A stretch of DNA of 64,000 bases from Nautilus pompilius (taxonomy: Eukaryota > Mollusca > Cephalopoda > Nautilida > Nautilidae). Where the stretch lies: the NCBI GenBank assembly GCA_018389105.1, contig JACATO010000691.1, forward strand, positions 1,418,501 through 1,482,500, read 5' to 3'. Positions 1 to 64,000 of this stretch are shown here, piece after piece. The first letter of the stretch is position 1, and the number at the start of each line of letters is the position of its first letter. The position numbers were made by a program, and so were the translations under genes. A model generated the notes under the pieces. It did no database searches, had not been told where the DNA came from, and saw only the letters and a program-made list of their open reading frames with translations.

Positions 1-724
1 ATCACACAGCAGATTAAATTTATAACTTAAAATCTTCGAACAATAGTAAAATGCAAAGACTAAAAAGATAAAAAGTAAAACCGGTGTAATACAGCAGAAT
101 TAAACAATTAAAAAACTTTTTCCTAGTTATGAAAAACTGAAGTGACTTCATGTTATTCAGTTGTATTATGCATTATGCCAAATCATCATCCTTGTAACTT
201 CTACTAATTGATACATTTCTAATAAAAACTCAGGAATGAAGTTGTATTTAAAAAAATGACAATGTATAAGCATTGTCCAACATCAGGCACTGCTCATCTG
301 ATGAGTAACCCTATATAATACTGAGTGCCCCTGAAAATATTATTTTTATTTAAATAATCACAAGTAACAACAATAGAAATAACACTAGTTTCATGTACCT
401 TACCCAATTTGTCACCAATGTCAACATCTTGGTTAGCATCCATTCCTCAGAACTGAGAGAGTACTGATGTTTGACTGATTGCAGCAGTACATATATTAGA
501 CTCACTCGCTTTCAATATTTTGCAAGAACATGGCTTAACCAGAGAGCAGAATCCATTTACTGAAGTGTAACTTGACTGGCTAAAGCAAATACGTAAACTA
601 ATCACATTTATAGGGGTATCTGGCTCAGGCCACAGGCGGAGAGAGAGCAATGGCCAATCGTGCTGGTTATCAAGAAAAGTCAGTTTAAAACAGAAAAATT
701 TGAAATACCACAAAACAGTGCAAC
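1..724. other. Noncoding, likely USP40 intron or downstream region
   Basis: AT-rich, with no confident exon. A weak splice-bounded stretch lies at about 370-430 on the minus strand (see rejected items). Confidence 0.4.
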
Positions 725-2880
725 TCAGAATTTTTTTTAAAGTTTTTCAATTTTTTTCAGGATTATCGATATGGTAGTGTCATACATCTGGCAACACGGT
801 CCAGGCATGGATTCTTTTTCTTTTCTTTTGTTGACAAATCTGGGTGATGTTGGACCATTCACCATTTCTGGTTTCTAACAGGTCAGCTAAACCAGCATTG
901 GTGTCAAATTGCCTGATGTCACTAAGCTCATCACAATGAAATAGGATATGTTCAAGATCCTCTTCCTCACTGCCACAAGGTTGGCAAGTTGGGTCCTCAG
1001 CTAGTTTAAACCTAGCTAGGCAACTTTGACAAGGAAAGTGGTGCAGTCGTATCGTTGAAAGAGTGGCTTGATCTTTTCTGCTGAGGGACTTGTATCTGAT
1101 GCTATTAGGATTCTTTTGTACACTGAAGTATTTCCAACTTTGGGAGTCGCCTGCCCATCTCTTAGTCCAGATGTCGTTTTTGGAATTTCTGATGTCACAT
1201 CATAGGGATGCCACTGTTCCAGTGGTTTTATTGACTGGTCCACTTTCTGCAGCAAGTTTTGCAAGTGCATTTGTGCTTTCATTACCTTGTATGCCCACAT
1301 GGCTGGGAATCCATTGGAGAACAATTTGGGCAGAGCAGGTGTTAATAGCGTCATGAATAGCTTGAGTTTGGTGGGAATACTCAGAAGGTTTGTATGACTA
1401 CAAAGATTATAGAGAGGACTTGGAATCAGATAGAACGATAAATGATTATGAGGTGTCATCTTTGGATACAGTTAAACTTTCCTGGAGTGCTCTCTCTATA
1501 GTCCACAATTCTGCACATAGTATTGAACATTTTGGCAGAGGGAGAATGATGTTAAGTTTCTCTGATGGAATATGGATGCCTGCACCAGCCATACCAGTAG
1601 TGGGATCCAGTGACCTATCTGTGTAGATTGGAGTGCTAGACGAGTACTTATCTGGGATCATCGCTAATGAAAACTGCTGGAGCTTGTCGGGAATATCTGA
1701 CTCACTTGCATCGCTTGGCAGTGATGTCTTTATCTCAGGTGGTGACCACTTCCATGGACGAACTTTGTTCTGGATTGTGAGTAAGTGGAATTGCATACCA
1801 CTTCTGTCTGGGAGACAGATACTTCTTGAGTTTAGGATTTTTGAAGACCATGACTAGAATGAATGAGGGGAATGGTTTTTCTTAAGGTGCCCTGGGGAGT
1901 CTCTGTGCATGAAATACAGCTAAGTTGCCCGTTTAGAATCAATGATTCTATATATAGGTCCAGAGGAGGAATGTCAGTTTCAATTTATAATGCTGCTACT
2001 GAAGCTGTTCTGGGAGCTCCTGTGATCAAACAAAGAGCTGAGTTTTGAATAGCTGAGTCTTTTTACCTGTGCTTTGCTGCACGATAACCATATTTTAATA
2101 GCATAGGACATCTTGCTTCTCACATAAATAAGGTAAAATAATCTTAAAGTAGTGAAGTCTGTCTGCACCCCACTGTTATGAAGCGATGGTTTTCATAATA
2201 TAGAGTCATCTTGTGCAATCTTCAACAAGTTGGTTCATAAGTACTGACCAAGACTAGGTTCTAAAGTAAGACCTAGGATCATTGGGTTCTTGTTGTATTT
2301 AATCCTTTTGCCATTCAGCTGTATGCCAAGATTGTCTAATGGAAGTGTGCGCTTTCTCTTTTCATAATTACTGTGTATTGTTTTTTTTTTTCCCTTGGAG
2401 ACTTTTAACTTCCACTTTGCCCAACTGTCTATGGCCTTCATGCATATATTGAGTTCTGATACTGTATAATCAAGATTTTTGTGAGTTATGAAGATTGTTG
2501 ACAAAATTCAGGAACAACAGATGGAATGTCATACATCATGATAATGAATACCAGCGGGCTGAGAACTGCCCCTGTGGAGTTCCTCTGTTGATCTTGAATT
2601 TTTCTGAAATTTCATTTGCTACTTGTGTTTGAATAGAGCGGTCACTCAAACTTTTTAGCAGTTTTAGGAGTCTGCCAGATATGCCAATTTCTGCTGCCTT
2701 GATAATGATACCATCCCACCACACTTTGTCAAAGGCTCCCTCCAGATCTATGAGAACCACTATGGTGTATTCCTTGTTGTGTAAGGCATCATGGCACTTT
2801 TCAGTTAGTTGAAGTAAAGCATCTATGGTGCCTGATTTTGGATGAAAACCATACTGGGATCTATATTTTTTAAGTCACTA
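725..2880 (-). mobile_element. 5'-truncated non-LTR retrotransposon (RT and RNase H, jockey/I-like group)
   Basis: Fragments read in order on the minus strand. An RT fingerprint comes first (SQYGFHPKSGTIDALLQL, then VVLIDLEGAFDKVWW and NRGTPQG, about 2870-2536). An RNase H follows (IYTDRSLDPTTGMAGAG ... CAELWTIERAL, about 1690-1480; QIVLQWIPSHVGIQGNE, about 1350-1300). A Cys/His C-terminal motif (CQPCGSEEEDLEHILFHC) lies near 990-920. Frames are broken by stops and shifts. A T-rich stretch at 725-760 on the plus strand may be the 3' A tail. The 5' part is absent. It lies in a downstream USP40 intron. Confidence 0.85.
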
Positions 2881-3028
2881 GTAGCATGTAATTTGGAAAA
2901 CAATATCTTATATTTCTTGTTTCTGTAAAAGTGGATAAAATGCAAGCAAGCAAACAAAGAGAAAACTCCATTGGGAAGATGCTTTAACATTTGAAAGAGA
3001 ACCATACGCACAAGCATGCAATAAGTAC

Positions 3029-3102
3029 CTTCTTCCCATCCCAGACAAACAGCTTGCTGCCATTTTCAATATGGAGATCCTCTAGTCGTTTGTCATCTTC
3101 AC
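3029..3102 (-). CDS. USP40: USP40 exon 17 (last one recognised)
   Basis: 74 nt coding [20 protein letters not shown] then WDGKK, ending AAG|GTACTT. It corresponds to the EIADGEDIFVWNG segment. The next exons are outside the window or unrecognisable to the left, where a LINE has inserted. Confidence 0.83.
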
Positions 3103-6100
3103 CTGGACAAACAAGATTCAAGATTAGGGAGAGAGAATTAAAACAAAAACACACACTGTTTTCTTGTTATTAGTGAAAATTTTAATCTTGGGCAAAAAGC
3201 ATTTCTTTGGTTAAAACCAAATCAGAAAATATCCAGTCATATGGAGTTTAATTTCCTGTAAGTTGAATTTTGTAAGAACCTCAATAGCTTATAGAAGATA
3301 GAATGCAAAGTTCTAAATATCTGTGGCCAAAATACTGCCCTGTTTTTAAACAAAACTGAGTGTTCATTTCACATTACCATGTACAAAATGTGTTGTTCAC
3401 TAATAAAGCCAATTGCGCCTCGTCTTGATAACCTTAGAACTGTACTAAAACATCCTTAATGGACTCAATTCTTGTGGCTGTCACTGTAGAGTAATCAAAC
3501 AGAAATCTACAATAAATGCACACTCACTGCCTTGTACATTAACTAAACTCCACTTTTGATTGCTTGATCTCATCTTCAACCACTGATAGTTTCACTTTTT
3601 TTTAAAAGTCTACTGTGGTAGGAAAGACTGATTCTGTTTGCTGAATGGTCTGTGTTTATTCATATCAGAGCTTTGTAGCCACCAAATGAATAATAAAAAG
3701 CCCAGCAACATAAAACTTATTTCATGTGATGCAATCATTTAAGTGATTTCTCCAACTCAACTACTTTTGTTTTGCAGTTCAGATTCTATGTAACTCACTA
3801 TTCTAGACAGACATCTAAATCTGCAGCAGTGGTTCCAAAACTTTATCAACGTGACCACATTAACAGCGACAAATTCGTGAGACCACCCCCCCCCCAACTT
3901 CCAGCACCATCATTGGAAGCTCAAGGTATGCACTTTGCTAAAAAAAAAGGTTAAATAATCCAATTCCTGCAAACAGGCCTTGGAATACATCTTAATGTGT
4001 TTGTTGGTGAGAGGCTGGGGTTGTGCAGGCAGTCAGCTTCACAACCCTGAGCCTTCTTATTGAGAGCCAATTTGGGAACCACTGGTCTATAGAAGCAACT
4101 CCTCCTCAAAGGAAAACTCATTTGCTCTCTCTCTCTCTCTCTCATAGTACAACTGTTCTCCATATTTTTTGATTTGTGAAAGAGACTTGAAGAATGGAAG
4201 AAAAAAAAAAAAAACAAAACTTTTTCCCAAACCCCCCCCCCAAATTTCAGTAAAAACAAATACATGTTTCTTAAAAGCATTTCTTAACCTTCTTCAGGTA
4301 ATGAAACTTAATGGGGCTGTTTAGTTGACAGTCAACTGGGCTTTCGAGTGACACGTACTACTGTCCTAGAGTGTCCATCCAAGGTACTTACCAAATAAGC
4401 ACAGGAGTTTGAGTTGTCATACACATCTGCCTCACCAAGCTAAAGCTGTAATGTTAACTCCTTTTTTCAGTTTTACAAATATGTTTTTAAAAAACTTCTC
4501 TGCATACCAAACATCCCCCCAACATGGTTTTGATGCATTACCTGTAATCTCATCATATAGGTGTGCTCCGGCAGGCAGATCTTTTAATGTGTGTAGATGA
4601 ATTGGTGGCGAAACCATTTCCCCTCCTATCTGTAGTTAGAGACAGACACAGGAGAAGTCAATAACACAAACAAAAATATGACAAATCTTTCTGATTCACC
4701 CTGCGCAGCAGTATAAATCTAAAAGATCATTAGAACCTTGACATCTGTCCCACACATTCAATGTATATTCAATTTAATGGAAAAAAAAAAAAAAAAAATT
4801 TGGCTAAATCTGTAGTGATGATCTCAGATTAGAATAGCAGTAATTGGTAGAGAATTACATTGAGGATGTAAAAACTATGGACCAAGAGATTAGCTCACAG
4901 TTATGAGTGACATAAACCGAACTGGCAAATACAAAAAAGAAATCCATGCAAAAATTATCTAATATGAAAATAATATTCTAAAACAAAATTAATGCAGAGA
5001 TCTCCATTTTATTGGCTTTTAATTTTTTTGAACACAATGACCTGACATTACTGATATCAAGATCCTAGCAAAGTTCAAGTAATCTTATTCCACATCTCTT
5101 TTTTAGAAGGTTCAGCTGGACCACAAAGCAGTAGATCCCATGATGGACTATGATAAAGTTTTTTGATGCCAGAAGCCAAGCAGCCTCTTCCCTTTTCCTT
5201 CCACAAAATTTGAAGAAAATGCAGAGTGGAAAACACTTTGTGCCACCAAATTTACTTTCACCTGCACCCATAATGCATGCATCTTTTGGGGCTCCCAGTG
5301 ACAAAGCACTATTCCATATACTCTGGATGAGGGGGGATGGGCCACACTGGAAACTAGATAACCCTGCACCTCTTAGCCACTGCCTATAATTTCAAGAAAT
5401 TATTTTCAAAAAACTATCCAATACATTTTTTCTGCTGCACAAATTTTAAATTCTTTGTCTTTTTTTCTTAAAGTATTAAACAAGTATTTTGTACAGGTTA
5501 GTTCCAGTGTTTTTTGTTTTTTTTTTGTTTTTTTACTTTGAGATGCATTATACAAGATGGCTTTTTCTTCTACATCTCTCCCCATGATTATAAAAACACA
5601 GCACAGGCAACATGCACGCCCTCTGTCACGATTCACACATAACAAGGGTAACAATTCAGGATAAAGTCATGCCCACTTAAAAAATAAAAAAAAAAACAAA
5701 CAAACAAAAAACATTCCTAACTAAAACCAATTCGGTTTTTAATAAATATAACATTGTATTCAAAACAAATCCGGGAACGACGCCGTTAATCTTGCGGTCT
5801 CTCTCTCTCTTGCAAAACGGAACAATCAATGTTGCTGGGCAATTCTCTCCCCAGCGTTTTTTGTCAACCATGGTAGCTTCCTGCAGCATCCTTGTAACAG
5901 CTACCAAGCTAAGTTCTGGGGAACAGGTGGACAGCCATCAGAGACTCTGCTGAACCAAAAGAGTCGACAACACAGGGCTCCAAGTGTCAAATAATTCTTT
6001 ATCTTCCTACACTATACAGTAAACCTAACCCATCTAAAAAAAGCACTCATTACATTGCACCTTTTCTTTTTATTAAAATACAGGAGTTCTTTTCTACCTA

Positions 6101-9100
6101 CTTCCATAACTTTTAATATTATACTAAATTCAAAAAATGCAATAGTAGTTTTTTTTCAACTATGCCAGCTTAAATACTTCAACCTTCCACCAGGGCCCTT
6201 ATAAGATTTTTAAAAAAAAAAAAAAAATACTAGGATATTTAGCTTTTGCTGAGACCTTAATATAATGGTCTGGTGATTAGACTTCTGGAATGCTACAAGT
6301 GATGGCCAGAGTTGGAATCCTGGTCAACACCAGCAACCTCCTGGCATGATTTCTTCTGGCTTTTCCCCACCAGGGGTAGACATGAGAGTTTCCTCCCACA
6401 TAAGAAGTGGCGGGGAGGGGTAAGAGTTCTAGTAGATACTGTCTGCAGCAGTGATGCAGCTAACCTCTGCTTGGTTTAGAAAAGCAACACTAGGGAGTTT
6501 CCCCTGGTGGATGATACCTCAGCCTTCATTGAAAGATGCGTTAGCAACCTTGAACCATGAAATTTTTCCTCATAATTTCCTAATTTCTTGGTGGTTTCAA
6601 CTCCTGTAACTATAGCACCCGCTAAATAGCAGCTAATGACTGATGAAGCAGCAGCAGTAAGGATGCCCCCCCTCCCTCTTAGCCACAAAAAGTGCAGGAG
6701 CTTCTACATGGGGGAAGGGGAGGGTGAATAAAAAAAATAAATAAAGTATTTCCTTGTGAAAGCAAAATTAATCTCTTTAAGCTGATGAATAATGGATAAG
6801 CTTTCTACACCAAATTGACTCACTTCTTGAATGGCCTGCTTCAGCTCACCGATGGTTTTCCGTCGATCCACGGTGAGCAACATGAAGTAGCAGGTGTCTT
6901 CTTTGGGCTTCAGCGCACCACCTTCATATTTGTAGCTGCTGGCGAAGTGGATGTCCAGCATGGTTTCGTTCAGCAAGAAGCCAAACTCTTCCCTATAGAA
7001 ATGAAAACCACTGGTAAGCAGGAGCATATCAAGGGGAGAGAATTTTAAAAAAAAAACAGCTTTTCTGTCAGAGGCATCCTTTTCTTCTAATCCAAAGTCC
7101 TTAGTCCCTCCACACTTATACTACGCTGTGCAGTCCATATCAGAAAAAAGGTCCTAATTCATCATCTAAATCAGAAAATTCTTCAAGGATACTTCCAGGT
7201 TTCGAGCATTTACAGCAGTAGCAGGAAGAACTCTGTCTCTGTCCGTCCGTCCCTGTCTGCGTGCGTGCGTGCATGCGAGAGAGAGAGAGAGAGAGAATGT
7301 TAGTTTGATTATCTTTTGGACTGTAGAAGTTACCTGAGTTGGCTGTGAAGTAGTTTCTTTGAAAAACACTAGCACACTGCACCACCTGTATGAGTGCCAC
7401 AATCCAAAAGGATACATTTCAGAAATTATTAATTCTCATGCCTTTCTATTAAATTAAAAGGGCTGTGACAGATATGATTGTGATAGAAAGATTGCACCAT
7501 TTGGTTGCTAGGGAATGGAACAGTAATGTAGTATTGCTAAGCCATGGGTACCTACCTTTCTTGGTCTAGTTTCTGGTTTTCTATATGTATTTCTTCAACA
7601 ATGCTGTCAGGAATGCAGTACAAAGGATTTCTGAATGCTAAGTTTGAAACAAAAAAGAACTTATGAGCCAGTAATAATAATAAAAAAAAATTTTTTTTTT
7701 AAATTTAGTTAAAACAAGAAGTTTGTTTTCTTTTGAGTGTAAATACTTAAGAAAGCATGGCTAGAGCTGGAGAAATGGGTAAAAAGTATTTGGATGTCCA
7801 ACTGCTGTCCAATGAGATAAAGGGCTAACACTTTGACAGCGTGGCTCAGTAAATGGCAGCAACAGTATTGCTTAACAGCAGAGTTATGAATGCCCAAATA
7901 TTTCGGCATTTTCATAAAATCTTTTGTGAATAGAAACAACAAAACAAAACAAAAGTTCAGAATGAGCGCGCACGCACACACGAAAGCAGGCTGAGAAGTG
8001 TCTGGGCTGCACAGACTGAAAATGTCAATGGCTGACCTTCGTCCGGACGCCGCAAAGATTTTTTCCGGTAAAACAGCATGTAGGCACTTTCTTTTCCAGA
8101 GAAAGTCTTCTCCATGGCTGTTTCTCTGATTGGACGAATTTTTGCGTCATCAAAATCGAACCAACAGTGGCCAGGTGGTGGTGAAGACTTTGACACAGGT
8201 CTGGAGTAACAAAGAAAAGATGGTTGTTAGTTATTAACCAATGAGAAAGAAACAATCAAGATTCTTAAATTTGTTAATAGTCCAATTGCATTGCCATATA
8301 ATAATGCCCCCATTTTGGAGCTTGAGCAAGCAAGCATTGTAATTCTAGAAAATTCTACAAAGCCTGGAAACAGACTGTTTCTGATAATTTCCAGCATTTC
8401 TTTTTTTAAGCTACTGTTTTAATGCATTGGAAGAAAGTAAAAATTTTGCAATTTTTCTTTTTAACAGCGATAAACAAAAATTGTGGTTTTGTCACTCTGC
8501 TGCAACAAAGTACTTTCACAGTCGTCAAGTATCAGTCACAGGCAGACTTCCCTTGTTGGTCATTACCAATACATTAAGCAAAAATACTGGTGGTTTGCAC
8601 CTGAAAAGGTAGTGACTAACAAGGAAGCCTGAAATAATTTCTGTTACACAAATGCCTTAGCTACAGCAGATGTTTAAAAAGTTCTTACGGTTTGCAATAT
8701 AGTTTATACAGATATAAATGCAGTTATTGTATTTTTCAGAGAAATGTCAATGAGTCAAATTGGCTGAATTTCCCATTTTTCATTTCTTCATTCATAAATT
8801 GATTATAAGTACAAGGCTAGGTTAGATCATAGTTAGCCAAACTCTCAACCAGTCAGAAGTTTATGTCAAATCCTTCATAACACTGTCACATCACATTGCT
8901 ATCTACAGTACTTACAGGCTCAAAAATATTGATGAGCTGTTTTTGCATATCATTGAACTACTTCATGGGATGATCTTTCAAATAAATGGAGTGTTGAAAT
9001 ATTTTGTCAGTATATTTGTAATTATGGAAGGATATTTGAAACAAACTACAAACATTATCACCACTTCTGGTGCTGAAAGCTCAGTGTCTCTCTTTAGTCA

Positions 9101-12100
9101 CTGCATGACACCAGAGATCATCAGGTGATTGCCAATGTTGCTGATTCGAATCTCTGGCTTTTAAAAAGCTAAACAAAACCGTATTAGTTTCTTCTATCTT
9201 CAACACTTTGGTTTGATTTTCAGATATTAGAGCAGACTCAAATTCAGAAATTCAACTGAGTTTCATTTTTGGCAGCAAAAGCTAATAAATATTCAGCTTT
9301 TTTTCAAGTTGTCTGACATCTTGGGTTCACAAGCAAGCCAGAACGGAGGTCAGCATGCTCAGCTGTTCTCTGATTGGACAATATGGTACTCACCTCTGGA
9401 GAACCGAACCCATCATGGTGAATGCTGTACACCAGCAAAAGGAAAATAGTGATAAATGTAAAGACAGCAATCATCAGTCGTAATTTGGCTGTTAGTCTCT
9501 CAGCTGTACCAAGTCCACAACATGTGGTGTGTTGGTTAGCACATACATCTCCAACTTATTCTCAATGTTAGTCCACCCAACTTTTTTTCCTCAGTTTTCT
9601 TCGCTTTATAGCAACCCCTAACACATTTCTCCCTGACTCTACTTCCTGTGCACAGTGATATTACCACCATTTTCTTTAGCAAACTTAACTTCTTCCAACT
9701 TAAAAGCCACCATGAACAACTTGCATGACTTTACAGGAGGCATTTTGAGATGAGGTATTTACACACATAATTAGGATTGAAAATGAATTGATAGAAGGTA
9801 ATTGGTAGTCATGAACTTCTTACTGATTGGATAATTGTACATACTTTAGTGAGTGCATTAATAAATTGGTCACCCAAATGGCAAACATTCCAAGCATGAA
9901 CCCAGTTCATTTCAGAAAATTTTTTTTTTTTTTTCATTAAAGCAATTCCAATGACTGTCCATGAGAAAGCCCAGACTTCTGGGGTCAAAAGTATTGAGTT
10001 TATTCTGAAAAATACAGTAGTCAAAGCATACCTGGCACTGACATCTTTTTTCAATGGATATCTCTATCTAACCTTCTGTACTCCAACACCCTTCAAATCT
10101 GCATTATTCAGCAAAGATTGAGCCACAGAAGCCCCCTCATTAATATAATCCCTTGTAAACACTTGTAATGCATTGCTATAAAACAGAGCCAGTTCAACTC
10201 AAATATTAACTGCTGCTAGGCTGGATCCCGAGTGGTCTAAGTGAGATAAAACCATATGGTACATAGAGTTAAACAAATCTCAACCAGGTTAAATATTTAT
10301 GGCAGTAATTTTGAAGCTGCAGTAAACAATGAAAATGAAGATATTCACAACACCTTTCTCTATTATTTGTCATACACAAAAATAACAATGGACACGCATT
10401 TTACACACAAGTAAACATTTCAGCAACCAACTAAGGTAGATGAGTACTCTTGAGTCGTTTTAGTTTACAGAGAAACAAAGTACTTCAGGCAGAGTTAAAA
10501 AAAGAGAAAAAAAAAGAAAAAAAATAATACACTTATACCACATACCGAAAACTCAAATGTTAATGTAAACACAATAGAAAAATTTACAGCTCTCTGCATC
10601 AGGTATGTCAAGCAGGTGAAACCACTTTTAAAACAAGATCTGCAGTCTATAGCACAATTCATGTTAGCACGTAACAACAAGCATAATCATAAACCATGTG
10701 TGTTAATGAACTTCAAGAAAGAAATTCAGATGGCTGCTATTTCACCATCAAGTGACTATAGCAATGATTCTCAAGTCATCGCCAATTTCACTCTGCATTG
10801 CACCACTAACAGTTTATCTACAGCCATGAATTGCTAAAAGAGGCATGCACTTAAATATGCTAAACATAGCACCAATATGCAAATTTTGCCAGTTTAATTC
10901 AACTTTATCGAGCAAAATCAACAAATTTTAGGGTGATGAAAAACTCTTGGCCCCACAGCTATACAAGGCACCCACTTCAGCATCAGGAGAATCACTCAAC
11001 TAGCTACTCACCCATTACTGGTTTTCTGGGTTGTTTCAACTTCACCCGGTAAAGATGCTAAATGTTGTTTGTCATGTAACTTTCCATCGCCCAAGTTTTC
11101 CTTTTTGTCAGGAGAAAAGGATCTTTGGAGAGACACCCACTGTGTATCTTGGTTAAAAGCAAAACTGTTGTTTCTTCTTACGAACTTTAAAATAAGGAAT
11201 AGAAAATTTTAAAATAAAATAAATACAGGCCACTACAGTTCTTCAGTATATTAAAATAATTGTTTTTATTTTTCATGCTAAATAAAAAAATCAATTTATC
11301 TACGATTTAAATTTGGCAGAGCTTCCTCTAGCGTTGTATAGTACAGCAGTAACACACAGATCTCTCTGAGCAACTGACTTAAAAAAAAAAAAAAGAAATT
11401 GTTATGCCACACTTAATTTTAAGACTTTAATAAGCAAAGATCCAGTAAGCATTCTAACTGCTATTCAACCTTTTAAAAGTTCTCATACATTCCCACTAGG
11501 ACTTCCAGCCAAAGAAAAAAACCGACCCCTTGCCATGGGATGCAAAAAAAAAAATCTTCTTGAAAGATTTCATTACCAGCAGGAAACCATTTCTCAGTTT
11601 CACGGTTCCTTTCACTGTATACAAACCGCTATCAAGTGTATGCAGTATTGCCATGAATTGTGCCCCAAATGTTGTGAAAAAGTCCATTAGCAAAAATGTT
11701 GTGGTGACAATGACAATTTCTATAGTTTTTAGTCATTGAGCAAGAACCCACCAGCATTACCACTTGTATAAACAAACCAAAAAGTCCTCAGTTAACCCTG
11801 AATTACAATAGAAGAAAATGTGACTCACTGATACAATAGAACCATGACGTCTCTTAAACTGTTTGTTCCAAGATACTCCTGTCAGTTTCACGATGTTCTA
11901 GAAACGCACAAATAATAAAAAAAATAAAAAAAAAACAACAATAAGCACCATTTAAGTGTGAACAGTGCTAAAATCATAATCTGGAACTTTTTTATGGTGG
12001 TTTAGTATAAAAAAAAAACAACAGCACATTACTGAAGTAATTTCAACTAAGAAAGCACTTTTCAATGTTCCCTAAGATTTTAGATTTAATGGTTACAAAG

Positions 12101-15100
12101 AGTGACAGCCATTCACAGGTTATAAACCCTGGAACACCTACTAACTATCCATGTGTACCACTAAAATTTGAGAGAAAATGGAAAGAGGAAGGTTAATGGT
12201 CTGGGTGCATGCACAAAGGTCTAATACTCACAGCATTTGTTGCACGAGTAAGAGACAGGATGGAGTCTGATCCCGTAGGTAGGAGAGAGAGCAAATGGTA
12301 AAGCATGTAGACTAGAGTGAGTTTTTTGTGCGTCAATGCAGAGCTTGTAAGAACCTGTTTATTAATGATTCTAAAATCACTCAACAATAAAAGTTGATTC
12401 TTGTAATGTAATATTTCAGTCAGTCAGCCAGAATACTCCGACGTGTTGCAATGTATATATGGAAAAGGGTGAGCAGATTAGACACAGAGCAAGTAGTAGC
12501 CTGCAGACATCTGCACAACATTCTGGAGATGAATGATGCAAAATACACCTCACCAGAGTTGTTTCCCTTCTTTAAAAAATACTTTAAAAGACTGAAGAGT
12601 AGGCTAAATTGCATTACAATGTGGATCAAATTTGCTACATATTCTTCCAAAAAGCCTAATTTGATCAAATCTCATGTTGACATCTATAGAAATATCCCAT
12701 TACACAACAACACTACTGACTGAAACTTAAAAAAAAAAATTGTTTAATACAGACAGACAGTAACTTTCAGGCTTAGATCAGCCTGCTAAAAAAAATTCTC
12801 ATGAAAACATCTCTTTTCAATTACTTGCTGTTTGGAAATATGGTTTTTTTTTCTGACTATATTCTTCGAATGATAATGGACTCATTTAGTTTGCAAATTA
12901 AGCATTTAAACTGATATCTTTGTTATGCTGTTGTTGATCTGTTAAAATGTGTGTTTACTGACAATTTGTGTGTGTACAGTGACAAGGTTAGGTGGAATAT
13001 ACCTGAAAACAGAATGACTTGGTGGCTTTTCACTATAAAAAACACAGGCATGCGTAATCATGCGTTCTTCACCTACCTGACACAGTTTGTCAATTGTTGT
13101 TCCATATGTATTCTCCTTTTCCAGCAGAGATATTAACATTTGTAGTGGGCTGTCAGACTCCATGAATTCTACTTCTGTCAGACTGTTAGCAGCCTTGTTC
13201 TTTGATTGCAAAACACCATTTTGAACCTAACAAGCAAACGAACAATAGTAAAAAGTGCTACTACAATCCTCTATTATGATAGAATCAATCTATATATTGA
13301 TAAATTATTTATGCCATACAAGAGAGAAAAATGTACATCTTTAAAAGACCACAGCAGCACTGTTTTTGTCAATATCTTGCCAAGCAACATATTCCAGCTG
13401 CTCAAATTTTTCTTAGACATACCTTTTAAGCATTTTTAAAAAAAATACTGTAACTATAACCATCAACAACTTATGACTGTTTAATCTTAAAAAACAAAGC
13501 AAAACATGAGAAATACTCAGATATCATGCAAAACTGAAGTTCTTTTCAACACCCACACATTTTAATAACTGCTAAGCCAAATTTCTTTCCTTCACGTGAA
13601 AAATTCCTCCACATCTTTTGTTTCTAAACAGGTCTGTCACCTTTGTTGGAGCATAATTTAAAAAACCACCAAACATTACTAGTTAAAGGGAAAAGTGTTC
13701 TTTGTATAATAAAACAATAAGATATTTACATAATATTATACAGATTTTAAAAACAACAATTTAAATTTTCTTTCTTGAGAAACCTAGTTGATTCCCTTCC
13801 CAAATCCTTCAACTTAATGTCAGGCAAAAATAGTTTTGCTTTTTTAAATGACAATTTAGTTAAAAAGAATGCCAGTAAATTTAAGCTCTCAATACTTTTC
13901 AAATACTTATGTGTGTCCCTCTCCACTTGAGATATTGCAAATCGTTGTACACTGTATGCCTGGACAAGTGTAGCATCAGCCAAAAGGAGCACAAGAACTG
14001 TCCCCACTTGCTAGCAAATATTAAAACAATTTCCAACACATTTGATAATTTGTGAATAGTAAGTTTACTAGCATAATCTTTAAATGAGAATAAACCATTG
14101 CAAGTTATGGAAGAAACCAAGTTTTATTCTTGACAAAGCTTGGTTATCTGTAGTTTATACCTGTTTAATGATAATAGTACTGTGCAACACAAAAATCTCA
14201 AAAACGTGATAATTTTTGCACTGAGAGTTAACCATACAAGGGGCAGCCATCAATTGTTTTTATACTTTTGCAATTATTCGTGCAACAAACATACTATTCT
14301 AGACATTTTGAAAACATTAAGTTGTCAAAGCATTCCAAACTATGCCCTTGAAATCAAGAGACCTGATAAATCTGCTACTGGCAGAAGTATCCAAACTACA
14401 GAGGCCAAATGCATTATTTCATGTTTTCAAACATAACACATGTGTTCATTGCCCGTGTCAAGCATTTCTAACATAATAAAACCAACGACACATTGCTTTG
14501 ATATTCAGAAAGCATCTGTACTTAGCATCCTTTATGTAGTGATTTCTCAAGGAGATGAAAAAATACAAATGATAAACTAAATGCAACAGTGCATATTAGT
14601 GTAATTAAAAATAATATTTCATGTGATACAATAATTTTTGACAACTAATGTAGTTTTCTTACTCTTAGGTTGGTCAGAGAAATCTATGCTTAAACTTTAC
14701 TTCGATTATCCAAATAAAACTCAATCATCTACAATAAACAGATAAAAAGAGTGATATAAGTTAACCGACAAAACTTTGCACACAATTCAACAAACATAAA
14801 ATTTTAAATGCATAGTTAATTTTAGACAATATCTAGATGGTTTGATGTATTTAGTTACATCATAATGATGGTCCAAGGACCACATGGTTGCTGTCTAACA
14901 TTCATCTGAGACATGTTCTACGGCAATTGTTTAGATTAAATGTTGGACATTTTCCACTTGGACGCAATTTATAACTCTTCTTGCAATGGCAGGCCCTTGT
15001 ATTACACTGGCCAACATTTTTTTTTCCTGCTGACTAAGATCTTACACTTGTTTTTAAACTAATTTTGGAGCACTGATTTCAAAAATAAAATTGGTTTTTG

Positions 15101-18100
15101 CTTATCATGTCAAGTTTTTGTTCCTCGGGATCTTAAAATGGTTAACCTTTTGCTTGGTCAACAAGGATACACAAAATATCCATGTTTCTTGTGCCTGTGG
15201 GATAGTAGAGCTAAGGACAAGCATTGGACTCAGAACAACTGGCCGGTGAGAACACGTTTAAATGTCGGAGAACCAAATATCAAAAACCAACCACTAGTAG
15301 ATCGGGTAAAAATCATCTTTCCTCCTCTCCACATCAAACTGGGTCTAATGAAGCAGTATGTTGAAGCTCTGAATACAGAAGGTGACTGTTTTAAGTACAT
15401 ATGCACAACATTTCCTAGCCTCAGTTATGAAAAAATAAAAGCTGGTGTGTTTGATGGGCAGCAGATCAGAAAACTGATGAGAGATCAACGTTTCACAAGC
15501 TCCATGAATGATATGGAGAAAAGAGCATGGAATTCTTTTGTGGCTGTTGTGAAAAATTTCCTGGGAAACAGAAAAGCTGAAAATTACAAAGATCTTATTC
15601 AAACATTGCTTAAGAATTTTCGTCGTCTGGGATGCAACATGGGGATAAGGGTTCATTTCCTCAACAGTCATCTTGATAGATTTCCTGAAAATCTAGGTGA
15701 CGTAAGTGATGAGCAAGGTGAAAGGTTCCATCAAGATATACAAGCTATGGAGGAGCGATACCACGGAAGGCGGGATACTCACATGATGGCTGACTACTGT
15801 TGGACTATTAAAAGAGACTGTCCAGAAATGAAGCACTTCAGAAAAGCCTACAAACGAAAATTTAATCCATGTAGGAAGAATGTGTCATTTACTGATATCA
15901 GTTAATGTAAGTAAACCCATGTCTGTCATTGTTTTGTTTGTACGGTATTCTAAATGAAATGATAATAAGAATATTCTGGATTAGTTTGTGCCCATTTTTG
16001 ACTAAAATTCATTCAATTCTAGCATCGATTTATATTTATATATTTCAATATTTTGACCTGATATGTCATAGTTAATCAATCTCAAAATTGATTCATGGTA
16101 TTGTTTGTTGGAATGGTATTCTAAATAAAATGATAAGAACAGGATTGAGTTGATTGTGGAAATCATTGTAATCAGGTACTTTTTTATGGCAATTGATCGA
16201 AAATGGAGATATGCTGTAGAGCAAAAACTTGACATGATGGGCAAAAACCAATGTGATATTTGAGTTCAGTGCTCCCAAATTAGTCAGAAACAAGTCAGCA
16301 AAAATTGTGTCGACCAGTGTTATTGTTCATAAGGTGAGACTTTGTACAATCTGTGTATGACAACAGGTAGGCACTAACCTGTAATAGTTCCATCAAAAAA
16401 AAAGAATCAGTTACTTGCAGTCACATGACTCAACCAAAATCCAGAGCAAATGAATACTAGCTGATTCCAATCTCAACCTACAGAATGCTGATGTTGAGAG
16501 AGAGAGCAAGAGCGGACATCTAGTATGAAAAGTAGCAGTGTAGCTGATTTGATAGTCTGATTAGACATATTGGCTTCACAAACCAGCTGCAATTTTTTTC
16601 TGGATATAATGTGCCATGATAGTGCAGCTACATTCAGCCAGACAAGTGAGGTAACAGTCAGTACTGCAACAGAATTGTATCTGTGCCTACTTCCAGTCCC
16701 TATTCTAGCTATGGTTAGATATCACCAGTCATTGGCAAATGATCACTGAAGTGTCACATTCTAAATATTTGATAACTTCATTATGCGAACATGATGACAG
16801 GTTTGTCGTTATGTCATACACCAATGTCTACAAGAGAGCCAACCCCGGTGAAGGAGCATAGTGCTGTGGCTGCCCACTAGAAAGCATTGGCAATTCTGCA
16901 CCCCAAGTCGTCCAGCACTTCCAACCTCAGCACAAAAAGCCTTACTAGAATTCATCATTTTATTTGGAGGAAAAAACCTATGCAGCTGGCTGATGAAGAG
17001 TGGGAAAGATCATGTTAGGGATCTTGTGAGAATTGAGCTCTCAGGCCCTTGATTGTAGCAGTCCAGTAGTCCACCACACAACCCTGACAGGTTTTACACC
17101 CAGTTATAGAAATCTGGAATCAACTAACAGTGATACAACTTTTGTGAATACACCTAACCCAGAGACAGAAAATTCCTTGCAACGCTTGAAGCTACTGTCA
17201 CATGAATTAGGCCCTTGGGTTGACAAAGCCGAAGGATCACACAACAAACAATGGCCAAGGTTTCTGTAAATATTTGTACAAAACATCCACGTGTATCTGA
17301 GTGAAGAGAAAAAAATTGCTGTTATGCCATAATTAGGAAAGATAGACAATTCACTACTAGTCTGTGAAACACTGGAGATTGTTGTTGGTGAGTTTAGTGT
17401 GTCATCCTGATACTCACAGATTTAGCTGCTGCATTCTCTTCCTCAGAGCACCAGATTCCCAGGCTATCGACATCTCTGATGTAGGCATGGTAATGGCCGC
17501 CATGGGCACCTCCACGGTGAATGACCACCGAAAACAGCTCATACAAGAGCTCATCACTTCCATCGGACTGTGGAGAAAGCACCAGCAAACAAGTGAGCCT
17601 GCCTGTCATATCTCAGCTAGAGTTCTAATCAACTCCAAGCCATTGCAATTATTCACATTTTATCATGAAAATAAGGAAAGTAGCATAATTGATCAGAACA
17701 AATACACTTAGTTGTTAGGCAAACATGAGGGGACAATCACCTGGTGGTGTGCATTATTTTCTTTTTAAAAATGCAACAATTTACAAAAAGTCTTTTTGCC
17801 AAAAAAAAAACAACAAAGACCAAAGCTTAATTTCTGAAGAGACTAGTGATTTTAAGCAATATTAAATATAGTGGAAATAGCTACCAGAAAATATGGTACA
17901 GTTGCAGTTAATTCTTCACTAAAGAAAATTTTAAATCTTGTATTTATCAACCCTAATTATATGAGAGGGTTGCACTACTGAAAATCATCGTATATATAAA
18001 ATCTGCATAAAACAGTAACATGCAATAATAGGGGTTGCATCAGTTTTTCCTGCATCACACGCTCAGTTGCCAGACATCTGGGCTGGAGTAACAGCCAGTA

Positions 18101-21100
18101 TTAGATTGACATTGCTCATGGCCCTATGCCTGCTGGAGTTGCAACTTGTCACCACGATTCAGCCTTCTCTTAGTGCACTGCGTATATATGAGGTCCGTCA
18201 AAAAAGTATCTGACCTTAGGCTGGGAAAAAAAAATTACGTACTTAGTGGGGTTTAATTGCTAATCCCCTTCTAAGTAGGCCCCTTGTGCCTTCACACACT
18301 TAGCCCAGCTATCCTTCCACTGTTCGAAGCACGTCTGGAATGCTTCTTCCGGAATGGCTCTCAGCTCCGCCATCACATTCTGCATGATGTCCTCTTGGCT
18401 CTCAAAGCAGGAGCCTTTCAGTGGCATCTTCATTTTTGGGAACAACCAGAAGTCAGAAGGAGCCATGTCTGGAGAGTAGGGGGCCTGGTGAATGAGCGAA
18501 ATACCTTTCTTTGCCAAGAAACCTTGGATCAGCTGCGATGAATGAGCCAGGGCATTGTCATGATGCAGCTGCCAGTTTTGCGAGGGCCACAGATCCGGTC
18601 TCTTGTGCCGAACTGCATCACGAAGACGTCGGAGGACGACTTCCTGATAGTTCTCCTTCGTAACTGTTTGTCCTTCTCGTGTGTATTCATGACGCACAAC
18701 CCCTCGGTAGTCGAAGAAAACGGTCAGCATCAGCTTGATTTTTCTCCGGACTTTGGCGACGTTGGGTGCTTCTACTGTGATGACCGAGCTCTGGTTTCCG
18801 GGTCATACCCGTACACCCACGTCTCATCTCCAGTTATCATGGTATCCTGGAAATCAGGATCCCTGTTGGCAGTATCCAGCAGGTCCTGCGCAACCTCAAG
18901 ACGAAGTTGTTGTTGTTGTTCCTGAGAAAGCAGCTTGGGCACAAATTTCGCTGCCACTCTGCGCAAGCCCAAATCCTCCTTTAAAATTGCATGTGCAGAA
19001 TCTTTACTGATCCCAACGTCATCACCAAGTTCCCGCACCGTCAAACGACGATCCTCCATTATCAAGGTCCACACTTTCTCGATAACAACTGCCTTTCGGC
19101 TTGTTGACGGCCTCCCTCCCTGAACGCTGGTCACTCTCCACCGATGTGCGGCCATCTTTGAACCTGTTGTGCCATTCCTTTATTTGGGTAACACCCATGG
19201 TACTGTCACCAAAAGCCTGTTAAATTTTGCGAATTATTTCCGCTTGGGTATCTCCAAGCTTTTGGCAAAACTTGATGCAAGATCATTGCTCCACACATTC
19301 AGTCATCACGGGCGAAATGGAAATGTGTCGAGTAAGTAGTGCAGCACCTCACACGCTGGCTGTCTGACAGCGACCGACGCATCCAGCAAGCCCGCCATAA
19401 ACCATGCATGCGCATGAAGGTATGTGGCTCCATTATGCACACTTTTTCCTCCCTAATGTCATTACTTCCCTCAGGAAAAAATAAAGTCAGATACCTTTTC
19501 TACAGACCTTGTATAATCCCCTATCACAAAATTGTCTTTATCCCTTTGCAAACCTGGTGACCAGTGGCAGACTGGCTCACCGGGATACCAGGAAATATCC
19601 CGGTGGGCCCCAAAGTGATGATCACTTTGGAAATAACAGAAAAAAGAAAAAAAAACTGGAAAAAAAAAAGAAAGAAAAATATTGCATAGATTCTGAGATT
19701 TAAATAAGACTTCTTTGATAGTATAATTTCTTTTGGTAGATAATAGATATCCTCAATTTCTTTTTTGATGAGTGTTTTTTTTTTTTTTTTTCACGGATTG
19801 TTTATTTTGATTTTGTTTTGTGTTTTAGAGTTTATTTATTTTCAGGTTGCCACATCAACATACATCTTGTCCATTAGTCACATGCAATTGATTGACTTTC
19901 CCAGGTCTGAGCATTGACCACATGCTGTATGGTGTATTGGTGTTGAAACCCTTGTTTTCGCATTTTTATCATTGCCTAGCCATGTTCTCTTTAAGAGGCC
20001 CTTTGTACAAGTTTTTGCTTTTTAGGTAGCAAATGTTTAGACCCATGAGTCGCCACTTTGTATGCTGCAGCGCACTAAGTTCCCATGAGTGACAATGCCA
20101 GCTCCGGTATTTTCCCAGACGCCACTGCTGGTGACGCACCCCTGATCAATCCAATCATTTGCATTGTTATCCATATTGCTTATTGTAAATAAAGGCCCTG
20201 CGAAAGGTAGTTTAATTCCTTTCCTCTCCCACAACAACCCACCCGTCACAATCGCCTTATGCCCTCGAGATGTAACACTGGGCAGCCGTGGATAAGGATG
20301 GTGATGCTCCTCATGATGCAGAAATAAAACTGCGAACTATGAAAACATGTGTAACAGGGGTCAACCTGTAATGCATAGACATAACCAAGTATTAGTCCAA
20401 CTAACACAACTGATTAGGATGAGCTAAACAGCTCACCTTTTACAGAAAAAATCCAAAGTCATTCTGAACTACTTAGCTATGTACATTTGGGAAGTAAATT
20501 GTTATGACTAAGTTTCTGGCCAATGGAAGAAAATTAATTATCAGAATTTTAGAAAACAGTTCTAATAATTTCAAGTTGGATTCTCAATGTAACCTGCATG
20601 TGTGGTGATAAAGATCAACCAGGTTGATGTATTAACAGATCCACTAACATGCATTTTAAAAATAAGTCTTATCTTTAGGAGAAAGCTAAAGTACTAACCT
20701 GCTAAACTTCATACCTAAATCTTAGTACTTTTATCAGTTTACAGATACAGCTGTTACAAAGAACCAAAACGTCTCTCAAAAAAAAAAAAAAACAATCATG
20801 TTGCCTTTTCCTCGTTAGACCACCAACAACTGTCCATGGCATCCAACAGAAACCAGTGAAAATTTCAAACTGACGTATAGTTTGATTCTGGGGTGGGGGG
20901 GGGTCATATAAGCCAAACCAAGTTGGATTCCAAATGCCTTGTGGCTGTTAAACTAAACAAAAGAAAGAGAGCTAATTTTAAATTATTTCAGAAAAATTGA
21001 TTTTTAGCTAAATGTCTGAGTTGTTTCATAGGTATAAGAATGGTTAAACTACACTGAAAAATTTGTTTATTTAAAAAAAACAAACAAACAACCCCCAACT

Positions 21101-22021
21101 CCATTCAAGGCTTTACTATTTATCGATATGCTGCTTTACCAACCTGTCAACAGCAGAAAAACATGAAAACATCAAACAGCAAAAGCCGAAGAAAGCAGAA
21201 CAGTTTGCTTTATGGTAGACTTACTCTTTCAGAAAAGGCAGACATGTCCAGTGTCATAGGAAATGAAAATTTTCCTGTTTCCTATTAAAAAAAAAAAAAA
21301 AATGCAGATAAGAAAAAACTGTTTCATCAACATCAAAATTATAAATGCTTCAATATCTGTCACCTCAAGAGTAAATAGATAAAATTACTGTTACATAAAA
21401 CTTGCGTAAACACAGATTTTCCTTCATGTTCTGGATGTAATGAAATGTAACCTAGCAGCTGACAAAGTAATGGCCATAAAGAATCTACATTTATGGATGG
21501 TACATTACACATGCATACCATGCAATATTTTCACTACAAGTAGCAGACTAGTTCAGTGCCTAGAGTTATCATCAAACAGGTAACCAGAGGTTCCTACCCG
21601 CTGAAACCAAAATCAGGAATGGCCATGGAAAAAATCAGTATAAATCAATAAAAACCAGGAATCATACAAACTCCAACTAATCTGCAATGACGTTACAGAC
21701 ATACACAATGATGTGCACTCCGCAACATCCCTGGAGGCAAATGATTGCATCACAACCAATAAATAGCCCTTAAAAGTTACCTAGTTATGGCTCCAGCACA
21801 TTACCACCAAGTGACATAACAATGCAAATCGTGGACACACCTCTTCAGTCTGTACTTGAACAGTTTCATATTCTATATTGACTGAGTGTTTGTATTTATT
21901 TTCCATGGTGTCCATTCCACACCATATTTACACAAGTCTCCCAACAAAAAAGAAAGGATTATCATTCAAGCATTATTTGTAAATTACAGAGTAAAAGATG
22001 GCAGATACAAAATCATTCTGT

Positions 22022-22059
<38 letters not shown>

Positions 22060-25000
22060 TATATTATGTAGTAGATGCACATTTCAAGTTCATTTGCCAA
22101 CTCATTGTTTGATACTGGCACAATACGCATGTTTGGCTTTGCTCAGTAGTTTAGTTGAAAATTCTGCATGATGTCAAACCAATCCTCTAGAAGTCATATG
22201 CACCTTCTGCACCAAGAGTTTCAGTTGACAAGGTCAGTCGAAAAGCTGTCTCATTTTTTCGCACTAAACTGAATACACATTCACTATCAGCATTGGAATG
22301 GGGCATTACACACAAGCCCTTCATGTTCATGACATGGGGTCAGGGTTGGATAGCTTAAGTGCCCATCTGCAGATTTCAGATGAAAGATCATGTTTCATTG
22401 TTTGTCAACCTTAATTTCTGCTAGAATCTCCTCTGGTAATTGGTCAATTCTAAACTTCAAAAATTCATTCTCAAGGTCATTGAGATCACAATTCTCTGGA
22501 AGCAGTACAGGAAACTTGTTGATAAAGAACTTCAACATTCCAAATTTGTGCCTGGACTTTTGTAGAACATCTAAAAACTCTTGCATTATCCAGAAAATCA
22601 TCCAACAATGGGAATTTAACAAGTATGTAATTGGTGGCCAATGAATAGAATTTACGGACATCAGCAACAAATATGTCCTCTTTTCCCTGCTGTTGCAAGT
22701 ATTTTCTGGTTTCAGAACCAATAGCCAACTCTTTTCTGTTAAGCTGCAGATCCCTTGAAGAGTACTTGAGCTGGAAGATATTTTCAGCAGATGAAATTAC
22801 ACCTGGCTTTGCAAACCTTACCAGCAAGTCTATGAGGACTTCTGTCAAGCGTTGAGACAGTCTGTGGATCCGAGGTGCCTTTTGTTGAAGCAGCAGGTTT
22901 GCATTGACAAATACTGGAAGATTATCTACCAGAAACAGGCAATATAACTTGCTAGCACTGTCCTTGAAAAAAGTGTTGATGTTCCTGAGTCTATCATATT
23001 TGGTTTGTTGGATGTGTCTAGGCTTGATGGCACTCATTTCAATTTCAAAGAATGCCTGTAGAGCTGTCCATTGCTCCAAAAGTCGACAAATGCAGTCCAG
23101 CAAGGAAAACCACCATGTGGTTCCATATTTCAAAATCTTGTGAATTTTTGTTCCTGTCTCCTCTTTAAATTTTTTAAATTCCTTTTTCCTCTTGCTACTT
23201 TTTTCCAAATAGAAGTATATATCAATTAAAGTCTGGGGTATATCCAAACACAGCTCCTTTGTGGCCACTTTGGCAGCTGAATGCAACAGATGGCATGGAC
23301 AGCTAATTAACTGGGTGGCATAATTTTTTTCGCAAACATGAGCAACACCACCATTATGGCAGCTGGTCATAACTGCTGCATTATCACAACCAAAAGCTAG
23401 TCAATTTCTCCATGAAATGTTCCTTTTCAAAAGCTCCTGATCAAGGAGATTGAAAATGTTTACCCCAGTTGATGAGTCAAGACATGGCTTCAATGATAAA
23501 AAATCTGTAACAACATGTCCAATCTCTTCATCAAAATATCTGACAACAATTGGATACAACTGATTCTCTTATTTCTTCCTGGTCTTTGGCTAATCATTTT
23601 ACCATTTCAGGTGCTTTAAATCTACCACAAGAGAATTTCTGTGCTATTTTTGAATCAGGGAACATTTCTTAAAGAGTGCACCAGCATGATCTAAAACGGA
23701 CAAAGGCAAGAAGTGTTTGGTTTTTATTTAAAGAAGAGACTCTGCAGTGACTTCCATAACATGCATCTCTGTAATCACTGCTGTGTTTTTGCACAAATGA
23801 TGCCCAACTTGCTGCATCTAGTTCTAGTTCTACATTAGATTTCTAGTGTTCTTTTATGGTGTTTCTTTAGATTACAAAGCAGACTGACAGAGCACAAAGT
23901 ATGGCATACAGCATGTCATGCTGTCGACACGGAAAAGCACTGAAGTGTCTGATGCAAAATTCTGTTATTAGTGTGTCTAAATTTCTGATTGTCTGCTTGT
24001 TTCTTTTTTTGTTTTTGTGACGCATGACCGATCGTGAGTCGTCGTTAAACTGATTCACCAGTGTCCGCCTGATAATATCTCTACCAGAAGCCAAATTTAT
24101 ATATATACCATCAGCCTAATTTATTTTTTCTAATTTCCATTTTGTTTTCATCCACACATACCACACACGAATGAACCGCTCTTATTTCAAACTATGAAGA
24201 TGAAGGCATTGTGTGAATCATGTCAAATTTGATTGTGATAGAAACAAACTACTGTCCTTCCCACTCTGCCCGAGTCCACCCGCCGGGTACAGGCTCGCTC
24301 GTATTTATGAGATTGCTAGCCAATCGGCACACTGCCCATTACTAGTGTCAATCAAAAAATGCGAATGAGCCAGCCAATGGATTTAAAGCAGCCTGGCAGG
24401 AAGAAGACAGATGCCAGTGTTGTGGTTAAATTTTAAATACAAAAAAATCCCAACGGAAAACTACAGTGCCTTTTGTACAACGAGGTAAGTTTTTGGGGAA
24501 CTGGGAGCTTAGCTTCCCCAATATTACTTTCATCATAGCGCTATCTAATGAGAAGTGATCTTTTATTTCAGAAGAAATGACATAAAGACTATATCTGAAA
24601 TTCATTCCACACTGCCGAAAATGGGCTGGGGGGGAAGGTGCAACCGATTTTCCATAATCGCACCACTGCATCAGGAATTTCAGAAACAAGAAAGAAAATC
24701 AGGAATAATTACGGAAAATCCGTAAAGGTAGGAACCTCTGAGTAACCAAGTCAGCAGAGATTTTTTTAAAACTGTAATCATAAAGATTCAAGCTGAACCC
24801 TTTTTCACCAGTGGCATGTTGTCGTCCTCTTCATGAATTCTGAGAGGTTCCACTACCGACAACTGCATTCTCACATCCCACAATTGGCTTCCTGCAGACA
24901 AGATCTACTACACTTTCAGACAGACCAAGATGATAAACACACACGCTCGCACAGAGAGAATGACTGACAAAAGAGAGGGCAGACTGACCAGGGGAAAAAT

Positions 25001-28000
25001 CATACAAATTAACATTCTGATGGCTCAGTAAATTGCAATAACAATTTTAATATTTCAAGAAACCTTGGGAAAAAATTAATTTGGCACAGATCTACTTACC
25101 TTCAATCTTTCCATTTTCCTAAAATTGTAGCTGAACCTGAGCAAAGAGAAGCTGAGAATAGGTGGAAGTGTTCTTAACTTGGATCCCTGAAACAAATTAA
25201 TTTATGGTCAAGAGGATTCTTTACTTTTTCCTTTCTTTAAATGACATTTTAAAATAGAAGAGAGGGGGTGCTTTCAGCTTTACCTTGTTAGCGCACACCA
25301 ATTTCTGGCAGCATTCACACCGGTATTTGTTGTTACCATCCATTATTTCAAGCTCACAATATGATTTGTGGAGTCCAGCTTCCAAACTGTTAGAGGTGAC
25401 GGCCAGCGTCAAATCAAGGAAGTCCTCCTAAACACACAGGGCATAGGTTTCATTGTTCTAGGTACTAACAAAAATGGGAGGGTCCATAATGAAACCCACC
25501 CCCAATTTTAAAAGGTTTTCAAATCTCAACAAAGATTACACTGGTCAACAAATTTTTATTTTTTTTCTTTGGCAGACCATCTAGGAGTGTTTTCTGGGGT
25601 TTTGAAGGTCGCTGATTACGAATATAACATTGGTTTTGTCTGATTGGCTCTAGTTTAGAAGATATTGATAGCCTCAAATAAGCCTAAACTGCTAAAATTC
25701 TCCCTGAAATACTTCAATATAGAAGCAGTAAATAATAATTTTCTGATATTATTGAATCATTATAATGATTATAATCATTATAATGATTCAATAATATCAG
25801 AAAAATACATAATAATTATTATGTATGTAGTGTTTTTAAAACAGTATTTAAGAATTTTCTTTTTAATTCTTTTCCTTTTTTATTCCAGAGTTGAAAATGA
25901 GTTCTTCTAAAAGACGTTGTAGATATGAACCGGATGTCTTTTGTTACATCTGTGGACAGTATATGATGGCACAACAAAAGAGGAATATTACAGACTTTGT
26001 CAAGAGGGCGTACAAAGCATACTTCGATATGAAACTAGGTGACCAAGATAAGTCTTGGGCCCCACATATGGTGTGCAAAACCTGTGTAGAAAGTCTCCGC
26101 GGTTGGACCAATGGTAAGCTGAAGTTGAAGTTTGCTGTACCAATGGTGTGGAGAGAGCCCAAGAATCATTTTGATGACTGCTACTTCTGTATCAATGACA
26201 TGACGGGGTTTAACAAGCACAAGAAAGCAAATTGGCAGTATCCGAGCCTGGATTCTGCTATCCGTCCTGTTGCGCACTCTGAGGATCTACCTGTGCCTGT
26301 TTTCACCAGTCTGCCTGAAATCGATGAAAACCGAAGAGAGATTCCAGCTGATCTTTCAATATCAAGTGGTGATAGCTGTAGTGACTATGAAGAACCCTCA
26401 AATGGCCCTCAGCTTTTCAATCAATCTGAACTTAATGACCTAGTGCGAGACCTTTGTTTGTCGAAGGAGCAGTCTGAAGTTCTTGCATCCAACTCCAAGA
26501 GAAAAAACATTCTTGATTCTGGCACAAAAAGTAACATACTATAGGACAAGGGAAGGCAGCTTGCTTCGTTCTTTTCTAAAGAAGATGACCTGATCTTTTG
26601 TAATGACGTTTCTGCACTTCTTAACTGCATGGGGATCTCGTCATATGACCCAGCAGATTGGCGTCTCTTTATAGATAGCTCGAAAGCAAGTCTAAAAGTT
26701 GTACTTTTGCATAATGGCAATAAGTTTGCTCCTGTACCACTTGGCCATTCTACCAAGATGAAAGAAGAGTATGATGGTATCCAATTTGTTCTTGAAAAGC
26801 TAAATTACAACACTCATAAATGGCTGATTTGTGTGGACTTGAAAATGGTGAATTTTCTGCTTGGTCAGCAAAGTGGGTACACAAAGTATCCCTGCTTTCT
26901 TTGTTTGTGGGATAGCAGAGCAAGAATCCAGCACTGGAGAAGGGAGAACTGGCCAGAACGAGAAAGTCTCGAAGTCGGCACAGCCAACGTCATCAATGAG
27001 CCTTTGGTACCCAGGGATAGAATCATCTTCCCTCCATTGCATAAAAACTAGGGCTCATGAAGCAGTTTGTTAAGGCGTTGAACAAAGATGGGGATTGCTT
27101 CAAGTACATATGCAGGCAATTTCCAGGTCTTTCCATCGAAAAAGCTAAAGGTGGCATCTTCGATGGACCTCAGATTCGAACGCTCATGAGGGATTCTGAC
27201 TTCACTAATCATATGAACATGGTTGAGTTAAATGCTTGGGTGTCCTTCACAGATGTAGTGACAAACTTTTTGGGAAATCACAAAGCTGACAATTACAAGC
27301 AATTGGTCCGTAAGATGCTTACTGCATACGAAAAACTAGGGGCAAATGTGAGCATCAAAGTTCATTTCTTGTTTAGCCACCTCGACAGATTTCCTGGTAA
27401 TCTTGGTGATTACAGTGAGGAGCAAGGAGAGAGATTCCATCAAGACATCAAAACAATGGAAGAGAGGTATCAAGGCAAATGGGATGAGCACATGATGGCA
27501 GACTACTGCTGGAACCTTTTGAGAGACTGCCCGAAAGTTGCTCACAAGCGAAAATCGTATAAACGTCAATTTCACTTTTGTGAATAAAATATTGTTTTGT
27601 GTGTTCATTGTAACTAAGAATCTAGTGTATAATAATGCTTTGCATTAATTTATGATATATAACTGATTATGTAAATGTTTTTTTCCCTTGGAGAATTAAA
27701 ATTCAGCAAATTTTTAGCAAATTTTTTGTATATTCTCGAAATATATGAAAAGTGTTCATTTATTAATAAATGAAATGATGTTATATCTAACTTAACTTGT
27801 TAGATTGAGATTTTACACTGTCTTTGTGGTTTTGGATTATCATAAAAATCAATATCTGACATTTTTGCACTATTTAGCCGTTTTTTGTACGTTTAGTTAT
27901 GGTCGCGAATGGGTGATTTCAGACGAACGACCCCCCTGTGATATCTCCAAAACTAGAGCCAACTTGAAAAAAAACAAATGTCAGATTCGGATTCAGCGCC

Positions 28001-31000
28001 CTTGAAAACCCCAGAAACCAGTCTCACTTTTCCTGCAAAAAATATTGTGTTGACCAGTGTTAATAATTATTATTGACAAAGTTAAGTAAAAATACAGAAA
28101 AAAAAAACCATCCATAAACGCCATCATTCCAACATTTTCATTTAATATTTTTGGTTAAATTGCAACATTTTTCTAAGGTTTTTAAACCCTCCTTTAAAAA
28201 AGTTGCTATTGAGTAATCTAAAGATGTTAAGAAAAGATGTTTTACTTGATTGACCTTTTCAGCGCATCTAATTTTGACAAAAGATGTCGTCTGCCTGTAG
28301 TTCAGCAGATGGGAAAAATACATAATCACAATTGTCAAGTTGCACACATTATCACAAATCAACAGTCAACAAATTAGCTTCCCGCTGATAGCTTCAACCA
28401 TAAGAATTTGTTGATTGCATTGTACCCCATTTGCATCAAAATCAGTCAGCTGTTCTGACACATTTTACCTACGACTCAGAACTCAAAACATGCAATGTCT
28501 AGAGCAAGTGAATATCTAAATAACTGATATTTGGTCAGTTTGATTCATAACAAAAGCTGCCTCAAATTTACTGATGTCATTATACAATTTTAGAATAAAA
28601 CAAGTGAATAATATCCAAAAAATAAGCTGTTTAATAAGTTCATATGAAAGTTGATAACTTACCACTCTTTCACTTATTTTTCCACATTCCGAGCAAATAA
28701 TCTGAATACAAGATAAATTAACAAACAATTATAATAATTAATGCACAGCAATAAATTATAAATTTTTTCTTAAACATCAGAAAACATTATGCCAATGATA
28801 AGATAACACTGCTATAAGCAGTGAAAACCAGTGGTTTAAAATAAACTCAGATTTAATATCTTCATAAGAACAAATCAAACTGAACTGAGTTGGATAATTA
28901 CAAAAGACCATCTGTATCTGCCAAAAATGTCAGAGATGCCCAATGAGATAAACATCTGGGGAGACAGTTGGTCATGCCTTTTGACATTGTTGCCCCCTAA
29001 GAAACAGCAACAAGCCAAGCTCAGTGTCCTATTGACATTATCCTGGAAAACAAAACCTGCTTCCAGAACTATTAGTCTCAAAATCTGATCCATTTACCTC
29101 GGACTAGTCGGGCATACTGAAGCAGTAGAACAGTTCTCTCTCTGATGCAGTTATGCATGCACATTAACTGCCATCAGACAAGTCAAAATTAAACCAACTC
29201 TCTTAAAAAAACATTGCCAACCTTGAGTCCCTTGTCTAATGATAATGGTACCTTGTCCAAAAAATGATGGCAGCTCAAAGAAAAACCAACAAGTAAACAT
29301 TTGACAAAATTCTACAAGCCGAATTCAGATTCTCGTGGTGTGTTTGAACATCTGAATGTGCGCACACCAGCAAGTATTCATGGATTTGGGGAGCAAAACC
29401 ATTGCTCTGATCATCAAGAGCAACTGCACAATACAGATGACCTCTGCTGGACCTGTTGCTAATGTCACCTGCCTAGAGATGGTTATCAGTTGACTATTAA
29501 CTAACTATGAAATATTGAAACTTGGAGCAATATTGATCTGCCTAGTGTCTTTTTGCAACTGACTACTGCAAGGACCCCCTGGTTGCATGATGAATGCTGC
29601 CGGCTACATCATAACCACAAGCAAGCAAATATGTACTTTAAAATTCTCATATGGAAGGCTGACTTACAGATTTGAAATCTAATTTAGGAAACATTAAAAA
29701 AAAAAAAAAACATACTGACAGCATGTTTTTGCACATGATAGCACATGACCCCACAATCTAAAATAATATTATATATTTATAGTCAGTATGCACCTGAAAT
29801 TGTTTGAGCACATCTCCGATAATAAACCAATCTTAGGATAAGGAAAAAACAACATACCTGATTGACAACTGTTCCACGATACAGCGTCTGAATGAGGTCC
29901 TCACCAGAGGTCCCCACTAATGACTCCTCCACTGCACTAAACAGAATCCTACTAAGTTCTTGAACATCATGTTGTTGTTGCAGAGCCTGAAAAGTGGAAT
30001 GATGCATTATAAGCAGCAGAATGATGTCATGTAGCTAGAAAACTACTGATAGTCCTTGATGACTCGAGCCAAATCTGCTATGAAGCAGATGGTTTTAAAG
30101 CCACTTCATTATTACCTACCTCATTGTTGGTCCAGCCAAAACTCTCAGTAAGTTCAGCTGTGGATAGGCATTCCCTCTTACATAGCAACAGTTGAGCAAA
30201 AAGATGTTGGAGATGAAGGGGAATAACTCTCACCTGTTAAAGTAAACAGAGCTGAATTAAAAACTATTTACTTCCTTTTTTAAACGTTGTCCCTCACTAA
30301 CCAGGCAGTCACTTTCTCATTGGTACAAAAATCCAGGTCATTGTGGAAAAATAGATTTCGTTCTTATTTTTTGCTTGATAATTTTCGATGGCGGAGAGAA
30401 GCCGTTTGCCGCCCTCTATTTTATTCTTGTTGCATCATGTGGGAAATTATTGAAAAATCTCTTCCGCAACTTTGTAGGTGGAAACTCTAGTGAAGCATCA
30501 ATAATGTCTAGTAAAACTAAAGTACCACCTCGAATTACTACACTATTAGTTCTGTGCCGTGGCAGCACTGGTGACATTCAAGGAAGAGTCATATGAGCAG
30601 CTTTCCCACTGATGATAAAGTTAAAATTTTTATCAGTTCACTGAAGCAGAAGCATGGGAGAAGGTCAGAATTGATCACGTGTGCTGCCTGCCTCCCATGT
30701 TGTATTTCCTCAGGACTATATCTGCATACTTTAGTATACATTTGTACTGTGTACTCCTGAAAACTCAAATGTCTTTAACCGTTTCATTTTTTTCAATTTT
30801 CATTCCAAAAGACATTTTGAAATCTGTGGTGTAATACATTCAAATATCACTGTTTCAGATGCTTCTGCAATGACGACCTAGAGAATGTCAACAACCCCAT
30901 ATTACAGAGTGACTACCTGGCTCGTCAGAGGCATGTTAAATAGACACTGTAAGTAACAAAGTGGTTTCAGCCTTTTCCATTAAATCCCAGCATCTTCCTA

Positions 31001-34000
31001 AAGTTCTGGAACCTTAAAATTGTTAACATTCATTTGTTTTGACCCAGAGTGCTTGATGACCATTTAAAATTAAGGTGTATCCAGTTTTAAAAGTTCAGTC
31101 AATCCAGAAATAGAGGCAGATCCTCTGATAAACATTTGTCTTAGCTCTAAGGCAGCACAGGTAGCATTCAACATCAGTCAAGGTTTAATGTCATACTGTT
31201 TCAATTTTTAAAAAATAGATTGACATCAGTATCCAGATCTAAGATGCTGTTTGGTCCAAATTCAAATCAAACTTTTTTGGAAATAGGTGTCAAAGCAGTT
31301 TAGTTTAGAAATTAAAATAAAATTGAAAACAACAATTAAATTCAACTGCAGAAATTTAGGCAAATGTCATTAAATTTGTTTTTTTTAATGAAGTTTAAAT
31401 TCAAAATTTCATGCAGTGCAAGTTACTGGTCAGTTAAAAAACCATTTCAGGTGGTAGACATTATGTAGTCTTGAAGTGCAGAACAGTATGCTAAGAACAA
31501 TGGGCTACAGAAGTAGAAACAGTGTTACTATTGTGAGAAACCTTTAATTAAATCAAATCCCAGTCCTTATTACAGTGTAGCTTCTAAAAAAATTTTTTCT
31601 TTTTTTACAATCTATTTTTATGGGGAACATAGTCAAAAAGATGATCATTATGAAGAGCTTCATGGTAACTTCATTTGGCAGGTAAAGGCAAGGTGACACC
31701 ACAAGTCACTCAGAATGAGGAACAATGGATAGGTTTGACAAACACTTCCACCCTGGAGTCTTCAGACTTGGAAAAAGTAACCATATGCCAAAAATAGTCT
31801 GAGTGTGATAGTTTTCTACCTGCAAAGAGTTCAGTCATTTTAAAATATTTCAGTCTTAAGTAATCCTTGTTATTAATCAACAAGAAAATAAAGTGAATTA
31901 GCTATGCTCTGTGCTTTCAAATATTATCAAGATTGTTGCAGATTCTGAAAAACTACAAAGCAACAACTAAGTCTACATCACTGGAAATTATTTTCAGAAT
32001 ATTTAGTATTCTCCTATAACAACTGAAATGGATATCATCTAAAACTGCCCAGATTTTAAAAGAGAGACTTCCTAAATATCCATACCTTGGAAGTGGGGTT
32101 ATTTCTATCTTGCAGTTTTCCCAACTCATTTTCAAGTAGCTGAAACAGTCTTTCTGGAAGAAGAAAGAAAAAAATCACTATCAGTCTAAATGAAACAATT
32201 CTACAAATCTTAAGGAATGCTATCTGTTCAGGACAGGAAAAACAATGGCCAAATACACGAGTTCACAAACAAATTGTTCATAGCCACATTCACATTAAAT
32301 GACCCCCTTTTACTACTGCTAGAAGTTTAAGCTAGGACTTAGTTTGAACACAATGGATCAAATCACACCCCAACCAAAACAAGAGCCAGGTTTTACTAAT
32401 TATCACCAATAAACCACATTACATTAACAATTTTGATGTCGGTGGATTAACATAGTACATGAGGTTAACAAAAATTAGAAAGATTATGCAGGCATTCCCC
32501 CATCACCTTCATCATGATTTAGGCTGCCTGAATGCACAATGCAATTATTTTTCAGTTGGTTTTTCAATTTCCAAATGTTCAAGAGACCTGAGCTGGTCTC
32601 AAACGTGTAACCAGTTTGAATGATGTAATCTGACAGTTACTTCTAGCTATACTTAAACCTACATATCAGTTAACAGGGGTAACCAGATTTGAATGACTGA
32701 GTGAGATTCTGAGCCATTTGGATTGTCTTCTTTACCTTTCTTTTATAGCTAGCTAATCAGTGAGGGAGCCCTCAATTTAATACAGTAGTCACATGACCAT
32801 GCACAATTTGCAAACACTGACTCTTCTAGCTGATCGTGTGTGTTCTTCTATTCTGGTTTTGGTGGACTCTTTGTTCTCCACCAATGTATTTCTTTTCATA
32901 GCCACCAGATATTAAATAATCTGTACCCTTGGTTGAAAATGAGTGATCTTTTGAGACTAGATGTACTAACCAACTTCTTAATGTTACAATACTTTCATGG
33001 ATGACTTTAATGTTGAAGTCCATGCAAAAGCTGGGTCAGGCATTCAGAAGTTCCTTAAATGTAGAGAATTACAAACTGTCTGTTATTCTCTGATTTGTTT
33101 GTTAATTAGTTCCATTACTACTACTACTGAGGTGATGGGAAAGTCTGATATACCTCTGCAATTTCTGTAAGTATCATATCTCCAATAATTTTCCAGTCTT
33201 ATTTTAAAGAGATAAGAAATATAAAACATCTGAAGATGTAATGAGGACCAGTGATTTTATAGTATAACAACAACAAATAATGGAAACATACAAAAAGGCA
33301 TAATGCAATTTTATAGATATGAGGAAATTAGTATTCATCTAAAATGACTTAGCAATTTTGCCAAAACACGATGAATGAAATAACCTGCCTTCTTTAATTA
33401 ATTTCCCCACTACAGGGGCTATGGATCTCCTAACTAGATTAGAAAATTAAGGATCATGTGCTTTCATAGCAAAATAGTTGTATGACCACTTCTCTGCAGA
33501 AGGCTACAAGCAAAAGTTCCTACTAGAATGATTGTTGAACAATGCAGGTAGGTCAGATGGAAATAAAAATGAGACAACAGAATCAGAAGTTCTGAGGTAA
33601 GATTAGTACTGTTAAGTTTTGCACCCCCCCATTACCCTTAAATCTATTACTTAGCACAGGTTAAGCCATGGAGGTTAGGACACATGGTAACTTTCTCATT
33701 AACAAACCTTTGTAATAAATATTCAGGGCATTATGCGCATTTTGACTAAACAACCAGTTCAACACAAATACTAACTGGTGCTTCCAGGTTTGGATGCAAT
33801 GCATTCCAGATGATATAAATAACAAAAACTGTAGTATATGGAATGTTAGTGAAGACATCAAGCCATTACTCTGTATTTACAAGAATCTTTACAAAGGATA
33901 TTTATTTATTTCAGTAATATTTTTCAGAAAGTTTATAATTACCCATCTCAACACCTTGTACAGTTAAGTGTTTGCAACTGCTCTTTAGCTCCCATAAACA

Positions 34001-35722
34001 AATTTTTTAATAATGCTATATGACATTTTAACCCTTAAATTGCAATGCACATAAACATATGCAGCATTTCCTGTCATTATTTGAGTTTCCCCCACAAAGG
34101 AGAGCGTCATCTGGAGGGAGCTAAGCAGGGTATGTGTCCACTCACTAAAAAAAACGTTTTTTTTAAAAAAATTTTGTCTTTTTGCACATAGCGCGCGCAT
34201 CGTGGATTACAATCATGGCAGCTTAAGGGTTAAGATCCCTTTTGTGATGACAATACAAAACAATACAGCACAGTCTACTGTAAGCAGCTAAACCATAGGA
34301 AAACGAAGCCCAATAAATAATATAGAGGAATGTCTAAATTAAAAAAAAACAAACAAACTCTGCTATTGCCGAAGCATTTAATATTTACTAGACTATCATC
34401 AACTGGGACAGACACTAAAGTTTAATTTGACTCCTTTGGATTAACTCTGTTGTCTATTTAACAAATGAGGAAGAAAATTGCTTTTTTTTTTTTAAAAAAA
34501 AAAACAACAAATTTTGTGTAATTTATTTTCTTAAAAAATATTTAAACCTACAAACCAATAAATTAGAAATCTGTAGTGGTTTTTTTTTTTTTTTTTAAAA
34601 ATATCTTCTAGTTTTGATGCATTGAATTATTTACACCTAACTCGGATAACGTGAGAGTTTAGGTAGCTCACAAGACCTAACAGTCTGGGAGCACATACGT
34701 TAATTACGTAGATAAACTTCTTGATCATCTTTAAAAGGAAGAACAATTGTCTTCCCCAGCTCAGCCAGCTGATCCCACCTCATTGTGCGTGATGGCAAAC
34801 TGATTTACAAACAATGCCGTGTGAAACAGGTACCTGCACAGTTAGGTATGGGTCGCGAAACATGCTTCACAGATACATCATCATCAAACATTGTGAAGGT
34901 TTATAGCAAATTCCTCGGCCTAACAGTTATTTTTTTATTTTTTATTTTAACAGAAATTTTTTTGATTTTAACGTTTGCCCTCAATAAGTAAATATTCCAG
35001 CCTTATTTTCAGTCCTGTGCCCCCCCCCTTTTCGTTGTCGTGGAGGAACAAGAGAAGAAATTCTGGTTTCTGTCGGATTCAAACGCTAGATATAATTTAG
35101 CCATGAATCCAGTCAGTCAGCTCAGCCGACAAACTCTTGTTTGTTTAGAATAGGAGCAGAATTCATGGAAATGCCCTCCATCATCTCGCTAGACGACGAC
35201 AACAACAAAATTGGAGAAAGTGAAAGTTACTCGCCCGCAAATGTTGTTCGATGTCGAGGGCCCCCCCCCCCCCGAGAGAATCGGGGGGGGGGGGGTATTA
35301 TTGGGACTACGAGTCGGAAAGGGAAAGGAAGGAAAAGTGGGATTTTTGGGGGGAGACTTTTAGGGTAAAGAGAGTTAAATGAAATGGAATAGGCAGGCTT
35401 CCCTCTGCATCAGTTCCCCTCCGACTGAGAGCCGGTGGGTGGGTCGGGACTCACCTCGAAATTCAGGAGTCAGGAACAGAGTCTGGAGGAGGGAGTTCAG
35501 GTAGCAGGTCGCCCCCTGGTTACTCAGGCCGCTGAAGCCGCATTTCATACGGGCCGCCGGTGGAGGACAGCCAAGCTGCTGCTGCTGCTGTGCTGCTGTC
35601 GTCGTCGTCTTAGCAGCTGCCGCCGAAGAGGTCATTTCATTCTTGTTGAGCTGCCGCGATGACGGAGGAGGGGGGGAAGCTGCGGCGCCGGCCCCTTCTT
35701 CGTCAAATAGGCTTCCGAACAT
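3029..35722 (-). CDS. USP40: USP40-like ubiquitin carboxyl-terminal hydrolase, gene span (3' end outside window)
   Basis: Cysteine protease of the USP family that would remove ubiquitin from substrates. Seventeen exons read right to left and join in phase to 2025 nt (675 residues). Visible are the N-terminal MFGSLFDEE start, the Cys box [15 protein letters not shown] (catalytic Cys73), the [13 protein letters not shown] box (about residues 154-166), two CxxC zinc pairs (Cys196/199 and Cys243/246), a [16 protein letters not shown] core strand and the His box [10 protein letters not shown] (His327). The usual third catalytic Asp/Asn is not obvious. Residues after about 480 correspond to the USP40 region with ubiquitin-like folds. 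From memory, human USP40 is over 1200 residues, so roughly half is missing beyond the left edge. Exon order and wording match vertebrate USP40 far better than other USPs. The introns are loaded with transposons. Confidence 0.93.
3827..4084. mobile_element. Non-autonomous hAT MITE
   Basis: The left end CAGTGGTTCCAAAACTTT and right end (reverse complement CAGTGGTTCCCAAATTGG) form hAT-type inverted repeats 258 bp apart. Flanking octamers ATCTGCAG and GTCTATAG match at five of eight sites and resemble the nTCTAGAn target preference of hAT elements. No coding capacity. It lies in the intron between USP40 exons 17 and 16. Confidence 0.65.
4542..4629 (-). CDS. USP40: USP40 exon 16
   Basis: 88 nt coding [20 protein letters not shown] and on to HLYDEIT. 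It matches the LPAGLHIYQSL segment. Acceptor CTACAG, donor ACAG|GTAATG. Confidence 0.85.
4630..6823. other. USP40 intron 15
   Basis: Holds homopolymer tracts, a CT run near 5805 and the SINE-like unit at 6255. Open frames at 5065-5907 show no recognisable domains. Confidence 0.5.
6255..6480 (+). repeat. tRNA-derived SINE-like unit
   Basis: A box A-like TGGTCTGGTGATTAG (6266-6280) and a box B-like AGAGTTGGAATCC (6308-6320) sit at tRNA-like spacing, followed by an unrelated body. Ends are not resolved; I saw no target duplication. Confidence 0.45.
6824..6992 (-). CDS. USP40: USP40 exon 15
   Basis: 169 nt coding [20 protein letters not shown] through [16 protein letters not shown], ending GAA|GTGAGT. 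It aligns with the segment around DKRKTLGDLRQSIFQ, a likely ubiquitin-like fold. Confidence 0.88.
7257..7295. repeat. (GTGC)n and (GA)n tract
   Basis: A short GTGC/GCGT run is followed by about ten GA units, in the intron between USP40 exons 15 and 14. Similar CT/GA tracts occur at 4121-4142, 36583-36598 and 58649-58664. Confidence 0.9.
7556..7637 (-). CDS. USP40: USP40 exon 14
   Basis: 82 nt coding [20 protein letters not shown] and on to KLDQER. Acceptor CTTAG, donor AAAG|GTAGGT. It matches the NPRYGVPCHLLNEMDAANIE region of USP40. Confidence 0.9.
8037..8200 (-). CDS. USP40: USP40 exon 13
   Basis: 164 nt with [20 protein letters not shown] and [20 protein letters not shown]. It is strongly conserved with the human HWFDINDSKVQPIRE / [12 protein letters not shown] segment. 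The donor is GAAG|GTCAGC. Confidence 0.95.
8201..11011. other. USP40 intron 12
   Basis: 2.8 kb of AT-rich sequence with A/T homopolymers (for example 9920-9934 and 10498-10526). No coding or element signature seen. Confidence 0.5.
11012..11184 (-). CDS. USP40: USP40 exon 12
   Basis: 173 nt starting [16 protein letters not shown] and ending TTQKPVM plus two bases, at a GG|GTGAGT donor. It is charged, poorly conserved linker sequence. The phase (2) fits exon 13 exactly. Confidence 0.78.
11829..11897 (-). CDS. USP40: USP40 exon 11
   Basis: 69 nt coding [20 protein letters not shown] plus IVS. It matches the KIGISWNKKYRKQHG segment of USP40, between a TTCTAG acceptor and a TCA|GTGAGT donor. Confidence 0.87.
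11898..15001. other. USP40 intron 10, exon 10 and first part of intron 9 before transposon copy A
   Basis: Apart from exon 10 (13077-13226) I see only AT-rich noncoding sequence. Open frames near 12420-12723 and 13747-14436 have no recognised domain. Confidence 0.45.
13077..13226 (-). CDS. USP40: USP40 exon 10
   Basis: 150 nt (50 codons) starting [16 protein letters not shown] and ending TIDKLCQ at CAG|GTAGGT. Sequence is divergent and polar. It was placed by phase, splice sites and position between the His box and the SWNK exon. Confidence 0.8.
15005..16319 (+). mobile_element. CACTGG-ended DNA transposon, internally deleted copy (copy A)
   Basis: The ends CACTGGCCAAC and (reverse complement) CACTGGTCGAC are flanked by TTA at 15002-15004 and 16320-16322. 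Inverted similarity runs inward for about 110 bp on each side, including GGAGCACTGA and CATCATGTCAAGTTTTTG-like blocks. The body holds one open frame for the C-terminal part of the transposase. Compared with copy B at 25539-28059, the N-terminal coding half is missing: the left repeat runs straight into the DLKMVN codons. It lies in the intron between USP40 exons 10 and 9, on the opposite strand to the gene. Confidence 0.8.
15138..15905 (+). pseudogene. C-terminal transposase fragment, uninterrupted 255-codon frame
   Basis: Open from ATG to TAA with no stop or frameshift. Motifs seen: [20 protein letters not shown] (Cys-x2-Cys), [38 protein letters not shown] and HMMADYCW. It is clearly homologous along its length to the C-terminal part of copy B (25897-27587), with many substitutions. 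It lacks the N-terminal zinc-like part and the first candidate catalytic Asp, so it should not be an active transposase. I recall the same wording in many uncharacterised repeated invertebrate proteins (not checked). Expression is unknown. Confidence 0.75.
16323..18188. other. USP40 introns 9/8 around exon 9
   Basis: Apart from exon 9 (17418-17567), no gene or element identified. A GAGA run lies near 16495-16504. Confidence 0.4.
17418..17567 (-). CDS. USP40: USP40 exon 9 (catalytic His box)
   Basis: 150 nt starting [20 protein letters not shown] and ending ENAAAKS at TCT|GTGAGT. It holds [12 protein letters not shown] with catalytic His327. This exon closes the protease core. Confidence 0.94.
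18189..19511 (-). mobile_element. mariner-family DNA transposon (DD34D)
   Basis: The ends TGAGGTCCGTCAAAAAAGTA (left) and CAAGGTCTGTAGAAAAGGTA (reverse complement of right) form 28-bp inverted repeats flanked by TA on both sides. At 1323 bp the length is typical of mariner. It lies in the intron between USP40 exons 9 and 8. Confidence 0.93.
18260..19306 (-). pseudogene. Decayed mariner transposase
   Basis: About 349 codons long. N-terminal helix-turn-helix pieces ([22 protein letters not shown]) precede the catalytic core: [15 protein letters not shown] (first Asp), [11 protein letters not shown] (second Asp) and [19 protein letters not shown] (third Asp, 34 residues after the second). It is broken by at least three stops: TGA after VEQ, TAA after RKI and TAG after RSSQ, the first two looking like C-to-T changes. 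A 4-bp GGAG duplication before GGRPSTSR and a shift before the LMLTVFFDY segment also disrupt it. Not functional. Confidence 0.93.
19512..21224. other. USP40 intron 8 between mariner and exon 8
   Basis: Contains a CAGTGGCAGACTGGCTCACC sequence at about 19561 that looks like a hAT-type end, followed by a hairpin (CACCGGGATA ... TATCCCGGTG). A relatively GC-richer stretch at 20040-20300 follows. No partner end was found, so no element is called. Confidence 0.35.
21225..21281 (-). CDS. USP40: USP40 exon 8
   Basis: 57 nt coding [19 protein letters not shown], ending AGA|GTAAGT. It matches the ETSCYTFPLRINLKPF segment of USP40. Confidence 0.88.
22021..22058. repeat. (AC)n(TA)n microsatellite
   Basis: About 20 bp of AC repeat run directly into about 18 bp of TA repeat. 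It lies within the hAT element at 21586-24739. Confidence 0.95.
22390..24094 (-). pseudogene. hAT-like transposase remnant
   Basis: Minus-strand pieces include [20 protein letters not shown], then [58 protein letters not shown] and a C-terminal FKLPFV-like helix set (NELLVRF... FINKFPVL). The order Asp-containing core, CHLLH and TxWxSLL is that of a diverged hAT/BED-type transposase. A TGA stop interrupts the frame just before LAFGCDN (near 23398), and more lie upstream. The upstream part near 23600-23860 keeps SWASFVQKH and KFSCGR-like wording. Confidence 0.75.
25100..25186 (-). CDS. USP40: USP40 exon 7
   Basis: 87 nt coding [20 protein letters not shown] and on to ERLK, ending AAG|GTAAGT. 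It is separated from exon 6 by one of the shortest introns here (97 bp). LPPIL and LLRF are the conserved USP core strand. Confidence 0.92.
25284..25427 (-). CDS. USP40: USP40 exon 6 (second zinc CxxC)
   Basis: 144 nt starting [10 protein letters not shown] and ending [10 protein letters not shown] at AAG|GTAAAG. It carries Cys243 and Cys246, the second Cys pair. The EDFLDL start is the normal USP continuation after SER. Confidence 0.92.
25739..25804. repeat. Perfect 66-bp palindrome
   Basis: Each base pairs with its mirror across the centre at 25771/25772 with no spacer. Arms begin TTTTCTGATATTATTGAATC and carry a repeated ATCATTATAATGAT unit. It sits between the left terminal repeat and the coding start of transposon copy B. 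Confidence 0.95.
25897..27587 (+). pseudogene. Transposase of the CACTGG-ended element, frameshifted
   Basis: About 560 codons. The N terminus has a Cys-rich segment ([12 protein letters not shown], then [16 protein letters not shown] and DDCYFCIND), likely zinc binding. The core follows: [20 protein letters not shown], then [17 protein letters not shown] with [12 protein letters not shown], and near the end [20 protein letters not shown]. By layout, the Asp of FIDSS, the Asp of CVDLK and a Glu of EEQGERFH could be a DDE triad with a Cys-x2-Cys after the second Asp; that is inference. The frame is broken near 26530-26545, where GTNACATACTATAGG is shifted to give a stop. A short deletion in the HIKLGLMK codons (27040-27055) gives a TAG. 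Otherwise it is well preserved. Confidence 0.8.
28663..28701 (-). CDS. USP40: USP40 exon 5 (first zinc CxxC)
   Basis: A 39-nt exon coding [13 protein letters not shown]. It holds the first Cys pair of the USP zinc ribbon (Cys196, Cys199), follows a TATTCAG acceptor, and ends GTG|GTAAGT. Confidence 0.88.
28702..29857. other. USP40 intron 4
   Basis: No coding signal. A small TTGCTCT/AGAGCAA hairpin lies near 29402-29423, and an A16 tract near 29695-29710. Confidence 0.4.
29858..29986 (-). CDS. USP40: USP40 exon 4 (QHDVQEL box)
   Basis: 129 nt (43 codons) with [20 protein letters not shown], then [20 protein letters not shown]. The acceptor is TTTCAG and the donor CAG|GTATGT. Only 133 bp of intron separates it from exon 3. 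Confidence 0.94.
30120..30233 (-). CDS. USP40: USP40 exon 3
   Basis: 114 nt (38 codons, phase 0) starting [16 protein letters not shown] and ending ESFGWTNNE at a GAG|GTAGGT donor. This is the standard USP segment leading to the QDAHEF-like box. Confidence 0.92.
30234..34027. other. USP40 intron 2 and most of intron 1
   Basis: Apart from exon 2 (32086-32153), AT-rich noncoding DNA. No element was recognised before the piggyBac-like MITE at 34032. Confidence 0.4.
32086..32153 (-). CDS. USP40: USP40 exon 2
   Basis: 68 nt coding [15 protein letters not shown] and on to TSK. It follows a CTTCCAG acceptor and ends at AAG|GTATGG. It aligns with the LFSLGPEELG segment of USP40 just after the Cys box. 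Boundary good to about 1 base. Confidence 0.88.
34032..34229. mobile_element. piggyBac-like MITE
   Basis: TTAA at 34028-34031 and 34230-34233 flanks a 198-bp unit. Its ends are CCCTTAAATTGCAATG and (reverse complement) CCCTTAAGCTGCCATG. TTAA duplication plus CCC-starting repeats is the piggyBac hallmark. Noncoding; in USP40 intron 1. Confidence 0.75.
35261..35295. repeat. C13/G13 inverted repeat
   Basis: Thirteen C (35261-35273), a 9-nt spacer, then thirteen G (35283-35295). It would form a G/C hairpin or a quadruplex in single strands. Located in USP40 intron 1 close to exon 1. Exact run lengths may suffer from sequencing error. Confidence 0.85.
35455..35722 (-). CDS. USP40: USP40 exon 1 (start codon, Cys box)
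   Basis: Codes residues 1-89 and ends one base into codon 90, at a CGAG|GTGAGT donor. The MFGSLFDEE start was chosen because it matches the USP40 N terminus. The frame stays open upstream to another ATG at 35806, so a 28-residue extension cannot be excluded. Residues about 16-58 are low complexity (Pro, Ala, Thr and Gln runs from triplet repeats). The catalytic Cys box ends the exon. Confidence 0.92.
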
Positions 35723-36099
35723 TGTTACCGCATAGAGAGGGGCGGGTGGGGGAGTCGAACGACCAACTGCACCCCCGCCGAACAGACCCGACAGGGCGGG
35801 AAGCAACCGAGCAGGCCGATCGTGCTACTACTACGCGCCTCGTAACGAGAAAGGGCCGAAACCGAGCGAACCGCGACGCAGAAGCGAACCGCTGCACATG
35901 TGGACGGCGGCCATGATTGTCAATTGAGGGCTGCGCGCGCGTTTCGAAGCGAATAAGTTTCGTCGTCGTTTATTATTCTTCATTCTTTTTTTTTTTTTTT
36001 TGGTGGCTGGCGAGAATAAAACTAAAAAAAAAAAAAAAAGTAAATATTTCGCGTTAATCTTTTTTTTCTTTTTTACAAAAAAAAAAAAAAAATATCCGC

Positions 36100-36251
36100 G
36101 ATCCGCGAATAGTTTAGCGGCTTCTCATTTGGTCCTGGCGACCGTCATCGGCAACGTCCGGCGTCCTCCGCTTCCCTTCTACACCGGCTGACCTCCCCCC
36201 GCATGTGTCTTTGGCGCCCCGTGTTTGCCTAACCGAGGACCAACGATTTGG
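36100..36251 (+). other. Candidate noncoding first exon of ABCF2
   Basis: The first coding exon begins with 22 nt of UTR behind a good acceptor, so at least one upstream exon is expected. TTTGG|GTAAGT at 36251/36252 is a strong donor inside the CpG-rich block. Another possible donor is at about 36433. The 5' boundary is not visible. Confidence 0.3.
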
Positions 36252-37146
36252 GTAAGTAAGGGCCAGGGCTTCTTTTCCTCCTCCTCCTCCATCTTTTTTT
36301 TGTTGTTGTTGTTTTTAACTTATTCTCTTTGCTCCCTCCCCCTCGGTGTTAACTGGGAGTCGTCCTCTGTTTTCACGGGCCGGGCGTCATCGTCCCCTCC
36401 CTCCGCGCGCACCGCTCCTCGCCGCCTCCTCCCGGTAAGGTTTATAGGGGTGGGTGAGGGTAGCTGGGAGGAGGAGGAGGACGGCGGGGGGGCTTTCTCC
36501 CACGACCCTGCGGGATTCTGAGGTAATCTCCCGGTCGAACCGCTGCCGGCTCCGTTCAGTGTCTGTTGGGCAACCATTTTGGAGAGAGAGAGAGAGAGAC
36601 AACCGGCCGGCTGGCGTGAATCTGCCTGGATCTCTCTGTGTGTGTGGCCTGTTAGTTCTGTCCTCCTGTGTTTTTATTTAATCAGAGGTTCTGGTCAAGC
36701 TTATCCCCTCCGACCCCCCTCCCCAACCCCCCCCTTTTTTGAAGCTGATTTTGGGATTTTCCTTTGTGCGCAGCTGGCTGGAGGCCGTCTACGCCCCGAT
36801 GAAATTACTGACGTTGATCGCGGAAGGGAAGGAGAAAGAAATCGCCCTACGGAGCGAGCGGACCTTAGGCTAATTAAATATGATTTTATTTTATTTTTAT
36901 GTTTAGACTTCCGTCAACGACAAGTGACCTTTCCTTTTTCTTATGTTGGGGTTAGGGTGGCGATTCCTCGAGTGAGCCGTAATGGCTTCCTGCCTTCCCG
37001 TACGTAATACCTAAACCTATCTGATATATCACCAGAAACAGACAAGCAAACAAACCCCAGACCGTTTATAGTTTATTGAATAACAAGCGTTTTCAGAAGT
37101 TTGAGAGAAAAAAGAAAGCCTTGCCCTGTCTTAGTGCAGAGCCAGA

Positions 37147-37149
37147 TTA

Positions 37150-37195
<46 letters not shown>
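37147..37195. repeat. (ATT)n microsatellite
   Basis: About sixteen ATT units, ending some 40 bp before the acceptor of the first ABCF2 coding exon. Confidence 0.95.
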
Positions 37196-37238
37196 AATTA
37201 GTGCTTAATGTTTTTTTTTTCCGTTTCTTTCGTACCAG

Positions 37239-37372
37239 GAGAGACTACTTTAGTTATAGTATGCCCTCTGATTCGAAGAAGAGGAGAGATGCCAAGAAAA
37301 AGGAAGCAGCAGCAAAACGTGACAAGAAGCCCGGTACTGACAAGCCTCAGGAAAACGGAGCCACCAATACAG
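37239..37372 (+). CDS. ABCF2: ABCF2 first coding exon (ATG at 37261)
   Basis: The acceptor GTACCAG precedes 22 nt of 5' UTR, then ATG. It codes [20 protein letters not shown] and on to GATNT, ending one base into a codon at [30 protein letters not shown] is the usual ABCF2 N terminus, which fixes the start. Confidence 0.93.
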
Positions 37373-40300
37373 GTACGTAATGGAACTTTTGTTGTTGTTA
37401 TGTGCAAGGGGGACGAGGAAGGAAGTCTGTCTGTAAGTGGGAGCATCCGTTACATTTGTTCCTGTCTCGTGGAAGGACTCTGGGAGCTTGCCACATCACT
37501 ATTTCTCCAGAGTGTTTTTGGACCATGGCGATGACCTATTATCTATTATTAAATAGATTTAATGAAACAGACCTCTCAGAAAGATCATTCCATGCATTGA
37601 CCACCAGGTTTTGTTCATTTTTGCTGCCCATTAGTTTCAGCCTTGCTGTTTGGTTGCCTTCTCTGAGCAGGCAGCTACATATCCATTGAGACCACTTCGT
37701 GCTAACACTCGTACTTGCAGCTGGTCATTTACAAGATCTCTACTGGTTTGTCTATTGCATAGAGAAGCCCTAAAGTACTTAATATCACCTTTGGAGAGTT
37801 TGTGCTTTCTTTTTCAACAGCATCTATTGTCAACAGTACCAGTTCTGCATATAGCTCTGCCTGAAGCATAAAGTCTACCTGCAATATCCCACATGTAGTA
37901 GCCTTCACTAAGCCTGCTAAGAAAATGAAGCAAAAGAGGCCTGCCTATTCCTCAGTGGGTGAGGATGAACGGCAGCATTGGAGGCGTACTAAGCTGAAGA
38001 TGTAAATTTATTTGATCAAAAAAGGAAGATTTTCTGATTGAAAATGTCAGTATTAATTGTTCGATTCATTAAGTTATAAAGTATATCCTCATTTTTGAAA
38101 AAAGGACTGATTTTTTATATGGTTTTCATGTTTCTCAGGAGTTTTAGTATTCACCACACCACAATGATATGACTCTATTTTTTTATAGTCATCCTGCACG
38201 TGTGGTATTATCTGATTGTTTGCATGTGATTCTGTCACGTTTTATTTACATTTTAAATCCAGTTTTTCCTCTGTTTTCATAATTATTTCTAAATGATGAA
38301 AAGTTTGTATTTATGCATTATTAATATTTAAAGCACAAGTTATACTTTTGATGGGCTTTCAGAATTGAAAACAACCATGAGTCTTTGTTTGTAGACCAGT
38401 ATTACTTTCACTACTTGGTTTTTTGCATAGTTACATATGTAGTAATCTTTAAGCTCTTGATTTTAAGTAGTAGATTTTTATGTTTTTGATAGCCTTTAGA
38501 AGTTTCATAAATGAGCTAAATCTGTTTGCAGAACACTACTACTATTAATTTTTTTTTTTTAATTCACCTTGTTATGTATTAAGTGGGATTTAGATATAGT
38601 GATTAGTTAACATTAAACTTTTGAAGGTTTCATTTTCCCATTTGATTTTTTTTTTTTTTTAAACATAAGTCTGGTAAATGTGTTAAATTTTGAATTGTGG
38701 ATAAATTTGTGCTAGAATGTGTGTAGGCTATACATGTATGTTGGGGAGGGTAATCATTGGATGAATTCAAATGGTATTTATCTCTTTTTTTTGCCTCAAC
38801 CCTGCATCTTCAGACCAGATCTATGCCCCGATTGTGTTAATCTGTATAAAATAGTTTTTGATACAATTTTGTGTAAAATGGGGAAAAGAGAGGAGCAGTA
38901 TTCAGAGTTCTTTCTGACTGAAAGAAATGTTTACTATTTGCAGTTCTAAATCTTAATAATCAGCCATTTTTGATTAGTTGAAAAAATAGCATTTTACCAA
39001 TTACCTGCTGATGTAATTGGTATATCTCTACAGTGATGGCACTTATTTTGTTGTTGTTTTAAGTGTAATTATAACATGTCTAATACTCGTGTTTTTTTTT
39101 ATTTTCAATATCTTTTTTATTTATTTTAAGTTTAATAATACTTTAGAGGTTATGATGTTTAATTGGCTTTAACTGAAAAAATATTTTCAAACGCCATATG
39201 ATTTTAAAAACATGATGATGCAGTAATTTTGGTCAGCTCTGTAGTTCAGGTATTTCTCTATATTTAACTTTTGTGTTTATGGTGGACACATTGAATGTCC
39301 AACAGATTCTGTTTAAAATTTTGAAAATATTAAATTAAAAAATAAAATACCTACCTTAAAAAATTTTTTATGGTTAAATAAAATATGAAATGAATGATTT
39401 GTTAATGGTCTTTATGGAGTTTTGCGGAGTGACTGTATCATACTAAAAGCTGCTAAACCGAGAAACCTGATTTCATTATCAAGGCAGAGAAACATGGCAC
39501 TTGTACCATGAAATTGTCCCCTGATAGCAAAAGCTTAGAATTATAAATTAACAATAATTCTTGTGTTTGATACTTGTTAAAAAATATTTTGTTGACATCT
39601 CTAGTTTCTAGAAATTTTTTGCTAAATGTAGCGTCAGTGTTCCATTGGAAGAAGATATTTATGAATGCTACTCTTAGTGCTGTATTTAAAAAAAGGGGAA
39701 ATTGTGTGCTCTGAATAGTGCAGCACTGGTCTGATGTCATTTCTGTAGTTATGTGATAGTTGTATGACTGTCCTTATAATTTAGATTTTGGTACCTATAT
39801 TTTATTTAGTGAAACAGCTTTTAAATTTGTGTGGGTGGGTTTGTTATAAAAATAACCAATTCTGCTATAGTGCATCTGTTCTTTTCATAGTCACTTAGAG
39901 AAAATTGGTGCTATAGATCTTATAAAATAAATGACAATTTGAAAAGATTTATTTTTGTGGTGGTGTGGTATATTGAGAGATTTTCATTTAGAATTTCATT
40001 GGTAATGAATTAGTTTGTTATAAAAAGATTTTACTGCATGCATGATTGTGATGCAACATTTTCTGTTGGAGCTGGTGGTGCTTAGTTTATTTAGCCATGT
40101 TTGTATACTAATTTGGCTGGCTGGATTTTACTACCTTTATTTTAATATCTTCAGCAGTGTTTACAAAGAATGTTTCAGAAATGAATTAATCATTGTTTCC
40201 AATAAGATTTATTAACTGACAGCTTTTTTCTGCTTGTTTTCAGTGAATAATCTAAGCCTCCAGTTAGATGGACTTGATTTAGCTGCTGAGTACCGGTCTT

Positions 40301-43300
40301 GCACAGGTGTGCTGGCCTCACATCCAGAGAGCAGAGATGTCCACATCCACAACTTGTCCATCACTTTTCATGGTGCTGAGCTTCTGTCTGACTCCAAATT
40401 GGAACTGAATGTTGGTCGCAGATATGGTCTGATAGGTCTGAATGGTTGTGGTGAGTTGGAATACATTCTTGATAATGTCTTCATTGTGTCAACAGTTAAG
40501 CAGGAGGCTTTCGTTTGGGTTTGGTTCATGGCAGACTTTCCTTTCTAAATTAATTGAGACCTTCAATATCATCTCAGAGGTTAGTACCCTTCATGACAAA
40601 TTTGGTCTGAAATCTGTCTTTTTCCTCACCTGGCTAAAGACATGCCTACTGTCATTATTGCTATATGATATTAGACAAATTCAGATCCTAAATACTGGTA
40701 GCACTTTGTATTTAATACCTCCTCCTGTCTTAAGTTGTGATATCAAATGTCATGCTTCATCAATTCTGACTGCAGTACATCTGTGAGCCTGTCTATTTGA
40801 TAATTCAAAAATCCTGCCTCTAAGTCATCAATAAAATTTTCTAAATCTAGAACTTTGATTGGTTTAAAGAGAATAGGGAATCTAGATGCAAAGTATTCCA
40901 CTAATGATAACTTTGCTGTTCTGCTCAAAGCAATGTCCACAACAACGGCATTTTCAAGCAATTCATGTTCTAAATGAAAGTCTTGAGATTGTAACTGCAT
41001 GAATTGCAGTAAACGTTTCTCACTTCTCTGTAGAAGCATGTCAGATCTCAGTCTTCCAGCACCACACTCCTCCTCGATATACTACTTGGTTTTAGATCCT
41101 ATTACTATATCCTACTTATCTTTTTGTTTTGTCTCCTTTCAAAATCAATACTGAAAATGTCTTTTTGCATCAGCCACAACATTAGGCAATAAAAATCTCC
41201 AACAATTTTTTTTATTATTCCCTGTAGAATTCTTCTCATTTTATGTATTTAGGACCTTGTAAAGCCAAATTAACTTTGTTAAATATAGGCAAAAGGTCTG
41301 CCAAAAATAAAAGATAGAATTTTGTAGAGTGATCTTAAAATTTGTCCTGAATTATCCTTAGCCTATTGAGTTTAGGTTTGCTTCTTTGATGAGACCTGTT
41401 TAACTGAATGACTTTTATCTTTTCCTTGGACTTGAGTGGCATTTCCATTTTTTGCTGTCTGGTCTGATGAATGTGGTGGTGTATTGTCCTTTGAAAATCT
41501 AGACTTAACCTTTTTGCTAGTGCCTTTTTGATATGTAATATTCTTTACACTTGTGATTTCTGCTTTGTCATTTGCTAGGTGGCAAGTGTTCTAATCATGA
41601 GTTAAAACTATGGAGTAATCTATTTGATTATGCAAGTTTTGCATAATAAGAATTAATATTTATGTATTTACTCATAAGAAATAAATGATATCTTCTATTT
41701 TTTTTTTTTCTGTTTCAAATATTTGACATTTGTCATGATGGACCACACCTTTGTAGTGTTTGTTAGCTGGCTACATAAACTAATTATTATGTTTCAGGTA
41801 AATCCTCTCTTCTATCTAGTCTGGAACAAAGGGAGGTGCCTGTGCCTAAACACACAGACATTTACCTTCTACGAAGAGAAATGCCTCCTAGTGAGAAGAC
41901 TGCTTTAGAAACTGTAATTGAAGTGGACAGGGAAAGACTGAGATTGGAAAAGGAGGCTGACTTGCTGGCTACCAGAGATGATCAAGGTAACGGGTGGTTT
42001 GCCTTGTTTTTGTTTTTTTGATTCCACAACATGATTAATTTTCTTGACATAAATCTATAGTAAAAGTTATCTTGCTTTATTTACTCCTTACAGAATCTCA
42101 TGATCGTTTGATGGATGTGTATGAGCGTCTAGATGAAATGGATGCTGACAAGGCTTTAATGAAGGCCAGTTATATACTCCACGGCTTGGGCTTCACCAAA
42201 GAGATGCAACACAGACAAGTCAAAGATTTTTCTGGTGGTTGGCGCATGCGGATTTCTCTGGCGAGGGCTCTGTACATAAAACCCTCGTTGCTTTTGCTAG
42301 ATGAGCCCACCAATCACTTGGATTTAGATGCATGTGTGTGGCTGGAGGAAGAGTTAAAAACGTAATCTATGTTCAGTTTCACCTGCCCACTCCTCCACTA
42401 TAAAATTTATGCATTTGGCATATACATCTTTTTTCTTTTTGTGTGTTTTAAAAACATTGTAGCAGGGCTTAATTCTAAGGTTTTAACCTTTCTATTCTAA
42501 TGTGGTTTAATCTTTTCTGGAGCACACAGGTCTGGATTTTACGTGCTTAAAGGTGCAGGCGGGGTTTGCAAAGTGGCAGCACAGCGCACCCACTTGATTG
42601 AAACTTTTTAATAATTTCATACTGATGGAACGACTTTAGTAGCATAAATGACTTAGCACAGTTCAGTAATTCAAATGAAATGGCAATATCTTCAGAAAAT
42701 GGAGGGAACAATTTATTTTATAGTGCAGGTTTGATGATAGATGTCATAATTATTGTATGAAATACACCAAAAGCCACCTCCCACTAACAAATGTACTCAC
42801 CGCACCAAATCCAAAAGTCTCAGGGTTATAATAGCACCACTCATTATACAAATTTTTTATGAAAAAGAACTTTTTTTTTTTTTTTTTTGGCCATGACCCA
42901 AGATCCTAAGAAAAATTTTTTGGGAAATGCCATTGTTTACTATCAGTCTTCTTGGCAGTTGTTAAACTTAGGATTTCTGTAGCTAACCTTATTTAATAAA
43001 GTGTGTGCATAACCCTATCATTCAATTTAAACTGTTTCACTGCTTTCAAAGGTGACCACCAACCTTTCCTAAGCATAAAGCTGTTTTTTTTGTTTTTTTT
43101 AACATTTTGTGAAGCATACTGCCCAGCACAAGAAGATGATACAGAATTGGCTGTAGTTGTAGGTCTTCACTTTGTGACAAAAAAGGGTTTTGCACTGGAG
43201 AACAGCTTGCAAGTCATGTCTTCTCTCTATCCTCACCAAAATGTGATAGCCTTGGTTATTAGGGTGCACCTGTCACACTATCTTCTGGAAGGTTTCAGTT

Positions 43301-46300
43301 TCCTGGAGCAGAAGCCACCCCTCAAAACTACCTCCAATGTTTAGCTTGAAGTTTTTGTGGGTGGACCACATCAAGGAGATTCTAATTTTGAACAGCCAAT
43401 TTGTTAGGATCATCAAAGGCAGGTGTCTGAATGTTATTGCTTCGTGCCAATACTAATTCACTTTTTTGAATCTCTTTAATATCATGACTTTTAACTCTCT
43501 TTGCCACATTCATTCTGTCATCCATAGAAAATAATCACTGATGGATAGAACAGAATGAATGCTCAAGGTTACATTTACTATGATGAAAGCTGCCTTCTCA
43601 ATGGTGGTAGCTATCCATTTGTCTGCTGTGGCTGCCTCTGCATTTGCATAGCATGGCAGTTAATCTTTGCCATGTGGTAGGAGAAATCCTTTGGGAATAG
43701 TTGATAATAAGTCAACTGGCTAGCTGTGAAAATGCTGGTATGTTTGTTGATCAGCTGCAGATTATGTCTTGCCATCTTGTGGTTACTATCGACATCAGAT
43801 GCATTCCACTTTTCTGAATCACTGGACCAGCTGAACGATGAGATCCACAGTATGCATGCTCAAAACCTATCATCAGAAGCAAATGATTCAGTATTAGACT
43901 GAATATAGATGTAATGTGATCAGTACTACAGCCTGCACAGGTAGGTACATTTAGTGGCAAAACTGATAATGGGGACCAATTTTCATCAGATGACACACTA
44001 CAGCTTAGCTGGAAGTGGCTAGGCTGCCCTGGAAAAGATTAAAATCTATTATAGGAGCATTGCATTTGAAATTATGAATTCAATCAGTATTTGATATTGG
44101 CAAAGGTCCATAATATTAAAAAATAAATATGCCTGTTCAGAATCCTGTTGTGTCTAGATGTAGAGAATGTGTTTTTAAAGTAGTTATGCATAAAGATGTT
44201 AATAATGTATGTGTAAAACTTTACATGATCATGAATCTTGAGCAGTAACTTTAGTGGCTTATTGGTTTGCTTACCATCATGTAAAAGTGATAAAACTTTG
44301 ATACTGTGTTCTTAAGCATTAGAATCAAATACTACTAGCTATGCTGTATTGTAGATATCCAGCAAAGATGTTTGGTTCATAGTTATGCACATGTCTATTC
44401 ATGGAGTATCTTGGTAAAGAATCAGTAGTAAAGTTTAAGTTCAGTTTGTTTGCTATTTACTTTTATTTAACTTTATTATTTTACAGTTACAAGAGAATCT
44501 TGGTGATTATTTCACATTCCCAGGATTTTTTAAATGGAGTTTGCACCAATATCATTCACATGCACAAAAGAACTCTATACTACTATGGGGTAAGTTTTAT
44601 TCTCAAGTGGATTTTAAATTTTGGTGGTCTTACAACCTCAAAAGTGCTAAACAGGTTTTTGTGTTCCTTGTTCTTTTTTCTCTTTGGAGATATTAACTTG
44701 CCTGTGTTACCCAGAGAGTTGGATGGGGTCAATTATGACCAACCTTTATCTAGCGTTCTAACTTTCCTCTACCTTGTGTATCAACTAAAACATCAAGTAA
44801 TATTTCAAGCTTTTTTTATCAAGATTTTCACAGACTTAACAAAAAAGCTAAACCTGTAACTTTTGTAGTAGGGTAGTGTTGATTGCTTCTTAGAGAGCTA
44901 TTAAAGAAGCAGCAGGATTTCCTAGTAAATGAAAATCCAAAACATCAGTGATACTTCCATTGGCAAGTTTTGACTTCATTTTTTCAGTTTTTAAATTCAG
45001 TGTTATGAATATGAAATTTTCCTCAAAGACATCAGTTGTATCTCTTGTTTTGCAGTTATGTAGAAACATCCCAGCAGAAAACTAGTTTTAGGATGTTTAA
45101 ATTTGATTGCGATATAATATTTTTTGTTAATAAACAATCAATTTACTTTATAATTAAAGACTTTTTAAATATAACTTTAGCTTTGATGGAATTTCTATGG
45201 ACTTAAACTTGATACTCTTCAGATGAATGCGAGATGCCTAGTTTTCCTGTTAACTGTCTGGATGTGCAAAATGGAGTTTGTATCAGTTTTGATGTCACTG
45301 AATTTTCTCCTTAGTTCAAAAAGAGCTCAGAAACAAAGTGGTCTCTGAATTATTGCTACGAAAATATTTAATTGGATATATGCATTAAAAAACTTGATTA
45401 GTAATTTTAGTGGTGAAAGCAAACTAATATGTGAAAACTTCATGGACATCATTGTTCTCTCAAGCATATTAATCCAAATAAAATATTTGGTTTAATGAAT
45501 GCCAAACTGAAGTAGTTTTTACTCAAGTAACTTTAAAAATGATAAAGAATTTGCAATAAAAATGATTTGTGCTTCGTTCGTAGTCAAGCTGCTAATGAAA
45601 TGTACTTCTAGGGTAATTATGATGCATATACTCAAACCAGGATGGAATTGGAAGAGAACCAAATGAAAAAGTACAAGTGGGAACAAGATCAGATTGCTCA
45701 TATGAAGGTGAGCAGCATTTATCTTTTATTTGTTTTTTTGTTGTTTCATGTGTATATGAACAGAGAAACAAAGACATCAGTCAAGATGGTTATTTTTTAA
45801 TTTTTTTTTACATTTTCACTTCTGTAAAGTGATGCATGAAATTATTGAAAATAAAACTTAGAATGTGCTAATACTAGTTACTCAAAGGGGAGGTCATGCT
45901 ACAGAGGCTTGTAGGATATTACTTTCTCTTTTTAGATGTAGGTTAGCTTTAGAAGAGCATTGCCAATTTTAGAAAACCCATTTCAATCTGAGTATTCAGA
46001 TGGAAAGCTTCTCTGACAGTCAGAATTGTGAGAGTTCTGCGGAATCTTGATGTTCTATATATATATTTTTTTTAAAAATCTTAGATTTCTTAAAATAGCT
46101 CTTCATTTAACATTCTGCTTAATCTGTCACTTCCCATAAATATTCTGCTTGTGGCGCTAGCTGTCTGCAGGCTAAGACTTCATCTGGCATATTCCTTTTC
46201 TCATATCTTGCAATCAACTGATTGAAATTACTTATTTGAATCTCAGATGGTATTTATCTGGCTTTTGTTGTTGACAGCATTTTTCTAGGCATTCTAATTG

Positions 46301-49300
46301 CTAGGAACTCTTAAAAATTATATTTTCTGAATGGACAAAAGTAAAATATGCTGAGCTTGAAGAATGATGACATAAAAGGCCGAATAAAAGTGGCAGTGCT
46401 CTCGCCTCACTTCGAAGCGGTTGTAGCTAGCTACAGTGTTCAAAACCCTTGAAGCGAGATTTTTTTTGACTGACTTCAGGCTGTTGGAAACTTGGCATTG
46501 ATTTGACTGTTCTAAAGGATGTTGAAAGTTTGATGTTCAGAAAGGCAGCAGAGAGAAAAGGATTAGATTTAGATAAAAGTGGGGAAATGCCTTCACTTCA
46601 GAAGTGTAGTAGTAATCTGGTTCTGTTCAGAACACCACAAATGTTTCCATATAGAATGATATACATACATTTAATCTGAAGGTTGGAATTGTTGTTAAAA
46701 CCACAAAATTTTGCGAAAAGTTGGTGATTGCAAGGGAATAAGGAAATCTTTCTGGTGTGGTTAAGGAAAAATCTTTGTTGAAAAAAATTGAGAAGAAAAC
46801 AAAGATTTTTGTAGTAGTAAACATTGTGATTGTCACCAAAACGTTGTTTGTAATTAGTGCTAGACTTTTTATACTTACTCATCTGAGGGTAAGATTGTGG
46901 TGTCGGCTTTTAGATCAGAAAATAACTAAGCCCGAATGTTGTACTGTTCAAAGGGAAACAACTCTTTAATCTAATTTATGGTGTTTTTATATATACAGTT
47001 GTCCTCCCCCGATATTCGCGGGGGGGGGTTACGTCCCTTGAGCACCCGCGAAGAGTGAAAAACCGCGAATATTGGACGTGGTCCATAAAAATGCCTATAA
47101 ACGTCAAAATATAACGTAACATATAATAAAAAATATAAGTAAATATATAATAATAATTTAATAAAAAATACAACACTCAGAGAAACACTCGAGATAGATG
47201 ATGCTGGGCTGCATCTGCCTGAGACAGCATCTCGTGGGCAGCGGCCAATCAGCAGCAAGGAGAAATGAATAACGCTCTCCAATTGGCTACTTTCAAACCT
47301 CAAGCCAATAGTGTTTATTTATTATTAATAATTTAGCATTAAAAGGCGTGAAAAAATATATATTGCCACAAAAAAAGCCGTTAAAAAATCGCGCAAGATA
47401 TTTGCGATTCCGCGAATATGCAGGGGTTTCCACGAACAATTATTAGTTAGATTCTAAGGAAAATTCCACGAATGCCGAACTGCGGACTGTATATATAAAA
47501 AAAACTAAAATCAGATTTACTAACCTATGTTGAAACTGGATCTCTAGCTGGTAGTAGAGAATAGCTTTTCTGTATTTGTTGTTGTGGAACAGTTAAGTAT
47601 TCCTGACCTAGCTTAAGCATTCTTTTCACAGAATATGGACAGGGCAGGAAAAATAACTTATGCCCTTCAAAAGAATAAATGAATGATTGGCTGTACACTC
47701 TACTTTGGTATAAATATTATACACACAAAAATTAAGATTAATACAAATTGTCATGTTCTCTCTATTGGCATAACAATTAATAATTGCTGACTTTTTATCA
47801 TACATATGGGTATAATATTTTACTGACAACAATAATCATTTAGATAAACTTCAGAAAGGTCCATGCTGTCGGTTGTCAGTATCAGGGTTCACTGTAAACA
47901 GGTTTCTATGTAATTTTGTTTTTTTGGGGGAAAAATTCATCTGAATCTTTGACAATTTTTTGTCACCATTTTTAATTAATAAATTGTAATTTCCAAAGTC
48001 TGTTCTTTTGGTTTAGGAAACTGACTGGCACCATGGGTTTCTTCTGGTGAATGCCTTATGTGCTGATGTTGGCACACATTTAAAGTGGTAATACGTTAAG
48101 CTAAAGTAGTTTTAAAAAAAAATTGTTCTCAAATGAACATACCTAGTTACACGTCTAAAAAATTATATATTTGCGATGAAAATGTGGTTGGTTGAAAGTC
48201 TTACTTTCAGATATCCCTCCCAAGTGCTGTTTAATTTTCCCTATGCACGGATAGAGGTTATGGAACAGACTCAAGGTTAATGCTAAATTTAAAAAATAAA
48301 AAATTCAGGAACATACCTTTTGTTCCAAGTGCAGTAAGAAATTTGAATGTTTACAGAAGTTGCAATATCTGTAGAGTGGACCTTTCAATTGCACATGGTG
48401 AAGTTTGCTTCTATATCTTTGGCAGTCAGAGGCATAAATAAAATGTGAATTTGTTAGATGAGAATTCTTCTATAAAACGATTTAGGGTGAATTTTGTTAA
48501 CAAAGAAATGAGTGTTATGTCGGTTAATTCTATTCATTAACCACTTGGCAGAAAATATTTCATTTTCAGCAGTAGACAATGGTTAAGAGAAATTTTTGTA
48601 TATACATAAAAAATACAAGAAATTAGGTGACATTGTAGGAAAACATTTTGTTGTATTTGACAAGGAAATTTTTCTTAAAGGGATATTTTGTGGGGTATTG
48701 TTTGGGATTTTTGCTTCAGTAACATATCTGTTAAGTATGGGAGGTTCATGAAAGCAGAAAATGGAAATATTCTAATGATGGGATTTTAAACATCTGGCAG
48801 CAGATAGAGTTGCTTCCTGGTGTGTACTACTATGATAATAAAAGCACAGTGGATTCATGTATTGAAAGATTCAATAAACATATAAATAGTGAACAATTGG
48901 AAATTTTGAAACATTATACCATGTTGGTTCTTAGACAAATGCACTAATCATATACCTGACCAGTGAAGCCTTTGATGAAGTTTTTATTGCAAAGCTAAAG
49001 GTGTCATGGACAACAATGGAGACTGAAAAGGGCGAGCACATGTCTACAGTTGCATACTATGAAGATGTACTACTATCTTTTCCTTAAAAGTATCTCTTAT
49101 TTTTGACATTTTTTCCAGTTGTTTCTTACTAGAAATTTTGTCATTTCTATAAATCTCTGGATGTATTGATAGATCTGAGAAAATTAATCAAGGAGAAAAC
49201 TTTCAAGTTATAAAGCCAGAAAAGTTGCAGTATGCTTGTCAAAATATTAGGAATTTCTTAATTGTTATGATTACATTAGGAAAAATATTTTCTTGTACCA

Positions 49301-52300
49301 AGCACTAGATTAGACTTCAGCTCTGTTGCACAACAAATCTGCTTGATGGAACTGATGATGTATTTAATTTTTGTTAGTAAAATTCTATTATGACTACTGA
49401 TCTTTGTTCTATTTGTGCTTTTAAACATTTTTCTTTAAAGAAAAATTTTTAATTTGTTCTTGAAAATTTTTGCAGGTGGAACAGAATTAGGTGTTACACG
49501 TTTTGGAATTTCATTGTTGGCAGTTCTCTGGACCCCACTATTTAGAGGGCTTTGTACTATATTGGGTTTGGGGCATCCCTGCCTTTGAGAGAAGAGATTT
49601 ATGAAAAGACATTTTTTTTTTGGTAATTGTAAGCTTATTAAGAGATCAAAATGGTAGTAGGCAAACTAGCAAAAAAACATTAATTAGATTTGTTACTTGG
49701 ATTTCAGGAGATTCTGCTTCACTTAACTCAGTATTGCAAGTATCTCTGGGACATCTGCAGATCAGAGCTTGATGCTTGGTTATGTTCAAAACACATGAAA
49801 AGTTAATGATTAAAAATGTAGTGTAACTTAAAAACCGGTTAACTTCATGAATTTTATTTAGCCAATATCATTTTAAAATGCATTCTTATTAATTGCTGTA
49901 TGTGCAACACTGATTCATGGTATGAAATTGAAGTATAGATTTTAGATTTTATCTATTGGTAAAAGTAAGTTAAACAAATCAAACTCTGGAACATCAGAGA
50001 CAAGTGTTTAAAAATCTGTATTATACATTGGATTACAGGGGAAAACTAAAGTTATTGTTTTTACTGCATGAGTGTATTGTATGCAGTTGAGATAGAAACA
50101 AGTATTGTTTCATCAGTGGGTGCACACATTTGTCATTGTATTGTTTGATTTCAGAACTACATTGCAAGATTTGGACATGGCAGTGCCAAACTGGCCAGGC
50201 AGGCCCAGAGTAAGGAGAAGACACTACGCAAGATGGTAGAAGGTGGATTGACAGAAAGGGTAGAGAGCGACAAGGTGGGTGGTGCTCAGTATCTGTGCTC
50301 TTGTTGCCATTGTCAGTTCACTGTCCACGTTGATGAGGAACGTCATTTTCCATGGCAGAGAGAGAAAGCTTGCTGTTTTTCTCAACTATTCAATCATGCT
50401 TTCTTCATGCCTTGTAGTATAGGGTGTTTGGACAATTTCAGCAGTCTGTCAAGTTAACTGTTCATGCTGCATGTGAGAGAACTGGGCTCTTCGAACTCCC
50501 TACTTGCATCCCTGTTTTGCTGAAGTTTTTCATATGAACAGACAAAATATATTTTATGTACCACTAGCATTTTGATTTGCTCATTACACTTAATTTATTA
50601 ATAATTTTGTTTTAGTTTACACTGAACTTATGGAGAGACCAGCACAAAAAATCCAAAAGAAGATAAATCAGTAATATTTTTCAGAAACAATTGTTTACAA
50701 ACTATAACTTTAAAAATAATATATGCAAGTCTAAATTCCCTGTTTTAGAATGTGTAAATTTTTTGGTTTTGTAAGTAGTTCCTTTTGTTGATAATAGTAA
50801 TGGGTTTTATTTGTTTGTCTTTTATGTAGACTGTCTCGTTTTACTTTCCAAGCTGCGGAACATTACCGCCACCTGTTGTCATGGTGCAGCACATCAGCTT
50901 TTCTTATGGAGAAGGCAATGTGAGTATTGATTCAGCTTTCTGGGGTTGTTTTCTTAGCATCATGCAGCTGTGAGTGGTCAATATCAGTGTTCCACCACCA
51001 CTGGCAGGGTTTTGTGTGTGTCTCTCTCTCCCCCTCCAAGTTTCAGGATACACTTTGACAAAAATATTAAGTATTAAATAGACAGTAGTACTTTTAAAAA
51101 TATATATATAATAGATGCTTACAGTTCTTTTTTTTTTTTAAAGCAATTTAATGAATTTTGTTATTTACTGTTTCTTTTATCTTTATCCCCTTTTTTTTGT
51201 TTATTTTTTCTTCTCATATTGGTTTTTTTTTTTTTTGTCAAACTCAAATATTAAAGAAGTTTTCCTGTTGTTTTATTGTATTTTAAAAATGTGTAATTGA
51301 TTAATTAAATATCTTGAAACATATATATATATAATATATATGTACACATGCAGATTAAAAGTTTGTACTTTTTTTTCTCATTAAAAGTTAATATTTCTTC
51401 CTTAAAACTTAATTACTACTAAATGGATCAGAGAGACAACTTCATTAACTTTGTTGTCAGATAAGCTGGAAAGCTTCAGGTAATAATTTTTGTATTTGTT
51501 AAGAAAGATCTAAAAATTTGGCAAATAGTTACCTAATTAAACTCTTGACATCTGCAATTCTCTCAATCAATTTTCATTTTACTGCAGTAGAATCTCTCTA
51601 CTACTACATTTATTTTCAGTCTGCTGAATGTTCATAAACCTAACAGCTAAATATAAATTAAGCATAAGTCACTAACCTTTTTCTGTTTTCTTCAAACTCT
51701 GTTGTCATAGTCTCTGATATACAAGGATCTGGACTTTGGTATAGACCTGGACACCCGGATAGCTCTGGTGGGACCAAATGGGGCTGGAAAATCCACTCTT
51801 CTAAAGCTCCTAGCTGGTGATGTGAGTAGAACCTCTACAAGCATTGTTCTGTATAGTGAAATGCTGATAATCTGACATGACTGGAACCAAGAAATTATTG
51901 CATTTTGGATTTTGTTGGTTTTTAGGAACCTAAAGTATGTTGGGGGGGGGACCAGATGCTAGCTTAACATCCTATTTACCCAATACAGTTTGTTTTTTTT
52001 TTAAAATTGCAAAACATTAATTTACTTTACTTATCAAAATATCTTGCCTCTGCTTTCAAAGTAAATGGACAAAGTTGAAGGCAAGATAATTACATGGATG
52101 ATGAAGTGCAAGTAGTAATAACTATTTCATGTGATGTAGGAGAGGTGTGGAAACAGCTGGAGAAACATTAAAGATTAACTCTGGTTCTTGTCAATTGAGT
52201 TGGGACTTTGTGACTGGCTCAGAGTTGTTCGTGATTGTACAGAGTCCTTGGAAGTCACCTTAAAGAGTTCCTGTAATGTCATTTGCTTGATATATTTGGG

Positions 52301-55300
52301 CTTCTTAATCTTGTAGACATAATATTATGCTAAGTCATGAAGCTCTTCTCAAGAAAGCAAATAAAGTTATCAGCAAACCATATCCACTTCAGCGTGTCAC
52401 TGTTGCCACTATCCGTAGCTTCTGGGTTCAATACAATATTAACAATCTTTTCATCACTTAGTTGGCATGGCACAGGAGCATTATTGTCACAATTCATCCA
52501 TGTTACAATGTCATTTTCTTCCAAATACTTGATAAAGTTACTCTTCATACTTTTGACATAACGTAAGAGATCTTCCACCTGAGAATTCTTGAGGAAAACA
52601 TTGAATCTTTCGGACTTTGGTTTGAATCTCGTCAAGCATCTTGAGACCGGCCACAAATTGAGCCAGGTGGTTTTCAGGGTGGTATACTACGCCATCCCAA
52701 GTGCAAGCACAGTTCAAAGGTCATCTTTAATGATGAACTTTCTTAAATGCACTCACCTTGCCAACAGCACTGTAGGTTTTTGTGTGATCACAAGTCTTAC
52801 GTAAAGAGAGGTGACTGAGCCAGTCACTGGTGATTTCCTGAGTTATCCAAAGTTTTCTTTTCTCCTCTAAGATGCTTCTCTTCAAAACGGATAGATTTGG
52901 GCATTTGATTTAGCCAAATTATCAAAGGATGACTAGTTTGCAACACGTCCATCTTGATTTATGGCAGCTGCAGTTCAAGTATTCGTAGTACAAATTTTTT
53001 TTTTTTTTAAATAGAAACTTATTTGACATGGAACTTAACAGCTTGAAAATCGTTTTTTAGGTTTAATAAAAAGACATTTTATCTTTGTCTTTAAGCATTG
53101 TTATTGCTGTTTGATGAACAGCAAGTATTTCTCACTAACCTTGTTTTATAATTTATTTAACTTCTCTCTTGGCATTTTTAATTTTAGAAATGTTCATAAA
53201 ACATTTGATTTATTTTTCAACATTTTAGTTTTAATTTTGCACCTTCCATTGTCAAGTGTTCTTTTATGTTCAAGCTGGTACCAACGGATGGCTTAATCAG
53301 GCGTCATTCCCATCTGAAGATTGGAAGATATCATCAGGTATGTCTGCTGACCACCACCTTTTGCGTTTCAGGTTATTAAAGATAATGAAGCTTAAATGTG
53401 TTAGCAACTCCTAGTGGAGCAGCTTTTTAAAGAATGTGTGGAATTTGGAATGATAGGTAGTTTACTTTTAAGTGTTGTGAGTGTAGTATACAACCATCAT
53501 CAAGTGTTTTGAATAGTTTTGTATTCAGTTTTTCTTCAGAGATTAGATTTTGTCCAAGAAGTCCCTTTCCTTTAAGTGCATTAGTTAATAAACCAGAAGA
53601 ATCGGAGCAGCTCCTGATTAAAAATTAGCTGATGCAAGTGCTTGAAAACAGTTTTTGTTGTTTGGGATTTGTTATATATATACGCATTGAAAAAAAGGAA
53701 AGCCTGCATTTATTGGCAAGGAAAATTTGTTGTTAAATGGTTGATATGTTTTGGTGTTTTTTTTTTTTTTACTATTAGATGCTAAAAATTGTTTATCCTA
53801 AGAGTACATCTTCTGAATCAGAGAAAGAGATGGAATTGATACGGAGAGGCAAGATCCCATTGTAGTGATGCCTTGAGAAAAAGACAAATTACTATGAAAC
53901 TCTGTGTTGAACATAACTTCCTGTAGCCAGCTTATTGAATCAGTGTGTAACTTTTACTTTGCTAACTGGTAGCAATTCTTGTGTCCATCGCTGTCTGCTG
54001 CTGTTAAAATTATTTTGATCCATTACAATTCCCAATTTATATTCTCGAGGCCTTTAGTCTGTCAGGGGTGAGATTATCGCCCTTAGATCATTTCTGAGTT
54101 TTGTAGCAGATCACGAAAATAATTTTAAATAATGACATGCTTTATGCCTACAACATAGTCAAGTTTCTTGAAATCGATGACTATATGTAATTACACATAT
54201 TTAGTGAGGGCCTGAACTGTGTGTGTTAAAAAAAAAAAAAAAAGATTACATTAAAAAAAACCCACCTGAGCTTTTTTAAAAAAAGTGTTTATAGGAGTAT
54301 TGTGGTTTTGTGAAGCGCCTGGGTATTTGTTTAACAGTTGCTGTTGGCATTTTCATATCTGTCAGCCCCTTGAGGAGCATTCCAGGGAGATCGCTCTAAT
54401 ATTTCCTTGGGGGGGTCACCCTTTTAGAAATGTTTTAAATGCAAGTGCGCGAATTAAAAAAAAAATAAAATATTATAAATGTTTACAGATTCTGAAACAA
54501 TTTGTAGATGCAGAAGTAAAAAATGATCTTGTAATCATGGGCTGCTCTTTTTGCATTCATGATCAGAAGTTTTTAATTTGCATTGTAGATTAATGCAAGG
54601 CTGCAAATTCTTAGGCTTTTCCTAGACTTAGTTTTATGCTTCCCTCACCATGGGAAATGCTCTTTGGCAGTCTGCTTTGCTGTGAGGCAGACTTAGGCTT
54701 TCATTAGTTGTCTCCAAAATGAGAATCTTTCTGCGTTTATTGAGGTTTTCATGGAATAGATCTATACCCAGATATTGTCTAGTCTCTGCTGTTTGCCATC
54801 TACAACTCCCAGATGGTAACTGTCTATCCAGAAGCGGAATCTCAAATTTTGTGTTTCAAAGCTTTTTGGTATACTTTAGGACAAAATCTTACAGTAAGAG
54901 CCAGATTTGAAAGAGGGGATTAGAAACAAAGAAACAAATTGCAACATTTAGGATCTAGAAATAAGTATATTAGTTTATAATCATGAGATTAAAAAATATA
55001 AATAATGTGGAAGCGATGAATTCAAACACTGCAAAAAAAGTTATTACTAAATTCTTGAAGAATTTATTCATTGCAGCTGGAGCAATCACTTCTGTGAGAT
55101 ATGTTCTTGTAGCCTCTGATATGTATAAGATCTACATTGGCTAGGAGCTTTCTCAAGAGTCTGTCCATTGTTATTAATCATAGTTTATTTGCCTAAAAAA
55201 ATTTTAAAAGTTAACTCCTTTAGTGATACTTATGTTTAAGATGTATTGTGTGTGTTCCTGGAGTTGTGGTCAGGGATGAATCATCACTACAGACAACTTA

Positions 55301-58300
55301 CAGAAACTTTTTCTCATTAAAATAAACAAGGAATATAAATGAATTAGACAAACAATTTAAGAATACATACCTGGAAAAGCTTCTTTGCAGTCATTCACCA
55401 TGTGTAGAAATGTATCAAGAATAGTAGAGTCATCTTTGTAAAAGACTCATGCAATCTACTTGTGTTTTGCTTTACCAAGGTAATAAATTTTTGCTGCAAT
55501 TCCCTGAAGGGGGCAGCCATCTGGTATGGCAATGTTTCAAGATCTTATACTATTCCTTTTATTTAGCCTGAAATAATAAATTAAACTAAACTTTAAGGTT
55601 ACAATATTTTTATTTTGATAAAATCACCAGAATAAATAAGCAAAACATTTTCTATGATACTTTATACAGTTTTTGTTAGAAAACTGCCAATAGGTTTTGC
55701 TGTAAATTCAAATTCTTGACAGTTTCTCCTTTAAACAGAAATGATATATAATAAACTTAATATAATGGAAGCAATTTTAGTGTAAAACTATACTTAGGTT
55801 CAAAATGCCAGAATATGTCAATAAATAAGTCTGCCACTGGAACAGATAGTTCTTTGATGCCAGCTCCTACACACAGGTTAGCCCAGTAACAAGTACATCT
55901 AGTGCTGAACACATCAGGCAGCTTCTTCTTAGTTCTGGAGAGCACAGAATCAATTTATGTAATCATTACATTGCAGTTACCACTGACAAACCCCCTCTCA
56001 TTTGGCCTATGGAGTGTTTTAAGCAACAAGCAACATGTCTAAGTGTACTTTCTACTTATATATATTTTAACAAACAGATTTTTAAAAATTTGTAAAGTTT
56101 GCACAAGAAATGAAGAATGCTTCAAAATCTTAATTTCAAATTTAAAAAAAAAGTTTGCCATTTGCAGAAAAGTAACAAGATTTAGATTCTTAACTTTCCC
56201 AAGGTCTTGTCCAGGCTTTTAAAAATTGCTTTAGCAGTTATTGCAGACTAACCTATCCATAAGTCTTGTAGCTGAACCTCTATCTTCAAACACTGGCCAC
56301 TATTAGTAGCTTTTCATCATCCCACTTGTGATTTGATTCATCGATCAATAGAGAATACGGGCCTTTGCTTGGATGATTTATGGTGCAGTGGCCTTTAAGT
56401 CTCATGCACTGATGCTTCTAGGCTATCCGGAAATATCTTGGAAACCATTTCAGTAAAGCAGACAGCCACAACACCAAGGAGGTTATGTTCTTCAATGATT
56501 GAGTAAATATAATTTCTGGTCGCAGAATCTGTTTATCTTCATGCCTGAAAAAGACCGACTGTTTTGTTCTTTGTTGGCTTTTTTCATTCTCCACTTGAGT
56601 TCGAAATGCATGTGTTTTGGTGGTGGACCCTACCACCTTTGTCTTTTGAACATAATGTGCAGAATGTGTACAGTTCACCTTGTATTTACACATTCATACT
56701 TCTCAATCCACCCGTGTTGAAACTGTTTCTTTGCAGGCTGCACCATTTTTGTTAAGTAAACTATAGTGGTGTAGTGCATGAAGCTACTGATTTTAAAAAA
56801 CAAACTTCTGGAGTAACGTTTTGGCATTGATAACCTAAAGAGGTGGTGACATGGCCATAAGATCATCTTTTTCTTTTATCCCTAAATCTATGAGTCTCAG
56901 GCATTCTGAGAGGTTTGACATCTACACATTTTGACAATACTGAGCCAGTTTGCTGAAAATTCTCATTTTATTACATTTGGCTGACTGTTTTCTAACTTGT
57001 ATTTCTTTTGTATTTGAAAATGCATTTTTAAATATCTTTCAGCATTTGCAAGAAATCCTGGATCTAAAAATTAGTGCCCTTGAGTGGATGATGAAGTGCT
57101 ATCCAGAGATAAGAGAGAGAGAAGAGATGAGGAAGATTATTGGGCGATATGGGCTAACTGGTCAGCAGCAGGTAACTAGATATGATTGCTTTTTAGTTGA
57201 TGCCTTGAAATGATAGTGTTTTTAAGAAATCTGCTTGGTACCTATTTACTAGAATCATCTTTATTGAAATAGATAATAGCTGGTTTATTGTGATCCTTCA
57301 CTGGGACAGTCTTTTTGGAAATCTGTTGCTTTTTTAATATTAATATAGTTTTCACTTTATTACCTAGCTTGTTTTAAAGTTGTCGTGTTGTTGTCTTTTT
57401 AAGATTTGTCCCATTAAGAACCTGTCAGATGGACAGCGATGCCGTGTAATCTTTTCTTGGTTGGCATGGCAACAACCTCATATGCTGTTTCTGGATGAAC
57501 CCACAAACCATCTCGACATAGAGACAATTGATGCTCTTGCCTCTGCAATCAATAATTTTGATGGAGGAATGATCCTTGTTAGTCACGATTTTCGACTTAT
57601 TTCTCAGGTATGTTAAAAACTTGAAGTATACTGTCCTGCCATCTTAGCATTTTTGTTTGCATGTAGTCTATGGTCATCGTGTGCATTACTAATATGGGAT
57701 AATAGTAAGAAGGGGTCTAAACTCTACAGGCAGAAAGTGTTGAGTGGAGGTTACTTAGCAATTTTCTTTTGGTAAAACAATCATGTATGGATTTCTACTT
57801 ATTTCTGGTATTAATGTAAGTCTTAGTTTCAAAGGAAAATTGAGAATAAGGGGGGTATTTAGGGAAACCTTAATAGTTTAAGTAATGTTAGTTGTCAGCA
57901 TCATAAAACCCATTGATTAATTACAATGGTTCTCTGGAGAGATGTGTACATTTCAGCCGCATGGAAACTGGACCACTAGACTCATCATCCAAAAGTGAAG
58001 ATTTGTGCTTGAGAAAAAAATCAACAGCAGCAAATTTCAGTTCTTTATTAATTTATAAGTGCAGTTTATAAACTAAACAAGATAGCTTATCTTAAATAAT
58101 TCAATTGTTAATTTTTACACCAGTGATCATTGTTTGCTGTTGTTGTTTTTTTTTTGCTATAGCACATTAAAAGATAAGCAAAAGCTATTTTAAATGGAAT
58201 TAAGCAATTATTTTATCATCTCCATTTTAGTTGAAGTAATATGAAATTTAATATATGATTTTTCTGTGTTGATCTTAACAAATAGAAAAGTTACAAAAAG

Positions 58301-59434
58301 ATCACCAGTGATGATTTGCTTGTTAACTTGCACATGTGGTGCTACCTTTCTCTGTATGGTTAGAACAACCAGTGATAGAGAAGCTGCATGGGGCCATCTG
58401 AGGTGATATCTGTCTTATTTTCATGTACTTATCTGTGTCACTGTCATATTTCATTGTTTTAGTCTTGGTATTCTCTGTTGACAATATTTAGTTCCAGCCT
58501 ACATGTGTTTATGAAAGGCTTCAAAAGTTGGTGCAAAGATATAGCAAATTTTTTGTTTGTACCTTTTGGGATTTGCATTCTTTAAGCATTTACAGAGATA
58601 TTTGTTCAGTGCTTGACATGTATTTAATTATTAACTGGCACAAAACCTCTCTCTCTCTCTCTGAATTTTTTTCATTTTTTACCTTATAGATAGTAGCTAT
58701 AGTGTTCTGTTTTTCTTATTTATTTAATTTACAATTTAAAAAATTTTAGACTATTGTTTGTGTCAATTAGACAATAAGGAATCTTGCAGAGGTACTTTCA
58801 GTCTGTGCTGTTGTGGATGAAAAAAATGTAAGATTCTAGTGAAAATATTGAAGTCTTTCATGCAAATATGAATATATGCCTAAGAGTTTGTTTGCATGTT
58901 GTGAATGATTTGAATAAATGACTGAAGTTAAAATTAAAATAGAGATTAAGAGTTATGACTGTGAGAAAAAAAAAATAGAAAGAAAGCAAGCCAGTCTGCA
59001 ATTTTGTCCAGTTTTAGTTATTCTTGAAAATTTTGCATGATAACAGCATGCATAGGGACCGCTGAATACCTGACTCCATTTCTGGTCTAGTAAGAATAAC
59101 TGTATATAAAGGTTTCCGTCTGTGAATATTAAATGGCATTCATATTTGATCTTTAAGATAAAGAGAATTATGAACAAAAATTGACTAGTGAGGAGACTGG
59201 ATATTTTTTAAATCTTGTAATTTTTCAGTTGATAATGAATTAAGCAGTTTAAGGTCAATGTTGTAATGATTCTTCTCACTTCTGCTGTTTTCTTTTTAAA
59301 CTTATATGCAGGTTGTTGAAGAAATCTGGATTTGTGAAAACCAGACAGTAAAAAAGTGGGCTGGGGACATTTTCTCTTACAAAGAACATCTCATAAAGAG
59401 AGTACAGAAGGAAAATGCTGAATATGTAAATTAA
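37261..59434 (+). CDS. ABCF2: ABCF2-like ATP-binding cassette protein, complete gene
   Basis: Soluble twin-ATPase of the ABCF family, with no membrane segments; relatives work on ribosomes or translation. Thirteen coding exons join in phase to 1815 nt (604 residues plus stop); I recall vertebrate ABCF2 as slightly over 620. A Lys/Arg-rich N terminus (about 1-35) is followed by NBD1 with Walker A GLNGCGKS (102-109), signature FSGGW (215-219) and Walker [13 protein letters not shown] (235-246). An interdomain arm rich in charged residues (about 294-365) comes next. NBD2 has Walker [10 protein letters not shown] (416-424), signature LSDGQ (503-507), Walker [13 protein letters not shown] (523-534) and H-loop VSHDF (555-559). 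The wording matches ABCF2 rather than ABCF1 or ABCF3. The Walker A Cys106 stands where ABCF2 usually has Ile, and the C-terminal tail after YKEHL is short and divergent. The first exon is probably noncoding. Confidence 0.95.
37373..40243. other. ABCF2 intron after first coding exon
   Basis: 2.9 kb of AT-rich sequence. Open frames at 37402-37871 show no recognisable domain and may be repeat derived. The rest is featureless apart from T homopolymers. Confidence 0.4.
40244..40450 (+). CDS. ABCF2: ABCF2 coding exon 2
   Basis: 207 nt with [20 protein letters not shown] and [12 protein letters not shown], the start of Walker A. The donor GTG|GTGAGT splits the Walker A Gly107 codon. Confidence 0.94.
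40743..41570 (-). pseudogene. hAT-like transposase remnant in ABCF2 intron
   Basis: A 98-codon open frame (40743-41039) has [20 protein letters not shown] then [20 protein letters not shown]. This resembles the C-terminal helices of the transposase remnant at 22390-23370 ([32 protein letters not shown]). A Lys/Ser-rich piece at about 41400-41560 may belong to its N terminus. Element ends not found. Confidence 0.45.
41798..41986 (+). CDS. ABCF2: ABCF2 coding exon 3
   Basis: 189 nt completing Walker A (GKSS), then [20 protein letters not shown]. Acceptor TTTCAG, donor CAAG|GTAACG. Confidence 0.94.
42094..42361 (+). CDS. ABCF2: ABCF2 coding exon 4 (NBD1 signature and Walker B)
   Basis: 268 nt coding [43 protein letters not shown] and EEELK. 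The donor AAC|GTAATC splits Thr259. Confidence 0.96.
42362..44486. other. ABCF2 intron between coding exons 4 and 5
   Basis: Contains a T18 tract near 42870-42888. Coding-like frames at 43003-43344 (+) and 43751-43996 (-) could be decayed mobile-element sequence. None is recognised. Confidence 0.3.
44487..44589 (+). CDS. ABCF2: ABCF2 coding exon 5
   Basis: 103 nt coding [20 protein letters not shown] and [14 protein letters not shown]. It holds the NBD1 H-loop (ISHSQ). The donor is GGG|GTAAGT. Confidence 0.94.
45612..45707 (+). CDS. ABCF2: ABCF2 coding exon 6
   Basis: 96 nt coding [20 protein letters not shown] through DQIAHMK, the first part of the interdomain arm. Acceptor TTCTAG, donor AAG|GTGAGC. 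Confidence 0.94.
46996..47489. mobile_element. pogo/Tigger-like MITE
   Basis: Starts CAGTTGTCCTCCCCCGATAT after TA and ends GCGGACTG before TA. Inside are repeated CGCGAATA blocks (GATATTCGCGGGGG, AAAACCGCGAATATTGG, GCGATTCCGCGAATATG) typical of Tigger-type ends. No transposase. It lies in the ABCF2 intron between coding exons 6 and 7. Confidence 0.75.
47490..50154. other. ABCF2 intron between coding exons 6 and 7, right part
   Basis: AT-rich noncoding DNA with no element identified after the pogo-like MITE. Confidence 0.4.
50155..50274 (+). CDS. ABCF2: ABCF2 coding exon 7
   Basis: 120 nt coding [20 protein letters not shown] and [20 protein letters not shown], the second part of the ABCF interdomain arm. 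The donor is AAG|GTGGGT. Confidence 0.95.
50830..50919 (+). CDS. ABCF2: ABCF2 coding exon 8
   Basis: 90 nt coding [20 protein letters not shown] and [10 protein letters not shown], the entry to NBD2. The donor is AAT|GTGAGT. Confidence 0.94.
51711..51821 (+). CDS. ABCF2: ABCF2 coding exon 9 (NBD2 Walker A)
   Basis: 111 nt with [20 protein letters not shown] then [11 protein letters not shown], the canonical second Walker A. Acceptor TCATAG, donor GAT|GTGAGT. Confidence 0.96.
52330..52860 (-). other. Unassigned coding-like remnant in ABCF2 intron
   Basis: A 108-codon frame includes [20 protein letters not shown] and [20 protein letters not shown], preceded in another frame by [20 protein letters not shown]. 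It looks like decayed protein sequence with a frameshift. The LSDEKIV wording faintly recalls pogo/Tigger C termini, but I cannot assign it. Confidence 0.3.
53275..53337 (+). CDS. ABCF2: ABCF2 coding exon 10
   Basis: 63 nt coding [20 protein letters not shown] plus Q, joining exactly to the flanking exons. Acceptor TTCAAG, donor CAG|GTATGT. Confidence 0.92.
53338..57042. other. ABCF2 intron between coding exons 10 and 11
   Basis: 3.7 kb. Apart from the possible transposon-derived remnant at 55370-55960, frames at 54285-54593 and 56418-56866 are unassigned. Confidence 0.4.
55370..55960 (-). other. Possible transposon-derived remnant in ABCF2 intron
   Basis: Minus-strand frames include [16 protein letters not shown] and [20 protein letters not shown]. 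They read like decayed protein sequence, possibly hAT derived. No ends were found. Confidence 0.2.
57043..57171 (+). CDS. ABCF2: ABCF2 coding exon 11
   Basis: 129 nt coding [20 protein letters not shown] and [20 protein letters not shown] plus QQQ. The donor is CAG|GTAACT. The preceding intron (3.7 kb) is the second longest in the gene, after that between coding exons 6 and 7. Confidence 0.95.
57404..57607 (+). CDS. ABCF2: ABCF2 coding exon 12 (NBD2 signature, Walker B, H-loop)
   Basis: 204 nt with [30 protein letters not shown] and [15 protein letters not shown]. Acceptor TTTAAG, donor CAG|GTATGT. Confidence 0.96.
57608..59311. other. ABCF2 last intron
   Basis: AT-rich noncoding DNA with a CT microsatellite at 58649-58664. 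Nothing else recognised. Confidence 0.45.
59312..59434 (+). CDS. ABCF2: ABCF2 last coding exon
   Basis: 123 nt coding [20 protein letters not shown] and [20 protein letters not shown], then TAA at 59432-59434. The tail is shorter than the vertebrate one. Confidence 0.92.
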
Positions 59435-59541
59435 CTCTGGCTGAATTTAGGAGGAAAAAATTTAAGAATATGTTTGCATGCATCAGTTCCACAATCAACC
59501 TCTATCGCTATTTAGTTATCTGGTCGGTTTCTGTTTCTGGT

Positions 59542-59832
59542 AATAAATATTTGGATGCAGGGTGTCTGTAAAACTCAGTGAAATAAAAGATTAACTGCTT
59601 TTTTCTTTCTTTTCTTTCTGTTTTTTTTAAATGTATTTTTTGTCTTTTGTTGGCATGAGTGCATAGAAACTGATGTGGGCCCTGACTTTTCTTCTGGAAA
59701 AGCAGATTCTCAGACATGATATTGTCTTAAATATTCTACATGCTGCAGAGAATTCTACTTTGAACATGATAACTTAAGGCATTTACCATCATACGAGTGT
59801 TGCAAAATAACTAAAAACTAGACTGGAATAAA
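59542..59832 (+). terminator. ABCF2 polyadenylation signals
   Basis: AATAAA occurs at 59542-59547, 59582-59587 and 59827-59832, about 110-400 bp after the ABCF2 stop. Which one is used cannot be told from sequence. Confidence 0.5.
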
Positions 59833-60882
59833 TCAGTAGGTAATGTTTGTAATTTTGTTTGAAGAGAAATCTTGAAAATTTAATCTCATTGAAATATGTT
59901 CCATTCCTATGATAACAGTCAGGAATTAATTTTTTTTTTTTTTGAAATTCAGTCTGGTTTTTCCATCAAGTTATTTAGAATGTACACGTGCGAGGATGCT
60001 GCTAGAAAACTTATTACAAGAGACTGCCTTAAGAAACTTGGAACTCAATATTATTAACATGGCTCACAGAATTGTCTACTGAGATTCTATTTCAGAAGTA
60101 CATCTAATCAAATTTTCAAATTTATATAAAGAAAGAAATAAATAATTTTAATCTCAATACTTTGAAGAGCATAAACAAAACGTGCAAAAGCTATTTGTAG
60201 TTTTGACAGAAGAGCCCAATCACTGACTGTATGTTTGAAAAGCATTGAAAGCTTTACACTTAATATTTTCTTGAAGCTAAGGACACAGTAATTATGCATA
60301 ATCTTTCTAGTGCTGCATCTGGTTTGAAAAGTGTTTTCAACTGCGCTGCTATTTAAGTTGTGGGATTGCGTTGGTGTATACTGACAGGGGAGAGTGACTG
60401 CATCATAGATTAGGGCTCATTTCTAATAGAGAAATGAATGCTCTTTAAGATGCATAAAAACAAATGACCTTAAATGGTTAGGTCCTGAATAAATATACTT
60501 AGTTGGTTTGAAAAGATCTGTTAAAATTTAAAAGATATTAAAGGTCATTTAAAAAGTAAATGAAATTATAGAAAAATTCCTTTGATAACATGGAAAGTAA
60601 AATGAACATTACAGGAATGAAACTGGATGTCTTAGGTAAGGAACAAACTAAAGAAAACAATGAGGTGGTGAATAAACTTTAAAGATATTGCCTCCTCCAT
60701 TGAGTGATCTACATTAAAACTGATTTTAGTGGATAATTGACTGTAAAATTAAAATGATTGCTTATGCTTTGAAGTCTAAGAGTTTTGGTATTGTTTAATT
60801 ATTACTTAAAAGTGAAATTTATCTTCCTCTGGTTACCATGGATGACATCTCATTTTAAACTTCATCTTCATTATGTGAGAGC
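59833..60882. other. Intergenic sequence after ABCF2
   Basis: AT-rich, no gene recognised up to the hAT element at 60883. Confidence 0.45.
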
Positions 60883-62825
60883 CAGTGGTTCCCAACCTTT
60901 TGCTTTTTCATTTTCATTCCCCTTGTATCTTGCTGAGATATTGTCACCACCTCCCTACAAAAATACAAACACTAATTTGAAAATTAATTTGGTTTTTATT
61001 TATATAGCTTAATATCTTGTTCTTGAGTGAAAAGGTTATCAACACAAAAATGGCCCATATCAACATGCACATTGCTGCTGCTGTGAATTTGCCAAGTCAA
61101 ATCTAGGCAGAGTCTTAGAGAGAGCAATTTGAATGTCATCTCTGACATCCAACTGGACATGAGATTTTGTCTTTATGGAAAGTAGGTAAAAAATAAAAAA
61201 AAACACTCAGCTTTCATTCCTTTGCCACCACACATCTATCTTGGAGGAAAGAACTGGATAGGCCTCAAGCTGAATGCTCCAGAATGCAGCTGGGCCTTTG
61301 ATATTGAATTCATTTCTGAGCAGTTCTTTTGCCCTCAGGTCATCCTTAGCCATGTCTCCATCTTCAACAAGAAATGGATTAATCCAAAGGTTTGTGTGGT
61401 CATCTATCACTGAAGTAACTCTGAAAGTAACCCTGCAAAGCAGATAGGTGCCCAACAATGTCATCTTTAAGATCGGCAGATAGCATTTCTCCTGTACCTT
61501 CAGCACCAGCCATAAGCACTTCATGGTTGGCGTAGTTGTCTCGTATCAGGCAATGCTTCAGATCCAACTTCTTCAATGAGAGATACTAATGGACCTTGCA
61601 TGGACTGATTCTGTTTATTCAAATAAGAGAAAATGTCTGCCAAATAAGCTAGCAAACGAATGAAGTTTTGGCTCTGAAATTCTTTACGAGGGTTGTGTTC
61701 TTTCTCAACCAGAAACAACCTCATCCCGCAGCTCCGTGAGCCTTGTCAAGAAAGCCAACAAACTTCTGTGTGGTACAAGAGAACTTCATGCTCTGCACCA
61801 ACTTCTCAAAAGAATAGTTTGAAAAGCACAGATAAAGTTGACCACTTGCACTGCAGCTGTCATTACTGCCTTCAATTTGTGGGGCAAGGTTTGAGGAAGG
61901 ATCATGTCTGCAACATACAGTGAGTGATGATAACATTTGGAACTTCATTTTTTACCAGAGACACATCCAAGCATGCTAATTGATCCCACTTTTTCACCCA
62001 GTCAAAGTTATTTGCTTCCAAAATGTCCTTGACTTTTTTGAAACGCAGCAGCCTTGGTACTGGTAAGGAGTGGCTCACAGAACAAGAATTCTTCCTTGAT
62101 TTTATCCCTGTACACACAGCGCATAAAACCCATTAGATGACTGCACTGGGCAACATCAGTTATTTCATCCATCTGTAGGCTTATTGGAAAAGTACTCCCT
62201 AAATCTGCCATTAAGCAAGAATATCTGCTGACAAATCAGCAATCCGAGATTGGATCACATTGTTTGACAAAGGTTTTTCATTAATCTTATGAGGCTCTTT
62301 TCCACACACCAGCTTTAACCATTTTCAGAGCACAAAGTTTCACCAATTGTATTTGGCTTCTTATCCCTAGCAATTAAATAGGTAACTCTATATGATGCTT
62401 CCATGACTGACTTTTTGGTGGCCCCAAATCTGGGCATTGTTTAAGTTCCAGATGACCGAAAACAAGCTCTTTTCTGTTTTAAAGTGTCCAGTCTGTCTCT
62501 TGAATTTCCTGGGTGAGCCTTTTTTTGCATATTATCATGCTGTTTTGAAGGCTTCAGGTTATTGTTACAAAAGACTTTGCCACACAAAAATCACTGCAGT
62601 AACTCTAGACCCTCACAATCAGCCTTAAATCTGAAGCCATAATGTATTATAGCTTTCATCGTATTTTGTTTTTTTTGGACACATTTCGACAAACACACCA
62701 AATATAGCTAAACTAAACATTCATTTAACATACAAATATATAAAAATATTATACAACTATATTTTTGATTTAAATATATCAACAAAAATTTTCTTTGATC
62801 TTGCATCCCCAGTTGGGGACCACTG
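60883..62825 (-). mobile_element. hAT element (Charlie/ZBED-like ends)
   Basis: The left end CAGTGGTTCCCAACCTTTT and right end (reverse complement CAGTGGTCCCCAACTGG) are classic hAT inverted repeats 1943 bp apart. A clear target duplication is not visible (GTGAGAGC against CATTAGAC). The interior is a decayed transposase on the minus strand. Confidence 0.85.
61200..62640 (-). pseudogene. Decayed BED-finger/hAT transposase (ZBED5/FAM200-like)
   Basis: Minus-strand order: a Cys plus LKPSKQ-like BED finger remnant (about 62600-62480), SRIADLSADIL, FPISLQMDEITDVAQCSHLM (catalytic core), KIKEEFLFCEPL, VTTHC-like ITHCML, then MRLFLVEKEH and LLAYLADIFSYLNKQNQSMQ. The C-terminal dimerisation segment FWSIQLEAYPVLSSK follows. 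Frames change several times, so it is inactive. The wording is that of the ZBED5/FAM200-type hAT lineage. Confidence 0.85.
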
Positions 62826-64000
62826 CATTAGACTATGAAATAAACTCAAGTTTGTTTTTTTTTTAATTTTTAAATGCTTTGTTAAATGATTGAGTTTGTG
62901 GATCTGACTCATAATTCAAAATACCATTCTTTTCAAAATAGCAGCAGGTTTCCGTTACATACCACCTGTTACCAGTAAGTGTGTGTTTTGTAATTTAAGC
63001 TTCACATTGATTGTTCTTAACAAAGGTAATATTAGGAAACAAAAACTTGAATTGAAACTAAAATAAAATTTTTTTTTTAAGAAAGAAAATTGCCAGAGTC
63101 AGGGAAACAAGAATGGTCTGTTCTCTGTATATATGCAGCTTAATTAGATTGCTGATTTATTAAGATGAACAAATGGTTCAGGTTTAATCTTCGTATTGCT
63201 TATGCTTTACTATCTTGCTTGATATTACAATTCAGCATTTACTCATGGAACTAAGGATTCTAACACTCAAGAAGACTCTCATATCTTAAAAGAACTAATT
63301 CGTGATTTATGTATGTTGTGCTTTAATAGAGAGGGGGTTGGCAGTCGAGACTGAAGTTTCAGATAAATCTGAATAATTTATGAGTGTTTTAGGAGTATAA
63401 TGCTGAAAAATGTTACTCAAACATGAGATATAGTAAACTGATCTTTGTTATGAGGAAGATGGAAATGTAGATCTCTCGTGTTCTCTCTCTCTGCACCGAC
63501 TGTGAAGCAGTCTAGTCAGATGTTTCTTGGTTAATGATTACTAAAAGAATCTATCTGATATCTAAATGGGAATCTTCTTTTATAAATCTTGACATCCAGC
63601 AATATAAGATAGGAAACTGATGGAAGAGCTCCTTTTGCACCTGATCATTAATGTGGACTAGAGCAAATTCCTCATTTTTAGAAGGTGAGGTCCATTAAGA
63701 ATTGAACTCTGACCTTTGACCTAGCAGTTTAGTAGCCTAACCACCAGTTGCCCTTCATCAAATTACACTTGTCTAGTGCATAAAATAATACAATGTTAAT
63801 GGAAATAATACTTTCTAAAGTGTATTTCATTTATCTTGTCACATGGCCGCCACAGATTTCACCCTAACAGCAGGAGGTAAAATAATAGCTATTGTTTGAG
63901 AAACAAACAGTACACATCTTCAGATAAATCAGTAGTTAAGGCAAATAGTATAAGTCTGTAAATGTATGCAAATTTCATTTCTGTACTACAATATATTAGC
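62826..64000. other. Intergenic sequence to right edge
   Basis: No coding region recognised. Holds the tRNA-like SINE head at 63690-63765 and a short CT tract near 63482. Confidence 0.45.
63690..63765 (-). repeat. tRNA-like SINE head
   Basis: The reverse complement reads GGGCAACTGGTGGTTAGGCT followed about 30 nt later by AGAGTTCAATTCT, giving box A- and box B-like sequences at tRNA spacing. No intact clover leaf; probably the head of a degraded SINE. Confidence 0.45.

Follow-up and report, generated by a model that had tools for sequence, protein, structure and literature searches.

The stretch of the Nautilus pompilius genome analysed here (contig JACATO010000691.1; the window) is 64 kb long with 36% G+C and carries two transposon loci of the same end type, element 1 and element 2 (Table 1). 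In element 1, a second small palindromic stretch comes after the 66-bp palindrome, and a long pyrimidine-rich run (25850-25899), with TTCCAG at its end, lies directly before the start codon; by eye this run looks like a splice acceptor, so that a 5' exon of element 1 is possible. The 3' part of element 2 (15933-16146) contains two 43-nt direct repeats, 81% alike, whose starts are 171 bases apart. Two further reading frames were noted on the minus strand: one at 18260-18802, which matches the Pfam family Transposase_1 (mariner type) above its cut-off (E 7.1e-9), and a 304-aa frame at 22486-23400, which has no Pfam match at E<=0.01 and, judged by eye, presumably resembles hAT/ZNF862-like proteins.

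Table 1. Features of the two transposon loci in the window
Feature	Position	Strand	Description
Element 1	25539..28059	+	2521-bp transposon, very probably Chapaev3-type, CACTGG..CCAGTG
Element 1 5' target-site duplication TTA	25536..25538		Flank of left end
Element 1 3' target-site duplication TTA	28060..28062		Flank of right end
Element 1 left terminal inverted repeat	25539..25665	+	Aligns locally with the right end in inverted orientation
Element 1 right terminal inverted repeat	27941..28059	-	Pairs with left end
Element 1 perfect palindrome, 66-bp	25739..25804		Between left end and reading frame
Element 1 transposase reading frame	25897..27587	+	Broken: stop at 26542, frame change near 27045
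Element 1 N-terminal zinc domain, ZAD-like	25918..26300	+	Two CxxC pairs, then another CxxC
Element 2	15005..16319	+	1315-bp element, very probably Chapaev3-type, internally deleted; a different family from element 1
Element 2 5' target-site duplication TTA	15002..15004		Flank of left end
Element 2 3' target-site duplication TTA	16320..16322		Flank of right end
Element 2 transposase remnant, C-terminal	15129..15905	+	Matches P0006 residues 319-565 at 67%

Both loci read TTA-CACTGG..CCAGTG-TTA, exactly as the original prediction had claimed. The target-site duplication is exactly 3 bp in both copies (2 to 8 bp were tried and only 3 fitted), and the evidence for it covers these two copies, both within the window. 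On the + strand of the window, TTACACTGG occurs twice against 0.27 expected and CCAGTGTTA twice against 0.29 expected under a dinucleotide model; all four of these nine-base words, composed of end and flank, sit at element ends and none is found elsewhere in the window. When the left end is aligned to the inverted right end, element 1 scores 87 (best of 300 shuffles, 25) over about 127/119 bp and element 2 scores 94 (best of 300 shuffles, 39). The 110-130 bp of inverted terminal similarity predicted for both loci is borne out by element 1 and is somewhat generous for element 2, because the alignment there is made up of the outermost bases and one block of 78 bp at 84.6%. Apart from the tips and one short subterminal stretch, the ends of the two elements have little in common, and their coding parts share 66% DNA identity; judged by these sequences, the two belong to different families. 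A blastn search for mini-copies in the window, using the termini, returned outside both elements only matches of 19-34 bp with 71-95% A+T, and none of these places carries TTACACTGG or CCAGTGTTA.

The protein of element 1 begins at an ATG and its frame has two breaks, apart from which the frames in the window span the protein from end to end with no intron. Searched against about 5.8 billion proteins, the query had 2543 relatives at E<=0.001; the listing covers the best 120. Closest among these 120 is P0006, which is intact, has 566 aa and shares 94% identity with the query; the pieces of element 1 align with it at 94% and 97%. Element 1 is a copy broken at two points in its frame, and intact relatives exist. 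The remnant in element 2, which lies close behind the left end, is without the zinc domain and the first catalytic Asp, and element 2 is a deletion derivative unable to encode a whole transposase, which presumably could have moved only with transposase from another copy. The protein motifs named beforehand (Cys-rich N-terminal clusters, FIDSSK, CVDLK, a CFLC pair and EEQGERFH) are all present in element 1; element 2 retains CFLC, only the DLK of CVDLK and the variant DEQGERFH, and lacks the part with FIDSSK.

Among the best 120 of 2543 relatives, those named to species belong to lizard, frog, Hydra, beetles, locust and leech, with the labels uncharacterized, hypothetical or unnamed; none of these 120 has a precomputed Pfam domain, and no Pfam family exceeded its own cut-off among the matches listed with scores. 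With one of two peptide patterns, 28 stretches in viral contigs and 81 in bacterial or archaeal genomes were found to fit, none of them confirmed as a relative, and predicted viral structures gave no match at E<=0.001. For alignment, 107 of the best 120 relatives were used, 13 shorter ones being left out (A1); 49 of these 107 formed a second alignment (A2), and a third combined the window piece with 58 relatives, 10 of them outside A1 (A3). Across A1, D265, D319, E514, C338, C341 and H387 are kept in 107/107 sequences and L386, H495 and H500 in 106/107, so that the family has the full motif set of a DDE triad plus C(2)C, LH and H(4)H. The proposal of a DDE triad is supported by D265, D319 and E514, which are invariant in A1, and by the predicted catalytic core.

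It might be argued that the protein represents a host multigene family, or a domesticated gene, that lies by chance between similar sequences, as its annotation as an 'uncharacterized protein' in several animals could suggest; the presence of matching ends and exact duplications at both loci, of which one is decayed and the other internally deleted, together with invariant catalytic residues, makes this exceedingly improbable. The ends, the duplications and the DDE core instead support the earlier view that the repeated protein family is a DNA transposon.

The transposase is predicted to have a RAG1-like fold, composed of an RNase H core with a zinc-binding insert, and the core that was to be looked for in a predicted structure is therefore present in the model. 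RAG1 is the recombinase that assembles antibody genes. As in Transib and RAG1, the predicted catalytic core combines the DDE residues with C(2)C and H(4)H in the same order, and the D-to-C spacing is 19 residues both here and in RAG1. Foldseek comparisons to RAG1 and Transib gave modest TM-scores (0.31-0.46 by query length), with an rmsd of 7-12 A across its whole alignments. In contrast to this predicted likeness, similarity to Transib/RAG1 was undetectable by sequence: a profile search of PDB sequences with the full alignment gave only chance-level matches, with no RAG1 or Transib among them, and a PDB-sequence search with P0003 likewise gave chance-level matches only. The Pfam RAG1 importin-binding family had one match among 49 members (E 0.16). 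Transib elements duplicate 5 bp of target, whereas the duplication here is 3 bp in both copies, and, unlike the RAG system, element 1 has no second frame of at least 150 aa that could be a candidate for a RAG2-like gene.

A duplication of 3 bp is also produced by PIF/Harbinger elements, and TTA is what would favour placing the loci there. The CAC..GTG ends and the predicted RAG1-like fold with C(2)C and H(4)H speak against it, as does the HMM comparison: none of the 9 Pfam families that 59 sequences matched at E<=0.1 is a Harbinger-type DDE, and no such DDE family is found among the 25 Pfam families listed at E<=1 for 49 sequences. We consider a PIF/Harbinger origin most improbable.

Both loci are, with high probability, cut-and-paste DNA transposons of the Chapaev3 group (CMC/Transib-RAG1 kin), moving by the mechanism proposed below. 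The CMC-like affinity suggested at the outset is supported by the ends, the motifs and the predicted RAG1-like fold. CACTA/EnSpm elements end in CACTA, whereas the tips here are CACTGG in 2/2 copies, a comparison made by description. The two loci resemble CACTA/EnSpm and Mirage (CMC) in that the ends are of the CAC..GTG type, the duplications are short and the motifs C(2)C and H(3-4)H are present, as described in PMC12730594, where EnSpm, Mirage, Chapaev and Transib are united in one CMCT clade through C(2)C and H(3-4)H; the motifs and the length of the transposase, in comparison with CACTA/EnSpm and Mirage, fit Chapaev3. Chapaev and Chapaev3 are placed with RAG1 in the Transib superfamily in the account given by PMC4411706. 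As described in PMC4079192, Chapaev3 elements (Garfield, Merrow and Conan) insert between A and T, duplicate TWA, end in CAC..GTG and have the motifs C(2)C, LH and H(4)H and mostly single exons; examples of their transposases are 556 aa (Garfield_BM) and 78+484 aa (Merrow_PM) long, and the same source names a Garfield copy in a bracovirus. The elements described here share with this group the 3-bp TWA duplication and the CAC..GTG ends (2/2 copies), the three motifs, animal hosts and a coding layout without introns, with 566 aa in P0006 against about 556-562 aa (PMC4079192). In contrast to Garfield and Merrow, described with two coding exons, the relatives found here have the whole protein as one predicted protein.

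The base 5' of the insertion is A in 2/2 copies, and the base after the 3' TTA is T in 1/2; that of element 1 is A, unlike the sites examined in PMC4079192, all of which are described with T after the 3' TWA. We file both loci as Chapaev3 because all tested features fit except this A, membership being assigned by diagnostic features against published descriptions and not by a tree. The departure from the A..T rule at the 3' flank of element 1 could point to a separate superfamily of the CMC/Transib clade, lying outside Chapaev3 and having the same type of ends, as could the fact that likeness to Chapaev3 proteins rests on published descriptions, not sequence comparison. Such a superfamily, which the original prediction had offered as an alternative, is improbable given that duplication, ends, motifs, transposase length and single-frame layout agree with published Chapaev3, and it is needless because the group described in PMC4079192 already joins these features. 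Chapaev3 is thus an already described kind of transposon, and the uncharacterised protein is its transposase.

The N-terminal part of the transposase is a domain with conserved CxxC pairs. An N-terminal zinc finger termed 'Chapa' is described in PMC4411706 as common to Chapaev3-type transposases and RAG1; the 'Chapa' zinc domain is known here by this description only, and PMC4411706 alone was returned for 'Chapa domain' in the literature search. When the window part 25897-26400 was folded, the best PDB fold matches of the predicted element 1 domain were ZADs. Like the ZAD (zf-AD) of insect zinc-finger transcription factors, it is an N-terminal domain with two CxxC pairs; unlike in ZAD proteins, another CxxC and the transposase come next, not C2H2 fingers. 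Pfam zf-AD scored 12.9-17.5 bits among the matches listed, against a cut-off of 28 (best member E 3.5e-5). N-terminal slices were prepared from A2, where 23 of the 49 rows were left once gapped and >72% identical ones had been removed; in these slices, Zn_ribbon_12 matched 11/23 (best E 2.9e-4), which weakens the ZAD reading because its best E nearly equals that of zf-AD (1.9e-4). A profile search of PDB sequences with the slices gave chance-level matches and no ZAD chains. Weak Pfam rows for Zn_ribbon_12, FYVE, zf-C17orf113 and Glyco_hydro_18, and for Styelin, SQS_PSY, RT_RNaseH, DDE_Tnp_1_4 and others, were set aside because they were sporadic or covered just one CxxC knuckle. No link of ZAD to RAG1 or transposases appears among the literature matches listed: in the matching text of PMC4887553 and PMC11835853, 'zad' beside 'rag1' is part of personal names, and in that of PMC9810180 'transposase' means THAP. 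We tentatively suggest, while regarding it as rather unlikely, that the Chapaev3 N-terminal zinc domain contains a ZAD fold, that both the insect ZAD and the N-terminal region of RAG1 descend from this transposon lineage, and that ZAD-type dimerisation serves transposase assembly.

In the proposed mechanism, a single transposase of about 560 residues would bind the ~120-bp inverted ends via its N-terminal zinc domain and helical part, and its RAG1-like DDE core, presumably with a two-metal active site, would cut at the CACTGG tips. A zinc site formed by C(2)C/H(4)H may brace the catalytic core. The ends would then be joined to the target, TTA, at positions staggered by 3 bases, possibly with a RAG-like hairpin step, and repair would leave the TTA duplication. 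The direct basis for this scheme is the ends, the duplication, the reading frames, the invariant residues and the predicted fold.

A large uncharacterized family (2543 relatives) is now identified as a Chapaev3-type transposase, so that many of these gene predictions probably represent copies of a transposon. Its well-predicted RAG1-like core makes it a sequence-rich, compact enzyme of RAG1/Transib type for studies of recombinase evolution. The ZAD link, if true, would connect a major insect transcription-factor domain with transposons.
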